Shown here one piece after another: positions 1 to 64,000 of a stretch of 64,000 nt of DNA; position 1 is the first letter of the stretch, and the number at the start of each line of letters is the position of its first letter. A program made the position numbers and the translations under genes. Under the pieces are notes generated by a model, which saw nothing but the letters and a program-made list of their open reading frames with translations, had not been told where the DNA came from and made no database searches. Where the stretch lies: the NCBI GenBank assembly GCA_902500995.1, contig CABVSR010000008.1, forward strand, positions 62,001 to 126,000. Reading direction: 5' to 3'. The stretch is from an uncultured Nitrospira sp. GTDB taxonomy: Bacteria > Nitrospirota > Nitrospiria > Nitrospirales > Nitrospiraceae.

Positions 1-936
1 CGTCTGCCCATTCGTAAACTGCGCCATGACCCGCCCTTCTTTGTCGACGCTGATGCGGTCGAGCGTGCCGGAGGAATATCCGTTTTGCGTCTGGCTCTGC
101 ACGCCGGAGGCGGCGCCGAACTGCGTGAACGAGGCCAGGTTTACCGTGACGCTTTGCGGGGTGGTCGCTCCATTGGTGAACGCAGCGGTGATCGTCTGCG
201 TCCCGCCTGCCGTGACGGCGCCGCTCGCGTTAAACGTCATGTTGGTTTGCGCGGCGGCTGCGCCGCCGTCGATCTGCGAATACACGCCCCAGGCATTCGC
301 GGCGGTCTTCCGGAAATACAACTGCATTTGATGTGAATTGCCCAACGAGTCATAAAACGTCATGCCCGTTGAAAAGTTATATGACGTGGTATCGTTCACA
401 CTGAACGCGGTCGTCGGGGCCGTGGCGTTCGCATTCAGATTCCCGAGAATCGTCGCCGTGCTGGTGGTCTGCGGCGGGACCGCGCTCGAGGTCAAGGTGA
501 TGCCTCCGATCGTGCTGGTGATATTGCCGATCGTATCGGCCTGGTATCCTTGCAACAGCGCTCCGCTGGCATCAACCACCCGCCCCACACTGTCCACCTT
601 GAATTGCCCCGCCCTGGTGTAGAAATTCGAGCCCGACGCATTTCGCACGAGATAAAAGCCGTTTCCATCGACCGCCAAATCGAACGTGTTCCCGGTCGTG
701 GTCATCGAGCCCTGCGAGAAATTCGTCTGCACATCATTGAGGTAGACGCCGAGGCCGATCTGGTCGCTGCCGGCTCCGCCCGCCATGCTGGACGAAATCA
801 AATCCGAAAAGGTCGCCCGACTGGACTTAAATCCCGCCGTCCCCACGTTGGCGATGTTATTGCCGATGACACCCATGGCGTTCCCGTACGAACTCAATCC
901 GGTCACCGCGGTGAACATCGAAGTCAAAATGCCCAT
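1..936 (-). CDS. flgE: Flagellar hook protein FlgE, 3' end outside window
   Basis: FlgE polymerises into the flagellar hook, the flexible joint between rod and filament. The 312 codons visible begin MGILTSMFTAVTGLSSYG, then show the rod/hook N-terminal signature (NNIANVGTAGFKSSRATFSD, about residues 26-45), which forms the D0 coiled-coil region, and a Gly/Ala/Thr-rich D1/D2 region. The frame stays open to the window edge, so the C-terminal D0 helix is missing only because the window ends. A GGAGGAG ribosome site lies just before the ATG at 936. It follows flgD by 69 nt and is probably cotranscribed with fliK and flgD from the -24/-12 site at 2933-2948. Confidence 0.93.
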   Translation of the reverse strand, partial: MGILTSMFTAVTGLSSYGNAMGVIGNNIANVGTAGFKSSRATFSDLISSSMAGGAGSDQIGLGVYLNDVQTNFSQGSMTTTGNTFDLAVDGNGFYLVRNASGSNFYTRAGQFKVDSVGRVVDASGALLQGYQADTIGNITSTIGGITLTSSAVPPQTTSTATILGNLNANATAPTTAFSVNDTTSYNFSTGMTFYDSLGNSHQMQLYFRKTAANAWGVYSQIDGGAAAAQTNMTFNASGAVTAGGTQTITAAFTNGATTPQSVTVNLASFTQFGAASGVQSQTQNGYSSGTLDRISVDKEGRVMAQFTNGQT

Positions 937-1005
937 GATCTCTCCTCCTTGTTGCCTGGCTCTCTTATCTGCTTTTCAATCGTCCGCCGTTGGGGCCGAT
1001 CATCG

Positions 1006-1293
1006 TCATGCAGCCGCTGTCTTGTTAGTCTCCGTCGTCTTAGGTTGGGCGGACTCCTGGAGCGCGACACTTTTTTCCATCAGTGTCACCAGCTTGGACA
1101 TTTGCTCCAACTGGGAGAATTGGGCCGTCTGCGCGATGAACGCCTCATTTTCGAGCGGCTTCAGCGGGTCCTGATGTTGAAGTTGCGTCACCAAGAGTTT
1201 GAGGAAATCATCTTTGCCGAGCGGTCTGGGTCCGGTGGTCGTTGTCGATGCATCGGCTGAATTCGACTGGGTAATCACTTTGCTGATATCCAT
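1006..1293 (-). CDS. flgD: Hook-capping scaffold protein FlgD, minimal form (95 aa)
   Basis: FlgD caps the growing hook and helps FlgE subunits assemble. The 95 residues contain the conserved N-terminal segment ([20 protein letters not shown] at about 25-44, then the EFxxQxAQFS-type stretch and SQLEQM), which is the part that enters the hook channel. The protein stops soon after, with a Thr/Lys/Ala-rich tail, so the Tudor-like and Ig-like domains of the usual 200-plus-residue FlgD are absent. The ATG at 1293 has a GGGAGGA ribosome site and lies 12 nt after fliK. No frameshifted remnant of the missing part is visible: flgE starts 69 nt later. Family assignment is firm; a functional short form is inferred. 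Confidence 0.9.
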
Positions 1294-1305
1294 AGGTCCT
1301 CCCTC

Positions 1306-2886
1306 TCAGGCAAACAGACTCACGCGTTCGTTGGATCTGGCACCAGCCTCTCCCCTCGCCGCGCGCTCCTCTTCTCGTGGCGAGCCCTGGGACTGGTTCG
1401 TGGACGGCGTGCGGCCCTGCTGCTGTTGCTGCTGAAACAGCCAGGCGTTGTCTCCGCGCCCCTGTTGTTGATCGACCGTCACCCGTAACATGCCCATCTC
1501 CAGGCCGGTCGTCCGCAGCGACGATTCCAATGTTTGTCCTTGTTGCAACAAGCCCTGCCCCAATTCCCCATGTTCCGTCCGGATATGCGCATGCACGGTT
1601 TGGTCGCTCATCATGACCCGGACACGTAACGCCCCCATGTCCAGCGGATCCAAATCCAGCGTGACGCTCTGTGAAACGGGAGCCATCTCACGCATCTCCC
1701 CCAGCCGTTCGGATTCGGACGCGCGCAGCACCGCGGTTGCCTGGCCTGACTCGCCGCGCCCGAACGAGCCCTCGCTCGCGGCCGGCGCCGATGGAGTCAC
1801 GCCATTCATCCGTTCCAGGAATGCCGGCCGAGGGTTCTGGTCAATGATTGGGGACTGGTTCGGCAGGGAACGGTCGCCTTCCGCGGACGAATCGGAAAAA
1901 CTTTGTCCGCCCTGTTCCATGAAACGTTCTGCACCGGTCCCTGTTTGGCCTTCGCTCACCGACGTTCCCTGCGCAAGCGCATCGAGAATGGCCGAACGGT
2001 CTGGCTGATCGAACTGACCCTGCTCTGCTTGGCGAGGCTCTTGTTTGACGACAGTCATGGCAGCCAGTGCGGGATTCGGCCGATCCTGTTCAGTGCGTGC
2101 CTCTGCGCGGGCTTCATTTGGGTCTGCCATGTGCCCTTCCGAGCCGGACGTTCGACCTGCATCGGGTAAGATGGCCACGCCGTCCGCCTGCACGGTCTTT
2201 TGCGCAACCGCTTCAGTCTGTGACGTATCCTTGCCTGCTTCCGTTATGGATCCTGATTCGCTCGTTGGAAGTTCCTTGGCAGTCATATCAGCAGCCGGGG
2301 CGGAAGCGACAACAGAAGAAGCCGGGAGAGAGTTCTGTCCCGACTGATGCAACGGACTTGTCGTGATGGCATTGACGGCAGCCTCAGAGTCATGCGCGTC
2401 AGTCTCCGCTTCGGGATGCGGCTCTTCCACGGGCGCCGCCGGAGCGGCCGGCACCATCGTTGCGGCGAGCACAATCTCCTGCGGTAACGCAGCCTGTTCA
2501 GAACTGTCCTGTTGCGATTGCGGAGCGGCGTCCTGGTCTTCGGACTTTCCGGTAGACGGCTGCGCCTTCCCGCCGGAGCATTCGCTGCAATCCAAGATCC
2601 GTTCTTCCGAGTCACATCCCGTAGATCTCTCCGACGGTTGGCCCGATGACTCCGTGGTAGAAGGAGCCGCGGACCGCGACTGAACTTTCGGGGCGGCCCC
2701 TTTGTTCACCGAGGGTGTCTCATGGGTGTGCCGCATCTGTCGGGCTTCTGCTCGGCCGAGGTACGATTCAAAGTTCCGCGAGGGTTCCGCGCCTTGGAAT
2801 GCCGGCTGGCGATCCCTCGCATCCTGAACCGCCGGCGCCTGGTGACCGGGAAACGCGTTGAAGAGTGGTTGCATATCAGTGGCCAT
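1306..2886 (-). CDS. fliK: Flagellar hook-length control protein FliK
   Basis: FliK is a secreted molecular ruler that sets hook length and switches export from hook to filament substrates. The protein is 526 aa with a long low-complexity Ala/Glu/Gln/Ser-rich N-terminal region and a C-terminal Flg_hook-type domain (roughly residues 385-485, including VTLDLDPLDMGALRVRVMMS and the later LRVTVDQQQ stretch). A short glutamine run follows, encoded by CAG/CTG-type repeats near 1420-1440. A TTG 36 nt upstream (2922) would also open the frame, but it has no ribosome site and falls at the predicted transcription start of the sigma-54-like site, so the ATG at 2886 behind AGGCAGGGAAGAT is preferred. flgD and flgE follow closely. 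Confidence 0.88.
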   Translation of the reverse strand: MATDMQPLFNAFPGHQAPAVQDARDRQPAFQGAEPSRNFESYLGRAEARQMRHTHETPSVNKGAAPKVQSRSAAPSTTESSGQPSERSTGCDSEERILDCSECSGGKAQPSTGKSEDQDAAPQSQQDSSEQAALPQEIVLAATMVPAAPAAPVEEPHPEAETDAHDSEAAVNAITTSPLHQSGQNSLPASSVVASAPAADMTAKELPTSESGSITEAGKDTSQTEAVAQKTVQADGVAILPDAGRTSGSEGHMADPNEARAEARTEQDRPNPALAAMTVVKQEPRQAEQGQFDQPDRSAILDALAQGTSVSEGQTGTGAERFMEQGGQSFSDSSAEGDRSLPNQSPIIDQNPRPAFLERMNGVTPSAPAASEGSFGRGESGQATAVLRASESERLGEMREMAPVSQSVTLDLDPLDMGALRVRVMMSDQTVHAHIRTEHGELGQGLLQQGQTLESSLRTTGLEMGMLRVTVDQQQGRGDNAWLFQQQQQQGRTPSTNQSQGSPREEERAARGEAGARSNERVSLFA

Positions 2887-2932
2887 ATCTTCCCTGCCTG
2901 TGACGTATTCGTGAATCGACAAGGCACACTAT

Positions 2933-2948
2933 TACAAAGGCCGTGCCA
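2933..2948 (-). promoter_or_regulatory. Candidate sigma-54 (-24/-12) promoter for fliK-flgD-flgE
   Basis: The minus strand reads TGGCACGGCCTTTGTA. The -24 half TGGCACG matches the sigma-54 consensus exactly; the -12 half is TTGTA instead of TTGCA, with correct spacing. The predicted start near 2922 leaves a leader of about 36 nt before the fliK ATG. It sits in the 195-nt gap after motE, the only sizeable gap in this part of the locus. Confidence 0.6.
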
Positions 2949-3080
2949 TGCGGATGGCGCGGGAAAATGCCCTCTGACGCGGGGTTTTGCGACGAACGCG
3001 GGGACAGGGATTTGCGAGACGGAAATTTCTGCAGGTGGAGACGGCAAAAGCTGCCGGAAACAGAGGCGTGAGACGAACGG

Positions 3081-3713
3081 CTAGGGAATGGTCAGCAACT
3101 GTTCGGTCAACCGGGCTGCGCGTTCCGGCTTCACCTCCGCGAGAATGGCTCCCGCGGATTTTCCTTTGAGCAACCGGAGGACTTCGAGCGCCTTGCGTTC
3201 GGGCATGCGTTCCAGCCTGGCTGCGGCTTCTTCGGCGGGCATGGCTTCGTAGATCTTGGCAAGTTGGGCTTGATTGACGTTGACGGCGGGAGCGGTCTTG
3301 GCCGGTGATTTCGCCCGTTCGGCCTCGCCTCCCCCCTTGGCCTGAGCCGCCTGGCGGCGCTTCTTTTCCGCCTCGACCGCCTGTTCATGCCGCGTCACAA
3401 TCTGCTCCAGCTCCGCCTTCAATTCCAGGAGATGCGTCTCCGATCCGCGCACGGCCGCCTCGCGCTTGTCCAACAGCCGCTTGCGCTGCTCCAACATGTC
3501 GAAGATTTCCCGTGGTGCGCTGATAGCCGGCCCATGCACATCCTTCTTCACGCTCTCCGGTTTTACCTCCTCCTTCGGTGCCCCCGCAGCCGGTGCCGGT
3601 TCTTCTGCTGCCTGGACCGGTCCGGCAAGTACGAGCAGGAGCGCGGTGGAGAAGAGCCCTGCCGCCACGCCGGCAGGCAAACCATGCAGATTGCGGCTTC
3701 CGGTCTGAGTCAT
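3081..3713 (-). CDS. motE: MotE-type flagellar protein (MgtE-N-like domain)
   Basis: The protein is 210 aa. Residues about 13-36 form a hydrophobic segment ending AGPVQAA (signal anchor or signal peptide). Residues about 68-140 are a charged coiled coil rich in Glu, Lys and Arg. The C-terminal 60 residues (QLAKIYEAMPAEEAAARLER and the following LRLLKGKSAGAILAEV stretch) match the MgtE-intracellular-N-like fold used by MotE proteins. MotE is described as a periplasmic partner of the stator or MotC in some bacteria and is commonly encoded beside fliJ. Its ATG overlaps the fliJ stop (ATGA, 3710-3713), implying coupled translation. The exact role here is inferred from the fold and position. Confidence 0.75.
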   Translation of the reverse strand: MTQTGSRNLHGLPAGVAAGLFSTALLLVLAGPVQAAEEPAPAAGAPKEEVKPESVKKDVHGPAISAPREIFDMLEQRKRLLDKREAAVRGSETHLLELKAELEQIVTRHEQAVEAEKKRRQAAQAKGGGEAERAKSPAKTAPAVNVNQAQLAKIYEAMPAEEAAARLERMPERKALEVLRLLKGKSAGAILAEVKPERAARLTEQLLTIP

Positions 3714-4150
3714 GACCGTTCTCCCTTTTGCAATGGACTGCGCCGCCAGGCGCGTTCATCGAGCAGTTGTTGATCCTGGCGTTCGCGGCGGCGCCGCAGT
3801 TCGAGCGCAGCGCGGGTTGCGAGGAGATCCAGTTTTTTACGGTATTGCATGGCTTCCAGCAGTTCGCCGCGCTTCTGTTCCATCCTGCCCTGCTCCGCCG
3901 CCAGCGCCTGCTCCAAATGTTTCCGCGTGGCGATGGCTTGGTCCATCTGGTCGAGGAGGTGATACGCCTGATCCACCGTGCTTCCCTCGCGAACCTGAAG
4001 GAGATACCGGTCGGCCTTCTCTTGCGCCTGCGCTTCCAGCTGCTTCATCCGATTCACCGTCTGCTGCAGGGCATGACCGAGTTCCGCCAGTTCCAATTTT
4101 GCGACTTCTTCAAGCTGCACCGCATAGGTCCGCAGCACGGTCGGATTCAT
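3710..4150 (-). CDS. fliJ: Flagellar export chaperone/stalk protein FliJ
   Basis: FliJ is the small coiled-coil protein that sits in the centre of the FliI hexamer and links the export ATPase to the FlhA gate. The 146 residues are almost entirely charged helix (for example LEEVAKLELAELGHALQQTV and the RRRRERQDQQLLDERAWRR end), as in FliJ/YscO proteins, which are poorly conserved in sequence but constant in size and position. It lies directly between fliI and motE; its ATG overlaps the fliI stop (ATGA at 4147-4150). Identification rests on length, coiled-coil character and context. Confidence 0.82.
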   Translation of the reverse strand: MNPTVLRTYAVQLEEVAKLELAELGHALQQTVNRMKQLEAQAQEKADRYLLQVREGSTVDQAYHLLDQMDQAIATRKHLEQALAAEQGRMEQKRGELLEAMQYRKKLDLLATRAALELRRRRERQDQQLLDERAWRRSPLQKGERS

Positions 4151-5460
4151 TGAATCGTCCCTGCCAGCGTCATGAGCGCGTCGATGGATTGCGGAAACCC
4201 GACCGCCTGCTTGGTTTCCTGCCGGAGGAACGCGGTGATGCCGTCATGGGCGGAGACGGCTTTATCGAGTTCTTTGCTTGTGCCGGGCTTGTAGGCGCCG
4301 AGGGTGATCAAATCTTCGGAACGCCGATAGAGCGCCGTCCGCTCCAGCACCAGACGCGCGGCGGCATAATGGGCTGGCGTCACGATGTCGCGCATCACAC
4401 GGCTTGTGCTCTGAAGAATATCGATAGCGGGGAAATGATTCCGAGCGGCGAGTTCCCGCGACAAGACGATATGCCCGTCGAGAATGGACCGGACGGCATC
4501 CGCGACCGGATCGTTGAGATCGTCGCCGTCGACCAGCACCGTGTACAGTCCGGTAATGCTGCCGCCGCTTTGCGCCGGCCCGACCCGCTCCAGCAGTTTC
4601 GGCAACACGGCAAACACGGACGGCGTGTAGCCTTTCGTCGTCGGCGGCTCGCCGATGGCCAATCCGACTTCACGCTGGCTGTAGGCTAACCGCGAGAGTG
4701 AGTCCATCATGAGCAGAACATGCTTGCCGCAGTCCCGAAAGTATTCCGCGATCGCCGTCGCGACCAACGCGCCTCGAATGCGCACCAGCGGAGGCTGGTC
4801 GGAGGTTGCCACGACGACGATGGACCGAGCCCTCGCTTCAGGCGTGAGATCGCGCTCCAGAAACTCTTTGACTTCCCGGCCCCGTTCGCCGACCAGGGCA
4901 ATGACCCGGACATCTGCCTGCGTATAGCGGCTGATCATGCCCAGGAGCACGCTTTTTCCCACGCCGGACCCGGCGAAAACCCCGATTTTTTGCCCCTGGC
5001 CGCACGTCAGCAGCGCGTTGATGGCGCGGATGCCAAGATCGACCGGCTGCGTAATTCTGGCCCGATGCAAGGGATTCAGCGGCGGCGCGTATAAAGGAAC
5101 CCGCACCTCGGTGCGGAGGGGCGGAAGTCCGTCCAGCGGATGCCCGAGGCCATCGAAGATCCGGCCCAGCATCTGCGGGCCGACGGGCACGGACGCAACA
5201 TGGCCCTTCATCACCACGCGACTACCCGGCCCGATGCCCTGCATTTCACCTAACGGCATCAACAACACGCGATCTTCCCGGAACCCCACGACCTCCGCCA
5301 TGACGGCTCCGTGGCCGCCCTCACGGGTGATTTCGCAGACCTCCCCGACGGACGTAAACGGCCCCGAGGCTTCAATGACGATGCCGACGGCCTGCGCGAC
5401 CCGGCCCGTGACCGACAGGGGCTCGACATGCTCCAACCGTTCGCTAAGCTTCACCGGCAT
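4147..5460 (-). CDS. fliI: Flagellum-specific ATPase FliI
   Basis: FliI is the hexameric ATPase of the flagellar type III export apparatus, related to F1-ATPase beta, and acts at the cytoplasmic base of the basal body. The protein is 437 aa, normal for the family. It shows an N-terminal beta-barrel domain, Walker A at about 163-170 (AGSGVGKS), the LVGERGREVKEFLE stretch, Walker B (LLMMDSLSRLAYSQREV) and the LPKLLERVGP region. It overlaps the end of the receiver-FliH gene by 17 nt. The direct fliH-fliI adjacency is the usual arrangement and supports the identity of the fused upstream gene. Confidence 0.97.
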   Translation of the reverse strand: MPVKLSERLEHVEPLSVTGRVAQAVGIVIEASGPFTSVGEVCEITREGGHGAVMAEVVGFREDRVLLMPLGEMQGIGPGSRVVMKGHVASVPVGPQMLGRIFDGLGHPLDGLPPLRTEVRVPLYAPPLNPLHRARITQPVDLGIRAINALLTCGQGQKIGVFAGSGVGKSVLLGMISRYTQADVRVIALVGERGREVKEFLERDLTPEARARSIVVVATSDQPPLVRIRGALVATAIAEYFRDCGKHVLLMMDSLSRLAYSQREVGLAIGEPPTTKGYTPSVFAVLPKLLERVGPAQSGGSITGLYTVLVDGDDLNDPVADAVRSILDGHIVLSRELAARNHFPAIDILQSTSRVMRDIVTPAHYAAARLVLERTALYRRSEDLITLGAYKPGTSKELDKAVSAHDGITAFLRQETKQAVGFPQSIDALMTLAGTIQ

Positions 5461-6493
5461 CCCGCTTTCTCAAGGCTTCGCCCAGCCGCAACAATTGCGT
5501 GTCCAGGGTCGCATCGATCAAGAGGCTTTGCGCCTGGACGAGGCAGCCGCCGGGACTGATCGCAGGGTCCGTCTCGAATTTTAAGGTCAAGAGTCCGTGC
5601 GGCGTCTGGCTCAAGGCGGTTCGCGCCGTTTCGAGCACGGCGAGATCCGACGGGTGCACGCGCACGCGGACGAGGCCGCTTTCGTGCAGGTGGGTGAGTG
5701 CGCTTCGAACTTGCGCTACGATCAAGTCGCGTTTGTCCGTGACGGCGTCCCGCACGACCTTGTGGGCAATCATGAAGGAGAGCGACGTAATTTCCTCTTC
5801 GATGGTCTCATGCAGGCTTTGCCAGGTTTCCTCCAGCCTCCCCATCAGCGCCGCCACGAGGTTGTGCTCCCGTTGCCGCGCCGCCGCCAGCCTGTCGGTC
5901 GAACGCTTTTCCCCTTCCGCCACGCCCCGCTCGAACTCGGTCAGATCCTGGGTGCCGAAGGGCCGATTGCCGCGGCTGAAGTCGGCCAGCGGCACCGGAC
6001 GCAGTTGAATGTTGCCGGAGCGAATCAAGGTGCGGGTGAGCACCGTATTTTCCTGCCGCAGCCGGTAGAGCTCCAGCAGTCTGGACACTGCCAGCCGGAC
6101 CAGCTCGACCTGAAACGGTTTGGTCAGGAAATCCGCCGCCCCCGATTTCATCGCCCGGACTGCCAGCTCGATGTTGCCGTGCCCGGTCATCACGATGCCC
6201 AGGAGGCGATTATCGATGTCGAGCGCCTGCTGCAAAAAGGCGATGCCATCGGCGCCGCCGAGTTGCACATCGACGATGACGACGGCGACGGAGCGGGTGC
6301 GAAGATGATTCAGCGCTTCCGGGACCGAACCGGCTGTGAGAACGGGATGGCCGGTCGCCTCCAGCATCTCGGTCAGCAACAGGCAGATCGACGGTTCGTC
6401 ATCGACGATCAGCACGGCCCGCGGCGCCAACTCCTTCTCCGGCTCGGCCGACGTCCCTGCCGAAACGTCCGTGCTCACGGCAGCGCGTCCCAT
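5444..6493 (-). CDS. fliH: Fusion of response-regulator receiver domain and flagellar export protein FliH
   Basis: FliH dimers bind FliI, restrain its ATPase and tether it to the C-ring. Here 349 residues carry two parts. Residues about 25-145 are a complete CheY-like receiver: acidic pair D31/D32, phospho-acceptor D75 (VVIVDVQLGG), T103 (MTGHG) and K125 (LTKPF). Residues about 185-349 are FliH: a charged helix, then the conserved end (VRVRVHPSDL at 275-284, DPAISPGGC at 309-317, IDATLDTQLLRL at 326-337). A linker joins them in one frame, with no stop or frameshift visible. The ATG directly follows the fliG stop and has a GGAGGCGAGGAG ribosome site. Ordinary FliH is about 230 aa with no receiver. 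Control of export by phosphorylation is inference. Confidence 0.9.
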   Translation of the reverse strand: MGRAAVSTDVSAGTSAEPEKELAPRAVLIVDDEPSICLLLTEMLEATGHPVLTAGSVPEALNHLRTRSVAVVIVDVQLGGADGIAFLQQALDIDNRLLGIVMTGHGNIELAVRAMKSGAADFLTKPFQVELVRLAVSRLLELYRLRQENTVLTRTLIRSGNIQLRPVPLADFSRGNRPFGTQDLTEFERGVAEGEKRSTDRLAAARQREHNLVAALMGRLEETWQSLHETIEEEITSLSFMIAHKVVRDAVTDKRDLIVAQVRSALTHLHESGLVRVRVHPSDLAVLETARTALSQTPHGLLTLKFETDPAISPGGCLVQAQSLLIDATLDTQLLRLGEALRKRDAGEA

Positions 6494-7489
6494 TTACAAT
6501 AACTCCTCGCCTCCGCCGCCGCCGATCACGATACGACCTTCCTCCTCCAGCTTGCGGCAGACCTTGAGAATGTTCTGTTGCGCCTTTTCGACATCCGACA
6601 CTTTCACCGGCCCGCGAGTCTCCATGTCCTCCTTGAGCATTTCCGCCGCCCGGCTGGACATGTTCTTGAGGAACTTCTCTTTGATTTCCGGTGTCGCGCC
6701 CCGCAAGGCGATCGGCAGGTCTTCCTTGCTGATTTCCTTCATGAGCTCCTGCATTCCGCGCGAATCCAGGTCGACCAGGTCGTCGAAGACAAACATCAAT
6801 GCTCGGATGCTCTCCGCCAGGGCCTGGTCGCGTTCGGTGATCTTGGCCATAATTGCGCCTTCGGTGTTCTTATCGACGCGGGTCAGAATATCGGCCATCA
6901 ACTCCGCGCCGCCGACCGACATGCTCGACATGCCCATCGAAGCCGACAGAATATCCTGCAAACTTTCACTCAGCTCCGCCAGGACTTCAGGCTGGACTTC
7001 TTGCATCGTCGCGAGCCGCAGGGACACGTCCGCATGCAGATGCACCGGCAGGAGCGCCAGCACAGCGCCGGCCTGTTCGGCTTCCATCTGCCCGAGGCAG
7101 ACCGCGATGGTCTGCGGATGTTCAACCTTGAGGATCTGCGCGACCGTGCGGGCGTCGACCCATTTCAACGCGTCGATGCCCGGATAGGTCTTGGTGTTGA
7201 GGGATTCCATCATGCGCGCCGCCTTTTCCGGCCCCAGCGCCTTTTTCAGGATGGCTTCCATGAATTCCCGCCCTTCGAATTGCACCTCGCCGGAGGAACT
7301 CGCCTGTTCGAATTCCGCGATCACGCTGTCTTCTTCCTGCTTGGTGATATTCGCCGTCTCCTTCATGAACGTCCCGAGCTTGCGAATATCCTTCGGGTCA
7401 AGCGTTTTCATGACTGCGGCCGCGGCCTCCTCGCCGATCGCGCGGAGCAGGATGGCGGCTTTTTGCGCGCCGCTGAGTTCTTTGTTCAT
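6494..7489 (-). CDS. fliG: Flagellar motor switch protein FliG
   Basis: FliG forms the rotor ring that contacts FliF, FliM and the stator, and generates torque. The 331 residues are the normal length. Visible family features are the N-terminal GAQKAAILLRAIGEEAAAAV, the middle-domain EHPQTIAVCLGQM motif (EHPQT signature), and the C-terminal charged torque helix region (LMFVFDDLVDLDSRGMQELM, then KEDLPIALRGA). The C-terminus has a short polyglycine tract (IGGGGGEELL). It starts 11 nt after fliF and abuts the receiver-FliH gene with no gap. Confidence 0.97.
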   Translation of the reverse strand: MNKELSGAQKAAILLRAIGEEAAAAVMKTLDPKDIRKLGTFMKETANITKQEEDSVIAEFEQASSSGEVQFEGREFMEAILKKALGPEKAARMMESLNTKTYPGIDALKWVDARTVAQILKVEHPQTIAVCLGQMEAEQAGAVLALLPVHLHADVSLRLATMQEVQPEVLAELSESLQDILSASMGMSSMSVGGAELMADILTRVDKNTEGAIMAKITERDQALAESIRALMFVFDDLVDLDSRGMQELMKEISKEDLPIALRGATPEIKEKFLKNMSSRAAEMLKEDMETRGPVKVSDVEKAQQNILKVCRKLEEEGRIVIGGGGGEELL

Positions 7490-7500
7490 GCCCGCATCCC

Positions 7501-9057
7501 TTACGCGTTACTTTTCAGCCACTGCTTGACGACGACGGCCGTATTCGCAGGATTGTTTTTCGCCATATCCAGAATTTGACCCGGCTGTTTGCCGGACATG
7601 GCGGCCTCAACCTGGCCGACGGAGGCCGGCAGCGCCGGCGTCTCGCCCACCGTGGCGGCCGGCGCCGACTGGACGAGCATGACCATCAGCGGACGGACCA
7701 CCATGAACAGAATCAGGAAAAAGAGCAGCCCGCCCACGGCATAACGGACATACGGCATCCAGGCCTTGGTGCTGTCGGCTGCGGCTTCGACGCCCGCGCC
7801 GACCGGCTCCTCGACGCCCAGCCCGAACTGGATATTCACCACTTCCACCTGATCCTGACGCTCAGTGGAATATCCCATCGCCTTTTTGACGATCTCTTCG
7901 ATCCGCTTCATTTCCTCCTCTGACCGAGGGATGAACTTCTTCGGTTGATCAGCGGCGGCCTCCCCGGCCTTGCCGCCTTCGTACGTCCCGTCGACCAGAA
8001 CCGCGACTGACAGTTTCTTGATCGTGCCGGTCGGCTCGACGATGCGGGAGACGGTCCGGCTGATCTCGTAGTTGACTGTCTCGTTCTTGGTCTGGTTGTT
8101 ATTCGAGCTGGTCTGGCCCCCTTCGGCTTCGGTGCCACCCGGCACGTTGGATTCCACGCCGGGCACTCCCCCGGAGGCGCCGTTGACGCCGCTGGACTTT
8201 TCCTGGCCGCGCTGCTCGCTTCGTACGACCTGGCCGTTCGGGTCGAATCGTTCTTCGGTGGTCTCGATTTTCCGGAAGTCCAGCACGCTCGAGACCCGAA
8301 CGACGGCTTTATTTACGCCGACAATGCGCTCGAGCATGGTTTGAATGCGCGTCTCGATGTCTTTTTCCAAAGTGCGCTGGTATTCCATCTGGGTCCCGGA
8401 CAGTCCGGCCGATTCGTCGCTGGACGAATTGGAAAGGAGATTTCCGTGGCCATCGACCACAGTGACATCACGGGCCTGGAGACCTTCCACGCTGCTGGAC
8501 ACGAGATGGACGATGCCTTGCACTTGGGCCTTCGACAACGTTTGGTTCGAGCGCAGCGACACGACTACCGAGGCGCGCGCGCGATCCTGTTCGGTGGCAA
8601 ACAGGCGCCGTTCAGGAATCGCCAGGTGCACTCGCGCCCGCTCGACTTCCGGCATCTGGGTGATCGTGCGCGCCAACTCGCCCTGGAGCGCCCGGCGATA
8701 ATTCAGCTTCTGCACAAAATCCGACATGCCCATGGTGGTGCGATCAAAAATTTCGTAGCCGACGCCGCCGCCATGAGGAAGACCCTGCCCGGCCATCTCC
8801 AGCCGCAGGTCATGCACCTGCGCATTCGGCACGAGGATTGTCGTGCCGCCGTTGGTCGTCTCATACGGCACTTTGGCATCTTTCAACTTGTCGATGATGC
8901 CCGCGGCATCGTCGACAGCCAGATTGGCATAGAGCACCTGCATATCCGGCTGTTGAGTCCAGAGCGTGACCGCCACCAAGCCGGCAATGGACCCGGCGAG
9001 GGCGAGCAGGATAATGAAGCGCTGGTTGATGGTGAACTGGCTGAATTTTGAAAACAT
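7501..9057 (-). CDS. fliF: Flagellar MS-ring protein FliF
   Basis: FliF builds the MS ring in the inner membrane, the foundation of the basal body and export gate. The protein is 518 aa. It has an N-terminal membrane segment (about 13-31, FIILLALAGSIAGLVAVTLW), the YscJ/FliF ring-building domains (QVLYANLAVDDAAGIIDKL and LNYRRALQGELARTITQMPE, with RARVHLAIPE), a Gly/Ser/Asn-rich periplasmic loop near 295-325, a second membrane segment (about 430-455) and a C-terminal FliG-binding tail. The ATG at 9057 is 47 nt after fliE. Confidence 0.96.
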   Translation of the reverse strand: MFSKFSQFTINQRFIILLALAGSIAGLVAVTLWTQQPDMQVLYANLAVDDAAGIIDKLKDAKVPYETTNGGTTILVPNAQVHDLRLEMAGQGLPHGGGVGYEIFDRTTMGMSDFVQKLNYRRALQGELARTITQMPEVERARVHLAIPERRLFATEQDRARASVVVSLRSNQTLSKAQVQGIVHLVSSSVEGLQARDVTVVDGHGNLLSNSSSDESAGLSGTQMEYQRTLEKDIETRIQTMLERIVGVNKAVVRVSSVLDFRKIETTEERFDPNGQVVRSEQRGQEKSSGVNGASGGVPGVESNVPGGTEAEGGQTSSNNNQTKNETVNYEISRTVSRIVEPTGTIKKLSVAVLVDGTYEGGKAGEAAADQPKKFIPRSEEEMKRIEEIVKKAMGYSTERQDQVEVVNIQFGLGVEEPVGAGVEAAADSTKAWMPYVRYAVGGLLFFLILFMVVRPLMVMLVQSAPAATVGETPALPASVGQVEAAMSGKQPGQILDMAKNNPANTAVVVKQWLKSNA

Positions 9058-9104
9058 GGGCTGTGCAATCCTTTATGCGTCACTTCCGCGCGGGAGAGCC
9101 GCCG

Positions 9105-9416
9105 CTAAATCTGCATCCGCTGGATTTCCTCGTAGGCCGTCACGAGCTTGTTTCTCACCTGCATCATGAGCTGGAAGGAGGCATCAGCCTGTTGTAACGC
9201 CACCATGGTTTGATGAATGTTGGTGCTCTGGCCGGTTACCAAGGACTCGACGGCCTGGCTGGCCCCTGATTGCGCGTCGTTGATATGCCCGATGGCTTCT
9301 TTCAGCGAACCTAAAAAGTTGGCGCCCCCGGCTTCGCCCGCCTGCCCGGCTTGCTGGAGGTCGGGGGTTTCGATCGGCCGGATTACATTGGTTCCCGCGA
9401 CGCGCAGATCGGACAT
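9105..9416 (-). CDS. fliE: Flagellar hook-basal body adaptor FliE
   Basis: FliE links the MS ring to the proximal rod and is the first rod-type substrate exported. The 103 residues end with the family signature (HQTMVALQQADASFQLMMQV, then RNKLVTAYEEIQRMQI). A GTG 33 nt upstream would extend the frame into flgC, but the ATG at 9416 is preceded by GGGAGGTAGCC, so it is chosen. The ribosome site overlaps the end of flgC. Confidence 0.94.
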   Translation of the reverse strand: MSDLRVAGTNVIRPIETPDLQQAGQAGEAGGANFLGSLKEAIGHINDAQSGASQAVESLVTGQSTNIHQTMVALQQADASFQLMMQVRNKLVTAYEEIQRMQI

Positions 9417-9418
9417 GG

Positions 9419-9868
9419 CTACCTCCCGATTTCCAGGGCGCGATTCCACATGGTGCGGGTCGCATTGACGGCCTGCACGTTGGCTTCATAGGCGCGGGAC
9501 GCGCCGATCATATTGACCATCTCCTCCATCACGTTCACGTTGGGCATCGTGACAAATCCCTTCTTGTCGGCATCGGGATGGCGCGGGTCGTACACGGTCT
9601 GGCCCGGTTTCTGGTCTTCAATGACACGGGCGACTTTCACGCCATCCAGGGCATGCCGGCCGGCCCCTTTGGACACTTGGGTGAACGCCTTCTGGAAAGC
9701 CGAGGACACGGGCGCCGCTTGAAACACCACATCACGGCGGCGGTACGGTCCCCCGGTGCTGGTCTTGGTTGATTGCGCGTTCGCCAGGTTGCTGGCGATC
9801 ACATTCAACCGGTGTCGTTGCGCATCCAGCGCGGAAACAGAGACGGCGAGACTATCTGTTAAATCCAT
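9419..9868 (-). CDS. flgC: Flagellar proximal rod protein FlgC
   Basis: FlgC is a proximal rod subunit exported through the flagellar type III system. The 149 residues show the rod N-terminal motif (LNVIASNLANAQSTKTSTGG), the central YRRRDVVFQA segment, the conserved PNVNVMEEMVNMIGASRAYEAN and the amphipathic C-terminus. GTG at 9871 and ATG at 9868 are adjacent; the ATG has the better spacing to AGAGG. It lies between flgB and fliE as in most flagellar gene clusters. Confidence 0.95.
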   Translation of the reverse strand: MDLTDSLAVSVSALDAQRHRLNVIASNLANAQSTKTSTGGPYRRRDVVFQAAPVSSAFQKAFTQVSKGAGRHALDGVKVARVIEDQKPGQTVYDPRHPDADKKGFVTMPNVNVMEEMVNMIGASRAYEANVQAVNATRTMWNRALEIGR

Positions 9869-9923
9869 CACACACCTCTTGGTTAGTCATCCGTGGCGCG
9901 GGCCATCGTATTAATACAGAACG

Positions 9924-10331
9924 CTACCTCCCTTCTCGGATCGCATTGAGCAGCCCTTTGAATTTCAGCCCGATGATGGTGGCCGCGGTGTTGTACTGCT
10001 GGGCATTGTCCGACATCTTGGCCATTTCGAGCTCGATGTTGACGGTATTGGCATCCAAGGGCAGATCGCCGGCCGGCACTTCCTCGATGCGTCCCTGCAC
10101 CCGTTGAAACCCACTGCCCTTCGGGCCGATGTGCTGCTGATGCGTCGAAACCAAGGTGATGGGAAGCTTGCCCTGCTGCGCGTTCGCCAGCGCTTGACCG
10201 AAATTCAGATCGGTGGCGCGATACTTGGGGGTTTCTTCGTTGGCGATATTGGCGGCGATGACCTGCTGGCGCGCCCCGCGCAGATCCAACGAACGTTCGA
10301 GCAGCTGCATGGTCCGGTCGAAAATGGTCAT
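9924..10331 (-). CDS. flgB: Flagellar proximal rod protein FlgB
   Basis: FlgB is a proximal rod subunit. The 135 residues contain the QQVIAANIANEETPKYRATD signature near the N-terminus and the C-terminal NTVNIELEMAKMSDNAQQYN stretch followed by a terminal helix. The ATG at 10331 has GGAG about eight bases upstream. It is the first gene of the basal-body run flgB-flgC-fliE-fliF-fliG-(receiver-fliH)-fliI-fliJ-motE, and a -24/-12 site lies 35 nt upstream. Confidence 0.95.
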   Translation of the reverse strand: MTIFDRTMQLLERSLDLRGARQQVIAANIANEETPKYRATDLNFGQALANAQQGKLPITLVSTHQQHIGPKGSGFQRVQGRIEEVPAGDLPLDANTVNIELEMAKMSDNAQQYNTAATIIGLKFKGLLNAIREGR

Positions 10332-10365
10332 GGTCCAGACTCCGTAGAAATGTGGGCTTCAACGG

Positions 10366-10381
10366 TGCAATCTACGTACCC
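10366..10381 (-). promoter_or_regulatory. Candidate sigma-54 (-24/-12) promoter for the flgB operon
   Basis: The minus strand reads GGGTACGTAGATTGCA. The GG and GC pairs fall at the required spacing, and the -12 half TTGCA is perfect; the -24 half has two mismatches to TGGCACG. The predicted start near 10356 gives a 25-nt leader to the flgB ATG. It lies in the 167-nt gap between the NtrC-type regulator gene and flgB. Confidence 0.55.
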
Positions 10382-10498
10382 TGTCGACGCTGAAGGTCTC
10401 TCGCCTGCTCCCGCGGCAACTGAGCGATGCCGGCACCGGCGGCGCCCGGCAAAGACTGCCCGATAGGGAATAATTTGCCCAGCGCCGGTTGGGCAGGG

Positions 10499-11917
10499 TC
10501 AGGGTTTATCGGCTTCGACCTGATGGCCCAGATCGCGATACTCCCGCAGTTTATTTCGTAACGTGCGGATACTGATCCCCAACTCCTTGGCGGCGTGCGT
10601 GCGATTGTCGTTCACGCGGGCCAGGGTCTTGAAGATGAGATCCCGTTCCATTTCCCACAGCGAACCGTGGGCCGACGGCGCCACGAGCGTTTCCACGGTT
10701 TCGACCGGCTGAACGGGAACCGCTCCGTCTCCGGGCATCAAGTGATCGGTGTCAACGGCATTTCCGGTTGTCACCAAAATGGCGCGCTCCATGACATTTT
10801 CCAGTTCGCGCACGTTTCCCTTCCAGGCGCGTTGCTGCAGGTCTGCGATGGCGCGCTCCGAAAGCGTGGGGACGGGCATCCCGTTACGTTGCGCGGACGA
10901 ACGGAGGAAATGCCTGGCCAGGAGCGGAATATCTCCGGGCCGTTCGCGGAGCGGAGGCACCGTGACCGGAAACACATTCAAGCGGTAGAACAAATCTTCT
11001 CGGAAGCGCCCTTGGGTCACTTCGTGATAGAGCGAGCGATTCGTCGTGGCGATCACGCGGATGTTCACCGGGACCGGCTCGCGCCCGCCGATGCGATCCA
11101 CTTCCCGTTCCTGCAGGACCCGTAACAGTTTCGCTTGCAGCCCCAGGTTCATTTCGCTGATTTCATCGAGAAACAGCGTCCCCGTGTGGGCCATTTCGAA
11201 CTTACCCAGCTTCTTGTGAATCGCTCCGGTAAACGCTCCTCGTTCATGCCCGAACAATTCACTTTCCAGCAGGCTGTCCGGAAGGGCCGCGCAGTTCAAG
11301 GCGACGAACGGGCGGTGGGCGCGAGGACTCCTCGCATGGATGTAGCGCGCCAGCAACTCTTTGCCCGTGCCGCTTTCCCCGCTGATCAAGACCGTGGCTT
11401 GGCTGGCGGCGACACCTTCGAGCGTCGTGAGCAAGCGAATCATGCCGGGGTCTTGCGTCAGGAGCGCTCGCGCTTCCAGTGTGGCGGGCGCATCCTGCCC
11501 ATCCGGCTCTGTGCTGGCCTGCAGATTGAGAATGACCCGCTCGAGGAGATCGGTTGAGAAGGGTTTCAGAATATAGTCGTTCGCCCCAAACTTCATGGCC
11601 TCCACCGCGGTTTCCACAGTGCCGTAGGCGGTCATGAGAATAATGAAGGTGTTGGGCGCCTTCTGCTTCAAAGCTTTCACGAGTTCGAGTCCGTTGATGC
11701 GCGGCATCTTCAAGTCGGTCACCACGAGCCAGGGCTTCACGCGTTCCACCTGTTCGATGGCATCCGCGCCGTCGATGGCTCCGCGGACTTGATAGCCCAT
11801 GCGGCGCACGGTTTCCGACAAGGCCGTCCGCATCGACGGCTCATCGTCGACAATCAAGACGGTTCGAGCTTCTTCGGCAGAAGCCGCGGGTTCCTGCAAA
11901 GCTGGTTGCGCGCTCAT
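10499..11917 (-). CDS. Sigma-54 response regulator, FlrC/FlgR-like
   Basis: NtrC-family activator of 472 aa: a receiver (D24/D25, phospho-acceptor D68, K118), an AAA+ domain with Walker A at about 180-187 (GESGTGKE), an intact sigma-54 contact loop GAFTGA at 227-232, the R-finger region (RLNVFPVTVPPLRERPGDIP), and a C-terminal Fis-type helix-turn-helix (HAAKELGISIRTLRNKLREY). It lies directly downstream of its likely kinase, with ATG overlapping the kinase stop (ATGA, 11914-11917), and directly upstream of flgB. By analogy with FlrBC/FleSR/FlgSR it probably activates the basal-body and hook promoters; that target assignment is inferred from the nearby -24/-12 sites. Confidence 0.88.
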   Translation of the reverse strand: MSAQPALQEPAASAEEARTVLIVDDEPSMRTALSETVRRMGYQVRGAIDGADAIEQVERVKPWLVVTDLKMPRINGLELVKALKQKAPNTFIILMTAYGTVETAVEAMKFGANDYILKPFSTDLLERVILNLQASTEPDGQDAPATLEARALLTQDPGMIRLLTTLEGVAASQATVLISGESGTGKELLARYIHARSPRAHRPFVALNCAALPDSLLESELFGHERGAFTGAIHKKLGKFEMAHTGTLFLDEISEMNLGLQAKLLRVLQEREVDRIGGREPVPVNIRVIATTNRSLYHEVTQGRFREDLFYRLNVFPVTVPPLRERPGDIPLLARHFLRSSAQRNGMPVPTLSERAIADLQQRAWKGNVRELENVMERAILVTTGNAVDTDHLMPGDGAVPVQPVETVETLVAPSAHGSLWEMERDLIFKTLARVNDNRTHAAKELGISIRTLRNKLREYRDLGHQVEADKP

Positions 11918-13200
11918 TCGTGCTCCCCTTCTGTTAAACCGACTCTCTCAGCTGACGATCCGGAATCTCCGTCTACGGCGACGCCTGATACCGGCATCTG
12001 AGGCGCCTGCGCAGGCCCTTGCGGCAGGGTGATCACAAACGAAGTGCCGCGGCCCGGGCTGCTTTCCACATCGATTCGCCCCTGATGGGCTTCCACCAAC
12101 GCGTGGACGATGGCGAGCCCCAGACCCGTCCCCTGATCTTTCGTCGTGAAGAACGGATCAAAGACCCGTGACTGCAGCTCGGACGGAATGCCCGTGCCGG
12201 TATCACTGACTGTGAGTTGAATGGCCGTCGATTCCTGGGGCTGATGAGAGGCAGGACAGGCTGCCAGGGTCAGTGTGCCGCCCTCCGGCATGGCCTGCAC
12301 CGCATTCAAGACCAGGTTTAAGAGCACCTGTTTCATTTTCGGACCGTCGCACCAGAGTTGAGGCACGAGCGGATGGACCTCACAGCGTACCTCGACGGAG
12401 CCCGGAGGAATGGCATGACTCGCCAGAGTCAACACTTCTCTGATCAGCAACTCCGTCGCATGCCAGCCAAGGCGTGAGCAGTCCGGCCTGGTATACACGA
12501 GGAGGTTGGACAGCAGCCGATCCATGGATTGCACAGCCATGGAAATATGCTCGGCATAACTCCGGAGCTGGGGCTGGTCGCGAAGATCCTTCCGCAGCAT
12601 CGAGGCAAACAATTCCACACTGCCCAAGGGGTTTCGAATCTCGTGCGCGATGCTGCCGACCATTTGCCCCATGGCTTCCAGGCGGTTACGCCGCTGCAAT
12701 CGATCTTCGAGCTGGCGAATGCGCGTGACGTCATGGATCAGGACGAGTTTCCCGATGAGTGTTCCCGTTTCGTCCGTCAGGTCGGTTTGTGATAAGGCGA
12801 TGGTGATGCCGCTGGGCAGCACCACCGGGTACTCGCCATGCTGTTGCCGGATCTCTTCCACAATGGCTCGGACCTGACGCCCCCGCAGCTGCGCTTGGGA
12901 CAGGCCCAGCAACCGCTCCGTCGAGTGATTGCACCGCATGACCACATCCTGCGAATCGGCGACGATGACGCCGGTATCCAGTGACTCCAGAATCGCCGTC
13001 ACATGAGCGCGCATCGCTTCGGTTTCACGGAGATGCTCGCGCAGACTCGCATTGGTCTGCGCGAGCTCCAGATCCATTTGCTGCAGGCGCGTGGTCAAGG
13101 CGTCATACGACTGCTGCAACACGGTTGCTGCCTGATCAAAGTCCCGAAAGGCGCGCGTCAGCAGATCATGATTCGGTGTGGCTGTCTCAGGCGTAGTCAC
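11914..13200 (-). CDS. PAS-containing histidine kinase, FlrB/FlgS-like
   Basis: Cytoplasmic sensor kinase of 428 aa with no membrane segment. Order: N-terminal coiled coil (about 20-65), PAS domain (about 66-160, ILESLDTGVIVADSQDVVMR), HisKA with H186 (VGSIAHEIRNPLGS), then HATPase_c with the N box (NLVLNAVQAMP), DTGTGIP and GTGLGLAIVHALVEAHQG. The GTG start at 13200 overlaps the stop of the preceding TPR gene (GTGA), which implies translational coupling; longer upstream starts would run into that gene in another frame. Partner of the regulator gene that follows. Soluble kinases of this type time flagellar assembly in other bacteria; the signal here is unknown. Confidence 0.85.
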   Translation of the reverse strand: MTTPETATPNHDLLTRAFRDFDQAATVLQQSYDALTTRLQQMDLELAQTNASLREHLRETEAMRAHVTAILESLDTGVIVADSQDVVMRCNHSTERLLGLSQAQLRGRQVRAIVEEIRQQHGEYPVVLPSGITIALSQTDLTDETGTLIGKLVLIHDVTRIRQLEDRLQRRNRLEAMGQMVGSIAHEIRNPLGSVELFASMLRKDLRDQPQLRSYAEHISMAVQSMDRLLSNLLVYTRPDCSRLGWHATELLIREVLTLASHAIPPGSVEVRCEVHPLVPQLWCDGPKMKQVLLNLVLNAVQAMPEGGTLTLAACPASHQPQESTAIQLTVSDTGTGIPSELQSRVFDPFFTTKDQGTGLGLAIVHALVEAHQGRIDVESSPGRGTSFVITLPQGPAQAPQMPVSGVAVDGDSGSSAERVGLTEGEHE

Positions 13201-15368
13201 GGCTTTTTCCCTCGTGTATCGGCAGGAGCTTCCGGCAATTCCGTTTCCAGCATCGCTGCCATGCGGCGGACGAGACTGTCGGGATTGACGCTGAGCGCCC
13301 GCAGTCCGTTTCGGGCAAAGTCCTCGCGTTTCACGACGCGGGCCAGCTGAACCATCTGCAGTTGGGCCCAAGCTTCCTGCTCGGGCTCTAGTCCGGCGAC
13401 AACGGCCTGTTTGTACATCGCCAACGCCGGCGCCTGACGGTTGAGGCGAACCAGTAGATCGGCATGCCGCAGCAGGTCCCCGGCGGGCAGTTCATGGCCG
13501 GCCTTGATGAGGCCGTCATAAATTGCGGCTGCCTCGGCGTCTTGTTTGGATTGCGCCAAAACCCCGGCGAGTTTCAGCTGCACCATCATGCGGTCATGGT
13601 GACGTGGGTTGTGCGCGAGCCATTGTTTGCCAAGTTTCAGCAAGGCGGCGAGATTGCCTTCGCCTTCGAACGAGTTCAGGATTCCACGCAACGCTTCTCC
13701 TGACAATCGCCCTGCGGGAAATTCCAGGCGATACCGCTCGAATACGGCTCGCGCCGCGCGCATATCCTTTTGTTCCATATAACTGTAGGCCAGCCCCATC
13801 AGAGCCGTTTCATGAAGATTGACCGCTTTCGAGTCCCGCACCAGAGATTGAAACAGCCGCGCCGCCTCCACGGGAAATCCCAGGCGGCGGTGCGTTTCCG
13901 CAATCGTGAGCAACAACTCCGTGCCGGCGTAAAACCGATCGGCAGACGGCCCATGCCGATGGAAGAGGTTGATCAACTCGAAATCGTCTTCTGCCTTGAG
14001 CGCCGCCTCCAGGCGAGGGCGGAGGAACCGGACCAGCTGCGCGCCGCTTTTTTCCGGCCAAGGATCGTGCTCGAACTTGCCTGTGCGCTGCACGACCTGT
14101 TCGTACGCGCGCAAGGCATCCTCTGATTTACCCGCTCGCTCCAAGGCTTCCCCGAGATGGAACAGCGCCTCGCTGCCGACGGTCGATCCCTCGTAGTCCT
14201 TGGCGCTCTGTTCGAATACCCGCCGGGGACTGAGCATTTCTCCCGGCTTCAAGGGCACCTTCGCCAGGTGCGCGGCGATCGTGTGCCGGAGATTGCCTTC
14301 CTCTCCTTCCGGATTCAGATGTTCCTGCACATCGGCATACCGAATCCTGGCCGTGGCGGCGACCGGGGCATCGGGGTATTGGCTCAAGAGCGCCGCGTAG
14401 AAGATGCTGGATTCAGCCCACCGCCCGGCCTCCTTGTAACTATCGGCGAGGTAGGTGAGCACAAACGGCGTTTCAGGGCGGGTTGGGTACAAATTGTAAA
14501 AATGCAGCAACTGTTCGCGCATCACCGGTCCCCGCTGTGCTTCGCCCGCCGTATCGGCATACCGGAGCAAGGCAAAGGCATCGCTCCTGAGCCCGGCCGG
14601 CCAGCGATTGGAGATACTTTCGTACAGCGCGTCGGCTTCCTTCAGACGACCCAGGCGATAGAAACTGTGGGCTTCGCCCAACGACGCCGATACCAGCAAC
14701 GTGGGGTCTACGGTGCGTTTCAAGACATGCTCGAAGGTCTGCGTGCTCTCTTTCCAATTTTTAAAGCCCCTCAGCACATAGCCCAAGCCGAGCATGGCCC
14801 GGTTCGCATCGAACGAATCGCGTTCGGTGAGGGAGAGGGCATGTTGATAGGCAATCTGCGCTTCCTGGAACCACCCTTCCACACGATAGACATCACCAAT
14901 TCGCCAGGCTGCCCGCTTGGCATTGGTCGACTGAGGATTCTCACGCATCAAGGTCTTATACTGATCGATGATATCGAGCGGTCGGACGTCAGGATCCCGG
15001 CTCTGGAGCAGACTTTCTGCCAGAAACGCTTGCATGGCCGATCTGAGCGGTGACTCGCGATGATCACGAAGCATCGTGATGAAATGCAGGCGTGCTTCGA
15101 GGTACTGCCCGTGCTTGAACAAGCGCATGCCCTGTTCAAACTGCTTCCATTCCGGGTTTTCCGGCAGGCGCTCGACACGTGGGCCCGGATCAGGCAATGT
15201 CCCACGCACGAGTTCATCCGGCTCGGGCATCATGGGCGGCAATTCTTGCCGCATCGTGGATAATCCGCCTGCTGCCATCGCGGGGACTAGCCCCACGATC
15301 AGGAGCCAACTCACCACGTAGCCTGTGCAAGCGAAAGTACAACGCGCTGTTGAAATGAAGGATCGCAC
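13197..15368 (-). CDS. Exported tetratricopeptide-repeat protein beside flagellar two-component genes
   Basis: The 723-aa frame opens with a signal-peptide-like stretch (hydrophobic VSWLLIVGLVPAMA before AAGG). The rest is helical TPR-type repeats throughout, for example ARLHFITMLRDHRESPL, AQIAYQHALSLTERD, LGEALERAGKSEDALRAYEQ and ALMGLAYSYMEQKDMRAARA. It ends in a GTGA overlap with the kinase gene, so the two are translated together. The furthest start is GTG at 15368, which has no ribosome site and lies 2 nt from the transcription start predicted from the -24/-12 site; GTG at 15317 or 15314 is possible but would leave the signal peptide without basic residues. Function is not recognised; position suggests periplasmic input or assembly support for the flagellar regulators. 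Confidence 0.75.
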   Translation of the reverse strand: MRSFISTARCTFACTGYVVSWLLIVGLVPAMAAGGLSTMRQELPPMMPEPDELVRGTLPDPGPRVERLPENPEWKQFEQGMRLFKHGQYLEARLHFITMLRDHRESPLRSAMQAFLAESLLQSRDPDVRPLDIIDQYKTLMRENPQSTNAKRAAWRIGDVYRVEGWFQEAQIAYQHALSLTERDSFDANRAMLGLGYVLRGFKNWKESTQTFEHVLKRTVDPTLLVSASLGEAHSFYRLGRLKEADALYESISNRWPAGLRSDAFALLRYADTAGEAQRGPVMREQLLHFYNLYPTRPETPFVLTYLADSYKEAGRWAESSIFYAALLSQYPDAPVAATARIRYADVQEHLNPEGEEGNLRHTIAAHLAKVPLKPGEMLSPRRVFEQSAKDYEGSTVGSEALFHLGEALERAGKSEDALRAYEQVVQRTGKFEHDPWPEKSGAQLVRFLRPRLEAALKAEDDFELINLFHRHGPSADRFYAGTELLLTIAETHRRLGFPVEAARLFQSLVRDSKAVNLHETALMGLAYSYMEQKDMRAARAVFERYRLEFPAGRLSGEALRGILNSFEGEGNLAALLKLGKQWLAHNPRHHDRMMVQLKLAGVLAQSKQDAEAAAIYDGLIKAGHELPAGDLLRHADLLVRLNRQAPALAMYKQAVVAGLEPEQEAWAQLQMVQLARVVKREDFARNGLRALSVNPDSLVRRMAAMLETELPEAPADTRGKKP

Positions 15369-15380
15369 AGGAGGCGAATC

Positions 15381-15396
15381 AGCAAGACCTGTGCCC
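15381..15396 (-). promoter_or_regulatory. Candidate sigma-54 (-24/-12) promoter for the TPR-kinase-regulator genes
   Basis: The minus strand reads GGGCACAGGTCTTGCT, matching TGGCACG-N4-TTGCW at 14 of 16 positions with exact GG/GC spacing. The predicted start is near 15370, upstream of the TPR gene. If real, the kinase and regulator genes are themselves under sigma-54 control, presumably by the FleQ-like activator encoded just upstream. Confidence 0.55.
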
Positions 15397-15538
15397 TTAT
15401 GGGAATCCCGTAACTAGGTGAGTCGCTTACTAATTTCAGGATTCCGGAGTGGAAAATTGGGCCGGGTGTCAGAAATACCAACGGCAGCAATCAGGAGCAG
15501 GTCAAGAAATTGACATCGAGAGAGGGAGCGGGGATCAA

Positions 15539-16954
15539 TCAATTCTGAATGGAATACCCATGACTTTTGGGATCGAATCCTTTCCGTTTCAGTTTTTCGA
15601 CAAGGGTCGTGCGATTGACTTGGAGCAACTGAGCGGCGCGACTGGTTATGCCATTCGCTTTGCGCAAGGCTTCGCCGATGAGACGGTTTTCGTAAACCTC
15701 GAGCTCCTTCGTTAAATTGATGCCGTCTTCAGAAAAGCGGATAAACTGCTCGGGGGCCTCGGCCGTCTTGCCGGCAGTCGTCTTTAACGCACGCTCCGGG
15801 AGATCGGCCAGGGTGATCATGCCTCTCTTTTTCAACACACAGAGGCGCTCGATCATATTTTCAAGTTCACGAATGTTTCCCGGCCATTCTTCTTCCGTCA
15901 TGCGCACCAATGCGTCCGGCTCCATTCCGAGAATCTCTGTGCGGCGCAACTGGTTGAATTGAGCGATAAAATGGTTGATGAGAAGCGGGATATCGCTGCG
16001 CCGTTCCCGTAATGGAGGAATGTGAATGGGAATGACGTGCAATCGATAATAGAGATCCTGCCGGAAGCGCCGCTCCTGAACGGCCTGCGCGAGATCTTGA
16101 TTGGTGGCGGCGATAATCCGCACATCGACGTTAATCGTCCTCGTTCCCCCCACACGCTCGAAGCATCGCTCCTGGAGTACCCGCAGCAGCTTTACCTGCA
16201 AGGGCAGGCTCATTTCCCCCACTTCATCTAAAAAGATGGTGCCTCCATGGGCCAGTTCAAAACGGCCAAGCCGGGTGTGAGCAGCTCCGGTAAAGGCTCC
16301 CTTTTCATGACCGAACAGCTCCGACTCCAAGAGGGTTTCGGGAATTGCACCGCAGTTGACCGGCACCAACGGCCGGTCTCGCCGCATGCTATTGAAATGC
16401 AACATGCGCGCAATCAACTCTTTTCCCGTTCCGCTCTCCCCTTCGATCAAGACCGTACTATCGCTATCAGCGACCTTTTCGACAAAATCCAGCACCGTCC
16501 GCATCGGCGCGCTGGTGCCCACCAAATGCTCGAGACGATATTGATCCCGTACCGCTTTGCGAAGAAGGTGGTTCTCCTGTTTCAGCTTATATACATCCAA
16601 GGCTTTCCGCACGACTACGGCAACGGTGTCGGGCTCAAAGGGTTTGGTGATAAAGTCGAAGGCGCCGGCTTTCATCGCGCGCACCGCGTAATCAACGGTT
16701 CCATATCCGGTCATGACAATGGCGATCACCTTGGAATCGATCTTGGAGATCCTGTCGATCGTTTCCAGCCCATCAATTCCTGGCATCTGAAGATCCGTCA
16801 GCACGACATGGACCGGCTGATCCTTCACCGCTTCTACACCGTCCAGCCCGCTCGACATGACCGTCACTTGATGGCCTTCACTGGACAGTGTTTCCGCCAA
16901 GAGCTGGCGTACCGCCGGGTCGTCGTCGATGACGAGAATGTGTGATTGGCTCAT
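15539..16954 (-). CDS. Sigma-54 response regulator with FleQ/FlrA-like DNA-binding end
   Basis: NtrC-family activator of 471 aa: receiver with D10/D11, phospho-acceptor D54 and K104; AAA+ domain with Walker A at 172-179 (GESGTGKE) and intact GAFTGA at 219-224; C-terminal Fis-type helix-turn-helix (GITSRAAQLLQVNRTTLVEK), whose NRTTLVEK recognition helix resembles FleQ/FlrA master flagellar regulators. Unlike FleQ and FlrA, the receiver keeps all phosphorylation residues. The ATG at 16954 follows AGAGGAG. It begins the run of minus-strand flagellar genes but has its own 170-nt gap downstream. The partner kinase is not obvious; the adjacent FlrB-like kinase is one candidate. Confidence 0.83.
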   Translation of the reverse strand: MSQSHILVIDDDPAVRQLLAETLSSEGHQVTVMSSGLDGVEAVKDQPVHVVLTDLQMPGIDGLETIDRISKIDSKVIAIVMTGYGTVDYAVRAMKAGAFDFITKPFEPDTVAVVVRKALDVYKLKQENHLLRKAVRDQYRLEHLVGTSAPMRTVLDFVEKVADSDSTVLIEGESGTGKELIARMLHFNSMRRDRPLVPVNCGAIPETLLESELFGHEKGAFTGAAHTRLGRFELAHGGTIFLDEVGEMSLPLQVKLLRVLQERCFERVGGTRTINVDVRIIAATNQDLAQAVQERRFRQDLYYRLHVIPIHIPPLRERRSDIPLLINHFIAQFNQLRRTEILGMEPDALVRMTEEEWPGNIRELENMIERLCVLKKRGMITLADLPERALKTTAGKTAEAPEQFIRFSEDGINLTKELEVYENRLIGEALRKANGITSRAAQLLQVNRTTLVEKLKRKGFDPKSHGYSIQN

Positions 16955-17314
16955 ACGCGAGCACTCCTCTCTAGAAAAACGAAAGCTCAGAGACGGCTTA
17001 GTCCAAGGTAGCTCTGGATATCAACAGAATACGGCATGTGGAAATACGACTCATATCTGATCAGCTTATTGGGAAATCAGACTTTATTCAAGTAAAAGTA
17101 AGCCCTTGGGGAAGAATGGGACTTGCGTAAATTAGCCCAAGCGCGGCCTGTCACAACTGATTGGGATGCGGCGCGCAACGGACTGCGCTTTGTCTTTAGC
17201 CGCCTGCCGATTCAGGTCGCCCATTCACGCCTTGACAGGCAGGAAGAAGAATTGTAGGGTTCCGACTCTGCCCGATCTTCACGATCTGATCCATTGACAC
17301 TCAATTTTTCGAGG
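16955..17314. other. Gene-free stretch between FleQ-like regulator and tRNA-Thr
   Basis: No convincing coding frame on either strand. It must contain the promoter of the minus-strand regulator; I see only a weak TTGAAT-17-TAAGCT pair there. On the plus strand it carries the probable tRNA promoter described separately. Confidence 0.5.
17232..17260 (+). promoter_or_regulatory. Candidate sigma-70 promoter for tRNA-Thr
   Basis: TTGACA at 17232-17237, a 17-nt spacer and TAGGGT at 17255-17260. The -35 is perfect; the -10 keeps the first T, the A and the last T. The start would fall near 17267, about 48 nt before the tRNA. Confidence 0.4.
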
Positions 17315-17390
17315 GCTGGCGTAGCTCAATTGGCAGAGCAGCGGTTTTGTAAACCGCCGGTTGGGGGTTCGATTCCTCTCGCCAGCTCCA
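17315..17390 (+). tRNA. tRNA-Thr (anticodon TGT)
   Basis: A 76-nt cloverleaf: acceptor GCTGGCG pairs with CGCCAGC, D arm GCTC/GAGC, anticodon arm GCGGT/ACCGC enclosing TTTGTAA with anticodon TGT, and T loop TTCGATT. CCA is encoded. A decayed integrase gene lies immediately downstream on the other strand, so the 3' end of this tRNA was probably an integration site. Confidence 0.97.
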
Positions 17391-17394
17391 TACA

Positions 17395-17949
17395 TTCCAC
17401 TGACGAATCAACCGGTTGGCGGCTTACAGAGCCGCTACTCTCCCCTCGCAGTTCTGCGAGTGTACCCATAAGTGTAACCGTCTGACTCTCAAAGTACGCC
17501 GACAGCGAACGCGCGGCCTGTTCGGGGTCTCGTTCGTTCACAATGTTGTGCCGGTCGAAGACGCTTCGAGTCTTATGGCCTGAAATGGACATGGCCACCT
17601 TCTCTGGCACTCCTGCCCGCACCATGTTGAGCACCGCAGCACGACGGAAGTCACGTGGGATTCTACCTACCCATACTAAGTGCTTTTTCTTCTCGTCTTT
17701 CACCATCCCACCGAGGCCAACCCTCTCGCATGCCTTCCGCCAGGAATGCTTCAAGCTCTGTAGGCGGATTCTCCACGATGGCAGATCCAGGCACAACCAG
17801 GCCATTTGAGGTCGAAACGAGCTCGTTCCGAGCCAATGTAACCCTGGACAGATTCTCTGTGTGATTCGTAGACATCCTTTCACTTTGTGGCGTCCTCTGT
17901 CGCGCTTGGGCACGTCGATGGAGCGCCAAATCTGCCTGGTAGTGAGCAA
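17395..17949 (-). pseudogene. Decayed tyrosine recombinase (phage-type integrase) remnant at tRNA-Thr
   Basis: The frame carries only the C-terminal catalytic region of a tyrosine recombinase: a helix ending SLKHSWRKACERVG, then RDFRRAAVLNMVRAGVPE, SISGHKTRSVFDRHNIV and NERDPEQAARSLSAYF. In relatives the box II reads H-D-L-R and the active-site line reads FDRYNIV. Here the box II His is Arg and the nucleophilic Tyr is His (CAC), so it should be inactive. The N-terminal arm and core-binding domains are absent, and residues before about 63 do not look like integrase. The open frame runs on into the antisense of the tRNA, which is not protein-coding. I found no second copy of the tRNA 3' end to mark attR. 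Confidence 0.75.
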
Positions 17950-18147
17950 CCTGGAATCGCTCGCTCCCAGGGTCGTACTTGGCCCAGACTAGACATCAAG
18001 ACTACATATGTCGGGTGACAACGGCGTCAGAACACTCCCCTCCATAGAGGTACCAATTCTGAGGACTGTCCGAACCGCTGTTTCTAGAATACAGTTGATC
18101 CGATAGCACGAATATTCGAACCCAAGCTAGGCTGGAAAGGAGGAACC

Positions 18148-18513
18148 ATGCAGAATCGATACAGTCAACGAGTTCCGATGGATTGTTCTGTAATGTTTGC
18201 GGGAGATAATTTTGTGGGAGAGGGGCGAATGTTAGACCTTTCTCTTCCGGGGTGTCTCCTTGAAAGTCCTAAACGACTGGCTGCAGGCGAGTATTTACAA
18301 CTGAGATTATTTTTACCTGATCGTCAAGCCCCGTTGCATGTGGCGCTGGCCGCGGTGAGATGGGTAGACGGTTCTAAACTTGGCATCGAGTTTATCCGAA
18401 CGTCCGAAGATGAACAGCGTCGTCTGGAACAATTCGTGCGGCGGCCCCCTTCTCACAGAAGTCCTTCGACATGGAGCGAGGGAATAGTCCTTATCGGAGC
18501 GATAGGACAATGA
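18148..18513 (+). CDS. PilZ domain protein
   Basis: A 121-aa single-domain PilZ protein, a likely cyclic-di-GMP receptor. Both ligand motifs are present: RxxxR (R4-R8, RYSQR) and DxSxxG (D30-G35, DLSLPG). The remaining strands (LRLFLPD, VALAAVRWVDGSKLGIEF) fit the PilZ barrel, and a C-terminal tail of about 25 residues follows. The ATG has a strong AAAGGAGG ribosome site. A second PilZ gene follows 48 nt later on the same strand, so the two are probably cotranscribed. Its target is unknown; flagellar genes lie about 1 kb away. Confidence 0.88.
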   Translation: MQNRYSQRVPMDCSVMFAGDNFVGEGRMLDLSLPGCLLESPKRLAAGEYLQLRLFLPDRQAPLHVALAAVRWVDGSKLGIEFIRTSEDEQRRLEQFVRRPPSHRSPSTWSEGIVLIGAIGQ

Positions 18514-18561
18514 TTGCATTTGGAAATTATTTGATGAATTGGTTTTCCTAGGAGCCCTGTC

Positions 18562-18903
18562 ATGCCAAAGCATTTTAGGCTTCGTACCTACCAGAGGGTC
18601 ATGAGCTGCAATGTCGGCTATTACCTCTCGGAAGATTTTCTTGGAAAAGGCATCATCCGGGATATTTCGACCGGGGGATGGCGTATACAAGGTGACCATC
18701 AAGTCGAAATAGGGATGAAACTCACATTGCGAATGGAGTTCCAGGAAGATAAGTCACCCCTGGAAATAGAGGAAGCTTCAGTTCAATGGGTCAGCGGAAA
18801 AGATTTCGGGATTCAGATTAGAAAGATCCGTCAGACGACGGCAAAGCGATTAGAACGTTTGGTGGGACATCAGTTCTGCGCGCTTCCTCAAATTGAGCAT
18901 TAG
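18562..18903 (+). CDS. PilZ domain protein
   Basis: A 113-aa PilZ protein with RxxxR (R8-R12, RTYQR) and DxSxxG (D34-G39, DISTGG), so cyclic-di-GMP binding is expected. The barrel ends in VQWVSGKDFGIQIRKI, followed by a helix with KRLERLVG, matching the layout of the upstream PilZ protein, although overall similarity is low. Its stop overlaps the 3' end of the convergent GlrR-like gene by 4 nt. No enzymatic domain is attached; a role as a protein adaptor is inferred. Confidence 0.87.
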   Translation: MPKHFRLRTYQRVMSCNVGYYLSEDFLGKGIIRDISTGGWRIQGDHQVEIGMKLTLRMEFQEDKSPLEIEEASVQWVSGKDFGIQIRKIRQTTAKRLERLVGHQFCALPQIEH

Positions 18904-20315
18904 ACATCCTTGACCTCCTCGGCCGCGTCTTCAACCTCACTGAGTTCCAAGTCATGGCGCCCCTTCAGCATCGAGGGATGCAACCCATACTTCTTTAACA
19001 TTTTATAGAAATCCGCCCGATACCGGCCGGCAAACTGAGCTGCCCGGGAGATATTTCCGCCGGTCATTTGCAGAACGTTTCGCAAATAGGAACGCTCAAA
19101 TTCTTCTTTAGCTTCGGTCAAAGGTTTCATGCCAATATCGGTCGATGCCCCACCGGATGGAAGAAGTTCGGGCAACACCATGTCCTGTCGCGACATGACT
19201 ACGGCTTTCTCCACTGCATTCTCAAGTTCCCTGACATTGCCGGGCCATGGGTAGCCCATTAGCCGGTGCATGGCGGCTGGTGTAAATCCACGCACATCTT
19301 TGTTAGCACGACTGGCACTTTGCTTTAGAAAATGCTGGGCCAGGAGCGGAATGTCGTCCCTTCTCTCCCGCAAGGCTGGAATATTGAGTGGCACTACCGA
19401 AACTCTATAGTAGAGATCATGTCGAAATGTTCCAAGCTTTACACATTCCGTCAAATTCTTGTTGGTGGCCGTGATGATCCGCACATCGACTTTTGTCATA
19501 TAATCCGCGCCTACTTCCCGCACTTCCCTCTCTTGCACTGCGCGAAGCAGTTTTACCTGCATCGGAAGCGGCATTTCCGCAATCTCATCGAGGAAAAGAG
19601 TTCCCCCGTTCGCGCTTTGAAAAAGCCCACGTTTGGCGGTCATGGCGTTCGTAAATGCCCCGCGGATATGCCCGAACAATTCGCTTTCAAATAGAGATTC
19701 ACTGATTGCGGCGCAATTCAACGCTACAAACGGCCCCTTCGATCGACGGCTGTTGGCATGTAGAATTCGGGCCAGCACCTCTTTCCCGGTTCCTGTTTCG
19801 CCGGTCAGCAGTACGGATGCATCTGAATCGGCGATCTGAGCCACTTGCTGAAACAAGCGCTGCATGGCGGGACTTCTCGCGATAACATTCTCCAAGCCAT
19901 AGAGCTCTTTGACCAGGGACTTCAGCCGTTGAATTTCTCGAGTCATTCTCAACTGAATCAGAGCTTTATCTATCGTCGCTTTTAACTCTTTGTCTTCGAA
20001 CGGCTTGGTCAAATATCCGAAGGCCCCCCGTTGCATCGCATCTACGGCGTTGGGAATACTTCCGTGTGCGGTTAAAATGATAACGGGAAGCCCAGGTTGA
20101 ATCTGTAAAAGTTCTTCCGTGAGCACCAATCCATCTTCTGCTCGCAACCGCAGGTCCGTGATCGCGATATCGAAAGTTTCCTGTCGAGCAGCGACAAGCG
20201 CATCGCTTCCGGTCGTACAAGGGGTCACTGAAAATCCGAGCGCAGACAGCCGCATGCGCAGTAAATGCAGCAGGCCTTCGTCATCATCCACAACGAGAAT
20301 TCGTTCTTGTTCCAT
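18900..20315 (-). CDS. glrR: GlrR/QseF-type response regulator with GAFTNA loop
   Basis: NtrC-family regulator of 471 aa: receiver (D10/D11, phospho-acceptor D54, GAFGYLTKPF with K104), AAA+ domain with Walker A at 172-179 (GETGTGKE), and a GlrR-like C-terminal helix-turn-helix (ISRAAQFAGRYRADFYKMLK). The sigma-54 contact loop, normally GAFTGA, reads GAFTNA at 219-224 (codons 19644-19661). The order kinase, QseG-like lipoprotein, regulator matches glrK-qseG-glrR of enterobacteria, where GlrR activates glmY with sigma-54. Whether this version still activates sigma-54 is uncertain. It starts 8 nt after the lipoprotein gene. Confidence 0.82.
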   Translation of the reverse strand: MEQERILVVDDDEGLLHLLRMRLSALGFSVTPCTTGSDALVAARQETFDIAITDLRLRAEDGLVLTEELLQIQPGLPVIILTAHGSIPNAVDAMQRGAFGYLTKPFEDKELKATIDKALIQLRMTREIQRLKSLVKELYGLENVIARSPAMQRLFQQVAQIADSDASVLLTGETGTGKEVLARILHANSRRSKGPFVALNCAAISESLFESELFGHIRGAFTNAMTAKRGLFQSANGGTLFLDEIAEMPLPMQVKLLRAVQEREVREVGADYMTKVDVRIITATNKNLTECVKLGTFRHDLYYRVSVVPLNIPALRERRDDIPLLAQHFLKQSASRANKDVRGFTPAAMHRLMGYPWPGNVRELENAVEKAVVMSRQDMVLPELLPSGGASTDIGMKPLTEAKEEFERSYLRNVLQMTGGNISRAAQFAGRYRADFYKMLKKYGLHPSMLKGRHDLELSEVEDAAEEVKDV

Positions 20316-20323
20316 GACGGCCC

Positions 20324-21124
20324 TTAGGGTTTGGACGGCTCCGACTGTTGCGAAGGGACAAAACTCGATGGCGGCTTCATCGGACGGACTTTCCCTCTCA
20401 TCTCCTGATCGATGCGCTTGAGCGCTTCAAGCTGGTTGGTGAGTTCCTCGATTTTCTTGTCACGATCGCTGACTTGCCGCTGGAGGCTTTGAAGAGTCGC
20501 CGGCTCAACCGACATGCGGTGGGATTCGCGGCGGGAATTGAACTGTTCCGCCTTCCGCTCCTGATCCTGAAGCTCACGCTGCATGGCCTCGAGCGATTGA
20601 GCCTCGCTGTCCTGCAACGCGCGTAATTGTTGAATGATGAGTTCGCGGTCGAGGAGATCTCGTACGGTACGTTCGATGGTTTGGGAAAGCACCACGTGGG
20701 TCTGGGCGATTGCGGGGCCGCTCCATACGGAGCGGAACCACGATTGATCAGGCGACACCTCACCCGCCTGCAGCAATTGCAGCCAAAATCGGCTCGACGC
20801 GGCCAAGTGGCCCTTGGGGGAAACGGCAATGACTTTCTCAAAATTATGGATGGCCGACTCTCGACTTTCATACAGAGACGTCAATGCGCGGGCGAAGAAT
20901 ACATGATCGCAGGTATTTTTACTAGCGCATTTGGTCATTGACGAGGAATCTTTACGTAGAGTGGCTGGCAAAATTTTGTCCCCGCCCCCATCGCTTGAAA
21001 AATATGGGGTCTGAGGCGAGGGCGGGGGGAGGGTGCCGCAGGCAGACAGCAGTCCCAGGAACACCAGCAGGGCTATGGGGTGCCGCTGCTGCACTAAGCC
21101 AAAACCCCTGGTCTCGTTAGGCAT
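20324..21124 (-). CDS. qseG: QseG-like lipoprotein
   Basis: A 266-aa lipoprotein with a lipobox near residue 29 (LGLLSACG). A helical middle carries CDHVFFARALTSLYESRESA and SPKGHLAASSRFWLQLLQ. A long C-terminal coiled coil (about 175-245, LEAMQRELQDQERKAEQF and DRDKKIEELTNQLEALKR) ends in a Pro/Ser-rich tail. In enterobacteria QseG is an outer-membrane lipoprotein that interacts with and activates the GlrK (QseE) kinase. Its start overlaps the kinase gene by 31 nt and the regulator follows 8 nt after its stop. Sequence resemblance is modest, so the name rests on order, lipobox and coiled coil. Confidence 0.68.
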   Translation of the reverse strand: MPNETRGFGLVQQRHPIALLVFLGLLSACGTLPPPSPQTPYFSSDGGGDKILPATLRKDSSSMTKCASKNTCDHVFFARALTSLYESRESAIHNFEKVIAVSPKGHLAASSRFWLQLLQAGEVSPDQSWFRSVWSGPAIAQTHVVLSQTIERTVRDLLDRELIIQQLRALQDSEAQSLEAMQRELQDQERKAEQFNSRRESHRMSVEPATLQSLQRQVSDRDKKIEELTNQLEALKRIDQEMRGKVRPMKPPSSFVPSQQSEPSKP

Positions 21125-22635
21125 AAGATAAATCGCACGGTTGTCCCTTTTCCGACTTCACTTTCCACCCAAATTCTTCCGCCATGGGCTTCTACGACTT
21201 TTTTGGCAAGGGCCAATCCGAGTCCGCTTCCCATTGAAGCTTGCCGATTTTTGGTGCGGCCCTGATAAAAGCGCTCGAAAATATGTGGCAGTTCCTCTGC
21301 AGTGATGCCGGGCCCCGAGTCTGCCACCTGGACGAACAGCAACCCTTCATCGCCACGTGGGATCATCTGCAACTTCACCATCGCACCCTCAGGACTGTAC
21401 TTCAACGCATTCGAGAGGAGATTGTCCAGTACTTGTTCAATCCGCGTGCTATCGGCCCTAACCCAGTGCCGTTCCACCGGGGCCTCAATCACGAGTTGCA
21501 CCTGTTTGGCATCCGCCAACAGACGAATTTTATTGACCGAAATATCAGCAATCCGCCGAAGATCCGTCGGGACAAAACGATACTCCATCATGCCCGACTC
21601 CATTTTGGACAGATCCAGAATCGTAGAAATGAGAGACATTAACCTCCGACTACTGTCTGACATGATACGGAGAGTGGTTCGTTGGTCTTGCGTCAATGGA
21701 CCGGGAATTTCATCCAATAGCAGGTGCGTGCCTTCCTGAATTGAAGCCATCGGGGTGCGCAGCTCATGAGAAACATGGGCGAGGAATTCGCTTTTGATAT
21801 CATCCAACTGTTGCAGCTTGGTTCCCATGGACTTGACGGTTTCGCCCAACTCTCGCAATTCGCGAGGGGCCTGCCCATCCAGCGGGGCGTTAAAATTGCC
21901 TAGCCCCATCTCCTGAATCGTAGACTGAAGCCGGCGCAAGGGTCGAAGAATGTTATAGCTTGCCACCGCGGCCATGCCGAGGCCAAACAGAAGGGCGACC
22001 AAAACGAGATTGCGGGTAACGGCTTCCGCCTGCACGGAGCTGGCATGAGACTCGTTTACTCCCGCTGCGAGGCGCTGTTCATGCAATCCGATGTACCGCT
22101 GAAGCGTGGTCGCCATTTTCCCCACCAGGAGCTCGCGCCGCTCATCATAGGCCGAACTCGAGGTCTGGTGCCCGCTTGACTCAGCCAGCTGGGATTGAAA
22201 GAGGGCCAGGTGCGCCTGCTGTAGCTGTTCGACCTCCTTGAGTAACCTCACCTCAGGCTCAGAGGCGTCATGGGCGAGTAAACTCTGCAAAATCTGCTGG
22301 AATTCTTGGCTTTCGGCATCGAAATGCTCAAGAAACGTGGCGGCAGGGACCGCCACATACTTCTTTTCGCCCTGAACCTGCTCATAGACGGATGCTAACA
22401 GGCGTTTGGCAGAATTGATCTCCGGGTGATGGTGAGACGCGACCTCCGTATTGAGACCGGCCAATGTCCGAATCTGCAACAGCGCATAGACATTCACGGC
22501 GGTCATAACGGCGATGATGACCAGATACGTGAGGATTAATCGCCAGAAAATGGAGAGGCGCAAGACCAGGCCCCCTGCGGATGAACGGACGCACGGCCTT
22601 GCCCAAGCGGCAGTGCAGGTTAATCCATACACCAC
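21094..22635 (-). CDS. glrK: GlrK/QseE-type membrane histidine kinase
   Basis: Sensor kinase of up to 513 aa: membrane helix at about 31-54, a helical periplasmic domain (about 55-208), a second helix at 209-229, HAMP, HisKA with H290 (AHVSHELRTPMASIQEG) and HATPase_c (DNLLSNALKYSPEG, DSGPGI, GSGLGLALAKKVVEAHGG). This is the layout of GlrK, which responds to envelope conditions in enterobacteria. The start is uncertain: GTG at 22635 has an upstream AGGGGAGAAGGGA, while TTG at 22563, behind GGGGG with 7-nt spacing, would begin directly at RLSIFWRLI. It is the first gene of the kinase-lipoprotein-regulator operon. Confidence 0.82.
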   Translation of the reverse strand: MVYGLTCTAAWARPCVRSSAGGLVLRLSIFWRLILTYLVIIAVMTAVNVYALLQIRTLAGLNTEVASHHHPEINSAKRLLASVYEQVQGEKKYVAVPAATFLEHFDAESQEFQQILQSLLAHDASEPEVRLLKEVEQLQQAHLALFQSQLAESSGHQTSSSAYDERRELLVGKMATTLQRYIGLHEQRLAAGVNESHASSVQAEAVTRNLVLVALLFGLGMAAVASYNILRPLRRLQSTIQEMGLGNFNAPLDGQAPRELRELGETVKSMGTKLQQLDDIKSEFLAHVSHELRTPMASIQEGTHLLLDEIPGPLTQDQRTTLRIMSDSSRRLMSLISTILDLSKMESGMMEYRFVPTDLRRIADISVNKIRLLADAKQVQLVIEAPVERHWVRADSTRIEQVLDNLLSNALKYSPEGAMVKLQMIPRGDEGLLFVQVADSGPGITAEELPHIFERFYQGRTKNRQASMGSGLGLALAKKVVEAHGGRIWVESEVGKGTTVRFILCLTRPGVLA

Positions 22636-22706
22636 TTCCCTTCTCCCCTCAACAAGTTCTCCAGATTATGCCAACCAGCCGACTCTCGCGTGATGATCGC
22701 GCTCCC

Positions 22707-23525
22707 CTAGCGAGCGGAGTCATGGAATTGCGATTGATAGGCACGTTGTCGCCGGGACGTCGAAGAGAGGGCCGCGAATAGATGGCCTCGAAACAGCAGC
22801 ATACCGACCATGAGGGGCGGAGTCAGAAGCAAGGCCAGCATACCGGTAAGACTTGCGGAAATTCCGAGGTCGGCTAACCAGGCGCTGAGGATCGTGAAGG
22901 GCACCAAAACCAACTGGATGAAATCCAGCCCCGCGCCTCTCCCCAACTGACTCGACAGTTTAAAGAAAAGCGACAAGCCGAGGGGCGCCAACACCAGGGC
23001 CATCGGCAGGAACCATTCAATCCAATTGTCCAAGACGAAATCGTAACTGCGCTTCAACACATCCAGCGGCGAATCATGCCTGGTGAGATAGATCACCTCG
23101 GGGGCTGGATTGAGCAGAATAAAGACCAACAATAAGCAGGCCATCACCAGAAATTGACTATCAGGGTTGGCGCGCAAACTCGTGTCCAGGAGCATCGTGG
23201 GAATCCAGAGCACAAACCCGACACTGATGACGTCCCAGAAATAATGTCCCATGCTTTCCAGCACGTCATGCATCGTGATCGACCGCATGCCTTTAATAGA
23301 CTGTTCGATCAGGCTGAGCGTCGCGCCGATCAGCAGCGCGTTGACGGCGCCAAGCAGAAACCCGCCGAGCATACCAAGAGGCCGGGCGATCTGATGGGCC
23401 AACATCATCAGCAAGGTAAACACGACGACGGCAAGGATGACGAACCATCCGCGAAGGAGAGATCGCCATGTCGCCTGAAGCGCGTCTCGATAGAGGTGGA
23501 GCGTCGAGCTCAATACCGTCAACAT
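22707..23525 (-). CDS. Integral membrane protein of unknown function
   Basis: A 272-aa protein with about six hydrophobic segments (for example FVILAVVVFTLLMMLAHQIA near 28-47, MLGGFLLGAVNALLIGATLSL near 53-73, FLVMACLLLVFILL near 133-146, and LTGMLALLLTPPLMVGMLLF near 231-250). One cytosolic-looking loop contains ESMGHYFWDVISV and another YLTRHDSPLDVLKRSYDFVL. The pattern resembles poorly described bacterial membrane proteins of the DUF4013 or YciC type, but I cannot assign a family. It lies between the GlrK-like kinase and the divergent clpB, with 71 nt to the former. Confidence 0.6.
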   Translation of the reverse strand: MLTVLSSTLHLYRDALQATWRSLLRGWFVILAVVVFTLLMMLAHQIARPLGMLGGFLLGAVNALLIGATLSLIEQSIKGMRSITMHDVLESMGHYFWDVISVGFVLWIPTMLLDTSLRANPDSQFLVMACLLLVFILLNPAPEVIYLTRHDSPLDVLKRSYDFVLDNWIEWFLPMALVLAPLGLSLFFKLSSQLGRGAGLDFIQLVLVPFTILSAWLADLGISASLTGMLALLLTPPLMVGMLLFRGHLFAALSSTSRRQRAYQSQFHDSAR

Positions 23526-23689
23526 AGGTCCATGTCATTGATGCGGGCTGGCGCCTTTGACGGGTGCCCTACCGGTAAGCCGATTCCCACCTGTCGGGCG
23601 GACAATAAGATGGATTCCCCTGACAGGTCAAGTCACGCGACGAAGGACTCCACTCCTAGCCGGCACAGATGCGCCGCCGGTGGCCGGTA

Positions 23690-23717
23690 TTGACTTGCTC
23701 GTCGATATGATTATGTT
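23690..23717 (+). promoter_or_regulatory. Candidate promoter for clpB
   Basis: TTGACT at 23690-23695, a 16-nt spacer, and TATGTT at 23712-23717, about 40 nt before the clpB ATG. It resembles a vegetative promoter. I do not see a CIRCE-type inverted repeat. Confidence 0.35.
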
Positions 23718-23756
23718 CTTTGAGTAGATACGCACATCCACCCAGGAGTCAGCCAC

Positions 23757-26351
23757 ATGGATATGAACCGGATGACCGTCAAGCTACAAGAGGCCTTGCA
23801 GAGCGCATCAGCTCTTGCCATGCGCCGTGGGCATCAGGGCATCGATGTCGAGCATCTCCTGCTGGCCCTTCTGGAGCAAGAACGAGGCATCGCGACCTCT
23901 CTGCTCGAACAAGCCGGGGTCTCCCCGGCCGCAGTTCGTCAGGCTGCAGACCAGGTGCTCGCGAAAGTGGCTCAAGTGCAAGGACCCGGCGCCGCTCCCG
24001 GGCAAATTCACCTCACCCCGCGCCTCGGCGCCCTGCTGACCAAAGCCGAAGACCAGATGAAGGAGTTGCGCGACGAATTCATCAGCGTCGAGCATATCGT
24101 TCTGGCCATGGTCGATGAAGGCGGTGTGTTTCGCCGGCTCAACCTCTCGCGAGAACGCCTCCTCACCGCATTGCAACAGGTTCGCGGCAACCAGCGCGTC
24201 ACCAGCCAAGATCCTGAGGGAACCTATCAGGCTCTGGAAAAATACGGCCGCGACCTCACCAAGCTCGCAGGCCAGGGCAAGCTGGATCCCGTCATCGGCC
24301 GTGACGACGAAATCCGGCGCACCATCCAAATTTTGTCCCGACGCACCAAAAACAATCCCGTTCTGATCGGTGAGCCCGGCGTCGGCAAAACGGCCATCGT
24401 CGAGGGTCTGGCGCAACGCATTGTGAAAGGCGACGTGCCTGAAGGACTGAAACAGAAGCGAGTCGTCGTCCTCGATATGGGCGCGCTCGTCGCCGGGGCC
24501 AAATTTCGCGGCGAATTCGAAGAACGTTTGAAGGCCGTCCTCAAGGAAATTCAATCGGCACAGGGACAGGTGCTGCTCTTCATCGACGAACTCCATACCG
24601 TGGTCGGCGCGGGTGCGGCTGAAGGCGCCATGGACGCGGCCAATCTGCTGAAGCCGATGCTGGCCAGAGGCGAAATGCACCTCATCGGCGCCACGACTCT
24701 CGACGAGTATCGCAAGCACATTGAAAAAGATGCAGCGCTTGAGCGACGGTTCCAGACGGTGCTCGTGGATCAGCCGACTGTGGAAGACACCATTTCAATT
24801 TTACGTGGTCTTAAAGAACGGTACGAGGTGCATCATGGTGTGCGTATCAAAGACGCCGCCCTCGTCGCAGCAGCCAAACTCTCCAACCGGTATATCGGCG
24901 ACCGTTTTTTGCCGGACAAAGCCATCGATCTCGTCGACGAATCAGCCGCGCGTCTCCGCACGGAAATCGACAGCCTGCCCGCGGAGCTCGATGAGGTCTC
25001 GAGGAAAGTCTTGCAACTGGAGATTGAGCGGGAGGCCCTCAAAAAAGAAACCGACGCGGGCAGCAAGGCGCGCCTTCAGTCGATTGAAAAAGAGCTGACG
25101 GAGAAGAACCGCGACCTGCAGGCTCTCAAGACTCGCTGGGAATCGGAAAAAAACTCGGTCAGCAAGCTGAGAAAAATCCGCCAGCAGATTGAAGAAGTGA
25201 AACACAGAATCGAGCAGTCGGAACGCGCGTACGATTTGAACAAGGTCGCCGAACTTCGTTATGGCGAGTTGCCCCGACTGGAGCGGGAGCTCGAACTGGA
25301 GCAACAATCCCTCGGCAAAAAGCAAAACGAAACCCGTCTCTTAAAAGAAGAGGTGGATGAGGAAGACATCGCTGCCGTCGTCAGCCGTTGGACAGGGATT
25401 CCCGTCACGAGGCTCGTCGAAGGGGAAATGGAAAAGCTTCTCAAGCTTGACGAACTTCTCCACAAGCGTGTCGTCGGACAAGCCCAGGCGGTCACGGCGG
25501 TGGCCGATGCGGTGGTGCGGGCCCGCTCCGGCATCAAGGATCCCAATCGGCCCATTGGGTCATTTTTATTTCTGGGTCCGACCGGCGTTGGCAAGACGGA
25601 ATTGGCGCGAGCCCTGTCGGTCACCCTCTTCGATGACGAATCGAACCTCATCCGGATCGACATGTCGGAATACATGGAGAAACATACGGTCGCCCGCTTA
25701 ATCGGCGCCCCTCCGGGCTACGTGGGTTATGAGGAAGGCGGTCAGCTGACCGAAGCCGTGCGGCGACATCCGTTCTCCGTCATCCTTTTCGATGAGATCG
25801 AAAAAGCGCACCATGACGTCTTCAATATCCTCTTACAGGTGCTCGACGACGGGCGGCTCACCGATTCACAGGGGCGGACGGTGGACTTCAAGAACACGGT
25901 GCTGATCATGACCTCGAATATCGGCAGCCAGCACATCCTGGAAGCGCAGCAGGCCGGCGCGTCCTATGAGACGATGAAAAACCAAGTGACCGGCGAACTG
26001 CGGGCTCACTTCCGGCCGGAATTCCTGAACCGGGTGGACGAAATCGTGGTCTTTCATGCTCTCGGCAACGAACACCTGGCGAAGATCGTGGAGATTCAGC
26101 TGGAGCGGTTGCGAGCCCGCTTGATCGAGCGGCGAATCACCTTGACGGTCACGCCGGAAGCGCTGCAGCACCTCGGCCGTCGCGGATATGATCCGGTGTA
26201 TGGCGCGCGCCCCTTGAAGCGACTCATTCAGCAGGAGATTGAGACACCCATGGCACGCCAGTTGATCAAAGGAGAGCTGCGGGATGGAGATACGGCCGTA
26301 GTGGATGTGAAGGATGGGCAGATCGTCATCGTGCCCACCGTCGCCCCCTAA
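23757..26351 (+). CDS. clpB: ATP-dependent disaggregase ClpB
   Basis: ClpB is the hexameric AAA+ chaperone that, with DnaK, extracts proteins from aggregates in the cytoplasm. The 864 residues are full length: N-terminal Clp_N repeats (about 5-145), first AAA+ with Walker A at 205-212 (GEPGVGKT) and the [13 protein letters not shown] pore region, a long coiled-coil middle domain (about 400-530), second AAA+ with [14 protein letters not shown] and [12 protein letters not shown], and a C-terminal D2-small domain. The ATG at 23757 follows AGGAG. It is monocistronic; convergent genes start on the other side of a 45-nt gap. Confidence 0.98.
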
Positions 26352-26396
26352 GTCCGGCTTCAATGACAAACGCTGCGACGAGAGGGCCGGAGGCGG

Positions 26397-26822
26397 TTAT
26401 CCCAAAAAGACCGCCCCGCCCTTCGTGTCCGTCTCCTTGCCGCTGAAATGTTTTTTATCGATACGCCATTCCGTCTGCGACACGTCGAGGCGATGTCCTT
26501 TGATCGTATGAAACGAGCCCTTGCTGAACACCACGCGGTTTCCCTCGCGTAATTCCAGTGTGAAGACCACGGTCCCCGACTCCTCATGTTTGAGCGAGAC
26601 GCTCGTCGGGCTCTTCGCCAGCTGATACGCGCGGCGCTCGTTAAACGTCAGATTGCTGTCGACCACCTTGGCCATCATCCGTCCCACCTCATCGAACAAG
26701 GCAAAATTGACGAGCAGCGCCCGCGACGGCTCCTTGATGGCGACCTCAAACTGAGGCACCCCTTCGATATCGATGATCCCGTTGGAGTTTCGATACAGAT
26801 TGGATCCGACTTCAATATCCAT
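26397..26822 (-). CDS. Hypothetical protein, beta-rich
   Basis: A 141-aa protein with no signal peptide, no membrane segment and alternating short strands (FEVAIKEPSRALLVNFALFD, SNLTFNERRAYQLA, VVFTLELREGNRVVFSKGSF). It begins MDIEVGSNLYRNSNGIIDIE. The ATG at 26822 has AAGGAG eight bases upstream; a GTG 9 nt further upstream is less well placed. I do not recognise the family. It lies between clpB (convergent) and the small membrane protein gene on its own strand, separated from the latter by about 40 nt. Confidence 0.6.
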   Translation of the reverse strand: MDIEVGSNLYRNSNGIIDIEGVPQFEVAIKEPSRALLVNFALFDEVGRMMAKVVDSNLTFNERRAYQLAKSPTSVSLKHEESGTVVFTLELREGNRVVFSKGSFHTIKGHRLDVSQTEWRIDKKHFSGKETDTKGGAVFLG

Positions 26823-26863
26823 GGTCACCACTCCTTATGCGACGCGGCATCCAGCGATGCTCG

Positions 26864-27094
26864 TCACGATTTCTTAATACGATCCAAAATCAGCGCAATA
26901 CATCCGCCCAGCAAGCCGCCACCCAGAATGGTCGTGAGGAACTCGACCAGTTTGAGCTCCCAGACCGACCCTTGGGCTTGCATCGCCTCTCTGATACCAC
27001 CTTGCAGAAGAATAACCGCCAAGGCCATCGTCGCGCCGACGATGAACCACCAGGCGAAGACTCGCGCGGTATGGATGACGGGAGATTCTTTCAC
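26864..27094 (-). CDS. Small two-helix membrane protein
   Basis: A 76-aa protein with two hydrophobic helices (FAWWFIVGATMALAVILLQG at 13-32 and LVEFLTTILGGGLLGGCIAL at 49-68) and a basic C-terminus (DRIKKS). The GTG start overlaps the stop of the ComM-type ATPase gene (GTGA, 27091-27094), so translation is probably coupled. No family recognised. Coupling may reflect only compact gene order. Confidence 0.6.
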   Translation of the reverse strand: MKESPVIHTARVFAWWFIVGATMALAVILLQGGIREAMQAQGSVWELKLVEFLTTILGGGLLGGCIALILDRIKKS

Positions 27095-28620
27095 AAGTCC
27101 ACTCGACGATCGAAACTCCGGTACTGAATGGCCTCGGCCAGATGAGCCGGCTCGATACTAGCAGACTCCGCCAAGTCGGCAATAGTCCTCGCGACCCGGA
27201 GGATGCGTCCATGCGCGCGGGCCGAAAACCCCAATCGGGCCATGGTCTGTTCAAGCAGGTCGCGGCCCTGACTGTCCAGTGCACAATACTGCTTCAGGTG
27301 GCGCGGTTTCAATTGCGCATTGGTGAAGATGGCGTCTCGGCGATAGCGTTCGGCCTGACGCATCCGCGCCGCCATTACCCTGGTGCGGATCGTGGCCGAG
27401 GAATCGGTCGCCGGCAGGTCATCGCCGAGAGCGCGGATCGGCACGGCCGGCACCTCGATCTGAAGATCGAGCCGATCCAGGAGCGGGCCGGATAATCGTC
27501 CCCGGTAACGCCGCACCTGGGCGGCGCTGCAGACACACTCTCTGCTGCGGTCGCCATAATACCCGCAGGGACAGGGATTCATTGCCGCCACCAGCATGAA
27601 GCGGGCCGGAAATTTCAAGGAACCGCTGGCGCGCGTCACGGTGACGTGCCCGTCTTCCAGCGGCTGCCGCAGTCCATCCAGCGTCGCGCGACCGAATTCA
27701 CCGGCTTCGTCCAGGAACAAGACCCCATTGTGCGCCAGAGAGACTTCCCCCGGACGCGGCATCGTGCCACCACCGATGAGGCCGGCTTCTGAAATGCTGT
27801 GATGAGGCGCACGAAACGGACGGCGGCGCATCAACGGCTGATCCGGAGGCAATTGCCCCACGACGCTATGAATGCGGCTGGTTTCCAGCGCTTCCTCTTG
27901 CGCCAGCAGGGGCAGAATGCCGGGGAGGCGGCGCGCCAACATGGTCTTCCCGGAACCAGGCGGGCCCATCATGAGAAGATTGTGCCCTCCGGCGGCGGCC
28001 ACCTCCAAGGCCCGTTTCGCATGCGCCTGCCCTTTCACATCGGCAAAATCTTCATCGTCCGGCAGGGTGCACGCGGTGGACCGATCGCCGGTCGGCGGCC
28101 AGGCGGCAATCGGCTGCGCGCCGCGCAAAAATTCCACGGCTTCCGGAAGCGTATGGATGGGAAACACTTCAGCCCCCTCGGCCAGCCCCGCCTCTTCCGC
28201 GTTCTCAGCAGGGGCTAAAATCCGGTGACGGCGGCGGCAGACCACACCGATGGAGAGGGCCCCTGGAATGGGTTTCAGGCGACCATCCAAGGACAACTCT
28301 CCCACGAACACCGCATTCTTGACGGCCTCCGCGGGAATGACCTCTTCGGCCACGAGAATGCCGAGGGCGATAGCCAAATCAAGCCCGGCGCCTTCTTTCT
28401 TGATGTTGGCGGGCGCCAGGTTGACCGTGACTTTTTTGATGGGAAATTGGAAGCCGCTGTTCTTGAGCGCGGCGCGAACCCGGTCGCGGCTCTCGCGCAC
28501 CGTCGCATCGGGAAGCCCCACGATCGAGAACTGAGGCAGGCCGGCGGAAATGTCGACTTCCACATCCACGAGGTGCGCGTCGATGCCCACTATCGCTGCA
28601 CTCAAGACATTGGCGAGCAC
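27091..28620 (-). CDS. comM: ComM/YifB-type Mg-chelatase-like AAA+ ATPase
   Basis: A 509-aa protein of the YifB/ComM family: an N-terminal ChlI-like domain (VGIDAHLVDVEVDISAGLPQ, FSIVGLPDATVRESRDRVRA), an AAA+ core with Walker A (MMGPPGSGKTMLARRLPGI), a CxCG...C cysteine motif (NPCPCGYYGDRSRECVC) typical of this family, and a C-terminal Mg_chelatase_C domain (SARAHGRILRVARTIADL). ComM is a hexameric helicase that promotes branch migration during natural transformation. The GTG start at 28620 has GGGGGA close upstream. Whether this bacterium is competent cannot be judged here. Confidence 0.93.
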   Translation of the reverse strand: MLANVLSAAIVGIDAHLVDVEVDISAGLPQFSIVGLPDATVRESRDRVRAALKNSGFQFPIKKVTVNLAPANIKKEGAGLDLAIALGILVAEEVIPAEAVKNAVFVGELSLDGRLKPIPGALSIGVVCRRRHRILAPAENAEEAGLAEGAEVFPIHTLPEAVEFLRGAQPIAAWPPTGDRSTACTLPDDEDFADVKGQAHAKRALEVAAAGGHNLLMMGPPGSGKTMLARRLPGILPLLAQEEALETSRIHSVVGQLPPDQPLMRRRPFRAPHHSISEAGLIGGGTMPRPGEVSLAHNGVLFLDEAGEFGRATLDGLRQPLEDGHVTVTRASGSLKFPARFMLVAAMNPCPCGYYGDRSRECVCSAAQVRRYRGRLSGPLLDRLDLQIEVPAVPIRALGDDLPATDSSATIRTRVMAARMRQAERYRRDAIFTNAQLKPRHLKQYCALDSQGRDLLEQTMARLGFSARAHGRILRVARTIADLAESASIEPAHLAEAIQYRSFDRRVDL

Positions 28621-28797
28621 AAGTCCCCCGGAACCGTCATTCAGTCGAGAGTCAGAGGAAGGTCGAATGGCCGCAAACCGGCTTCAGTGGCCGGATTATA
28701 GGCAGTTGCATCAGCTGAATTCAATCAGGCCACTCGCAGATGCATGCGCGGCTTCCGCGCGGTAGCGTGCGTAGGGGCGCTTCTGTATAATGCCGCC

Positions 28798-29418
28798 ATG
28801 TCGCCCATCGTGAATCCCGGCCGTACGAAGAGGACCTGCGTCTTCCTCGCGCCGCTCGCCTTGTCACTGCCGATCGACGGCAACGCCGGGAGCCAGCCGC
28901 CGCTGCCCGACCCCGTACCGGTCATGCAAGCGATTCCGCAGCCGGCGCGGACAGCATCCGTCTATATCGGCTCCGTGATGGCTATGCTGGCCACCTTTGA
29001 AGACGCCGGGATTCTCCCGCCGGAGGGGACCCCGCAGGCGAATCAAATCATCAAGGCCGTGATCCAATTCCAGTCCGCCTTTCTCAAGAGCGATCATCCG
29101 GCCGTCAGACAGTTTTTTACGGAAGCCCATCGCACCAAGCTCGACTCGCGAGCTGAGGAAGTGGAAACAGCATTCCGTCAAACCGGGTGGTCGGCAGATA
29201 CCTTTGATGCAGTGGTTTCAGCCGGACAAATCGAAACGGCCTGGAACGCCGAGGGTCTTCGCGACGGATTCCGGGAATTCAATATCGGGAAACCGGATTT
29301 CGACATTCTGGCGGACCTGTATCAGCAAAGCCGTCGCGCGTTTTCGACACAAGGCAAAAGCTTCCAGGAGGTCTACGTCCAGCGCCGCCGGGAAATGCCT
29401 GGAGCCAGGACGGAATGA
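28798..29418 (+). CDS. Exported hypothetical protein
   Basis: From the ATG at 28798 the protein is 206 aa, with a basic N-terminus (NPGRTKR), a short hydrophobic segment (CVFLAPLALSLPI) and a proline-rich linker, consistent with a signal peptide. The rest is helical (IKAVIQFQSAFLKSDHPAVR, AEEVETAFRQTGWSADTF, DFDILADLYQQSRRAF). An upstream start at 28744 would add 18 unlikely residues. No known domain recognised. It runs in the opposite direction to comM and is followed 69 nt later by the RAM-domain gene. Confidence 0.5.
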   Translation: MSPIVNPGRTKRTCVFLAPLALSLPIDGNAGSQPPLPDPVPVMQAIPQPARTASVYIGSVMAMLATFEDAGILPPEGTPQANQIIKAVIQFQSAFLKSDHPAVRQFFTEAHRTKLDSRAEEVETAFRQTGWSADTFDAVVSAGQIETAWNAEGLRDGFREFNIGKPDFDILADLYQQSRRAFSTQGKSFQEVYVQRRREMPGARTE

Positions 29419-29487
29419 CCGCCCCTATTATTGACACAGCGGATTACCATCACAGTTCGTTCACGATGTGCAGCCTGAGGAGGGATC

Positions 29488-29724
29488 ATGGCAACGAAAG
29501 CGTACATTCTCATCAAGGTTAAGGCCGGCAAGGGGAAATCCGTGCTCACCGCACTGAAGAGCATTGCCGGGGTCGAGCAAATCCACGCCTGTTTCGGACA
29601 GCCGGACATCTTCGTCTTTATCAATGTGGCGGATGAGCGCGCGCTGTCCGATGTCGTCATTACGCGCATTCATGCCATCGAAGGCGTGGAAGAGACCGAT
29701 ACTCACATTGTCGCGGAAACATAG
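29488..29724 (+). CDS. Stand-alone Lrp/AsnC ligand-binding (RAM) domain protein
   Basis: A 78-aa protein consisting only of the Lrp/AsnC effector-binding alpha-beta domain (AYILIKVKAGKGKSVLTALK, then GVEQIHACFGQPDIFVFINV and VEETDTHIVAE). There is no DNA-binding domain. Such single-domain proteins form beta-sheet dimers or larger rings and bind amino acids or other small ligands. A GAGGAGGG ribosome site precedes the ATG. The convergent oxidoreductase gene ends 1 nt after its stop. Ligand unknown. Confidence 0.87.
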   Translation: MATKAYILIKVKAGKGKSVLTALKSIAGVEQIHACFGQPDIFVFINVADERALSDVVITRIHAIEGVEETDTHIVAET

Positions 29725-29725
29725 T

Positions 29726-30712
29726 TCACCGGTATTCGACCGTGACCGCCCGGCCGCCCTGGCGGGCGGAGGCGTAACAGGCCTCGGCAATTTCAACGGC
29801 ACGCTTGCCGTCTTCGATTGAGATGGGAGGCGGCAGGCCGTCGCGCACGGATCGCACGAAGGCGCGGAGCGTGCTGAGCACGGTCGGTTCCGCCACCGTC
29901 GGCCATTCTCCCGCACCATGCCGGGCCGACACTTGCGTCACTCGTTGCCCGCACCAATCCGCGGAGAGCTGCCCTTCGCGGCCGATCAGTTCGACACGCC
30001 CGATCCTCCCCGACGTCACCCGCGATACATCGAGCAGGCAGACCAATCCGCGCCTGGTCGTGAGGCGGCCCAGCATTCGCTGCTCCGCGCCGGCGGGCGG
30101 CACCGAGTCCATTTCACACGCGACCGTGTGAATTTCGTCTTCGCTCAACAGGCGAGCCAGGTCCAGGAGATGGATCCCGATCTCCAGGACGCAGCCGCGC
30201 CCGCCGAATCCCGACTCCCCGCTCATCCCGCCTGGCTCCATCCGGCTCGCCAGGCTGAGATACTGGAGCGCGCCGGCCTGCGCCTGCCGCTCACGCAAGG
30301 CCGCCACTGCCGCATCGAACCGCAGGGTGTGCGCCGTCATCATCACCTGCCTGCTGCCCTCAGCCGCCTGCATGATGGCGCGCGCGTCCTCGGCCGTCGT
30401 CGCCAGCGGCTTCTCGACCAACAAGGCCTTCCGCGCCTGCGCCACGGATGTACAGATGTCTCGATTGAGCGTAGGCGGGGTCACCACGACCACGGCCTCC
30501 ACCTTCGGATCAGCAATCAACGCGCGATAATCGCCATAACAAGGGATGCCCGGCGCATCCGGTAACCCGGTTCCCCCCTCCGCCCGGCGCCGGGCCACGG
30601 CCACCAGACGCGCCTCGGGCAGGTCGTGCAAGAGATGCTTGGCATAACGGCTGCCGTGACGGCCGAGCCCGATCAGCCCGATTCCGAGCGGCATGCGCGA
30701 TGGATCCGACAT
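29726..30712 (-). CDS. Gfo/Idh/MocA family NAD(P)-dependent oxidoreductase
   Basis: A 328-aa protein with an N-terminal Rossmann fold (GIGLIGLGRHGSRYAKHL, about 10-27), the family EKP motif (LVEKPLATTAEDA, about 98-110) and the C-terminal catalytic region with GIHLLDLARLL (about 178-188, His candidate). Members oxidise or reduce sugars, inositol or other polyols; substrate cannot be told from sequence. The start at 30712 is an ATG 152 nt from the divergent hydrolase-like gene. It is not linked to sugar-nucleotide genes here. Confidence 0.87.
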   Translation of the reverse strand: MSDPSRMPLGIGLIGLGRHGSRYAKHLLHDLPEARLVAVARRRAEGGTGLPDAPGIPCYGDYRALIADPKVEAVVVVTPPTLNRDICTSVAQARKALLVEKPLATTAEDARAIMQAAEGSRQVMMTAHTLRFDAAVAALRERQAQAGALQYLSLASRMEPGGMSGESGFGGRGCVLEIGIHLLDLARLLSEDEIHTVACEMDSVPPAGAEQRMLGRLTTRRGLVCLLDVSRVTSGRIGRVELIGREGQLSADWCGQRVTQVSARHGAGEWPTVAEPTVLSTLRAFVRSVRDGLPPPISIEDGKRAVEIAEACYASARQGGRAVTVEYR

Positions 30713-30864
30713 GATTGGCGCGCACTCTACCGGCCGGGCTGTGACGGGTCAAGACCGCGCATGCCCGGCCTCCGCGTCGATTGACAATGCCTAAATCCGC
30801 TCCCTATAGTACCGATCGATTACCCGCTTGACGCTGACGCCCATCGAGAAAGGACCCGACCGCC

Positions 30865-31656
30865 ATGACGACGCAGACCGCTCCCTTTTCCTTGGATCAG
30901 ATTGGAACCGGCACGGCTCGCTTTCCGAGTGGAATGGCGATTCCCACTGCGACGGATGCGATGGTGGATCCTTATATCCGCACGCGGATCAGCAAAGACG
31001 TGCATGTGGAATGCATTCAATTCTGGCCGCAGGACAAGGTTATCTACCCCGGGATTGTGCTGTTACATGACTGGTGGGGATTGAATTCTCAGATTACCGC
31101 CCTGGGTGCGCGGCTGGCGTGCGAAGGATACGGCGTGATCATTCCCAAACTCTACGGCCGTCTCGGCGGCATGGTCACGGCCAATGCCGAAGTAGCGGAG
31201 GCGCTGGCAGCCAAGTGCAACGAGCAACTCCTGCTGCAAGACATCAACAGCTGCTGCGAATATCTCAATACCACCGAACGCACGAAGCGGAATCTCCATG
31301 CAGTGGTCGGCTTCGGCCTGGGTGCCACATTGGCCATTCGCTTTGCCTGCCAGCGGAAACGTCTGCGGGCAGCCGTCGCCTATTACGGCAAGGTGACCGC
31401 CCCGGACCAACTCGGCAACATGATGAGTCCGTTGCTCTACCACCAGGCAGAACAGGATACGTGGGCCACGCAAGCCGACGTGGATCTGCTCCGGGCTGCT
31501 GCCGCCCAGGGTAAACGGATTGAGATCAAGACCTATCCCGGGACCACACACGCCTTTTGCGACGAAACCAGGCAGGCCGGGCACAATGCCGAAGCGACCG
31601 CAGCGGCTTGGGACGCGACCACGGCATTTCTCAAAACGTGTTTCCAAGGAACCTGA
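30865..31656 (+). CDS. Dienelactone-hydrolase-like alpha/beta protein without a nucleophile
   Basis: A 263-aa alpha/beta-hydrolase of the DLH family (IVLLHDWWGLNSQI at about 64-77, YGVIIPKLYGRLGG, and DQLGNMMSPLLYHQAEQDTW). Two triad members are present, D198 (AEQDTW) and H229 (YPGTTHAF). At the nucleophile elbow, where the family has G-x-C/S-x-G, the sequence is G149-F-G151-L-G153, so glycine replaces the catalytic Cys or Ser. It may be catalytically dead, use another residue, or bind rather than hydrolyse its ligand. Start ATG 30865 is preceded by AAAGGA. Monocistronic as far as visible. Confidence 0.82.
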   Translation: MTTQTAPFSLDQIGTGTARFPSGMAIPTATDAMVDPYIRTRISKDVHVECIQFWPQDKVIYPGIVLLHDWWGLNSQITALGARLACEGYGVIIPKLYGRLGGMVTANAEVAEALAAKCNEQLLLQDINSCCEYLNTTERTKRNLHAVVGFGLGATLAIRFACQRKRLRAAVAYYGKVTAPDQLGNMMSPLLYHQAEQDTWATQADVDLLRAAAAQGKRIEIKTYPGTTHAFCDETRQAGHNAEATAAAWDATTAFLKTCFQGT

Positions 31657-31754
31657 CACCTAGGCAATCCAGCAGGTGATGACGGCGATCCGCCGATGGC
31701 CGCCGGTTGCCTCCTGACTCATTTCTCTTGTTGATAAGGAACGTCCTCTCTGTC

Positions 31755-32726
31755 ATGCCGAATCGTATTGCCCGCACGGTACTGACCATCTGCTGCCTCA
31801 GCATTCTGTTCATCGCGCCAGTTGCCGGACAGGCCGAGGAAGCCGCTCCTCCACCACCGCCCAGTTTAGCGAATCGCCTGCCGGCTTTTCAGGACGTGGC
31901 GCAGGCCAATGCCGCCCAACTATCGGCTCTTCCGGCACATGGTGATGCGCTGTCTCTGTTCAAGACGACCATCGGCCCGCAGTTAGGATTGGGTGACGCG
32001 GCGATGACGGTCGGAGCCAAAGGGCTGACGGCGGCGATGAGTCAGGAACTGCTCATCAGCGACCTGACGCGAGCAGCCAATGAGCTGGTGCGCGGACTGG
32101 CAGCGTGGCAACTTGCGCTGGCCGTTCGGAATCCCGGCGCTCCCGGCTCAACTGAACCGCGAGACAACATCCGGCAACAGGTCGATGCCCAAGCAGCCTG
32201 GTTGAGCGAAGGGACAACGCTGGCTCCGGTGCTGGGGCGGCTGCAGGGCGCCACTGCTGCGGCGCCGACGGAAGAGACCGCGTCCGCGATCGGAGGAGCC
32301 GTTGCCCAGATCGAAGCCTGGGCCATCGACACCGTGCACCGTGAATGGTTCAAGATCTCTAACTGGAAAGATCAGGTGCGACAACAGCGCGGCCTGGTGC
32401 GTTTATGCGGGACCTGGCAATGGTCGATTCACAATCATCAAAATCATCGCGAAGAAAAAACCGCCGTCATCTTCGCCCCACCGGGATCCCTGTCGGCCAC
32501 CAGTCCGGCGGAAATCGTCGTCCTGGGCGATAGCGTCTATCTGCGATGGGAGACCAGAGCCGGAGTGCAGGAAGACAGTCTGCTCTTTTCAGGGGAAGGG
32601 CAGCGGCTGGAAGGCACCTTCGTGAATACAGCGGGCGGATGGGGTTCGATTACCGGCAAACGCACCGCCAGCTGCTTCAAGGACGACAGCGGCAAATCGC
32701 GGACTCCGCGTCGTCATGCTCATTGA
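31755..32726 (+). CDS. Exported hypothetical protein
   Basis: From the ATG at 31755 the protein is 323 aa with a signal peptide (RIARTVLTICCLSILFIAPV, then AGQAEE) and a proline run. The body is helical and Ala-rich (SDLTRAANELVRGLAAWQLA; AVAQIEAWAIDTVHREWFKI). A C-terminal beta-rich part (CGTWQWSIHNH, AEIVVLGDSVYLRWETRAG, GTFVNTAGGWGSITGKRT) is reminiscent of lipocalin- or jellyroll-like domains, but no family is recognised. Location is probably periplasmic. An upstream in-frame start at 31707 lacks signal-peptide logic. Confidence 0.55.
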   Translation: MPNRIARTVLTICCLSILFIAPVAGQAEEAAPPPPPSLANRLPAFQDVAQANAAQLSALPAHGDALSLFKTTIGPQLGLGDAAMTVGAKGLTAAMSQELLISDLTRAANELVRGLAAWQLALAVRNPGAPGSTEPRDNIRQQVDAQAAWLSEGTTLAPVLGRLQGATAAAPTEETASAIGGAVAQIEAWAIDTVHREWFKISNWKDQVRQQRGLVRLCGTWQWSIHNHQNHREEKTAVIFAPPGSLSATSPAEIVVLGDSVYLRWETRAGVQEDSLLFSGEGQRLEGTFVNTAGGWGSITGKRTASCFKDDSGKSRTPRRHAH

Positions 32727-33115
32727 AGGCGATCGGCGCGCCAGGCAGCCCAAGCAACACAAGCCCATCCGCCGATGAACGACACTCCGCCCAAGGGAGT
32801 CAGTGCCCCCATCCATTTAATCCCGGCCAATGCCACAACATACAAACTCCCGCTGAACAGCAGAATACCGGCGCAAAACAACCAGCCGGCCCTGACTGCG
32901 ACGGAGCTGTGCGTCTCGCGAGTGAACCAGGCTACGACAAACAAGCCGAGAGCATGGTACATTTGGTAGCGCGCCGCCGTTTCGTAGACCGTCAGCATGG
33001 CGGGATCCAGAATCGATTTCAGGGCGTGCGCGCCGAAAGCGCCCGCTGCCACGGCAGTCCCAGCAAACAGCGCCCCGAGAAATGCAAAGCGGAATGCGCG
33101 CGTGGCGTGATCCAT
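32720..33115 (-). CDS. DUF423 family small membrane protein
   Basis: A 131-aa protein with four hydrophobic segments (FAFLGALFAGTAVAAGAFGA, YHALGLFVVAWF, AGWLFCAGILLFSGSLYVVA, GGVSFIGGWACVAWAAW) and the family's GAFGAHAL and FSGSLY motifs. DUF423 (YgdD/YwdK-like) proteins are inner-membrane proteins of unknown function. It overlaps the convergent exported-protein gene by 7 nt at its 3' end. The start ATG is at 33115. Confidence 0.88.
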   Translation of the reverse strand: MDHATRAFRFAFLGALFAGTAVAAGAFGAHALKSILDPAMLTVYETAARYQMYHALGLFVVAWFTRETHSSVAVRAGWLFCAGILLFSGSLYVVALAGIKWMGALTPLGGVSFIGGWACVAWAAWRADRLQ

Positions 33116-33186
33116 AAACCCTCGTGAAAAGCTCTCTGTGGCAACCCGGGCACGGCGCGCGATTCTAACATGAATGTCGATCCGAA

Positions 33187-33753
33187 ATGAGCAAGCCGAT
33201 TCCTCTTGAATGTCCCCGCTGTCTTCTCGCGAACCCCGACGCCGCGCAGTACTGCGAATGCGGGTACGACTTTACTCCGCACTTCGAAGGCTTCCCGCTG
33301 AAATCTTCCGCCGGCGCCGAGCCGCGGAAACGCTTCTTCTCGGAGGAAATGGGCCGCGGAAGTTTTGTCCTCGGCATTCTCCTGATCTGGCTGGCGCTGT
33401 CGGTCGGCGAACTCTACCGCATTCGTATCGAATTGCCTCGCCGCCCGAAAATGGAACTCGGGTTCAGCAGTCTGATGGTCGGCATGACCGACCTGGCCGC
33501 CGCTCTCGTCATCGGGGCGATCGGCTGGGCTTGTGTGTGGATTGTCCTGGCTGCGCAAAGCAAACGTGACGGCAGTCTCTGCCCGAAACGGACCACTTTC
33601 GTGGTCACCCTCATCGCCGCGGGCTTGCTGTTTGTGACTCGCACCATCGACCCGAGTGTGTTGGTCCAACACGTCATGCAGGTCCTCTTCGTCCTGGCGG
33701 TGGCCATTGCGTCCTATTATGCGGGATGCCGAAACTGGCTGGGGAAATGGTAA
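33187..33753 (+). CDS. Membrane protein with N-terminal zinc ribbon
   Basis: A 188-aa protein. Residues 9-26 form a zinc ribbon (CPRCLLANPDAAQYCECG: CPxC then CxC). Four hydrophobic helices follow (FVLGILLIWLALSVGEL, LAAALVIGAIGWACVWIVL, FVVTLIAAGLLFV and VMQVLFVLAVAIASYYAG). The combination of a cytosolic zinc ribbon and membrane helices is common in uncharacterised bacterial proteins. No further function can be assigned. It lies divergently from the DUF423 gene. Confidence 0.65.
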   Translation: MSKPIPLECPRCLLANPDAAQYCECGYDFTPHFEGFPLKSSAGAEPRKRFFSEEMGRGSFVLGILLIWLALSVGELYRIRIELPRRPKMELGFSSLMVGMTDLAAALVIGAIGWACVWIVLAAQSKRDGSLCPKRTTFVVTLIAAGLLFVTRTIDPSVLVQHVMQVLFVLAVAIASYYAGCRNWLGKW

Positions 33754-33854
33754 TCAACCGGGCGGGCTCACAGCTGTCCAGCAGGCGACTGGAGGAATCG
33801 ACAGGAAAAAATGGCAGGTAGCGGCGGAATGCCGCGCCGGAAGTGAGACTCTCG

Positions 33855-34325
33855 TTACTTTCCGCAGAAGTAGAGGTAGAGGTCGGCGAACTCTTCGGCC
33901 GGAATGCCCAGATTGACCGGCTTTTTTGTGTTGCCGCACAAGAGCGTCCATTCCGCCGCGAGCTTCGCCAGCTGTTCCTCGCTCACCCCATGCGTGCCCC
34001 ACAAATTCACGGATGCGGAACTCAGCCGCACGGTCACTGTTCGGGTGGAGGGCCCGTAACTGAATTTGAATTCATGCCCCCCGCGAAATAACGGGATGAC
34101 ACCTTCTCGCGATCGCAGCCCCTTGTGTTTGCAGGTCGTGCACACCAGCGATTCCAACCCGCTCCGAGTATCGTATTCGGCAGCGCAGACCGTCATGCGG
34201 CCGCCGCATTTCTGGACCGGGCAACGAACCCCGTCGCGGTCTGTAAACGCCTCGTGGGAAAACGAGATGGGGGTGGATGAATGAGCCGGATCGCCTGCCG
34301 TCCCTGAACGATCGTTCTTTTGCAC
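33855..34325 (-). CDS. Hypothetical protein with paired-cysteine motifs
   Basis: From the GTG at 34325 (behind AGAGG, four bases away) the protein is 156 aa. A zinc-ribbon-like part (about 33-65) has VRCPVQKCGG, then VCAAEY and LVCTTCKHKG, giving two CxxxxC/CxxC pairs. The rest is beta-rich (HEFKFSYGPSTRTVTVRLSS) with an LLCGNTKKPVNLG stretch and ends in DLYLYFCGK. The open frame extends upstream to 34586 but the extra residues look non-coding. No family recognised; metal binding is inferred. Confidence 0.5.
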   Translation of the reverse strand: MQKNDRSGTAGDPAHSSTPISFSHEAFTDRDGVRCPVQKCGGRMTVCAAEYDTRSGLESLVCTTCKHKGLRSREGVIPLFRGGHEFKFSYGPSTRTVTVRLSSASVNLWGTHGVSEEQLAKLAAEWTLLCGNTKKPVNLGIPAEEFADLYLYFCGK

Positions 34326-34641
34326 AGTGACCTCTGCGGAAGGTTCAATCAACTGTGGAATCCCGCCCGGGCGCGCCGTCGACACGATGCCATGATTAAC
34401 TATGGCAAGTATATCAGACGCCACAACCGCTCCTGGCTGCACCGGGCCTATGGCCGCGCCGGTGGGAGACAATCGATGGCCGCTGACCGGAGTCCAGACA
34501 AGCCTCTGGTTTTCAGTCCGTGTTTCTCCTAATATCAGCCCTGACCAGGCGGCACTGTGCCACAAGAGGCGTGAAACCACAATCACTGTTCCCCTGCCGC
34601 CGGAGGACCGGCGGGAGCGGAGCCCGAAAGGACCATCGACC
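34326..34641. other. Divergent intergenic region
   Basis: Lies between two small hypothetical genes pointing away from each other, if the starts chosen are right. Frames are open on both strands but lack ribosome sites and protein-like composition. No promoter motif of note was found. Confidence 0.35.
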
Positions 34642-34986
34642 GTGACGGACGACTACGCGCGTAGGAAGGTGCAAGTCATCAAGGAGTTCCTCGAAACGCA
34701 ATTTCCCGCCCCCTATACCGTGGAGACTGTCCTACCGAGAAGGGATCCGCTCGCCGATACCAAATACAAGATCATCCTTAACAACGTCGTCGAACGCATA
34801 CTCCTCGTCTGTCCCGCCGTGGTCATGGACAGTTTTCCGACGCCGGACCTCCTGAAAGAATTGCTCGTATCACGCAGGATCATCGATAAGGTCAACGCGT
34901 CGACCGATTCCCGGATCTGCCATGACGACCTGGGCACCGATGATCAGAACTACCAGAAGCCCATCCGGTCCGTTCGAGGGCTCTAA
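34642..34986 (+). CDS. Small hypothetical protein
   Basis: From the GTG at 34642 (AAAGGA nine bases upstream) the protein is 114 aa, charged and soluble: TDDYARRKVQVIKEFLETQF, then YKIILNNVVERILLVCPAVV, and a helix DLLKELLVSRRIIDKVNAST. The frame is open further upstream (34402) but that part resembles the antisense of non-coding DNA. I cannot name the family. Confidence 0.5.
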   Translation: MTDDYARRKVQVIKEFLETQFPAPYTVETVLPRRDPLADTKYKIILNNVVERILLVCPAVVMDSFPTPDLLKELLVSRRIIDKVNASTDSRICHDDLGTDDQNYQKPIRSVRGL

Positions 34987-35131
34987 TAGGCCGGCCTTCA
35001 CTGCCCATGACGGTTCAGATCACAGGTCGATGCTGGGACAGATAGAATCACAGGCCCCGCGATTCGGGTGTAACGTGCAGAGAGCAGACAGGCAATCGAG
35101 CCTGAGCAGGCGGAGAGGTGCGGCCGGTATA

Positions 35132-35220
35132 TGGTGCGGGAGGCGGGACTTGAACCCGCACGCCATTGGTATGACACAGGATTTTAAGTCCTGGGTGTCT
35201 GCCGATTCCACCACTCCCGC
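35132..35220 (-). tRNA. tRNA-Leu (anticodon TAA)
   Basis: An 89-nt tRNA with a long variable arm as expected for leucine: acceptor GCGGGAG/CTCCCGC, anticodon arm CAGGA/TCCTG enclosing CTTAAAA with anticodon TAA, variable arm region TGTCATACCAATGGCG, T loop TTCAAGT, CCA encoded. It is flanked upstream by a good promoter. Confidence 0.97.
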
Positions 35221-35240
35221 GTCACGAACCGTCGCGGCGA

Positions 35241-35269
35241 AATCTAACACCCGGGTCCCGGAGGGTCAA
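35241..35269 (-). promoter_or_regulatory. Candidate promoter for tRNA-Leu
   Basis: On the minus strand TTGACC (35264-35269), a 17-nt spacer and TAGATT (35241-35246). The start would fall near 35234, about 14 nt before the mature tRNA. Confidence 0.55.
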
Positions 35270-35374
35270 GTTAGAGGAGAAAGATCTTCACGGCGATGCC
35301 ACGACCTTTCTCATACGAGTCAGGCCGTGGCACCACACCCTCTTTCGGAGACAATCTTTCTCGGGCATCACCGC

Positions 35375-35626
35375 TTAGGCGGCTTCCTTGTGATCATCCT
35401 TCTTCACCAACGCCTTGCTTCGTTCCACCATCGTGGAGACGCCGGTCTTGACGGAGCGGCTGAATCGGGTCGCTTGAAGCTGGGCTTTCCTGGCATAGCG
35501 GGCGACATCGCGCCGCGTCTCCGCCCCGGACTTCGGCGCCAGCAGTAAACCCAACGCCGCGCCCACAACCGCCCCGCCACCGATGATCGCTGCAATCTTG
35601 GCTGCTTCACGCCCCTTGGTAGACAT
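35375..35626 (-). CDS. YtxH domain protein
   Basis: An 83-aa protein with one Gly/Ala-rich hydrophobic helix (AAIIGGGAVVGAALGLLLAP at about 11-30) followed by the YtxH signature KSGAETRRDVARYARKA and a basic, helical C-terminus. YtxH proteins are small general-stress-associated membrane proteins of unknown function. The ATG at 35626 has GGGAGGA in front; an earlier in-frame start at 35653 is not needed. Confidence 0.82.
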   Translation of the reverse strand: MSTKGREAAKIAAIIGGGAVVGAALGLLLAPKSGAETRRDVARYARKAQLQATRFSRSVKTGVSTMVERSKALVKKDDHKEAA

Positions 35627-35653
35627 CGTGACTTCCTCCCTCTCGTGCAACAA

Positions 35654-35952
35654 GGTTAATGGTTCACTGACTGGCGAGTAGCTGGTTCTACATTACAGCA
35701 TCAAGTATGCCAGACCCACATCATGACGTTTCGAGCGGAATGTGCGGCATTCGATAAAGGAAGGTTAGAGGCGCCTCATCAAGGGTGCTGTTTTGTGAAC
35801 AACAACAGGAGACAACCGTTTCAGAAAAGCGACAGGTGTACGTAGGGAAGAGTCAGCAAATCGGCTCACCCCTTGCCTGGCGCGGCCCGGCGGCTTGCCT
35901 TGCAATGTGCATCCCGCTCACATAAGATCGCGAAACTCTGTGGAGTCCTTCT
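35654..35952. other. Intergenic region before lgt
   Basis: About 300 nt with no coding frame of substance. It should hold the promoters of the YtxH gene (minus) and lgt (plus), but I see no clear -35/-10 pair or RNA structure. Confidence 0.4.
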
Positions 35953-36786
35953 ATGCTGTCCTGGTTGCACGCCATTCCCTATCCCGATATCGACCCCGTC
36001 TTTCTGCGCCTGGGTCCCTTGCAGTTCCGATGGTACGGACTGATGTATCTCATCGGACTCACGCTCGCCTACTTCATCATCGAAGCTCGAGCGAGGGCTC
36101 AGAAGCTCCCGCTGAACAAGGATCAGGTCTATGACATGATCGTCTATGCCGCGGTCGGCGTGTTTGCCGGCGGGCGCCTGGGTTATGTGCTGTTCTATAA
36201 CCTGTCCTACTATCTGGAGAATCCCCTGAAAATCTTCGCGGTATGGGAAGGCGGCATGTCGTTCCATGGCGGATTGATCGGCACCATCGTCGCGTTGATC
36301 CTATTTGCAAAACGGCAAGGCATGACGGTGCTCACCGTTGCCGACCTTGCCGCCGGTGTGACCCCGGTCGGCCTCGGACTGGGGCGAATTGGCAACTTTA
36401 TCAACGGTGAGCTCTACGGGCGGCCGACCGATGTGGACTGGTGCATGGTGTTTCCTGCCGGCGGCATGGTTTGCCGCCACCCGTCGCAACTCTACGAAGC
36501 ATTTCTGGAGGGATTGCTGCTCTTTACGGTGCTGTGGTTGATCACCCGCCGTCTGCCGCCGCCGGGAACCGTGTTCGGAGCGTTTCTGGTCGGCTACGGG
36601 CTCTCCCGGATTATCGTGGAGTTTTTTCGCGAGCCGGACGCGCAGATCGGTTTTCTTGTGGGCTCGATTTCGATGGGGCAGATGCTCAGCATCCCCATGA
36701 TCGTCGCAGGGGCCGTGATCCTCGCCATCGCTTCCCAGCGCAAACCTCCACTGCGGTCAGACTCCGGCTCGGCCGCCCCGCTGTAA
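35953..36786 (+). CDS. lgt: Prolipoprotein diacylglyceryl transferase Lgt
   Basis: Lgt transfers diacylglycerol from phosphatidylglycerol to the lipobox cysteine of prolipoproteins in the inner membrane, the first step of lipoprotein maturation. The 277 residues have seven hydrophobic segments, FRWYGLMYLIGLTLAY, the GGRLGYVLFY and MSFHGGLIG motifs, and the family signature GLGRIGNFINGELYGRPTD (about 140-158). The many lipoproteins in this window are its substrates; lnt, for the last step, is at 61864. No ribosome site is evident before the ATG. Confidence 0.97.
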   Translation: MLSWLHAIPYPDIDPVFLRLGPLQFRWYGLMYLIGLTLAYFIIEARARAQKLPLNKDQVYDMIVYAAVGVFAGGRLGYVLFYNLSYYLENPLKIFAVWEGGMSFHGGLIGTIVALILFAKRQGMTVLTVADLAAGVTPVGLGLGRIGNFINGELYGRPTDVDWCMVFPAGGMVCRHPSQLYEAFLEGLLLFTVLWLITRRLPPPGTVFGAFLVGYGLSRIIVEFFREPDAQIGFLVGSISMGQMLSIPMIVAGAVILAIASQRKPPLRSDSGSAAPL

Positions 36787-36807
36787 CTGCGACAATTCCG
36801 GACGGCG

Positions 36808-37212
36808 TTACTTGGGGTGGGCGTCCATCCAGGATTTCTTCTCCAGGGTCAGCTCACCATCGTACTTTCTGAGCGGCGGAGCATCCCAGATCACTTTGTT
36901 GCCGGGAGCCAGATTGGCTGCGGCGACATAGTGTTTCCTGGCCTCGGCTTTCTCACCCAGCTTCTCAAGGGCCAATGCCAGATTGTAATGCGCCTCGGCG
37001 AGCGACTGGTCAGACCCGATCGTCGCCAGATAGGCCTCGCGCGCCCCGGCCCAGTCTTCTTTCAGGAGCAATTGATTGCCCCGCTCCAACTGTTGACTCA
37101 CTGCCGCGGTCGTTCCATCCGGCGCATGGAGCGGCCGTACCTCGGTCTTTCGCGGCCCCGCACAGCCGATGACCGCGACCGTCACCATGACCATCCATCC
37201 GAGTCGTTTCAT
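36808..37212 (-). CDS. TPR lipoprotein
   Basis: A 134-aa lipoprotein with lipobox VAVIGC (Cys at 17) and a short TPR region: LERGNQLLLKEDWAGAREAY, then LAEAHYNLALALEKLGEKAE and ARKHYVAAANLAPGN. It ends with a lysine-rich tail. Periplasmic membrane anchoring is expected; the role is unknown. It follows the addA-like gene on the same strand with 15 nt between, so it may be cotranscribed with addB-addA, although it has no obvious link to DNA repair. Confidence 0.75.
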   Translation of the reverse strand: MKRLGWMVMVTVAVIGCAGPRKTEVRPLHAPDGTTAAVSQQLERGNQLLLKEDWAGAREAYLATIGSDQSLAEAHYNLALALEKLGEKAEARKHYVAAANLAPGNKVIWDAPPLRKYDGELTLEKKSWMDAHPK

Positions 37213-37227
37213 GCCCGCTCCTTGTCG

Positions 37228-40200
37228 TTAAGCCGGAACCGTTACACCCAGCCGCACAAACAGAAACTCAAATCCTGCCACCGGTTCTCCCAGTGCCTGC
37301 GTGACCGCCTCCCGGTACAACCGCGCCTGCTCGCGATAGATGTCCGCTCGCGCGGTGACCTCATCGGGCCGGATCATATCCGTCTTGTAGTCGGCAATCC
37401 AGAGCCGGCCGTCGAAACGGTACAAGAGGTCAATCGCGCCTTCTAAAATCTGCCGACCCTCATGCCAGGGAATGAGAAACGGCATTTCCCGCCCGATCAC
37501 CGTCGCTTGCTTTAGGCGATCGTAGGCAGGGGACTGCACGAAGGTCTGGAGCAGCCCGTGAACTTCATCGACGATCGCCTGCCCAGCCTTCGTCTCCAGG
37601 TCGTCGAGCGCCAGTGACGCGGCGGTGATGGCCGCCAGCTGCGATTTCGCATCAGCGCAGAAATCCCAATATTGCAGCACCCGGTGCACAATCGTCCCGA
37701 TGGCTTTTCCCTCAGGTCCACCCTGTCCCCGCCGGGATGGTGAGGCAGTCGAAAACATACTCGCCGCGGGCTTCCGGACAAAATCCGACGGTGAGACGAT
37801 GAGAGCTTCCCCCTGCTGTTCGCGCCACAGCCGGTCACGTTGCGCCCAGCGATCGAGGATCCCTTGATCGACGGCGCCTTCCTCCAGCACCGCCACCGGT
37901 TGCCGTATCCGTGACGGAGGGCGGTCTTCTCCCATGAGGATCGTCTGCCGCAGGCCGGCGCCTCCTACCGCGAGATCGCCTTGCCCGTCCCCGTCCAATT
38001 CAGTCCCGGCCGCCTGTTCCAGGAGATCCAGAAGGGCCCCGCGCACCCGGCGTTTCGGCAGGGCTCCGGACAGCACCAGGGATTCGCGCGCCCGAGTCAT
38101 GCCGACATAAAACAACCGGCGGCGTTCGGCCTCTTCCCGTATACGCGCTTTTTCCGCCACCAACACCGCTCCCGCCGTGCACCGGCCGACGAAATCGAGC
38201 CCCTGGACGCCGGTTGACCAATCGTGCCAGATCTGAGGCCGCGCGGACCCTTGACCGGCCCCGTCCCCATGGTGCAAGCCGGCCAGGATCACCACAGGGA
38301 ATTCCAACCCTTTGGCCTTATGGATGGTCATCACCCGGACCGCATCGAGCGTATCATCCGACAACGCGCTTTCCGCCTCGTCCGGTTCCTCGCTGAGTCG
38401 CGCGAGCATCAGCTCGACAAATCCATTCAGCGTGAGCGCCGGGCGATCAGCCAGGTCCACCGCCATCTGACGGACCTTCAAGAGATTGGCCACAGCCTGT
38501 TCGCCGTGAATGGAAGCCGCAGCCAATTCAAGCAGGGGAAGATGCTGAAATATCAGATCCACGACCGCGGGCAACGGGCAGCGGGGAGCTTCTTCATGCA
38601 ACCTTGCCAGCACCGCATACAACCGCCCGAGCGGCTGAGCGTGGGGGCTGCTCCAACCAGCGAGCCGATCGACGCGACGATAATCCAGTGCCTGCGCATC
38701 CTGGAGGCTCACCAGCGCGGAATCCGGCAGGCCGCCCAGCGGTGATCGTAAGAGGCCCACCAGCGCGATGCGATCGTGGGGGTTCTCGATGCAGCGGAGG
38801 ATGTTCACCAGGTCGATGACCTCCTGCCGGCGATAAAAGTGCTTCTCCCCGTCGATGAGATACTGAACGTCATGCCGCCGGAGCGCCTCCAGATAGTCTT
38901 CTGCCTGAGTCAATTTGCGAAAGAGCACCGCGATATGGCCGGGCCGCAACTGGCTGTCAGGGCCTGCCGCCGCTGCATCCGCTGCCGCCGGTCTGAGTAA
39001 CCGGGAGATCAGAGTCGCCATCTGCTCCGCCTCTACCCTGGTGGCCGCCGCCGAATCCAGGCTTCCCTCCTCTTCCGGCCTCACCAGGCGGAGTTCGACG
39101 CCGGACAGGCGAAACGGACTCGATCGACCGGGTTGCGCCGTCAGCGCGACGTTGGGCGGCTGCACCGACGGTTGCGCCACCAAGAGACGATTAAAGACTC
39201 CGTTGACCACGTCGAGCACCTGCGCATGGCTGCGAAAGTTTGTCGCGAGTTCACAGCGTAATGCGCCGCCCCGCTCCAGCCGCTCGACGACATGATCGAA
39301 GGCTTCGATATCGGCCCGCCGGAAGGCATAAATCGACTGCTTTGGATCGCCGACGATGAAGAGTTTTCCCGCTTCCAGCTCAAGATCGCGCCAGGAGAGT
39401 GATTGCTGCCCCGGTTGTTCGGCCAGGTACAACACGATTTCGTATTGAACCGGATCAGTATCCTGGAACTCATCGACCAGCAAGGCGCGATAGTCTCGTT
39501 TCAGCTGCTCGCGTATCATAGGGTGATCGCGGAGCAGGCTACGTGCCTTGCCCACCAACCCGTCGAACGTCAGCCAGCCTGTATCCAGAAACGACGTGCG
39601 AAGCGAGAGGACAAAAGGCACGAGCACATCGAGCAGCTGGCTGAGCAACCCATGATCCACCTTGAGTAACCGGTTGGCGATCCGCTGCAGCGATTCAGCT
39701 TCGTCGAAGTCTTCTTCCGACCAGCCGGCCGGCGCCTTGCCGAGCTCCTTGGCGAGTAATTCGCGGCACTCCGCCGGACAGGTCTCGACTCCCTGCAGAC
39801 CATCGCTCAGCAACCGGCCGAACAGGTCCACCATCGCGTCGAGCATGAGCTCGACTTTCCGCCGTTTCTGGCCGTCATAGCGGGACAGGAGGCGTGCGGC
39901 TTGCGCCTGTCGCTCCGTGAACCAATCGCAGAGCGCCTGGGGCAACCGGCCCTCAGACAGCTGCTCCCTCAATCCATCGAGATCGATCAACTCGCTGTGG
40001 AGGCTGTGGGCCAATTGCCGTAGGTCTTCCAAGTTGAAAGCTGCCAGGAGCGTGCGCCAACGCCCATGATCTGGTCCCTCCGGCCCCAATTGACGATCCA
40101 ACCAGAGCTCCCATGCGCCGGTGAAATGCTCCTCAAAGCGCGATCCGTCCTCATCCGTTTGAAAGGTCGGGCTGACGCCGGCCTCGACCGGATACAGGCG

Positions 40201-40620
40201 TAGCAGGTGAGCGGCAAAACTATGCAACGTGCCGATCTGCGCCTTTTCAAGATCGCGCAGCGCGGCTTCCGCGCGGGCCACAATGTCGTCCGTCGTCCAG
40301 CCGAACCGCAGACGCAAATCGGCCATCGACACGGTGCCGCTCCCGGCGGGATTGTCCCTGCCTTCGGGATACACCAAGGCACGCAGCCGCTCGCGCAAAC
40401 GCAGCTTCATTTCCGTGGCCGCCTTGTTGGTGAAGGTCAAGGCCACGATGCGCGAGAGATCCAACGGGTCAGCCCGGCGCATGAGGAGATACAAGAGCCG
40501 GTTCACCAGCAGCGTGGTTTTCCCCGTTCCCGCTCCGGCAATCACCACGACGTTGCGGTCGAAGGTGGTCGCCGCCGCTTCTCGGGCCGCGTGATCGGGA
40601 ATCTGCGACTGCTCAGTCAC
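37228..40620 (-). CDS. addA: AddA-type helicase-nuclease (UvrD/RecB family)
   Basis: A 1130-aa protein that, with AddB, resects double-strand breaks for recombination. N-terminal UvrD helicase with Walker A AGAGTGKTTLLVNRLL (about 27-42), VALTFTNKAATEMKLRLRER, LLVDEFQDTDPVQYE, VGDPKQSIYAFRRADIE, the ATNFRSHAQVLDVVN and VMTIHKAKGLEFPVVILAGL motifs, and a C-terminal PD-(D/E)xK nuclease (GTIVHRVLQYWDF; LEGAIDLLYRFDGRLWIADYKTD). The start is the GTG at 40620, which overlaps the addB-like stop by 8 nt and leads directly into EQSQIPDHAAREAA. A further upstream start in the same frame is unlikely. Confidence 0.92.
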   Translation of the reverse strand: MTEQSQIPDHAAREAAATTFDRNVVVIAGAGTGKTTLLVNRLLYLLMRRADPLDLSRIVALTFTNKAATEMKLRLRERLRALVYPEGRDNPAGSGTVSMADLRLRFGWTTDDIVARAEAALRDLEKAQIGTLHSFAAHLLRLYPVEAGVSPTFQTDEDGSRFEEHFTGAWELWLDRQLGPEGPDHGRWRTLLAAFNLEDLRQLAHSLHSELIDLDGLREQLSEGRLPQALCDWFTERQAQAARLLSRYDGQKRRKVELMLDAMVDLFGRLLSDGLQGVETCPAECRELLAKELGKAPAGWSEEDFDEAESLQRIANRLLKVDHGLLSQLLDVLVPFVLSLRTSFLDTGWLTFDGLVGKARSLLRDHPMIREQLKRDYRALLVDEFQDTDPVQYEIVLYLAEQPGQQSLSWRDLELEAGKLFIVGDPKQSIYAFRRADIEAFDHVVERLERGGALRCELATNFRSHAQVLDVVNGVFNRLLVAQPSVQPPNVALTAQPGRSSPFRLSGVELRLVRPEEEGSLDSAAATRVEAEQMATLISRLLRPAAADAAAAGPDSQLRPGHIAVLFRKLTQAEDYLEALRRHDVQYLIDGEKHFYRRQEVIDLVNILRCIENPHDRIALVGLLRSPLGGLPDSALVSLQDAQALDYRRVDRLAGWSSPHAQPLGRLYAVLARLHEEAPRCPLPAVVDLIFQHLPLLELAAASIHGEQAVANLLKVRQMAVDLADRPALTLNGFVELMLARLSEEPDEAESALSDDTLDAVRVMTIHKAKGLEFPVVILAGLHHGDGAGQGSARPQIWHDWSTGVQGLDFVGRCTAGAVLVAEKARIREEAERRRLFYVGMTRARESLVLSGALPKRRVRGALLDLLEQAAGTELDGDGQGDLAVGGAGLRQTILMGEDRPPSRIRQPVAVLEEGAVDQGILDRWAQRDRLWREQQGEALIVSPSDFVRKPAASMFSTASPSRRGQGGPEGKAIGTIVHRVLQYWDFCADAKSQLAAITAASLALDDLETKAGQAIVDEVHGLLQTFVQSPAYDRLKQATVIGREMPFLIPWHEGRQILEGAIDLLYRFDGRLWIADYKTDMIRPDEVTARADIYREQARLYREAVTQALGEPVAGFEFLFVRLGVTVPA

Positions 40621-43600
40621 CGGCCACCTTCTGGGAGCGCACCTCTCGCAGGGCACCGGCCAGGGAGGAGCGGCGGGCCCGCCACCATGTGGGCTGATGA
40701 GTCTTCCGGCACGCTGTCGCAAACTCGCAGTAGCCGCAGTAACTGGGATCCGGCGTGATGAAATGGCGTCCGCTCCGGATACCCTCGGTCAGCAGTTGCA
40801 ACGTCCTGCTCAATGCCGGACCGGAGGGACCTTGCCAATCAGCAGTGGAAAAAGACGCGCGCTCGATCGGAGGCTCGCTCTGGGACAGGAGATAGACAAA
40901 CTCCACCTGTTCAGGCTGAGAGGTGGTTGCATGTTCATCAGATCCGCCGGCGGCCATCAAGGCATACAGCGCCGGTTGGAGCCGCTGTGCGCGTAGCGCG
41001 GCTTGCAGGAGTTGACGGTCTTTCGTATCCATCCGGCCCTGCGCGCGATATTTGTAGTCGATCACGCGTATCGCCCCTGAAATCGGATGGCGGTCGAGGC
41101 GATCCCACCGTCCATGCAGCGGAATAACATCCCCTCCCGTCCCATCGGGCAGCGTTCCCCCTGCTTCGACTTCGCATGCGACGGGAATACATCCAGAGGT
41201 GACCGCCGCCTCGCGATCGACCTGCACCGTCGCTTCGACGAGGCCCCGGACTCTGTCCTGGGCCAATTGCCAAGTGAGGAAATATCCTGTCCCATGAGTC
41301 AACGCGTAGGCGGCGAAGGCCTGCGTCACGGCTCGAGCGACTTCCCTTGAAACAACCGCAGCCGACGAAGCGGCGTCCACCCAGCCCTGCCGAATCAACG
41401 CCAGGTAACACAGCCGCAAAGCGTCATGGCAGAGTTGCCCCATCGCGGGCGGAGACAGTTCCATCGAGACTGTCTGCCGTACCGCTTCAAGGCCGAGCAC
41501 CTGCTTTGAAAAATAGAGAAAGGGGCAACGGGCATAGGTCTCCAGAGCGGTCGGCGAGACCCCGCGCTCGCAGATTCGCGTCCAATGAGCGGTCGCATCC
41601 GCGAGCAGGCCGTCGTAGGCGCCTAAAGCCGGCAGGCTGCTTTCGATCAGGCCTTGCGCAGCCTGGCCATGGGTAAACAGGTCTCCCTCGCGCCCGGCGG
41701 CGTTCAAGAAGGCCGACACGTCGCGGCCCTGCAAGACAGTGCTCACCGCGAGTTCTTCCCTCGTCAACAGCGGCGGGAAGAACAGCGGTAAGACGGCGCG
41801 ATCCTTCCACCGGCGGGGCAGGGCCAGTAGAGACTCGGTCTCGGAGGAGCGCGGGGCTGCTCCGATGGCATCCAGATAGCCCGACGGTGCCAACGCCCGC
41901 CCGCTCGCGTCTGCCCGTTGGTACGACAGGTACAGCCGCTCACGCGCCGAGGTCCGCAGCAGTTCGAACAGCAAGGCTTCTTCTGCGTAGCCCTGCAACT
42001 TCTGATCGATCTTGTAGCCCAGCGTTTCGCTCAAGACCAGGCGGTGGCGGTCGCGTAAAAATCCGTCTTCGTGAATGAAACGGGGGAACACTTTTTCGTT
42101 CATGCCGATGATGAACAACGCGCGGAATCCCGATCCTCTGGCCGCCATCGCATCCAGTACCTGAACGCCACGGTCGGACGGCGGAAGCAGTGCATAGGCC
42201 GTTCGTTCCAGAATCTCCTCGAAGGTGTCGGTCCATTGCTGCCAGCTGATGCGGGCATCCAGCCGATCCAACTCGCGGAGTTGCGCGAAGACCCCGGCCA
42301 GAGCTTCGGTGACGAGGCCCGTCTGTTCCGGCTGCGCCTCCGTCTCAACGAAATCGGATTCACTCAACGGGATGGAAAGATGCGCCCCCGCCAGCGCGCA
42401 GAAGGCATCCGTCAACGCGGCATATCCACCGGTCTCCGGCAGACTCGCGACATCGGCGAGCAGCGGCGAGAGGCAGTCCCAGAGAAGCCGGAGCTGCGGC
42501 CCGTCTAGTTGGAGGGCGTCGAGTTCTTCGGTGAAGGATTCGTCACCGGTCGAGGCCAGGGATTCTAGACGTCCCAGCTGCTCCACCCGCCGCCACTCTT
42601 GCTCGCCTCGCGTAATCCCCAACGCATAGATGGCCAAGCGCCAGAGGTCCGGACGCGGGGACACCCGCCCCTGCGAAGTCGCTGATCGGCGATTCCAAGG
42701 CGCGGTGATCACCTCCAGCATGGACGGCCGGTGGAAATCGTTCCCTTTGAGCCGGGCCAGATGCAGCAGTGTTTTGACCGGCGGCTCTTGCAACAACGGA
42801 ACCGTCGCGGTCGAGACAAAGGGAATGCGATGCTGATCGAAAACGCGCGTGAGCCCTGACTGGTAGGGTGTCAGCGTACGTCCGACTACGCCGATTTCCT
42901 CAAAACTGTACCCATGGGTTTCGACCAAGGTGAGAATCTGTTTGCAGACCAGCGCCAGTTCGTCGTCGATACCTGCGGCGTTTCGTACCTCAAGCGATAC
43001 TTTGACTCGTTCAAAATCGGAATCCATGCGTGACGTCGCAGGTCGATTGGGCACGCCGGAGTTTCCGGCCAGCGGATACAGGTGCCGTTCCAGAAACTGT
43101 TGCGCAAACCCGTAGGCAGGCTGCGCATCGACCGGAAAGTACACGGTGACCGGAAGCGTGGCGGCCAGGGATTCCAGCAATGTCAGCTGCGTCTGCGTAA
43201 GATCGTAGGAACCGTAGTAGCAGAGTTGATTCAGGCCGCGAAGAAACGGCGAGGCAGGCACATACTGCGTGACGAGCGATGCCAGGTCGTCCGGAGACCC
43301 GACGCCTAAGGCGGCACTTCCCTCACGGACAGCCGCGTACAAGGTCAATAATCCCTTCAGCTTTTCTCCATCCTCCGGCGCAAATTGCCCCTCCTCTACC
43401 GCGCGTATCGCCACGGCGGGATCCACGGTCGCATCCTTCAAGTCGCGCAGGCTTGCCCACAGCGCCGGCCAGGCTCCGCTCGGAAGGCTGGACAGGCGAA
43501 GAGATTCGGTGTGCGGCAATGGACGTTGCCCGATCAGGCGCAGCAGATGCTCAAAGAAGAGATCGGATACGAGATCCATCTGCGGTGGCGGGCCTGCCAT

Positions 43601-43843
43601 TCCAATGGTGCGACGTTCATGATCCAGATGCAGGGCCAGCTGATGAAAGGTGAGAATGCGCACATTGAGCAGCGCCAGCCCCTGCTCAAGAATCAGGAGG
43701 CGTTTCAGGGAGCGACGCAGATGATCGGAGGGCACAATGATCGCGAGGGACGCTAGGGGATCGCGCGATTTTACGGCACGGAGATCGTCAAGGAGATGGG
43801 ATTGGAGCGTGGGATGAAATGGGCCGGTTACGAGACGGAGCAT
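40613..43843 (-). CDS. addB: AddB-like nuclease subunit with Fe-S cluster motif
   Basis: A 1076-aa partner of AddA: a helicase-like but degenerate N-terminal part (IIVPSDHLRRSLKRLLILEQ, RILTFHQLALHLD) and a C-terminal PD-(D/E)xK nuclease (LHGRWDRLDRHPISGAIRVIDYKYR). Cysteines that would hold an Fe-S cluster lie in ETYARCPFLYFSKQVLG and CGYCEFATACR. The addB-addA order and overlap match the classic pair. The start is an ATG at 43843. No Chi sequence can be inferred from the genes. Confidence 0.88.
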   Translation of the reverse strand: MLRLVTGPFHPTLQSHLLDDLRAVKSRDPLASLAIIVPSDHLRRSLKRLLILEQGLALLNVRILTFHQLALHLDHERRTIGMAGPPPQMDLVSDLFFEHLLRLIGQRPLPHTESLRLSSLPSGAWPALWASLRDLKDATVDPAVAIRAVEEGQFAPEDGEKLKGLLTLYAAVREGSAALGVGSPDDLASLVTQYVPASPFLRGLNQLCYYGSYDLTQTQLTLLESLAATLPVTVYFPVDAQPAYGFAQQFLERHLYPLAGNSGVPNRPATSRMDSDFERVKVSLEVRNAAGIDDELALVCKQILTLVETHGYSFEEIGVVGRTLTPYQSGLTRVFDQHRIPFVSTATVPLLQEPPVKTLLHLARLKGNDFHRPSMLEVITAPWNRRSATSQGRVSPRPDLWRLAIYALGITRGEQEWRRVEQLGRLESLASTGDESFTEELDALQLDGPQLRLLWDCLSPLLADVASLPETGGYAALTDAFCALAGAHLSIPLSESDFVETEAQPEQTGLVTEALAGVFAQLRELDRLDARISWQQWTDTFEEILERTAYALLPPSDRGVQVLDAMAARGSGFRALFIIGMNEKVFPRFIHEDGFLRDRHRLVLSETLGYKIDQKLQGYAEEALLFELLRTSARERLYLSYQRADASGRALAPSGYLDAIGAAPRSSETESLLALPRRWKDRAVLPLFFPPLLTREELAVSTVLQGRDVSAFLNAAGREGDLFTHGQAAQGLIESSLPALGAYDGLLADATAHWTRICERGVSPTALETYARCPFLYFSKQVLGLEAVRQTVSMELSPPAMGQLCHDALRLCYLALIRQGWVDAASSAAVVSREVARAVTQAFAAYALTHGTGYFLTWQLAQDRVRGLVEATVQVDREAAVTSGCIPVACEVEAGGTLPDGTGGDVIPLHGRWDRLDRHPISGAIRVIDYKYRAQGRMDTKDRQLLQAALRAQRLQPALYALMAAGGSDEHATTSQPEQVEFVYLLSQSEPPIERASFSTADWQGPSGPALSRTLQLLTEGIRSGRHFITPDPSYCGYCEFATACRKTHQPTWWRARRSSLAGALREVRSQKVAGD

Positions 43844-43850
43844 CTAGACC

Positions 43851-43930
43851 GTGGGTCGTTAATCGTGAAGCGTCAAAGCGATCCACCTCTAACCTTTTAC
43901 GCTTCACGCGTGACGGGCGACGAACGACGT
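43851..43930. repeat. Imperfect palindromic element between addB and a zinc-ribbon gene
   Basis: Two inverted repeats: CGTGAAGCGT (43864-43873) with ACGCTTCACG (43899-43908), and GTCGTT (43855-43860) with AACGAC (43923-43928). The 25-nt loop is AT-rich relative to the genome. Such CGTGAAGCGT-type palindromes resemble REP elements, and I recall similar runs in Nitrospira genomes, but only one copy is in this window. Confidence 0.5.
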
Positions 43931-43935
43931 GCCTG

Positions 43936-44100
43936 CTAGCCCGTTTCCGGGCCTAACAGTTCCCCGTTGCAATCGACACAGGCCCAATCACCGTCGATAA
44001 ATTTCATCGGATCGCCGCAGGTCCCGCATTCGGGCGGTGGGCCCTTGTCGATCACGGGAAGAATCGGCAATTCAAAATCATCGTCATCGGGAACAGTCAT
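43936..44100 (-). CDS. 54-aa zinc-ribbon-like protein
   Basis: A 54-codon gene. It begins MTVPDDDDFELPILPVIDKG, followed by two CxxC pairs: ECGTCGDP (C25, C28) and WACVDCNG (C41, C44), spaced as in a small zinc ribbon. The ATG at 44100 has GGAGAT a few bases upstream. It follows the glutaredoxin-like gene by 12 nt on the same strand, so the two may form an operon. Acidic N-terminus, no signal peptide. Function unknown. Confidence 0.75.
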   Translation of the reverse strand: MTVPDDDDFELPILPVIDKGPPPECGTCGDPMKFIDGDWACVDCNGELLGPETG

Positions 44101-44112
44101 ATATCTCCGATC

Positions 44113-44379
44113 TCACGCACCCTGCGGTTTCATCTTCAACTGGAGCGCCTTCTCGGCGCTTTGGCGAGGCGGCACTCCGACGAACGTCAACCGGCCATCG
44201 ATGATGGTGGCGGGCACCGCCCGGACCGAGTGCCGGTTCGCCAATTCCTGGCCATCCGGGGTCGTGATATCGACCTCGCGATAGCTAAAGCTATACTTTA
44301 CCCTGAGCTCTTTCCACAGGCGTTTCGCCGACGGGCAGGCTCCGCAGGTCGGTGAATGCAATAGGGTGATGTTCGGCAT
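44113..44379 (-). CDS. Glutaredoxin/thioredoxin-fold protein
   Basis: An 88-aa thioredoxin-fold protein with the active-site-like motif TCGACP (C12, C15) after a first strand ITLLHSP, then SYREVDI, the cis-proline segment RAVPATIIDGRLTFVG and a final helix. It resembles small redoxins (glutaredoxin or NrdH-type). The ATG at 44379 is preceded by AAAGG; a TTG two codons upstream is less likely. The 54-aa zinc-ribbon gene follows immediately. Confidence 0.8.
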   Translation of the reverse strand: MPNITLLHSPTCGACPSAKRLWKELRVKYSFSYREVDITTPDGQELANRHSVRAVPATIIDGRLTFVGVPPRQSAEKALQLKMKPQGA

Positions 44380-44533
44380 GATCAACCTTTCTCCTTAACG
44401 TGAGCGGATCTTAACACCCGCGCGGACGCACACGCAACCGAGCGCGCCTGACATTCGAGATCGAGGCGTATATACTGGGCGGGACCGGACCGGTCACGTA
44501 TCATCCACCATCATCAATCGTACCGAGGCATGC

Positions 44534-46186
44534 ATGGCTCATCACCCCCGCGCCGGGCAGCCGGCTCAACCGGAACAATTGGTCGATCTCCCACGGCTTG
44601 AGCAAGCCTATTATCAAGAGGCACCGGATCCGTCCGATCTTCACCAGCGCGTGAGTTTCGGCACCAGCGGCCATCGCGGCTCATCGCTGAAGCACACGTT
44701 CAATGAAGCGCACATTCTGGCGATCACCCAGGCGATCTGTGAGTACCGGATCAAGACCGGCACCACCGGCCCCCTCTTCATCGGCAAAGATACCCATGCG
44801 CTCTCCGCCCCTGCCCAGCGCAGCGCGCTGGAAGTGCTCGCGGCCAACGGCGTGCATGTCCGCATGGATAAAGACGACGGCTACACGCCGACCCCGGTCA
44901 TGTCCCATGCGATCATCCACACGAATCGCGGGCGAACATCCGGCTTCGCCGACGGCATCATTATTACGCCTTCGCATAATCCTCCCGAGGACGGCGGGAT
45001 TAAGTACAATCCGCCTCACGGCGGTCCGGCCGACACCGACGTAACGAAGGCCATCGAGACGCGGGCGAACGAACTCCTGGCGGCCAACCTTCAGGGCGTC
45101 AAACGCCTGCCCTACGAGCAAGCGCTTCAAGCAGCCTCCACGACACGATACGACTATGTGGAAACCTACATCGCGGACCTTGCCGCCGTCGTCGATCTCG
45201 ATCGCATCAAGGCCGCCAAGCTACGCCTGGGCGTCGATCCGCTCGGCGGCGCCGCAGTGGCCTACTGGGGCCCGCTGGCTGAGCGCTATGGGCTGGATCT
45301 GCAGATCGTGAACCCATCCGTCGATCCGACCTTTCGCTTCATGACACTCGATTGGGACGGAAAGATCCGCATGGACTGCTCCTCGCCCTATGCGATGGCT
45401 TCGCTCATCACCTTAAAGAACCGGTTCGACCTCGCCTTCGGAAACGATACGGATACGGATCGCCACGGCATCGTGACACCCGGCGCCGGGTTGATGAACC
45501 CCAATCACTATCTCGCCGCGGCGATTTCGTATCTGTTTACCCATCGTCCCGGCTGGAAAAGCACTGCGGGAATCGGCAAGACGGTCGTCAGCAGCAGCAT
45601 CATCGACCGGCTCGTCCGATCGTTAAAGCGCCGGTTGGTCGAGGTGCCGGTGGGATTCAAGTGGTTCGTACCAGGTCTCAGCGACGGCTCATTGGGATTC
45701 GGCGGCGAAGAAAGCGCAGGCGCGGCGTTTCTGCGCCTGGACGGCACCACCTGGGTGACCGATAAGGACGGGATCATCATGAACCTGCTCGCGGCGGAGA
45801 TGCTGGCGGTAACGGGGAAGGACCCGGCGCAATTGTACGGGGAATTGACGGCCCAGCTCGGGGAGCCGGTCTACGAGCGCATCGATGCGCCGGCCACGAG
45901 GGCGCAAAAAGCCGCGCTCCAGAAATTCTCACCGCAACAAGTGCGGACCAAGGAGCTCGCCGGGGAACCCATCATCGCCATGCTGACAGAAGCGCCGGGA
46001 AACAAGGCCTCGATCGGAGGACTCAAAGTCACCACCGCGAACGGCTGGTTTGCCGCCCGCCCCAGCGGAACCGAAGATGTGTATAAACTCTACGCGGAGA
46101 GTTTCAAGGGACAGGCCCATCTCCTCCGGATCCAGGAAGATGCGCAGACCTTGATCAAACAGGTCTTCACCAGCGCCGGTGCCTGA
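44534..46186 (+). CDS. pgm: Phosphoglucomutase (alpha-D-glucose-1,6-bisphosphate dependent)
   Basis: Interconverts glucose 1-phosphate and glucose 6-phosphate, feeding glycogen, trehalose and cell-envelope sugar synthesis. The 550 residues match bacterial Pgm: [14 protein letters not shown] (about 38-51), catalytic serine loop [13 protein letters not shown] (about 140-152), Mg2+ loop [11 protein letters not shown] (about 300-310), sugar-binding loop [10 protein letters not shown] and phosphate loop [16 protein letters not shown]. The ATG at 44534 is preceded by GAGGCATGC. It appears monocistronic. Confidence 0.96.
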
Positions 46187-46339
46187 CAGAAGTGAAAAGG
46201 CCGCCGAGGCACGCCCGCTTTGTTCGGACCGCCAACGTTTCCCGCCCCTGTTACGGCTTTCCGAAGCAGCCTGTGACCCTATGAAGATCTGTCGTCCGTT
46301 CTAGGTCTGAGCATTGGGACCAGCTATACTTCAGTAAGT

Positions 46340-47041
46340 ATGGTGACGCTTTCACGCGCAATCCCCAGCCTGGCCCTCGTTTTAGCCCTCACCGCCTGCG
46401 CCGCTCCGGCGACGCAAGGACTGCGGCAGGCTGTGACGCCCCTCCCCGATTGTTGCCGTGCCACCCAGGCCGACTCCCGGCAGCAGGCCATCGTGCGCAC
46501 AGCCGCGAACCTGATCGGCGCAACCACGATCGAAAGCCAGGGCCGCCGCATCAGTTACGACTGCGCCGGCGTGACGCGCGCCATTTACCTGGCCCACGGC
46601 ATCGATCTTTACTCAGAAGGCGCAGCCGGCGGCCAGACCAATGGTGTGGGCCTCATCTACAACCATATCCGGAAACAGGGCCGTCTCCACCGCGGACCAA
46701 CCGTCCATCCCGGCGACTTGGTGTTCTTCGACAATACCTGGGATTTCAACGGAGACGGCTTGGTCAATGATCCTCTGACCCATGTCGGCATCGTGGAACA
46801 GGTGGAGCAGGACGGCACGGTCGTCTTCATCAGCCGGGTGGCTGGCGCCATCGAACGCTACCGGATGAACGTCGCGCATCCGCATGTTCATCGCACCGCC
46901 GACGGTCGTCTGCTGAATGACTATATGCGACGCAAACACTGGCGGGATGGAGCGCAGACGGCCTATCTGACCGGTGAGTTGTTTGCCGCCTTCGGTACGC
47001 GAGTGATAGACTCCGCGGCAGGATCACCAGACAGAAGGTAA
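46340..47041 (+). CDS. NlpC/P60-family lipoprotein
   Basis: A 233-aa lipoprotein (lipobox LALTAC, Cys 20) with a Cys-His peptidase domain: [18 protein letters not shown] with C75, [11 protein letters not shown], and [11 protein letters not shown] with H148. A loop between them, [10 protein letters not shown] at 135-144, resembles a calcium-binding EF-loop. Members cut peptidoglycan peptides; the signal peptide puts it in the periplasm. It lies directly upstream of yacG; the yacG ribosome site overlaps this stop codon. Confidence 0.85.
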
Positions 47042-47046
47042 GGACC

Positions 47047-47247
47047 TTGTCCGAGCCCCACCCTCAGCAGCGCCGCTGCCCCGAATGTCACCAGGCCACA
47101 ACCTGGAAGGACAATCCCTGGCGCCCGTTTTGTTCCGAGCGCTGCCAATTGATCGATTTGGGAGCCTGGGCAGGAGAGCAGTACCGCGTTTCAGGGCCCA
47201 GCCTGAGCGTAGGCGGAACGGAATCCTCTTCGCCACACCATGACTGA
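47047..47247 (+). CDS. yacG: DNA gyrase inhibitor YacG
   Basis: A 66-aa protein with the YacG zinc knuckle: [10 protein letters not shown] and [15 protein letters not shown], giving CxxC...CxxxC zinc ligation, and an LGAW helix. YacG binds GyrB and inhibits gyrase. The start is TTG at 47047, preceded by AAGGACC; the first bases overlap the stop region of the upstream lipoprotein gene. The tail is Ser/Gly-rich and longer than the core. Confidence 0.93.
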
Positions 47248-47262
47248 CCGGCCGGTTGCTCG

Positions 47263-47628
47263 CTATTCGCAGCGGCAGTTCGCTTTGTAGTCCATGCACA
47301 TCGGGCCGAAGCTCCGTTCGCAGTCGCAACTGCACTTCGGGGTTTTGTCGGCCGGGCAGGTGATCTGACAGGTTTGCTTGATCCCCATCCCGCAAGACAC
47401 AATCTCACAGGAATTGGATCCTTCGGCCAGCAGCAACGGCAAGCCGGGTTCGACCGGAGCTTGCGTCTGCTGCAATGCTCCACCACCACTCGAGGGACTG
47501 GGGGCTGCAGGTGAAAACGTTGAGGTTCCGCCTTCTTCTGCCTGCGTCGGTGGCGTCAATGCAGGCAGCAGCATAATGAACAGCAGCAGCGCGGCCGCAA
47601 TACCGGTTCGTAATGTCTCCCTCAACAT
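47263..47628 (-). CDS. Secreted cysteine-rich hypothetical protein
   Basis: A 121-aa protein with a signal peptide (about 1-30, AAALLLFIMLLPALTPPTQA), a Ser/Gly/Pro-rich linker and a C-terminal cluster of ten cysteines in about 50 residues (CEIVSCGMGIKQTC, CPADKTPKCSCDC, MCMDYKANCRCE). The pattern suggests several disulfides or metal binding. The ATG has AAGGAAGG upstream. No family recognised. Confidence 0.65.
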   Translation of the reverse strand: MLRETLRTGIAAALLLFIMLLPALTPPTQAEEGGTSTFSPAAPSPSSGGGALQQTQAPVEPGLPLLLAEGSNSCEIVSCGMGIKQTCQITCPADKTPKCSCDCERSFGPMCMDYKANCRCE

Positions 47629-47858
47629 GACGTCACCTTCCTTTCAGTGGGTCGCAGGATAGGAAGAATTGCGCATGAAATCAAGCCCTACCGGGCCACA
47701 TGTGGCGATCGGGTGCGGTCACAGGGCCGCGAGACTGGTGTTACGTTCTCTCTGTTGCGCTACAGGGTGACTCCACTCGTTGACTGGTCCTATCGGCCCC
47801 TTCTCTCCTGGGAACAATCCTAGTAGCGAAGGTCCGCCCTGTTTGTGTAGGATCGCGC

Positions 47859-48290
47859 ATGCGTTTCGCCTGTGCCTTGCTGCTCGTGCTGCTCACCATC
47901 GGGTTCAATTCCGGCTGCACCACGTCCACCAACAGCCGCCTGACCGGGGCCGTACGGTATTTCAACATCCGCTCGGAAATTGCCCCGCGCCACTTGATTG
48001 CGCAAATCGGCGATGAGATCCGGTGGCAAAATCTGAATCAGCATCCCGTCACCCTGCGGATGCTTGAGGACAGCGACCCGGAGTTGCTTGCGTGCGACAA
48101 AGGATTCAAGCGATTCGGAGTCGTGCAGGATACGGTCACCATCGCGCCGCTCCAATCCGTCAGTCTCTGTTTTTTGAAGCCCGGCACCATCCGCTTCAAC
48201 GTCTGGCTCGATGCCGACAATCCTCAGGGCGCCATGACCCCGACCGGCACCATCCGCGTCGAACCTGCGCCATCCCGGCGTCTCTCCTAA
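47859..48290 (+). CDS. Lipoprotein with cupredoxin-like fold features
   Basis: A 143-aa lipoprotein (lipobox FNSGC, Cys 20). The body has strand-rich segments typical of cupredoxin-like domains: PRHLIAQIGDEIRWQNLNQH, PVTLRMLEDS, SVSLCFLKPGTIRFNVWLD. Histidine and cysteine residues are present, but I cannot assign a copper site. Divergent from the Cys-rich protein gene and convergent with the proline/glutamine-rich gene. Function unknown. Confidence 0.6.
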   Translation: MRFACALLLVLLTIGFNSGCTTSTNSRLTGAVRYFNIRSEIAPRHLIAQIGDEIRWQNLNQHPVTLRMLEDSDPELLACDKGFKRFGVVQDTVTIAPLQSVSLCFLKPGTIRFNVWLDADNPQGAMTPTGTIRVEPAPSRRLS

Positions 48291-48420
48291 AACCCGTCTC
48301 GCACCATCTGCCTATTCTTTTCAATTCGTGAGTGGCTACTACCGGGGGGCAGGTCACGCCGGATTGTCCATGCGAGCGGCGAACTGACCGAGACATGCAC
48401 CTGCCAGACTGACCGGCAGG

Positions 48421-48849
48421 TTAGCAGGGAATATTGATGGCGGGATCGCAGAAGAGCGGCGGGATCACGGTCGGCCTCATGTATCGCGTAGACGGGTCTT
48501 GCGAGCCCATTGGAGCAGTCAGCGTCGGGCCGCTGGTCATGCCGGGCAGGCCCTGGCCGATCGTGCCGAACGATTTGCCCCGGCTGGACGGAACGGTGTT
48601 GCTTTGCGGCGCGCTCGCGCCCGATGCCGTCGATGCGATTGTCGACTGTTGCGCGAAGGGATTAGGAATCGGGATGGTCCCCGGCGCCTGCGGATTTTGC
48701 CCAGGCTGCTGCGTCTGCTGGTTTGACTGACCGGAGGGCGGAGAGAGCGTCTGTGCCGTGACGAAGGCCGGCACGAGCCACAACAGCGCGGCTATCCCGA
48801 CACCCATCACCCCTGCCTGAAGCGACCAGCTTGCAGCGTGATTCTCCAT
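48421..48849 (-). CDS. Secreted Pro/Gln/Ser-rich hypothetical protein
   Basis: A 142-aa protein with an N-terminal hydrophobic signal (GVMGVGIAALLWLVPAFVTA) and a low-complexity region (SGQSNQQTQQPGQNPQAPGT). A conserved-looking end, STRYMRPTVIPPLFCDPAIN, contains its Cys. The ATG at 48849 has GGAGAG seven bases upstream. It ends near a small inverted repeat (ACCTGCC/GGCAGGT around 48400-48422) that may be a terminator. No family recognised. Confidence 0.5.
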   Translation of the reverse strand: MENHAASWSLQAGVMGVGIAALLWLVPAFVTAQTLSPPSGQSNQQTQQPGQNPQAPGTIPIPNPFAQQSTIASTASGASAPQSNTVPSSRGKSFGTIGQGLPGMTSGPTLTAPMGSQDPSTRYMRPTVIPPLFCDPAINIPC

Positions 48850-48871
48850 CACATCACTCTCCACTGGCTCA

Positions 48872-49978
48872 CTAATCGAGCCAATCCTTTTCTTTCAGCT
48901 TACGCGGGAGATACTGCTTGGTGAGATATTGGAAGTCTTTGTTGGCCAGCGCGTCCAATTCGTACTTCAACCCGGACGTGAGCATGCGTTTGATTTCCTG
49001 CTGCCACGCCGGCTTCTGGAACCACTGATAGTTGAGCAGTTCCTTGGCGCGGGTGATGTCTTTCTCATTCAGCTTGATGCCGACGTTCCGCGGCAACTCG
49101 TAGCGCTCAGGATCGGCGCTGGACAGCCCGATGAATTTGGCCTTCGGAATGGCCATGCGCTGGCTCTCGAACGCCAGATTGATCGATCCCTGTTTCACGA
49201 CGGAGTAGATATAGTATCCCCAGGGATCGTTATCAACTAGGACGTAGACCGGCAGCTTGTGCTCTTCATGGAGGCGGCGCGCCAGCCGGCGGACGCCGCG
49301 GGGCGGCTGCCCGTTTCCCGTCAGCAAGACACAGTTATAGCGCCGCCAGAATTTATCCTCCGACAAGCGGTTCCACTGCGTGCCCTTCTCAACCAGCAGC
49401 AAAAAATCGGCGGTGCAGCGGCGGATCTCCAGATATTCCGGCTCGACGATCGAAGGCACGGAATATCCGCCTTTGCCCAATTTGGCGCAATCCACCCGGT
49501 CGCCGTCATCGCCAAAGACCACCGGGCCGACGATACTGCCGCTGTTTTCCGCCCGCACATGCAGTTCTTCCCGCAAGGCGATGAGCGACACTTCCAGATC
49601 CTCGATGATCGGATCGGACTCATCTTGCGTATCGAACGTGTTCTCATGCGAATCTTGAATCGTATGTTTGGTGCGGTAGTAGATTTCCCTCAAGGAAGTG
49701 GTCAGATCGGCCTGCTGCAACTCCGCCAGCGCGTCGGCCACCAGCATCGTCTGCATGAACTTCTTCGCCATGCCGACGTTAAAAAACGTACGCGCCTGTT
49801 TCTTCTCACCCATCTCGATCAAGCCCTTCCGGGGATTGAACGACACGTTCGACAGCGCCCGGATCGGAATCTCAAACGTCGGGTCTTTGGATCGTTGTGC
49901 CGCAGAGATCACCACATCGGCCATGCCGATGAGCTTTTTGGCCACTGCACCGTTCTTTTTCGGTTTCGCCTGTGCCAT
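48872..49978 (-). CDS. top6A: DNA topoisomerase VI subunit A (Spo11-like)
   Basis: Subunit A cleaves both DNA strands through a tyrosine. The 368 residues show the winged-helix catalytic motif LREIYYRTKH with Y100/Y101, and a Toprim domain with the acidic residues VEKGTQW and VDNDPWGYYIYS. This is the archaeal-type Top6A/Spo11 family. It starts 8 nt after the top6B gene, giving a B-A operon. Topoisomerase VI is typical of archaea and plants and is present in a minority of bacteria; a horizontal origin is possible but composition here looks like that of its neighbours. Confidence 0.95.
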   Translation of the reverse strand: MAQAKPKKNGAVAKKLIGMADVVISAAQRSKDPTFEIPIRALSNVSFNPRKGLIEMGEKKQARTFFNVGMAKKFMQTMLVADALAELQQADLTTSLREIYYRTKHTIQDSHENTFDTQDESDPIIEDLEVSLIALREELHVRAENSGSIVGPVVFGDDGDRVDCAKLGKGGYSVPSIVEPEYLEIRRCTADFLLLVEKGTQWNRLSEDKFWRRYNCVLLTGNGQPPRGVRRLARRLHEEHKLPVYVLVDNDPWGYYIYSVVKQGSINLAFESQRMAIPKAKFIGLSSADPERYELPRNVGIKLNEKDITRAKELLNYQWFQKPAWQQEIKRMLTSGLKYELDALANKDFQYLTKQYLPRKLKEKDWLD

Positions 49979-49986
49979 ATGCTGCC

Positions 49987-52098
49987 CTATTTCCTTTTGC
50001 GCGGGACTGCCGCTGCTTTGGACGAGGTCTTGCGAACCGGCGCCTTCTTGCCGCCGGCCGGATCGGCGAATAACTCCTGCTGCCCGGCTTTGCGTGTCTC
50101 ACCGGAGGCGCGTCTACTCGGTTTCGATGCAGGCGCAGTCGCCACGGCGCGTTTCCCTGTCGCGGGAGCCTTCTTCGCAGGAGCTGCTTCAACAGCCGCA
50201 GATGTCCCCGCACCGGCGCCCGGTGCGGGGACATGCTCGGCGACCTCGGTCTCGCCCTCGATACCTTCCGCTGTGACGATGATGGAGTGAGGCAGACCTT
50301 CAGGCCCGGCACCGGTTTTTCCCAAGGCTTCATCTGTCTTGAGCCCGCCGGTCCGCGAACTGGCGATCTTGTGCAGCTGTTCCTTCAATTTTTCCGTCGG
50401 AAGATTCCCGCCCTTCAAACGATTGCAGGCCGCCACCACCTCTTCGATATACAGTTCGAAGATATTGCGCCGCCGGAATTCGCTCGCGGCCCGTTCGCGC
50501 CGGCGCAGAAAAATTCCCAGACGCCGTCCGGCTTCACGCAGGGCCAGGGTAATTTCCTTCTGGATCTCGTCGTAGTCCGCAATGGCTTCCTTCGACTCGC
50601 TGGTAAACGGCACCCAGACGGACGCCATGTGGACAAAGATCACCATCGGCCCGGCCGGGAGAGCGCCGCGCGATTGGCTGACCCCATAATTACGCCAGGT
50701 GGTGCTGAGGACGGCTTTGAAGGTCGCGCAGGCCGATTGCTGATAGAGCAACGGCACCCGGTTGGCGTAGCGGATCACACGCGCCTGCTCGGTATCGTTG
50801 CCCTGATCTTCGCCTTCCGCCAGGGGCACGGCCGCTTGCTGCGGCTTCGGCGCTTCTTCCGGCCCCTTCCCGAACGCCAGTCCCGCTTCAATGACAAAGG
50901 GATAGCCCCGGTAGACGGCCGGCGGCCGGCTGACCGCCGTATAAAATTCGCCCTTGATCTGTTTGTAGAGGCCGGAAAGAATCGCCTTTTCGCCGATCGG
51001 CGAAATGCAGTTCGTGGGCGGGGCCATGATTTTTGTCGTCTGGAGTGATTTATAGAGTGTCTCCGCCGCCTGCGGTTTGACCTCGCGAGGTTTGGCCGTG
51101 GGCGAAATTTTTGCGGCCTTGCAGATCTCCTCGGCCAGCGCCGTCGACACGCGGCAAAAGTCGCTGGCCAAGAACGACGCGACCGTGTGGCTTTTCGTAT
51201 CCTGCAGCATCTTGAGCAGGGCCCCGAATTCGATGCCATAGGGATGCGGCTTGATCTCCTTTGGCGACGGCGGCAACTCGTGATAGGTGCGGGGGTAACT
51301 CTTCTGCTCGCCTTCGGGCGTGTGATACGTCAGCCGCACGTGCGGATTGGCGATCGAGGTCTGCTCCAGCCACTCATCCACCGAGGCGCGGCCTTTCTGG
51401 TACCGCCCTTCGACTTCCAGGACCACCTCGGTGCCTTGAGGTTGCGCCCAGTCGATCTGCCTATTTTCGTGCACCAGCGGTTCATTTTTTTTCGTATCGA
51501 TTTGCACTTCGAAGTAATGCGCCGCCGCCCGCGGACCCGTGCGGGAAATCACCTTCACCGGCTTGCCGGTCGTGAGCTGGCCATACATGCCAGCCGCGGA
51601 AATGCCGATGCCCTGCTGCCCGCGGCTCATGCGCATGCGATGAAACTTGGACCCATACAGCAGCTTCGCAAACACCCGGGGAATCTGCTGGCGGACAATG
51701 CCCGGCCCGTTGTCGGTGACCGTGATCCGAAAGCGGGTCGCCTGGCTCGGCGCGACCGGCGTCGAGCCGGTCGCCACCACTTCAAGCTTGACTGTCACGT
51801 CCGGAAGAATGCCCGCTTCCTCACAGGCATCCAACGAGTTATCAACCGCTTCCTTCACACAGGTGAGCAAGGCTTTCCGCGGATTGTCGAACCCCAATAG
51901 GTGCCGGTTCTTGGTGAAAAACTCGGACACGGAAATCTCGCGCTGCCGTGCGCCCATCTCCACCGCCGTGACCGCAGGCGCCGATTTGGATGCGGCGGTA
52001 GATCGAGTACGGGAGGCGGCCGATTCAGATGTGATGGTTTCGGGTGCAGACGCGGGTGTGGAAGACTCGGCACGTAGTGATGATGTCTTAGTGGCCAT
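49987..52098 (-). CDS. top6B: DNA topoisomerase VI subunit B
   Basis: The ATPase and dimerisation subunit of type IIB topoisomerase VI. The 703 residues have a GHKL ATPase (VKEAVDNSLDACEEAG, TVTDNGPGI, RGQQGIGISAAGMYGQLTTG), a transducer domain and a long basic, Ala/Lys/Pro-rich C-terminal extension (about 610-703, PAKKAPATGKRAVATAPASK) of low complexity. A low-complexity N-terminal extension of about 45 residues precedes the conserved REISVSEFFTKNRHLLGF. The ATG at 52098 has AGAGG. Works with the downstream Top6A subunit to relax or decatenate DNA. Confidence 0.95.
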   Translation of the reverse strand: MATKTSSLRAESSTPASAPETITSESAASRTRSTAASKSAPAVTAVEMGARQREISVSEFFTKNRHLLGFDNPRKALLTCVKEAVDNSLDACEEAGILPDVTVKLEVVATGSTPVAPSQATRFRITVTDNGPGIVRQQIPRVFAKLLYGSKFHRMRMSRGQQGIGISAAGMYGQLTTGKPVKVISRTGPRAAAHYFEVQIDTKKNEPLVHENRQIDWAQPQGTEVVLEVEGRYQKGRASVDEWLEQTSIANPHVRLTYHTPEGEQKSYPRTYHELPPSPKEIKPHPYGIEFGALLKMLQDTKSHTVASFLASDFCRVSTALAEEICKAAKISPTAKPREVKPQAAETLYKSLQTTKIMAPPTNCISPIGEKAILSGLYKQIKGEFYTAVSRPPAVYRGYPFVIEAGLAFGKGPEEAPKPQQAAVPLAEGEDQGNDTEQARVIRYANRVPLLYQQSACATFKAVLSTTWRNYGVSQSRGALPAGPMVIFVHMASVWVPFTSESKEAIADYDEIQKEITLALREAGRRLGIFLRRRERAASEFRRRNIFELYIEEVVAACNRLKGGNLPTEKLKEQLHKIASSRTGGLKTDEALGKTGAGPEGLPHSIIVTAEGIEGETEVAEHVPAPGAGAGTSAAVEAAPAKKAPATGKRAVATAPASKPSRRASGETRKAGQQELFADPAGGKKAPVRKTSSKAAAVPRKRK

Positions 52099-52497
52099 TC
52101 AACCTCTCATACAAGGACTCACAGGCACGGCGCGCGAACGTCACCGGGCGTGATACGTATCCTCTTCGTCGTTTACAGGGAACGGTGCGGAGAGTCAAGC
52201 CTTGAGGAGATTCCGGTCGCTCGCATGTGTCGCAGATTGACGCGTTGACGAGATGCGGGACGACAGAGGCGGAGGTGAGGCGGAATGTTTGGGTGGGAGG
52301 AGGACGCACCTACCGAGGAGAGGTAGATACGGCGGAGATCTCGGGAGGACTTCAGGCTTCCCGGTACAAGCCGGGCATGCACACCATCCTCAACACTCAA
52401 TCCCCTTGTTGTACATATTCCCTCGGGGCGTTAACTCCCCCCACCAGGTTACGATAGGCCTGCGCACACCGCTCAGTCAAGAGCGCAGATCGGCGAT
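52099..52497. other. Gene-free stretch upstream of the topoisomerase VI operon
   Basis: About 400 nt with no supportable gene. The minus strand has a possible promoter TTGACT-17-TAAACG (52170-52198) for top6B. Between about 52253 and 52350 the plus strand is strongly purine-rich (G and A runs such as GGTGGGAGGAGG). It has no repeat pattern I can define, and I see no known RNA. Confidence 0.4.
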
Positions 52498-52971
52498 CTA
52501 CGATCCGCTCACCTGGGTCTGCCGGTTGGTCACGGTCACCCGGTGGAGCCAATTCAACTCGATACGCACCTCCGTGCCGATGGGGCAAAACACCGGGGCG
52601 GCGGTATTGTTACTTTCAACTCGCGCTTTCAACGCGCCATGTTCGATCTCAATCTCCAAGACGCCCAGATGTTCATGCAGATCGACGACACAGGTAGCGC
52701 TGCCCGCGCCGCGATCGGCGGGAATGGTCCGTGCCACGACCGGCTCCTGCAGGGTGATGAGATCATGCGGCCGGAATCTGGGCCCATCGTTCAGTTCGAG
52801 AACGGTCATGACCAGGGCGCCGGCCCCGATTGCCGCGGCACCGGCGAAGATGGCATTGGCGCGCTCCGGATAATGAATCCTGATCCAGCGAATCGCCGTG
52901 AGCACGCCGATGGCGAGCAGAAGCCCGATGAAGGCCAGTACAATGATGATGAAGGCGAAGCGGATGTTCAT
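52498..52971 (-). CDS. Two-helix membrane protein of unknown function
   Basis: A 157-aa protein starting MNIRFAFIIIVLAFIGLLLA, with two membrane helices (about 5-24 and 44-62, IFAGAAAIGAGALVMTVLEL). A beta-rich C-terminal part outside or inside the membrane follows (VVARTIPADRGAGSATCVVD; LEIEIEHGALKARVESN; IELNWLHRVTVTNR). The ATG overlaps the stop of the receiver-PAS gene (ATGA, 52968-52971), so it is translated with it. No family recognised. A functional partnership with the receiver-PAS protein is inferred from coupling only. Confidence 0.55.
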   Translation of the reverse strand: MNIRFAFIIIVLAFIGLLLAIGVLTAIRWIRIHYPERANAIFAGAAAIGAGALVMTVLELNDGPRFRPHDLITLQEPVVARTIPADRGAGSATCVVDLHEHLGVLEIEIEHGALKARVESNNTAAPVFCPIGTEVRIELNWLHRVTVTNRQTQVSGS

Positions 52972-54533
52972 CCGAAGCCGCCCAACGGATGGATCGCCAC
53001 CACTCCATGCGCTCCATGTGCGGTCTTTAGCAACGTTCCGCTGATCGACAGGAGAAACTCTGCGCCGTCCTTCTGCAGCCCGACATACTGAGGGCTCTGC
53101 GGCACCGGCTCCCCGTTCGCCGGCGAACAACGGCCGAATTCCGGCTGGAACTTTCCAAGACGGAAGAGCCCCGGAATCAGCCGCTCGAGTGATTCCCCGA
53201 TAAGGTCGAGCGGCGCGTACCCGAACCATTCTGCAACGCGGGCATTGGCGGATACGATGCGCCCATCGCCATCTACGATGACGAAGCCGTTATCGGCCGA
53301 CTCCATGACGGTGCGCAGAAGATCCTGCTGATCACGCAGCGCGGCTTTCTGTCGCGTTTGATCTGTAATGTCCTGCGCGAAGACCAGCACGCCAAGCACA
53401 TTACCCTGCGGATCGAGATAGGGCACTTTGTCTGTTTGCACCCAGCGTTTTTCACCGTCGCCCCTGTGATAGGGCTCGATGATACCGAGTTTGGGCCGGC
53501 CCGAGACGATCACTTCCAGATCGTCCTGATGATAACGTTCGGCTTCGTCCGGGTAGAACTCGTCGGTGGATCGCCCCTCGATGTCCGCCACGGTTTTTCC
53601 GATGGATTCAGCCGCGCGCCGGTTCGCCCGAAGAATGCGATTGTGGGAGTCCTTGTACCACACCATGGCAGGGATCAGATCCAAAAGCGCCTGCTGCTCA
53701 ATCTGCTGCTGAAGCAGGCGGGCTTCCGCCTCCTTCCGCCGCGTGATGTCCCGGACAATCCCGCAGTGCACGCGCGTGCCGCTTGAAATCCAGCTGCTGA
53801 GCGACATTTCGATGGGGAATTCCCGGCCGTCCTTATGCAGCCCATGCATGGTCACGACGGTCCCCTTCAACCGCACATCCCCCGTCGTCCGGACCCGCTC
53901 CAACGCCCGCTGGTGATCCTCGCGGTACCGGTCAGGCATGATCATGATCAGGGATTGGTCTAGGACCTCCTCCGCTCGATACCCGAACAGGCGCTCGGCC
54001 GCGCCGTTCCAGGACAAAATCCGGCCGTCTCCATCGGCGAGCACGATGGCGTCCGGGGCGGTCTGTACGACTTCGCGAAACCGGTCTTCGCTGGCGGTGA
54101 GCGCTTGTTTGGCCGACGCGGCTTCGAGCGACAGATACTTGACCCCGACGGCTCGTTTGATCAGGGCCTTCAACTCCTCGCCGTCGTACGGTTTGGTGAG
54201 ATAGCCGAACGCGCCCTCGGTCAGCGAGGCGTGTTTCTTGGCAACTTCCACAAAGGCCGTCAGCATGATCACGGGCAGCGCGGGATCCATCCCCTTCAAG
54301 AGGGCCAGGACCGAAAGCCCATCCATATCGGGCAACATCAGGTCCAACAGCACCGCCGAGAGCTGATCCGCCTTCGCCCTGTTCAAGGCCTCCGCGCCGG
54401 TCATGGCGACCTGAACCAGATAGCCGGCGTGCTCCAGGAGATCTTTCAGGACCAGGGTGATGTCAGGATCATCATCCACGATGAGAATCGTGGGAGGGAG
54501 GACCTGAACGGCAGAAGACTGGGTGATCGACAT
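52968..54533 (-). CDS. Response regulator with three PAS domains and no output domain
   Basis: A 521-aa protein: receiver (about 14-135) with D20/D21, phospho-acceptor D64 (VLLDLMLPD) and the YLTKPYDGEE lysine; then three PAS modules (about 150-265 with SWNGAAERLFGYRAEEV, 275-395 with LPYMVWYKD-like sensing and RPKLGIIEPYHRGDGEKRWV, and 400-515 with DGDGRIVSANARVAEWFGYA). No kinase, HTH, GGDEF or EAL domain follows. The likely start is the ATG at 54533; no clear ribosome site is seen. Role as a single-gene relay or scaffold is inferred. Confidence 0.8.
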   Translation of the reverse strand: MSITQSSAVQVLPPTILIVDDDPDITLVLKDLLEHAGYLVQVAMTGAEALNRAKADQLSAVLLDLMLPDMDGLSVLALLKGMDPALPVIMLTAFVEVAKKHASLTEGAFGYLTKPYDGEELKALIKRAVGVKYLSLEAASAKQALTASEDRFREVVQTAPDAIVLADGDGRILSWNGAAERLFGYRAEEVLDQSLIMIMPDRYREDHQRALERVRTTGDVRLKGTVVTMHGLHKDGREFPIEMSLSSWISSGTRVHCGIVRDITRRKEAEARLLQQQIEQQALLDLIPAMVWYKDSHNRILRANRRAAESIGKTVADIEGRSTDEFYPDEAERYHQDDLEVIVSGRPKLGIIEPYHRGDGEKRWVQTDKVPYLDPQGNVLGVLVFAQDITDQTRQKAALRDQQDLLRTVMESADNGFVIVDGDGRIVSANARVAEWFGYAPLDLIGESLERLIPGLFRLGKFQPEFGRCSPANGEPVPQSPQYVGLQKDGAEFLLSISGTLLKTAHGAHGVVAIHPLGGFG

Positions 54534-54727
54534 GGCGGTCAACAAAACCAACAGGCCATAGGTATGACCCTGTCACGGCACCGGTTGTTGCCATTGTCCT
54601 CCTTTTGATGACAACAATCCAGCGACCTGGTCGTCGGTTTGCCCGCCTCCGCCCTTCGAGTGGACGCTGAGTATTCCGCGCCTTCCTCGATGCCCGTTGC
54701 TGAGGACGGGGCCGTCCCGCACAGCCC

Positions 54728-54904
54728 CTACTTTTTCCGGTAGACGTTCAAGCCGATCTTTTCCTCCCGCCCCGGAATGGTGACATTGCCCTCCGTAGAC
54801 GCAATGATCGTGGTTTTTCCAGAAGCGGATGGACCGAACTCCTTCGATAAATCCACCTTGATGGTCAACCACGTTCCCTCGACGGTCATCTCCACATTTT
54901 TCAT
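54728..54904 (-). CDS. 58-aa conserved-looking small protein
   Basis: A short gene. It reads MKNVEMTVEGTWLTIKVDLS, then KEFGPSASGK, IIASTEGNVTIPG and ends GLNVYRKK, which resembles a widespread family of small proteins of unknown function in Geobacter-type and related bacteria (from memory; not verified). The ATG at 54904 is preceded by AGGGA with proper spacing. It follows the dodecin gene by 8 nt on the same strand, so they probably form an operon. No signal peptide. Confidence 0.75.
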   Translation of the reverse strand: MKNVEMTVEGTWLTIKVDLSKEFGPSASGKTTIIASTEGNVTIPGREEKIGLNVYRKK

Positions 54905-54912
54905 GATGGTCC

Positions 54913-55116
54913 CTATTCTTTGAGCACGAAGGTCACCTTCAACGCCACGCGGTACTGCGTAATCTTCCCGTCTTCGATATCCACTTTCTGATCTTCAATC
55001 CACGCGCTCTTCACATTCTGCAGCGTCTTGTTGGCGCGGGCGATGCCCAGATGGATGGCATCGTCGAAACTCTTGGGGGATGCGGCGATGATTTCCGTCA
55101 CACGGGCAACAGACAT
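54913..55116 (-). CDS. Dodecin
   Basis: Dodecins are small dodecameric flavin-storage proteins. The 67 residues contain the family core: SVARVTEIIAASPKSFDDAI, LGIARANKTLQNVKSAWIED and the last strand YRVALKVTFVLKE. The Trp in SAWIEDQKV is the flavin-stacking residue in related proteins. The ATG at 55116 has GGGAGG upstream; longer frames would include non-coding sequence. The 58-aa gene follows 8 nt later. Confidence 0.93.
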   Translation of the reverse strand: MSVARVTEIIAASPKSFDDAIHLGIARANKTLQNVKSAWIEDQKVDIEDGKITQYRVALKVTFVLKE

Positions 55117-55343
55117 GATGGCCTCCCTGGTTAGAGTGGATCGATCCTGCGTGATCAGGCTAGGCCGATGGGATAGCGCTGTCAAGGCAGGAGTGACCGG
55201 TTCCCGGGCCTTGGGCAGATCAGACATGGCTTTCCCAATCGGGCCGCGCCATCGGCCTGGGCAAATATCTAGGTTGACATGCGTGGTAACGGGGGGATAC
55301 CGTCCACCCAGCCGCGATCGTAGATCAGTATGGGACATGCTCC

Positions 55344-56054
55344 ATGCCCACCGAGATCGAGATCGAAATTACGCCCCTTTTTTCCACGCCTCTGCTGGTC
55401 TTCACGCCCGCTGACCATAAACGGATCAACGCCCGGCTGTCTTCCTTGATTCTGGACCGGGAGGCCTCCGTGCCGACCCATCGAGATACCGAAGTCGTCG
55501 GGTGGTCTTCCCCCCACGATCTCTCAATGCTCGAATGGGCCGGCGAACCCCTGCGCGACTTGTTCGCTCCCGTGCTGGAAGTGGCGAAACAGGTCACCAC
55601 TTTATCCCAACGTTGCGCGCAGGGCAAAGATCGGCCGGACTGGGATGTAGTGGAAGTCTGGGCCAATGTGCAGCGGAACGGCGGCGCGAATGCGGCCCAT
55701 TCCCACCCAGGCAGTTTCTGGGCCGGCGTCTATTATGTTGATGCGGGCGAAGTAGGTTCAACGAAAGAAAAGGGCGGCGAGCTGCAGATTTACGACCCTC
55801 GAGGCTGTCTTCCACGCATGCTGGCGCCCTATCTCCAGTACAGCATGAGCGAATTACACGACGCGGGCACGAGCATCTCCTATGCTCCCGTGGCGGGGCA
55901 GTGCCTGCTTTTTCCCGGATGGCTGTTCCACGCCGTGAACACCTATCGCGGAACGGCCCCGCGCATCAGCGTGGCGTTCAATCTGGATCCGGTGCTCACC
56001 TCCGGCATGGTGAACGGCGCTCAGAAACATCCCGTGAGCGAATCACGCCGTTGA
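55344..56054 (+). CDS. Fe(II)/2-oxoglutarate-dependent oxygenase-like protein
   Basis: A 236-aa protein similar to the TIGR02466 family of putative 2OG-Fe(II) oxygenases. It has HSHPGSFWAGVYYVD (about 120-134, the histidine pair plus Asp pattern), GGELQIYDPRG, and PGWLFHAVNTYRGTAPRISV (about 196-215, with the distal His and the 2OG-binding Arg). The substrate is unknown. It lies 227 nt from the divergent dodecin gene. Confidence 0.8.
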   Translation: MPTEIEIEITPLFSTPLLVFTPADHKRINARLSSLILDREASVPTHRDTEVVGWSSPHDLSMLEWAGEPLRDLFAPVLEVAKQVTTLSQRCAQGKDRPDWDVVEVWANVQRNGGANAAHSHPGSFWAGVYYVDAGEVGSTKEKGGELQIYDPRGCLPRMLAPYLQYSMSELHDAGTSISYAPVAGQCLLFPGWLFHAVNTYRGTAPRISVAFNLDPVLTSGMVNGAQKHPVSESRR

Positions 56055-56081
56055 AACCCTCCCCGCCATTTTTTAGTTCCG

Positions 56082-56684
56082 CTAGGGCAAGGCGCTCGCC
56101 TGAATGAACAGGGCCTGTTCCAAGGTGCGGAAAAATTGCTGGTACGGCTCGGGTGACTCGATGGCTTTGAGGTAGTACTGCGCGCTGGCCCGCACGACCA
56201 GTTGCTTGTCTCCGCGCGGCCGCACCGTCACCGTAAGACGAACCAGATTGCTCCGGTGGTAAAACGGTCCCCAGCTGCGGAAGTGTTGATTCACGATCAA
56301 CAGCCCGTCGTCCCGGTACAGGTGGTAGGAGGGATCCCCCAATGGTGACGATTCGTAATCATCGAACTTCTTGGCCGACACGATCCCTAAGGTTTCGTCC
56401 AGCACTTCCACGGTAAACCCCAGATCCTGGCAGGTGGAGACGACGGCCTGAATCGTGGTGAGCCGATCGGCCAGATCGAACACCCGGCTTTGCGCCGCTC
56501 GCACCTTCACCTGACTCGCTTCCGACAGCCAGATCTGGTCTCGCGATTCCCATTGGTTTTCATGTCGCCACTCATAGGGCGAACAGCCGGAGGTGAGAAC
56601 CGCCAGCAGAACCAGGCCACCAGCGATCGATCGGTCGCCCGACCCAATCAACGGGAACAGGAGTGAGCGAGAGAAAGCGGCCAC
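56082..56684 (-). CDS. Lipoprotein, third paralogue in a lipoprotein operon
   Basis: A 200-aa lipoprotein (lipobox LTSGC, Cys about 34). It shares with the two upstream paralogues the block AQSRVFDLADRLTTIQAVVS, CQDLGFTVEVLDETLGIVSA and the end PYQQFFRTLEQALFIQ. An insertion (about 115-140, DYESSPLGDPSYHLYRDDG) is specific to this copy. The GTG start lies 3 nt after the stop of the preceding gene, behind AAGGA. An envelope role is likely from location and company; no known family name is recognised. Confidence 0.7.
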   Translation of the reverse strand: MAAFSRSLLFPLIGSGDRSIAGGLVLLAVLTSGCSPYEWRHENQWESRDQIWLSEASQVKVRAAQSRVFDLADRLTTIQAVVSTCQDLGFTVEVLDETLGIVSAKKFDDYESSPLGDPSYHLYRDDGLLIVNQHFRSWGPFYHRSNLVRLTVTVRPRGDKQLVVRASAQYYLKAIESPEPYQQFFRTLEQALFIQASALP

Positions 56685-56687
56685 GGG

Positions 56688-57125
56688 CTAGTCCTTCGCC
56701 AGAAAGAGCGATCGTTCCACCGCCGCAAAAAAGTTCTGGTACACCTTCGGGTCCTCGATCGGCTTGCTGTTATAAATCGCATTGGCCCGGATCATGGTCT
56801 TACCGGCTTCTTGAGGCCTGACCGTCACCGTCACCCCGAGCACATCATAATAATTGGGTTCGGCAAAACGGGCCGCGGTCACCAGCCCAAGCGGCGCATT
56901 GGCACGTTCGATGATAAACCCTAAATCCTGCAAGGCCGCGATCACCCCGCGCATGGCCACCGCAGAATCGGTCACCTCGAACGTCCGGCTCTGCGCGCTC
57001 CGGATCTTCATCTGCGCATCGGTCGGCGCAAACAATTCTTGCCGCGGCTCCGGCGCCACACACCCGTGCAGGAGAATCGCGCCTACCATCAGCCCCACCG
57101 CTCTCATGACTTGCATCCCGTTCAT
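56688..57125 (-). CDS. Lipoprotein, second paralogue
   Basis: A 145-aa lipoprotein (lipobox LLHGC, Cys 22). The shared block is AQSRTFEVTDSAVAMRGVIA, LQDLGFIIERANAPLGLVTA, and the end PKVYQNFFAAVERSLFLAK. It is the shortest of the three copies, with a central strand VTVTVRPQEAGKTMIRANAI. It starts 12 nt after the first paralogue and its ATG has GAGGGG in front. Function unknown; the three copies look like tandem duplications that have diverged. Confidence 0.7.
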   Translation of the reverse strand: MNGMQVMRAVGLMVGAILLHGCVAPEPRQELFAPTDAQMKIRSAQSRTFEVTDSAVAMRGVIAALQDLGFIIERANAPLGLVTAARFAEPNYYDVLGVTVTVRPQEAGKTMIRANAIYNSKPIEDPKVYQNFFAAVERSLFLAKD

Positions 57126-57137
57126 GTCCCCTCGCCG

Positions 57138-57785
57138 TTAAATCGAATGCGGCTCCAAGAAGACGGCCTTGGACAGCTTCGCAAAAAATTGCTGATAAAT
57201 CTCAGGGTCCCGGATCATTTCCATTTTCTGCTCGCCGGGCGGAATATAATTGCGGTCGGCCTGCCCGTCTCCTTTCCAGACCACCCGGTAGAACATGATG
57301 CGGATTTCCTGTCTCGCATGGTCCTGATCGGCCGGGCGCACCACCATCGTCGCAGCTATTTTTTGATGCAAATCGATCGGCATGATCAGATGGCCGAGCG
57401 ACAGGAGCCAAATCAAGACGCGATTGCGATACTGCCCATACTCCCGCGCGCTGCGCTCTTTGGCAGCCCGCAAGAGTCCCACCTCGCGCACACTCTCTTC
57501 GATCTGAAACCCGAGATCCTGGAGCGCGGCTGCCGAAGCCGACAGCAGTTCGTCGGCGGCTCCGGTGTCGAACATCCGTGTCTGCATGGCCCGATTGGCG
57601 GTGCTTTCCGGCGAGAGTTCGAAAAATTGCGCCGGCTGCGCCCGCTCCGCGCAGCCGCTCAGGACCATCGGGCAGGCGAGCGCGATGACGATGAGGGCGC
57701 CACGCTTCCAGCCGGCCGCCGCGCCGGGCTTTTCAAAACTGGGTCGCGTTATAGGCAAAATCCCGCACCTTCTTCTCTTCGTCAT
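57138..57785 (-). CDS. Lipoprotein, first paralogue
   Basis: A 215-aa lipoprotein (lipobox VLSGC, Cys about 45, after a long basic N-terminus). The shared block is MQTRMFDTGAADELLSASAA, LQDLGFQIEESVREVGLLRA, and the end PEIYQQFFAKLSKAVFLEP. A membrane-like stretch (VLIWLLSLGHLIMPIDL) in its middle is absent from the other copies. The start is an ATG that overlaps the end of the BamE-like gene by about 50 nt; a shorter start is not obvious. Part of the same four-gene operon. Confidence 0.68.
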   Translation of the reverse strand: MTKRRRCGILPITRPSFEKPGAAAGWKRGALIVIALACPMVLSGCAERAQPAQFFELSPESTANRAMQTRMFDTGAADELLSASAAALQDLGFQIEESVREVGLLRAAKERSAREYGQYRNRVLIWLLSLGHLIMPIDLHQKIAATMVVRPADQDHARQEIRIMFYRVVWKGDGQADRNYIPPGEQKMEMIRDPEIYQQFFAKLSKAVFLEPHSI

Positions 57786-58134
57786 ACTTGATGATAATGG
57801 TCAACGTCCGCTGGCGTTGGGAGCTGGAACGATCGCTGGAGTTGGTGCCCAGAATGATCAGCCCGGCATAGGAGGAGCTGGCCGTATCGACCCGATCCGT
57901 CGAAACCTTGTCATAAATCCAGACTTCGCGCCGCTTGTCGTCGGTCGTAACGATATTCGGCGATCCTAACAACTCGGCTACCTGCGCGGCGGACATGCCG
58001 ACTTTCACTTCGCCCTGCACCCGTCCGACGGTCAACCGGTCTTCCTTGATTTCCGCCTGCTTGCCCCCGCAGCCAGTCATGCCGAGCACGGCACAGATCC
58101 CGACCAGCGCCAAACCCCATTGCATGTGTCTCAT
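57733..58134 (-). CDS. BamE/SmpA-like lipoprotein
   Basis: A 133-aa lipoprotein (lipobox LGMTGC, Cys about 22) with a BamE/SmpA-type alpha-beta fold: VGRVQGEVKVGMSAAQVAEL, LGSPNIVTTDDKRREVWIYD, and TLTIIIKYDEEKKVRDFAYN. BamE stabilises the outer-membrane beta-barrel assembly complex in proteobacteria; single-domain relatives with other roles also exist. The ATG at 58134 has AGAGG; a longer frame to 58173 is unnecessary. It is the first gene of the lipoprotein operon. Confidence 0.72.
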   Translation of the reverse strand: MRHMQWGLALVGICAVLGMTGCGGKQAEIKEDRLTVGRVQGEVKVGMSAAQVAELLGSPNIVTTDDKRREVWIYDKVSTDRVDTASSSYAGLIILGTNSSDRSSSQRQRTLTIIIKYDEEKKVRDFAYNATQF

Positions 58135-58316
58135 AATTTGCCTCTCCCTTTCTCTCGCCACCGTAGGCGCCATTGCCTGCGCCCATCTTATCCTGCGCCC
58201 ACGCTGGACGCAAAGCGGGATGTGCGGTGATCGGGTTCACGGCAAGTCTGTTTGCATTGTCGGATGGCTGGACAATTGACCGCGGGCAGCTACAATGACC
58301 GTACTGGAGGATGCCT

Positions 58317-58829
58317 ATGCCCATGCCGGATGCTCTGCCGAACGAAGAGGTGCAACGCGCCTGCGAGACACTCGTGGCGCAAGTACGAACGGCGGTATTG
58401 TTGACGCTCAAACAGGGCCACCCCTTCGGATCCCACGTCCCTTATCTCATCGGAGAAGATTGGTCCCGCGTGTATCTCCACCTGAGCGGTCTGGCGTTGC
58501 ATACGCGCTATATGCGGGAGGATCCCCGCGTCAGCCTCTTTATCGCCGAACCGGATGGCACTGGGAAAAATCCCTCGGCTTTGCAACGCCTGAACCTTCA
58601 AGGTACTGGAACCATTCTCTCTGCCTCTCACGCTTCGTATGACGAGGTGAAACAGCGTTACCTGGCTCAATTTCCACAATCGCGCATGCTGTTCGGCTTC
58701 GGCGATTTCGCCCTCTGGGAACTGCACATGAGCGATGCCCATCTCGTGCTGGGATTCGGTCAGGCCTATCAGGCCCGCTCGGCCAATCCGCGTGAGTGGC
58801 ACCATCAAACGCCGGACAAGAAACCCTGA
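58317..58829 (+). CDS. Pyridoxamine-5'-phosphate-oxidase-like FMN/heme-binding protein
   Basis: A 170-aa split-barrel flavin-binding domain of the PPOX/HugZ type: VRTAVLLTLKQGHPFGSHVP, WSRVYLHLSGLALHTRYMRE, RVSLFIAEPDG, and GFGDFALWELHMSDAHLVLG. These proteins bind FMN, heme or F420; the exact cofactor cannot be told. The ATG at 58317 has GGAGG at six bases; the two earlier ATGs are too close to it. It is divergent from the lipoprotein operon. Confidence 0.8.
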   Translation: MPMPDALPNEEVQRACETLVAQVRTAVLLTLKQGHPFGSHVPYLIGEDWSRVYLHLSGLALHTRYMREDPRVSLFIAEPDGTGKNPSALQRLNLQGTGTILSASHASYDEVKQRYLAQFPQSRMLFGFGDFALWELHMSDAHLVLGFGQAYQARSANPREWHHQTPDKKP

Positions 58830-58998
58830 CCCTCGCCCGCTGCCTCGTTTGCCTCAGTTTTCATTTACCAACCGCCCCTCCGGCATGCCCTCGCCCCTCC
58901 AAAGCAGTATCCACTCGGCCGAAGGACCGATGGTGCGCCTGAGATCCTAGCCAGTACTCTGCGCAGGGTCACAGGCGCTCACCGGAGAGATTCCCCAC

Positions 58999-59436
58999 AT
59001 GGTTTTCGCGGCTTCAGTCATCGTCGGCTACATGCTGCTGCTGGCCGGTCTGGCGGTAGCTGCGCCGGGCATCGGATTGGGATCGCTGATCGAGCTCGCA
59101 CCGGGAAACTGGCGTGATGGGGCTCACGTACCGGCCTATGGACTCTTGGCCTGGCTGGTGATGTGGGGACTGCTTCGCCGGGGCTGGCCGGTCATCCATG
59201 CGGCGTGGATCGGCGTGCTGGCGGCCGGCGTATTCGGCCTCTGGACGGAAGTCGCCCAGGGGACCGCGCCCGGACGAGACGTGTCTCTCCAGGATGTCGG
59301 CAACGACTTGCTGGGAGGCATGATAGCCGCCGCAATGATGCTCGGGCAGAAATGGGCACTGAATCAATCGGGCAACCGGCTCCCCCTGGGGCAGACATAT
59401 CTCCGCCGCCTGATGAAAGGAACGTTGTCGAGATGA
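58999..59436 (+). CDS. VanZ-like family membrane protein
   Basis: A 145-aa protein with four hydrophobic segments (ASVIVGYMLLLAGLAVAAPG; YGLLAWLVMWGLL; AAWIGVLAAGVFGLWTEVAQ; LLGGMIAAAMMLG) and the family-type residues GRDVSLQDVGNDLLGG. VanZ proteins reduce glycopeptide susceptibility in enterococci, but most relatives are uncharacterised. The stop overlaps the PilZ start by 3 nt (ATGA, 59433-59436), implying coupled translation with the PilZ protein. Confidence 0.75.
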   Translation: MVFAASVIVGYMLLLAGLAVAAPGIGLGSLIELAPGNWRDGAHVPAYGLLAWLVMWGLLRRGWPVIHAAWIGVLAAGVFGLWTEVAQGTAPGRDVSLQDVGNDLLGGMIAAAMMLGQKWALNQSGNRLPLGQTYLRRLMKGTLSR

Positions 59437-59774
59437 ACGCTTCGTATCGCGAACGTGGAACCAGACGCATCCCCGTGCAGTATCCGATTTATTATTCGAA
59501 CGGGGCCTTTCAAACCATCGGTGTGACCGAAGATTTCAACGTTGCAGGGGGACGTGTGCGGGGCCGAGAAGCGGTGACTGTGGGCATGGAACTGGTGGTC
59601 ATCGTGATTCAGGCCATCCCCGAAACCCCTATGTTGATCCGCCGAGCGACCGTGCGCTGGTCAAAAGGCCATGATTTCGGCATCGCCCTCTCGGGCGTCC
59701 CTCCGCAATCGGAAGCCGAACTCAAAGCCATGGCCAAGGTGATGTTGCCGGGCCTCTGGTCCTGCCTGAACTGA
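59433..59774 (+). CDS. PilZ domain protein
   Basis: A 113-aa PilZ protein with RxxxR (R8-R12, RGTRR) and a D-x-N-x-x-G variant of the second motif (D34-G39, DFNVAG), so the usual Ser is Asn. Barrel strands include ELVVIVIQAIPETPMLIRRA and TVRWSKGHDFGIAL. Its start overlaps the VanZ-like stop, so the pair is probably one operon and may act together at the membrane. Third PilZ protein in the window. Confidence 0.85.
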   Translation: MNASYRERGTRRIPVQYPIYYSNGAFQTIGVTEDFNVAGGRVRGREAVTVGMELVVIVIQAIPETPMLIRRATVRWSKGHDFGIALSGVPPQSEAELKAMAKVMLPGLWSCLN

Positions 59775-59777
59775 TCT

Positions 59778-59900
59778 CTATTTTCGCTGTGATTGATCCA
59801 ATGGATGCCGCGGACCGGCAAAAAACATCTCCATCAAACCGAAGAACAGCATGAGGAGCGCGCCGAGTCCGATGGCCACAGCCCAGTTCTCCCACGACAT
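59778..59900 (-). CDS. 40-aa single-pass membrane protein
   Basis: A 40-codon gene: MSWENWAVAIGLGALLMLFF followed by GLMEMFFAGPRHPLDQSQRK, i.e. one hydrophobic helix and a basic tail. The ATG at 59900 has a strong GAGGAGG ribosome site. It sits 55 nt downstream of the 315-aa gene, separated by a 15-bp hairpin. Function unknown; small membrane proteins of this kind often regulate a larger partner. Confidence 0.7.
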   Translation of the reverse strand: MSWENWAVAIGLGALLMLFFGLMEMFFAGPRHPLDQSQRK

Positions 59901-59915
59901 ACCTGTCCTCCTCTC

Positions 59916-59950
59916 ACACCCTGGGAATCGCCGGTCGATTCCCAGGGTGT
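59916..59950. terminator. 15-bp perfect hairpin between two minus-strand genes
   Basis: Stem ACACCCTGGGAATCG (59916-59930), loop CCGGT, and perfect complement CGATTCCCAGGGTGT (59936-59950). There is no T run after it on the minus strand; the ribosome site of the 40-aa gene follows. It may be an mRNA-stabilising or processing hairpin, a weak terminator or an operator. Confidence 0.55.
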
Positions 59951-59955
59951 TCCGG

Positions 59956-60903
59956 TTATCGTCCTGACCGGTGCAGTTGCAGCAAGGTCTCCAGCTTCCA
60001 GAGGGGAATACTCTCTTCCTCGCCTTTCCGGCTGCTGAACGCCAGCCCGCCCACGAACAAAGCGATGAGCCCCACACAAGCCAGCATCAGAGAGCCGCGC
60101 GAGACGTCCGCGTTGGCCGTTCGATGATGGGCGATGACGGTCCGGTCCGCCGACATGTCCTCCAGGAGAGCCAGCCGGTCCATCAAGGCATCGGTGCGCA
60201 CAGCCGCAACTGCGGCACTCGCCAGTTGGATCTGCCGGTCGGCCTTCGCGTCCGCATATTGTGCTTGAGCCTGGGTGACCTGGACGACGGCTCGTCCGAC
60301 ACGTTCCTGAGCCGTAGCGGTCATCCGGTCTTCCTCTTGGATCGCCTCGATGATCGAGCGCCCGATCGTCGCCTGTCTCGTCGCTTCGAACTGGTCATGC
60401 ATCCGCTGCCCCGTCAACTCCGCCGTCCTGATCAGGTTGGTATTGAATTCGCCGCTGTACTGATCAGCGGAGAGTATACCGGCAGCAATTCCACGCCGCG
60501 TCTGATTGACGACCGCCTTGCCCATGACATACTGCATGCGCGCCTGGTGATCGGCCTCCTGCCCGAACGCCTGCAATTCCGCCAGCACGAGGGGGCTCAA
60601 CAGCGTGGTGGACATCCGCTCGGATTCGCTGACGGCTCGATTGAGTTCCATCGCCGACGCCGACAGCACGGCCCCGGCATCCCGGTCGAGCAGCACATCC
60701 TGCACGATGGCTTGACCTAACACCGGCTGGAGATACTGCATCCCCGTAGAAGGATCCTGCCCGGCGGTGACGCCGCTCATGGTCGCAGCGCTCGGCGCCT
60801 GCCAGAATCCGTCGGCAGCCGACACCAGGAGATATCCTCCGAAGAGTGTGGCCACCAATCCAATAGCCACGATGACATCGATGAGATCATATTTCCGTCC
60901 CAT
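59956..60903 (-). CDS. Two-helix membrane protein with long helical loop
   Basis: A 315-aa protein with membrane helices at about 7-28 (LIDVIVAIGLVATLFGGYLL) and about 272-292 (LMLACVGLIALFVGGLAFSS). Between them are about 240 residues of mostly helical, Gln/Ala/Glu-rich sequence (MSTTLLSPLVLAELQAFGQE, ATIGRSIIEAIQEEDRMTA, AQAQYADAKADRQIQLASAA) suggesting a coiled-coil periplasmic domain. The C-terminal 20 residues are cytosolic. No family recognised; the layout resembles methyl-accepting or envelope scaffold proteins without their signalling parts. The ATG has GAAGGAGGG. Confidence 0.6.
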   Translation of the reverse strand: MGRKYDLIDVIVAIGLVATLFGGYLLVSAADGFWQAPSAATMSGVTAGQDPSTGMQYLQPVLGQAIVQDVLLDRDAGAVLSASAMELNRAVSESERMSTTLLSPLVLAELQAFGQEADHQARMQYVMGKAVVNQTRRGIAAGILSADQYSGEFNTNLIRTAELTGQRMHDQFEATRQATIGRSIIEAIQEEDRMTATAQERVGRAVVQVTQAQAQYADAKADRQIQLASAAVAAVRTDALMDRLALLEDMSADRTVIAHHRTANADVSRGSLMLACVGLIALFVGGLAFSSRKGEEESIPLWKLETLLQLHRSGR

Positions 60904-61318
60904 GTCACCCTCCTTCCTGCCTCAGGTAATCCGGCGCGGGGCCAACTGGCAGGATGCCGGCACGCCGTGAGTTGAACGGCACGGGATCCCGGTCGTCTGA
61001 GCATAAACAGGCCTCCTTGTGAAAGGTGACACCGTCGCTTGCTGGATGTATGCCTTCGGCCCCGGGGCGGGACACAATCGCCCTGCATGGAGCCGGCCGA
61101 GAAATAGCGTCGCGGGAAAGAAAAGGAGGGGACAGGAAGGACATGTGACCACCTGCAGAAAGGGTGGTACAGATACCGATGCTGTGAGTCTACGCTTGGA
61201 AAAAAAATCGGTCAAGACGGGAAAAGTCGAGCGCCGGCGCGGCTTGCCGGCCGGCATCACATAGATTCGCCTGCACAGTCGCCCCCACCCGCGTTGCCGC
61301 CTCTGGTAGGATGACCCT
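60904..61318. other. Gene-free stretch upstream of exported proline-rich gene
   Basis: About 415 nt. Open frames exist (for example a GTG-started frame 61019-61264) but lack a ribosome site and protein-like composition. A GC-rich inverted repeat lies near 61232-61256 (GCCGGCGCGGCTTGCCGGC). Nothing else identifiable. Confidence 0.4.
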
Positions 61319-61765
61319 ATGAGAACCTACCTCTCGCTGCGGGCAAGTTGCTCAATGCATTGTTCGATACCGGTCGCCGCTGCCGTGATGGCACTCATCA
61401 TATTGTGGTTCATCTCGCCGCCGGGCAAGGCCACTGCCCAGTCCTCTCCTTTTCAGCAATCAGACGGGACTGCCGGCACGATCTCCCCGTTAGGCCAAGG
61501 CGAGGCGATCTACTCCGATCCGCACGGCACGAAGAACCAGTCGCACCTTGGATCGGGCCTCCCCTCTCACAGTTTCAGCGCGCCGCACGGCGCCACGCCC
61601 GGCACGCTCACGCCATTCGGATCGCCGGCCCCTCCGAATCTTCTGACCCCCGCCCCTCTGCTGCCCCTTCACCCCAAAGGCATGGCGACTCCGCAGCCAC
61701 AAGCGCCTGCCCTTCCTCACGCCCCGTCTCCCTTCAGGCCCTCTGGCGGACGACCGGGACGGTAG
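61319..61765 (+). CDS. Secreted proline-rich hypothetical protein
   Basis: A 148-aa protein with an N-terminal hydrophobic signal (IPVAAAVMALIILWFISPPG) and a Pro/Ser/His/Thr-rich, disordered body (for example GTLTPFGSPAPPNLLTPAPL). No domain. The ATG follows TAGGATG. It overlaps nothing and precedes lnt by 98 nt. Composition suggests an extracytoplasmic linker-like protein; function unknown. Confidence 0.45.
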   Translation: MRTYLSLRASCSMHCSIPVAAAVMALIILWFISPPGKATAQSSPFQQSDGTAGTISPLGQGEAIYSDPHGTKNQSHLGSGLPSHSFSAPHGATPGTLTPFGSPAPPNLLTPAPLLPLHPKGMATPQPQAPALPHAPSPFRPSGGRPGR

Positions 61766-61863
61766 TGCATGCAAGTTGTTCACACGCCGGGTGGCGGCAG
61801 ACCTGCCCGACAGGTGACATAGGACGGTTGAATCTCTTCAAGGCTTTCGTTAAGTTACCGTTA

Positions 61864-63498
61864 ATGACGATCTCCCGCGCACGCCTCATCCTGCTTGCCT
61901 GCGCGAGCGGTTTTCTCTACCCCCTGTCATTCCCGGCATTCGACCTCGGCTTGGTGGCCTGGTTCGCCCTGGTTCCGCTTCATATCGCCGTCGAATATGC
62001 CTCTCCGCGGCGCGCCTTCCGAGTGGGATGGCTCGCCGGAACGCTGGCCTTTACCGGCGCGATGTTCTGGGTGATCACCGCTATGAACATCTATGGGAAG
62101 GTGCCGCTTCCCATCGCCGTGCTCGTGATGTTTCTGCTCACGATTTATCTGGGCCTCTACCTGGCCGTGTATGCCGGCGCACTGTCCTGGATCAGAACCA
62201 CCTTTCCGACACTCGGGTTTCTGCCTGCTCCATTTCTGTGGGTGACGCTTGAATTGATCCGGACCTATTTTCTCTCCGGGTTACCCTGGGCCTTGTTCGG
62301 CTATTCGCAATATCAATGGTTGCCCATTATTCAGTTCGCCGACCATTTCGGCGTGTACGGCGTGTCGTTTCTCCTGGTGCTGGTCAATGCCGCGCTGGCC
62401 GAAACCTTGATATGGAGCTTCAAAGCCTATCGCGGATTTCAAATCCGTTCGTTCCCCTGGCCCTCTTCTGTCGCGGCCGCGGCGGGTTTTGGAGTGGCGT
62501 TGTTTTATGGCACGAGCGTCCTGGCTGCGGCGCAACATGCCACACCTCGCATGTTGTCCGTCGGCCTCGTGCAACCGAACGTTGAACAGGCGCAAAAATG
62601 GGACGTGGCGTTTCGCCAGGAGACCATGTCCCGCTATGATCGATTGACGGCGGGGCTGGGCGAGAATCTGGATCTCATCGTCTGGCCGGAGGCGGCCACC
62701 CCCTTCGTCTTTGAGATGGAGCCGCAATACCGGGCCATCGTGGGCGACATGGTCCAGCGCGCCGGCGCGCCGCTGTTATTCGGCAGCCCGGCATTGCGCC
62801 GTTATCCGGACGGCAAACCGTTTCTCCTGAACAGCGCATACCTGCTGGCGACCGACGGACAGATCCTCGGCCGCTATGACAAGCAACATCTGGTGCCGTT
62901 CGGGGAATACATTCCGTTTCACAACTCGCTCTTGTTTTTTCTGGACAAGCTGGTCGAAGGGATCGGCGACTTCGAGGCCGGCCCTGGCTCGACGCTCCTG
63001 ATGTTCAAGCCACATGAAAAAAACCCGCCCATGGCCGCCGCGGCCACCAATGCAGACTTCCATCTGAAGTTCGGCGTGGTCATTTGTTATGAGGTCATCT
63101 TCCCCAATCTGGTGCGGCAGTTTGCGGCGAACGGCGCGGATTTCATGGTCACCGTCACCAATGACGCCTGGTTCGGTCCCTCGTCCGCGCCCTACCAGCA
63201 TTTCGGCATGGTGGTGTTTCGCGCGGTGGAAAATCATGTCGCCTTCGCGCGAGCGGCCAATACGGGAATTTCCGGGTTCATCGATCCGTACGGCCGCGTC
63301 CTGCAACAGTCCCCGATCTTCACGCAAGAAGCCATGCGAGGGACGATTCCAGTCAGTCATCAACAGACCTTTTACTCCCAATACGGTGATCTCTTTGCCT
63401 ATGCCTGTGCTATACTCATCGCGCTTTTGTGCCTGACAGGCTACTTCTCGCCTGATTCTGAACCAGCCGGCGGCGAACCTGCCGGGCGACCAGCCTGA
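61864..63498 (+). CDS. lnt: Apolipoprotein N-acyltransferase Lnt
   Basis: Lnt adds the third acyl chain to lipoproteins in the inner membrane, finishing maturation begun by Lgt. From the ATG at 61864 the protein is 544 aa: an N-terminal block of about seven to eight membrane helices (SGFLYPLSFPAFDLGLVAWF; FLWVTLELIRTYFLSGLPWA) and a periplasmic nitrilase-like domain with the Glu (IVWPEAATPF), Lys (GRYDKQHLVPFGEYIPF) and Cys (GVVICYEVIFP) triad. A TTG 36 nt upstream (61828) is an alternative start. prfB follows after 18 nt. Confidence 0.96.
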   Translation: MTISRARLILLACASGFLYPLSFPAFDLGLVAWFALVPLHIAVEYASPRRAFRVGWLAGTLAFTGAMFWVITAMNIYGKVPLPIAVLVMFLLTIYLGLYLAVYAGALSWIRTTFPTLGFLPAPFLWVTLELIRTYFLSGLPWALFGYSQYQWLPIIQFADHFGVYGVSFLLVLVNAALAETLIWSFKAYRGFQIRSFPWPSSVAAAAGFGVALFYGTSVLAAAQHATPRMLSVGLVQPNVEQAQKWDVAFRQETMSRYDRLTAGLGENLDLIVWPEAATPFVFEMEPQYRAIVGDMVQRAGAPLLFGSPALRRYPDGKPFLLNSAYLLATDGQILGRYDKQHLVPFGEYIPFHNSLLFFLDKLVEGIGDFEAGPGSTLLMFKPHEKNPPMAAAATNADFHLKFGVVICYEVIFPNLVRQFAANGADFMVTVTNDAWFGPSSAPYQHFGMVVFRAVENHVAFARAANTGISGFIDPYGRVLQQSPIFTQEAMRGTIPVSHQQTFYSQYGDLFAYACAILIALLCLTGYFSPDSEPAGGEPAGRPA

Positions 63499-63516
63499 AA
63501 GAGAAAGGACCGTGCC

Positions 63517-64000
63517 ATGTTGGATGATGTCCGGACCCGTGTGCGAACCCTCGGTGAACAGTTAGCGCAGCTACGGGGGCATCTTTGACCTGGCTCGGAT
63601 GACCGCTGAACTCAACGACATCGACCTCAAGACCTCCCAGCCGGATTTCTGGAAAGATACACAGGCGGCCGCCAAGGTGAACCGGCGCAAGGCCGCCCTG
63701 GATCGAGAACTCTCGCGCTGGCGTGACACGGAACGCCGCCAGAGCGACATCGAGGCGCTCCTGGAATTGGCCTTGGAGTCCGGCGATGCCGGCCTGGAGC
63801 AGGAGCTCACCGCCGAACTCGAGCCCTTCGAAAAGGCCGTGGCGCAGTTCCGCATCGAGTTGCTGCTCTCAGGCGAATTGGACGCGAACAACGCCATCTT
63901 CGCCATCCATCCCGGCGCCGGCGGCACCGAGTCGCAAGATTGGGCGCAAATGCTCCTCCGTATGTACGTGCGGTGGGCGGAACAAAAGGGATTCAAGATC
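63517..64000 (+). CDS. prfB: Peptide chain release factor 2 with programmed +1 frameshift, 3' end outside window
   Basis: RF2 terminates translation at UGA and UAA. The frame starts at ATG 63517 and meets TGA at 63586-63588 after 23 codons; the site reads GGGGG, CAT, CTT, TGA, C, matching the conserved RF2 frameshift site (internal Shine-Dalgarno, CUU, UGA, C). After a +1 shift the reading continues from GAC at 63587 with ARMTAELNDIDLKTSQPDFW and the HPGAGGTESQDWAQ region to the window edge. Frameshifting lets RF2 limit its own synthesis. The normal RF2 catalytic GGQ lies beyond the window. Confidence 0.95.

Follow-up and report, generated by a model that had tools for sequence, protein, structure and literature searches.

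The sole FliH encoded in this window (the whole stretch of DNA analysed, 64,000 nucleotides of an uncultured Nitrospira genome) carries a new, fixed regulatory domain. Comparisons of sequences and genomes show the protein to be a Nitrospiraceae fusion that evolved once, in which the receiver and adjoining helix of the flagellar cluster's own sigma-54 regulator were added before the only FliH and the phosphorylation site was kept under strong selection. The fusion gene lies on the minus strand at 5444..6493, exactly where an earlier note on this DNA had placed it, and encodes 349 amino acids, with an ATG at 6493, a stop codon ending at 5444 and no internal stops. Pfam detects both a Response_reg domain (residues 27-134, E 2.8e-22, well over the curated cut-off) and a FliH domain (PF02108; residues 212-336, E 4.1e-21, 75.7 bits versus a cut-off of 24.1), in agreement with the earlier note's claim of a receiver and FliH in one uninterrupted frame, and all five receiver residues that it had listed (D31, D32, D75, T103 and K125) were found at those positions. 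NCBIfam FliH models also match the protein, at scores below their equivalog cut-offs. A search of the host genome (3.97 Mb, 56 contigs) with the FliH family returned this protein alone, so the flagellum must use the receiver-bearing FliH. The genome belongs to the same genus group as Ca. Nitrospira defluvii, and G055 and G397 show the same genome place.

The fusion is placed with fliG and fliI in a flagellar operon of the order fliG-fliH-fliI-fliJ. Its start codon abuts the stop codon of fliG (6494..7489, minus strand; gap 0), which encodes the C-ring/rotor protein directly upstream, and its 3' end shares 17 nt with fliI (4147..5460, minus strand), which encodes the export ATPase and expected FliH partner; both neighbours are assigned by domain-model matches. 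The full minus-strand order is RR2, TPR protein, HK1, RR1, flgB, flgC, fliE, fliF, fliG, fliH, fliI, fliJ, MotE-like, fliK and flgD. RR1 (10499..11917, minus strand) and RR2 (15539..16954, minus strand) are NtrC-family sigma-54 regulators; RR1 is FlgR/FleR/FlrC-like and adjoins its partner HK1 (11914..13371, minus strand), a PAS-HisKA-HATPase histidine kinase resembling FlgS/FleS/FlrB. A MotE-like protein with an MgtE_N-type domain is encoded between fliJ and fliK (3081-3713), where it is conserved family-wide and recognisable at class level. A large TPR-repeat-like protein (13197-15368) overlaps the start of HK1, lies between RR2 and HK1 in nearly all relatives and is a candidate HK1 partner or sensor. 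An ORF at 17326-17949, a short way upstream of the flagellar cluster, has a translation that resembles by eye a fragment of a site-specific recombinase, and at 18900-22635 a sigma-54 regulator, a small lipoprotein-like protein and a membrane sensor kinase stand in a row that, also by eye, resembles a GlrR-QseG-GlrK block.

The fusion is characteristic of one family. A FliH search covered 396 genomes of the phylum, of which 80 regions plus smaller loci were read; FliH frames are about 345-360 aa or longer in Nitrospiraceae and 200-280 aa nearly everywhere else. Among the matches listed, with the weakest left out, 61 Nitrospiraceae FliH loci were read, and 58 of these, including that of Ca. Nitrospira defluvii, encode the fusion, which is thus the normal form there and no single-genome curiosity. 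No receiver was present in any of 28 FliH proteins from other families, orders and classes of the phylum, and three Nitrospiraceae members (L072, L073 and L082) have an ordinary short FliH without one. The database search proposed in the earlier note recovers FliH homologues with a receiver across this family. A stop or frameshift between the two halves, which that note had named as grounds for rejecting the fusion, is contradicted by the same unbroken frame in 58 genomes, several of them assembled in one or few contigs, and chance or misassembly is excluded by this recurrence.

In a FastTree phylogeny of FliF, FliG and FliI, 57 fused genomes group together in a single clade (local support 1.0), to which L072, L073 and L082 are sister; this tree was preferred over that of the FliH domain, in which shortened domains misplaced L057, L062 and L086. 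Since the fused clade is single and the three non-fused members are sister to it, one gain is sufficient and no loss is needed, and on this phylogeny the fusion arose once, after the three non-fused Nitrospiraceae members had split off. Those three provide a ready outgroup for functional comparison.

Searches beyond the phylum gave a compatible picture. FliH is present in 243 of 397 genomes of Desulfobacterota (148) and Pseudomonadota (249), and 20 long-frame proteins from these phyla, a sample by length that does not extend to frames of roughly 270-330 aa or to all of the longer ones, all contained FliH and never a receiver. A profile of the fused protein run against both phyla returned ordinary receivers only and, at 5-8 candidates scored per genome, is no test of independent fusions. 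In a named genome collection scanned with a receiver pattern, full-length matches among the best 80 of at least 500 were all from Nitrospira/Nitrospiraceae, including Ca. N. defluvii and N. moscoviensis, the latter found by this separate search; one full-length match among these best 80, labelled Nitrosospira, is 91% identical to the window protein. With only the best 80 of at least 500 considered, the restriction to Nitrospiraceae in this collection is supportive rather than exhaustive. A scan of viral contigs found no relatives of the fusion. We note that the FliH frame of N. moscoviensis (L225) is open for at least 640 aa, far upstream of the receiver, which leaves its start codon uncertain, and the lengths annotated in different genomes may not agree.

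The donor of the receiver can be traced within the same cluster. Of 64 receiver matches in the genome, that of RR2 scores highest after FliH itself, with a lead of about 25 bits, and the alignment of FliH with RR2 spans both the receiver and the linker helix at 40% identity. In a tree of 94 receivers, those of FliH form one clade (97/92) inside the RR2 clade (99/98) and away from RR1. Together, the best match and this nesting indicate that the FliH receiver and its alpha-5/linker helix were duplicated from RR2, and on these comparisons the donor is the RR2 lineage, about 9 kb away. RR2 has been kept beside the fusion in nearly all members.

The protein is built from four consecutive segments, all encoded on the minus strand: a receiver core (residues 27-135; 6089..6415) with the acidic pair D31/D32, phospho-acceptor D75, T103 and K125; an extended alpha-5/coiled-coil helix (residues 129-158; 6020..6109) of the NtrC-family receiver-linker type LxxxRLRxENxVL; a low-confidence linker (residues 159-186; 5936..6019); and a FliH stalk helix with one GxxxG step followed by the C-terminal FliI-binding domain (residues 187-349; 5447..5935). 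An AlphaFold2 model built with 16 relatives contains a confident receiver (pLDDT about 85-93), with alpha-5 running to residue 158, and, after the low-confidence linker (160-181 in the model), a long FliH helix (186-267) that runs on to the C-terminal domain; its pTM is just 0.40, leaving the relative position of the receiver and FliH halves undefined in the model. The predicted receiver fold matches the receiver-linker structures of NtrX, NtrC1 and DctD, with PorX also among the structure matches. In NtrC1 and DctD, the receiver-linker helix makes up a dimer coil, through which assembly of the attached ATPase into a ring is controlled. R138, L145, R146, V151 and L152 of this helix are invariant in an alignment of 16 diverse fusion members. 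The fusion thus has an NtrC-type receiver and linker helix, yet it is not a member of the NtrC-family sigma-54 regulators: Pfam detects neither the AAA+ sigma-54 interaction domain nor an HTH, and a FliH domain stands in their place.

The junction may carry traces of the older FliH N-terminus. FliH proteins of the non-fused relatives start with a motif resembling SK[VI][IL]K...v..[FY].[LM]..[LV], the fused proteins continue after the coil with ...VLK..v.r.g.vr......l..F, and the two earliest-branching fused proteins have VNAFRLADL and MSPFQLSHI at this place. Profile comparison aligns the non-fused N-terminus with the post-coil stretch from the first residue, at P 1.7e-4 when the G-repeat is counted, although the probability is just 23%; when the G-repeat is removed, the score tops all 200 column shuffles, but barely. 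The match is suggestive of an ancestral FliH N-terminal tether motif that persists after the coil, within the linker. It also suggests that the receiver was put in front of a nearly whole FliH, beside the part that binds FliN and FlhA in Salmonella.

Conservation of the receiver residues, which the earlier note had made a test of its reading, is high. Among fused FliH proteins, D75 and K125 are present in 58/58, T103 in 57/58 (one Ser) and an acidic residue at D31 in 58/58, and the full active site including D32 is intact in 50/58. The eight losses of D32 (L053, L054, L055, L057, L062 and L086, and also L065 and L081; motifs VDAD, VDHD and VDGD) fall in three separate lineages, with six in one sub-clade (VDAD), and D75, T103 (one Ser) and K125 are retained in these proteins too. 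The RR1 receiver is intact in 60/60 in these genomes, so FliH receivers are somewhat less constrained than this classical regulator, and phospho-control may not hold in every member; the D32-loss members form a natural contrast set on whether phosphorylation matters. Between close pairs, dN/dS is mostly 0.025-0.05 in the receiver and 0.04-0.08 in the FliH part, and the linker helix usually shows zero amino-acid change (dN = 0 in most pairs); two pairs have higher values, reaching 0.15 for the receiver, and one of the two belongs to the VDAD sub-clade. In most lineages, then, the receiver is under purifying selection no weaker than that on the FliH part. A functionless passenger, either a neutral relic or an artefact of sequencing or assembly, could account for the loss of one active-site residue in some lineages, but is hardly credible for a receiver found in 58 independent genomes, several in one or few contigs, with dN/dS far under 1 and an invariant phospho-site.

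A purely structural role has more in its favour. The receiver could act, whether phosphorylated or not, as a constitutive dimeriser or adaptor by which FliH is anchored, on the C-ring for instance: its place is at the N-terminal end, which is the tether of FliH in Salmonella (PMC9114704), and the fusion is still kept in the 8/58 members without the acidic Mg-site residue. Such a docking module is nevertheless unlikely, as a pure scaffold would have no need of the D75, T103 (one Ser) and K125 found in all members, or of the full site found in 50/58.

The reading that we favour, with a probability of about 0.5, is that phosphorylation alters how the receivers at the N-terminal end of FliH pair, and so gates docking or release of FliI. 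The Salmonella FliH dimer binds FliI as FliH2-FliI and suppresses its ATPase, and brings FliI to the C-ring/export gate through its extreme N-terminus, which binds FliN and FlhA (PMC9114704); the position of the receiver at this end counts for phospho-gating. Docking and the release of FliI into the hexamer would be the two natural control points. By the proposed mechanism, the receiver would act as in NtrC-family regulators, in which phosphorylation rearranges a receiver-coil dimer controlling assembly of a ring-forming ATPase. From the coil, the FliH dimer would continue into its N-terminal tether and stalk, and phosphorylation of FliH by a flagellar kinase would alter docking at the C-ring/export gate, the hold on hexamer-forming FliI, or both. 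Export would then be licensed or throttled at the protein level. That phosphorylation of the FliH receiver controls export is plausible; the fuller claim, that a two-component signal acts directly on the export ATPase complex by switching FliI docking or ring assembly, falls just short of an even chance.

Several observations temper this reading. With a low-confidence linker between the halves, their mechanical coupling may not be tight, and the loss of D32 in 8/58 members across three lineages, set against RR1 intact in 60/60, implies that phosphorylation may be dispensable in some members. Neither FliH nor FliI is strictly required for export in Salmonella (PMC5789064), which limits the control possible at this point there. 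No kinase is specifically tied to the fusion, the HK1 pair being present without it and the contact positions being different, and this also counts against phospho-gating.

HK1 had been put forward in the earlier note as the obvious source of phosphate, the kinase-regulator pair being encoded about 5.4 kb upstream, and in that role it was set aside: HK1-RR1 is conserved in place, just as regularly present and identically ordered, in relatives at order and class level that lack the receiver-FliH. FliH receivers also differ from RR1, and descend from RR2. At five alpha-1 contact positions, which from kinase-regulator complexes we take to be those that usually set kinase choice, RR1 has mostly S-M-A-E-T/S and FliH mostly x-I-L-E-M/L. 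HK1 is a possible FliH kinase that the data do not single out. A particular form of phospho-gating would have HK1 sense completion of the MS-ring/rotor and phosphorylate RR1 as well as FliH, so that transcription and export would be linked through a single checkpoint. The conserved flagellar cluster encodes no other histidine kinase, and HK1-RR1 are similar to FlgSR/FleSR/FlrBC, which need FliF, FliG and the export apparatus for their activity (PMC7064773); the checkpoint is doubtful all the same, given the pair's presence in relatives without the fusion, the differing contact positions and a FliH receiver not derived from RR1.

The descent from RR2 permits a further reading, in which the signal runs back to transcription. 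FliH would still pair with RR2 or compete with it for the kinase, the sigma-54 programme would be damped or tuned by free FliH, and recruitment of FliH to the growing export apparatus would lift the brake. In its favour, the receiver came from the RR2 lineage, nearly all members still have RR2 next to the fusion, no part of the protein is more constrained than the dimerising linker helix, and flagellar two-component systems elsewhere read out assembly of the export apparatus and MS-ring/rotor (PMC7064773). The receivers of FliH and RR2 are clearly separated, at 40% identity and with diverged kinase-contact positions, and we judge such feedback quite unlikely.

Direct gating of export through the FliH receiver, if true, would place type III export under post-translational kinase control, with the regulatory half of an NtrC-type AAA+ switch grafted onto a rotary-type export ATPase. 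The contribution of FliH and FliI to export, and post-synthesis adjustment of export itself, are still debated, and a natural FliH with a conserved phosphorylation switch offers a handle for turning the export step on and off. The fusion is also a traceable evolutionary event, with donor, recipient and sister lineage identified, by which a gene-regulatory switch moved to a structural machine, and it holds in most flagellated members of the nitrite-oxidising Nitrospiraceae, which are globally important nitrifiers. No description of a receiver-bearing FliH was found in the open literature searched, most subscription papers lying outside that search, in keeping with the earlier note, which knew of none; the proteins will be present in automatic domain databases, since the genomes were made public years ago.

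Compared with known systems, the protein agrees with FliH (PF02108) in its C-terminal FliI-binding domain, its long stalk helix with a GxxxG step, its fliG-fliH-fliI-fliJ gene order and its single copy, and differs in the N-terminal receiver and NtrC-type coil. Salmonella FliH has an N-terminal Trp motif (W7/W10), whereas the Nitrospira fusion lacks it and has, beyond the coil, just a tether-like stretch of weak similarity. With NtrC-family receivers and linkers (DctD, NtrC1, NtrX and RR2) it shares sequence, fold, phosphorylation residues and the alpha-5/linker helix, by direct descent from the RR2 lineage; the output of those regulators is an AAA+ and DNA-binding domain, and that of the fusion a flagellar export protein. 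PorX of the type IX secretion system is comparable as a response regulator with an output directed at secretion, but its output domain and machine are unrelated and its receiver is not fused to an ATPase regulator. The FlgSR/FleSR/FlrBC systems (PMC7064773) are alike in tying two-component signalling to assembly of the export apparatus and MS-ring/rotor, and the equivalent pair in this cluster is HK1-RR1; the phosphorylated protein there is a transcription factor, whereas here the receiver belongs to the export machinery.
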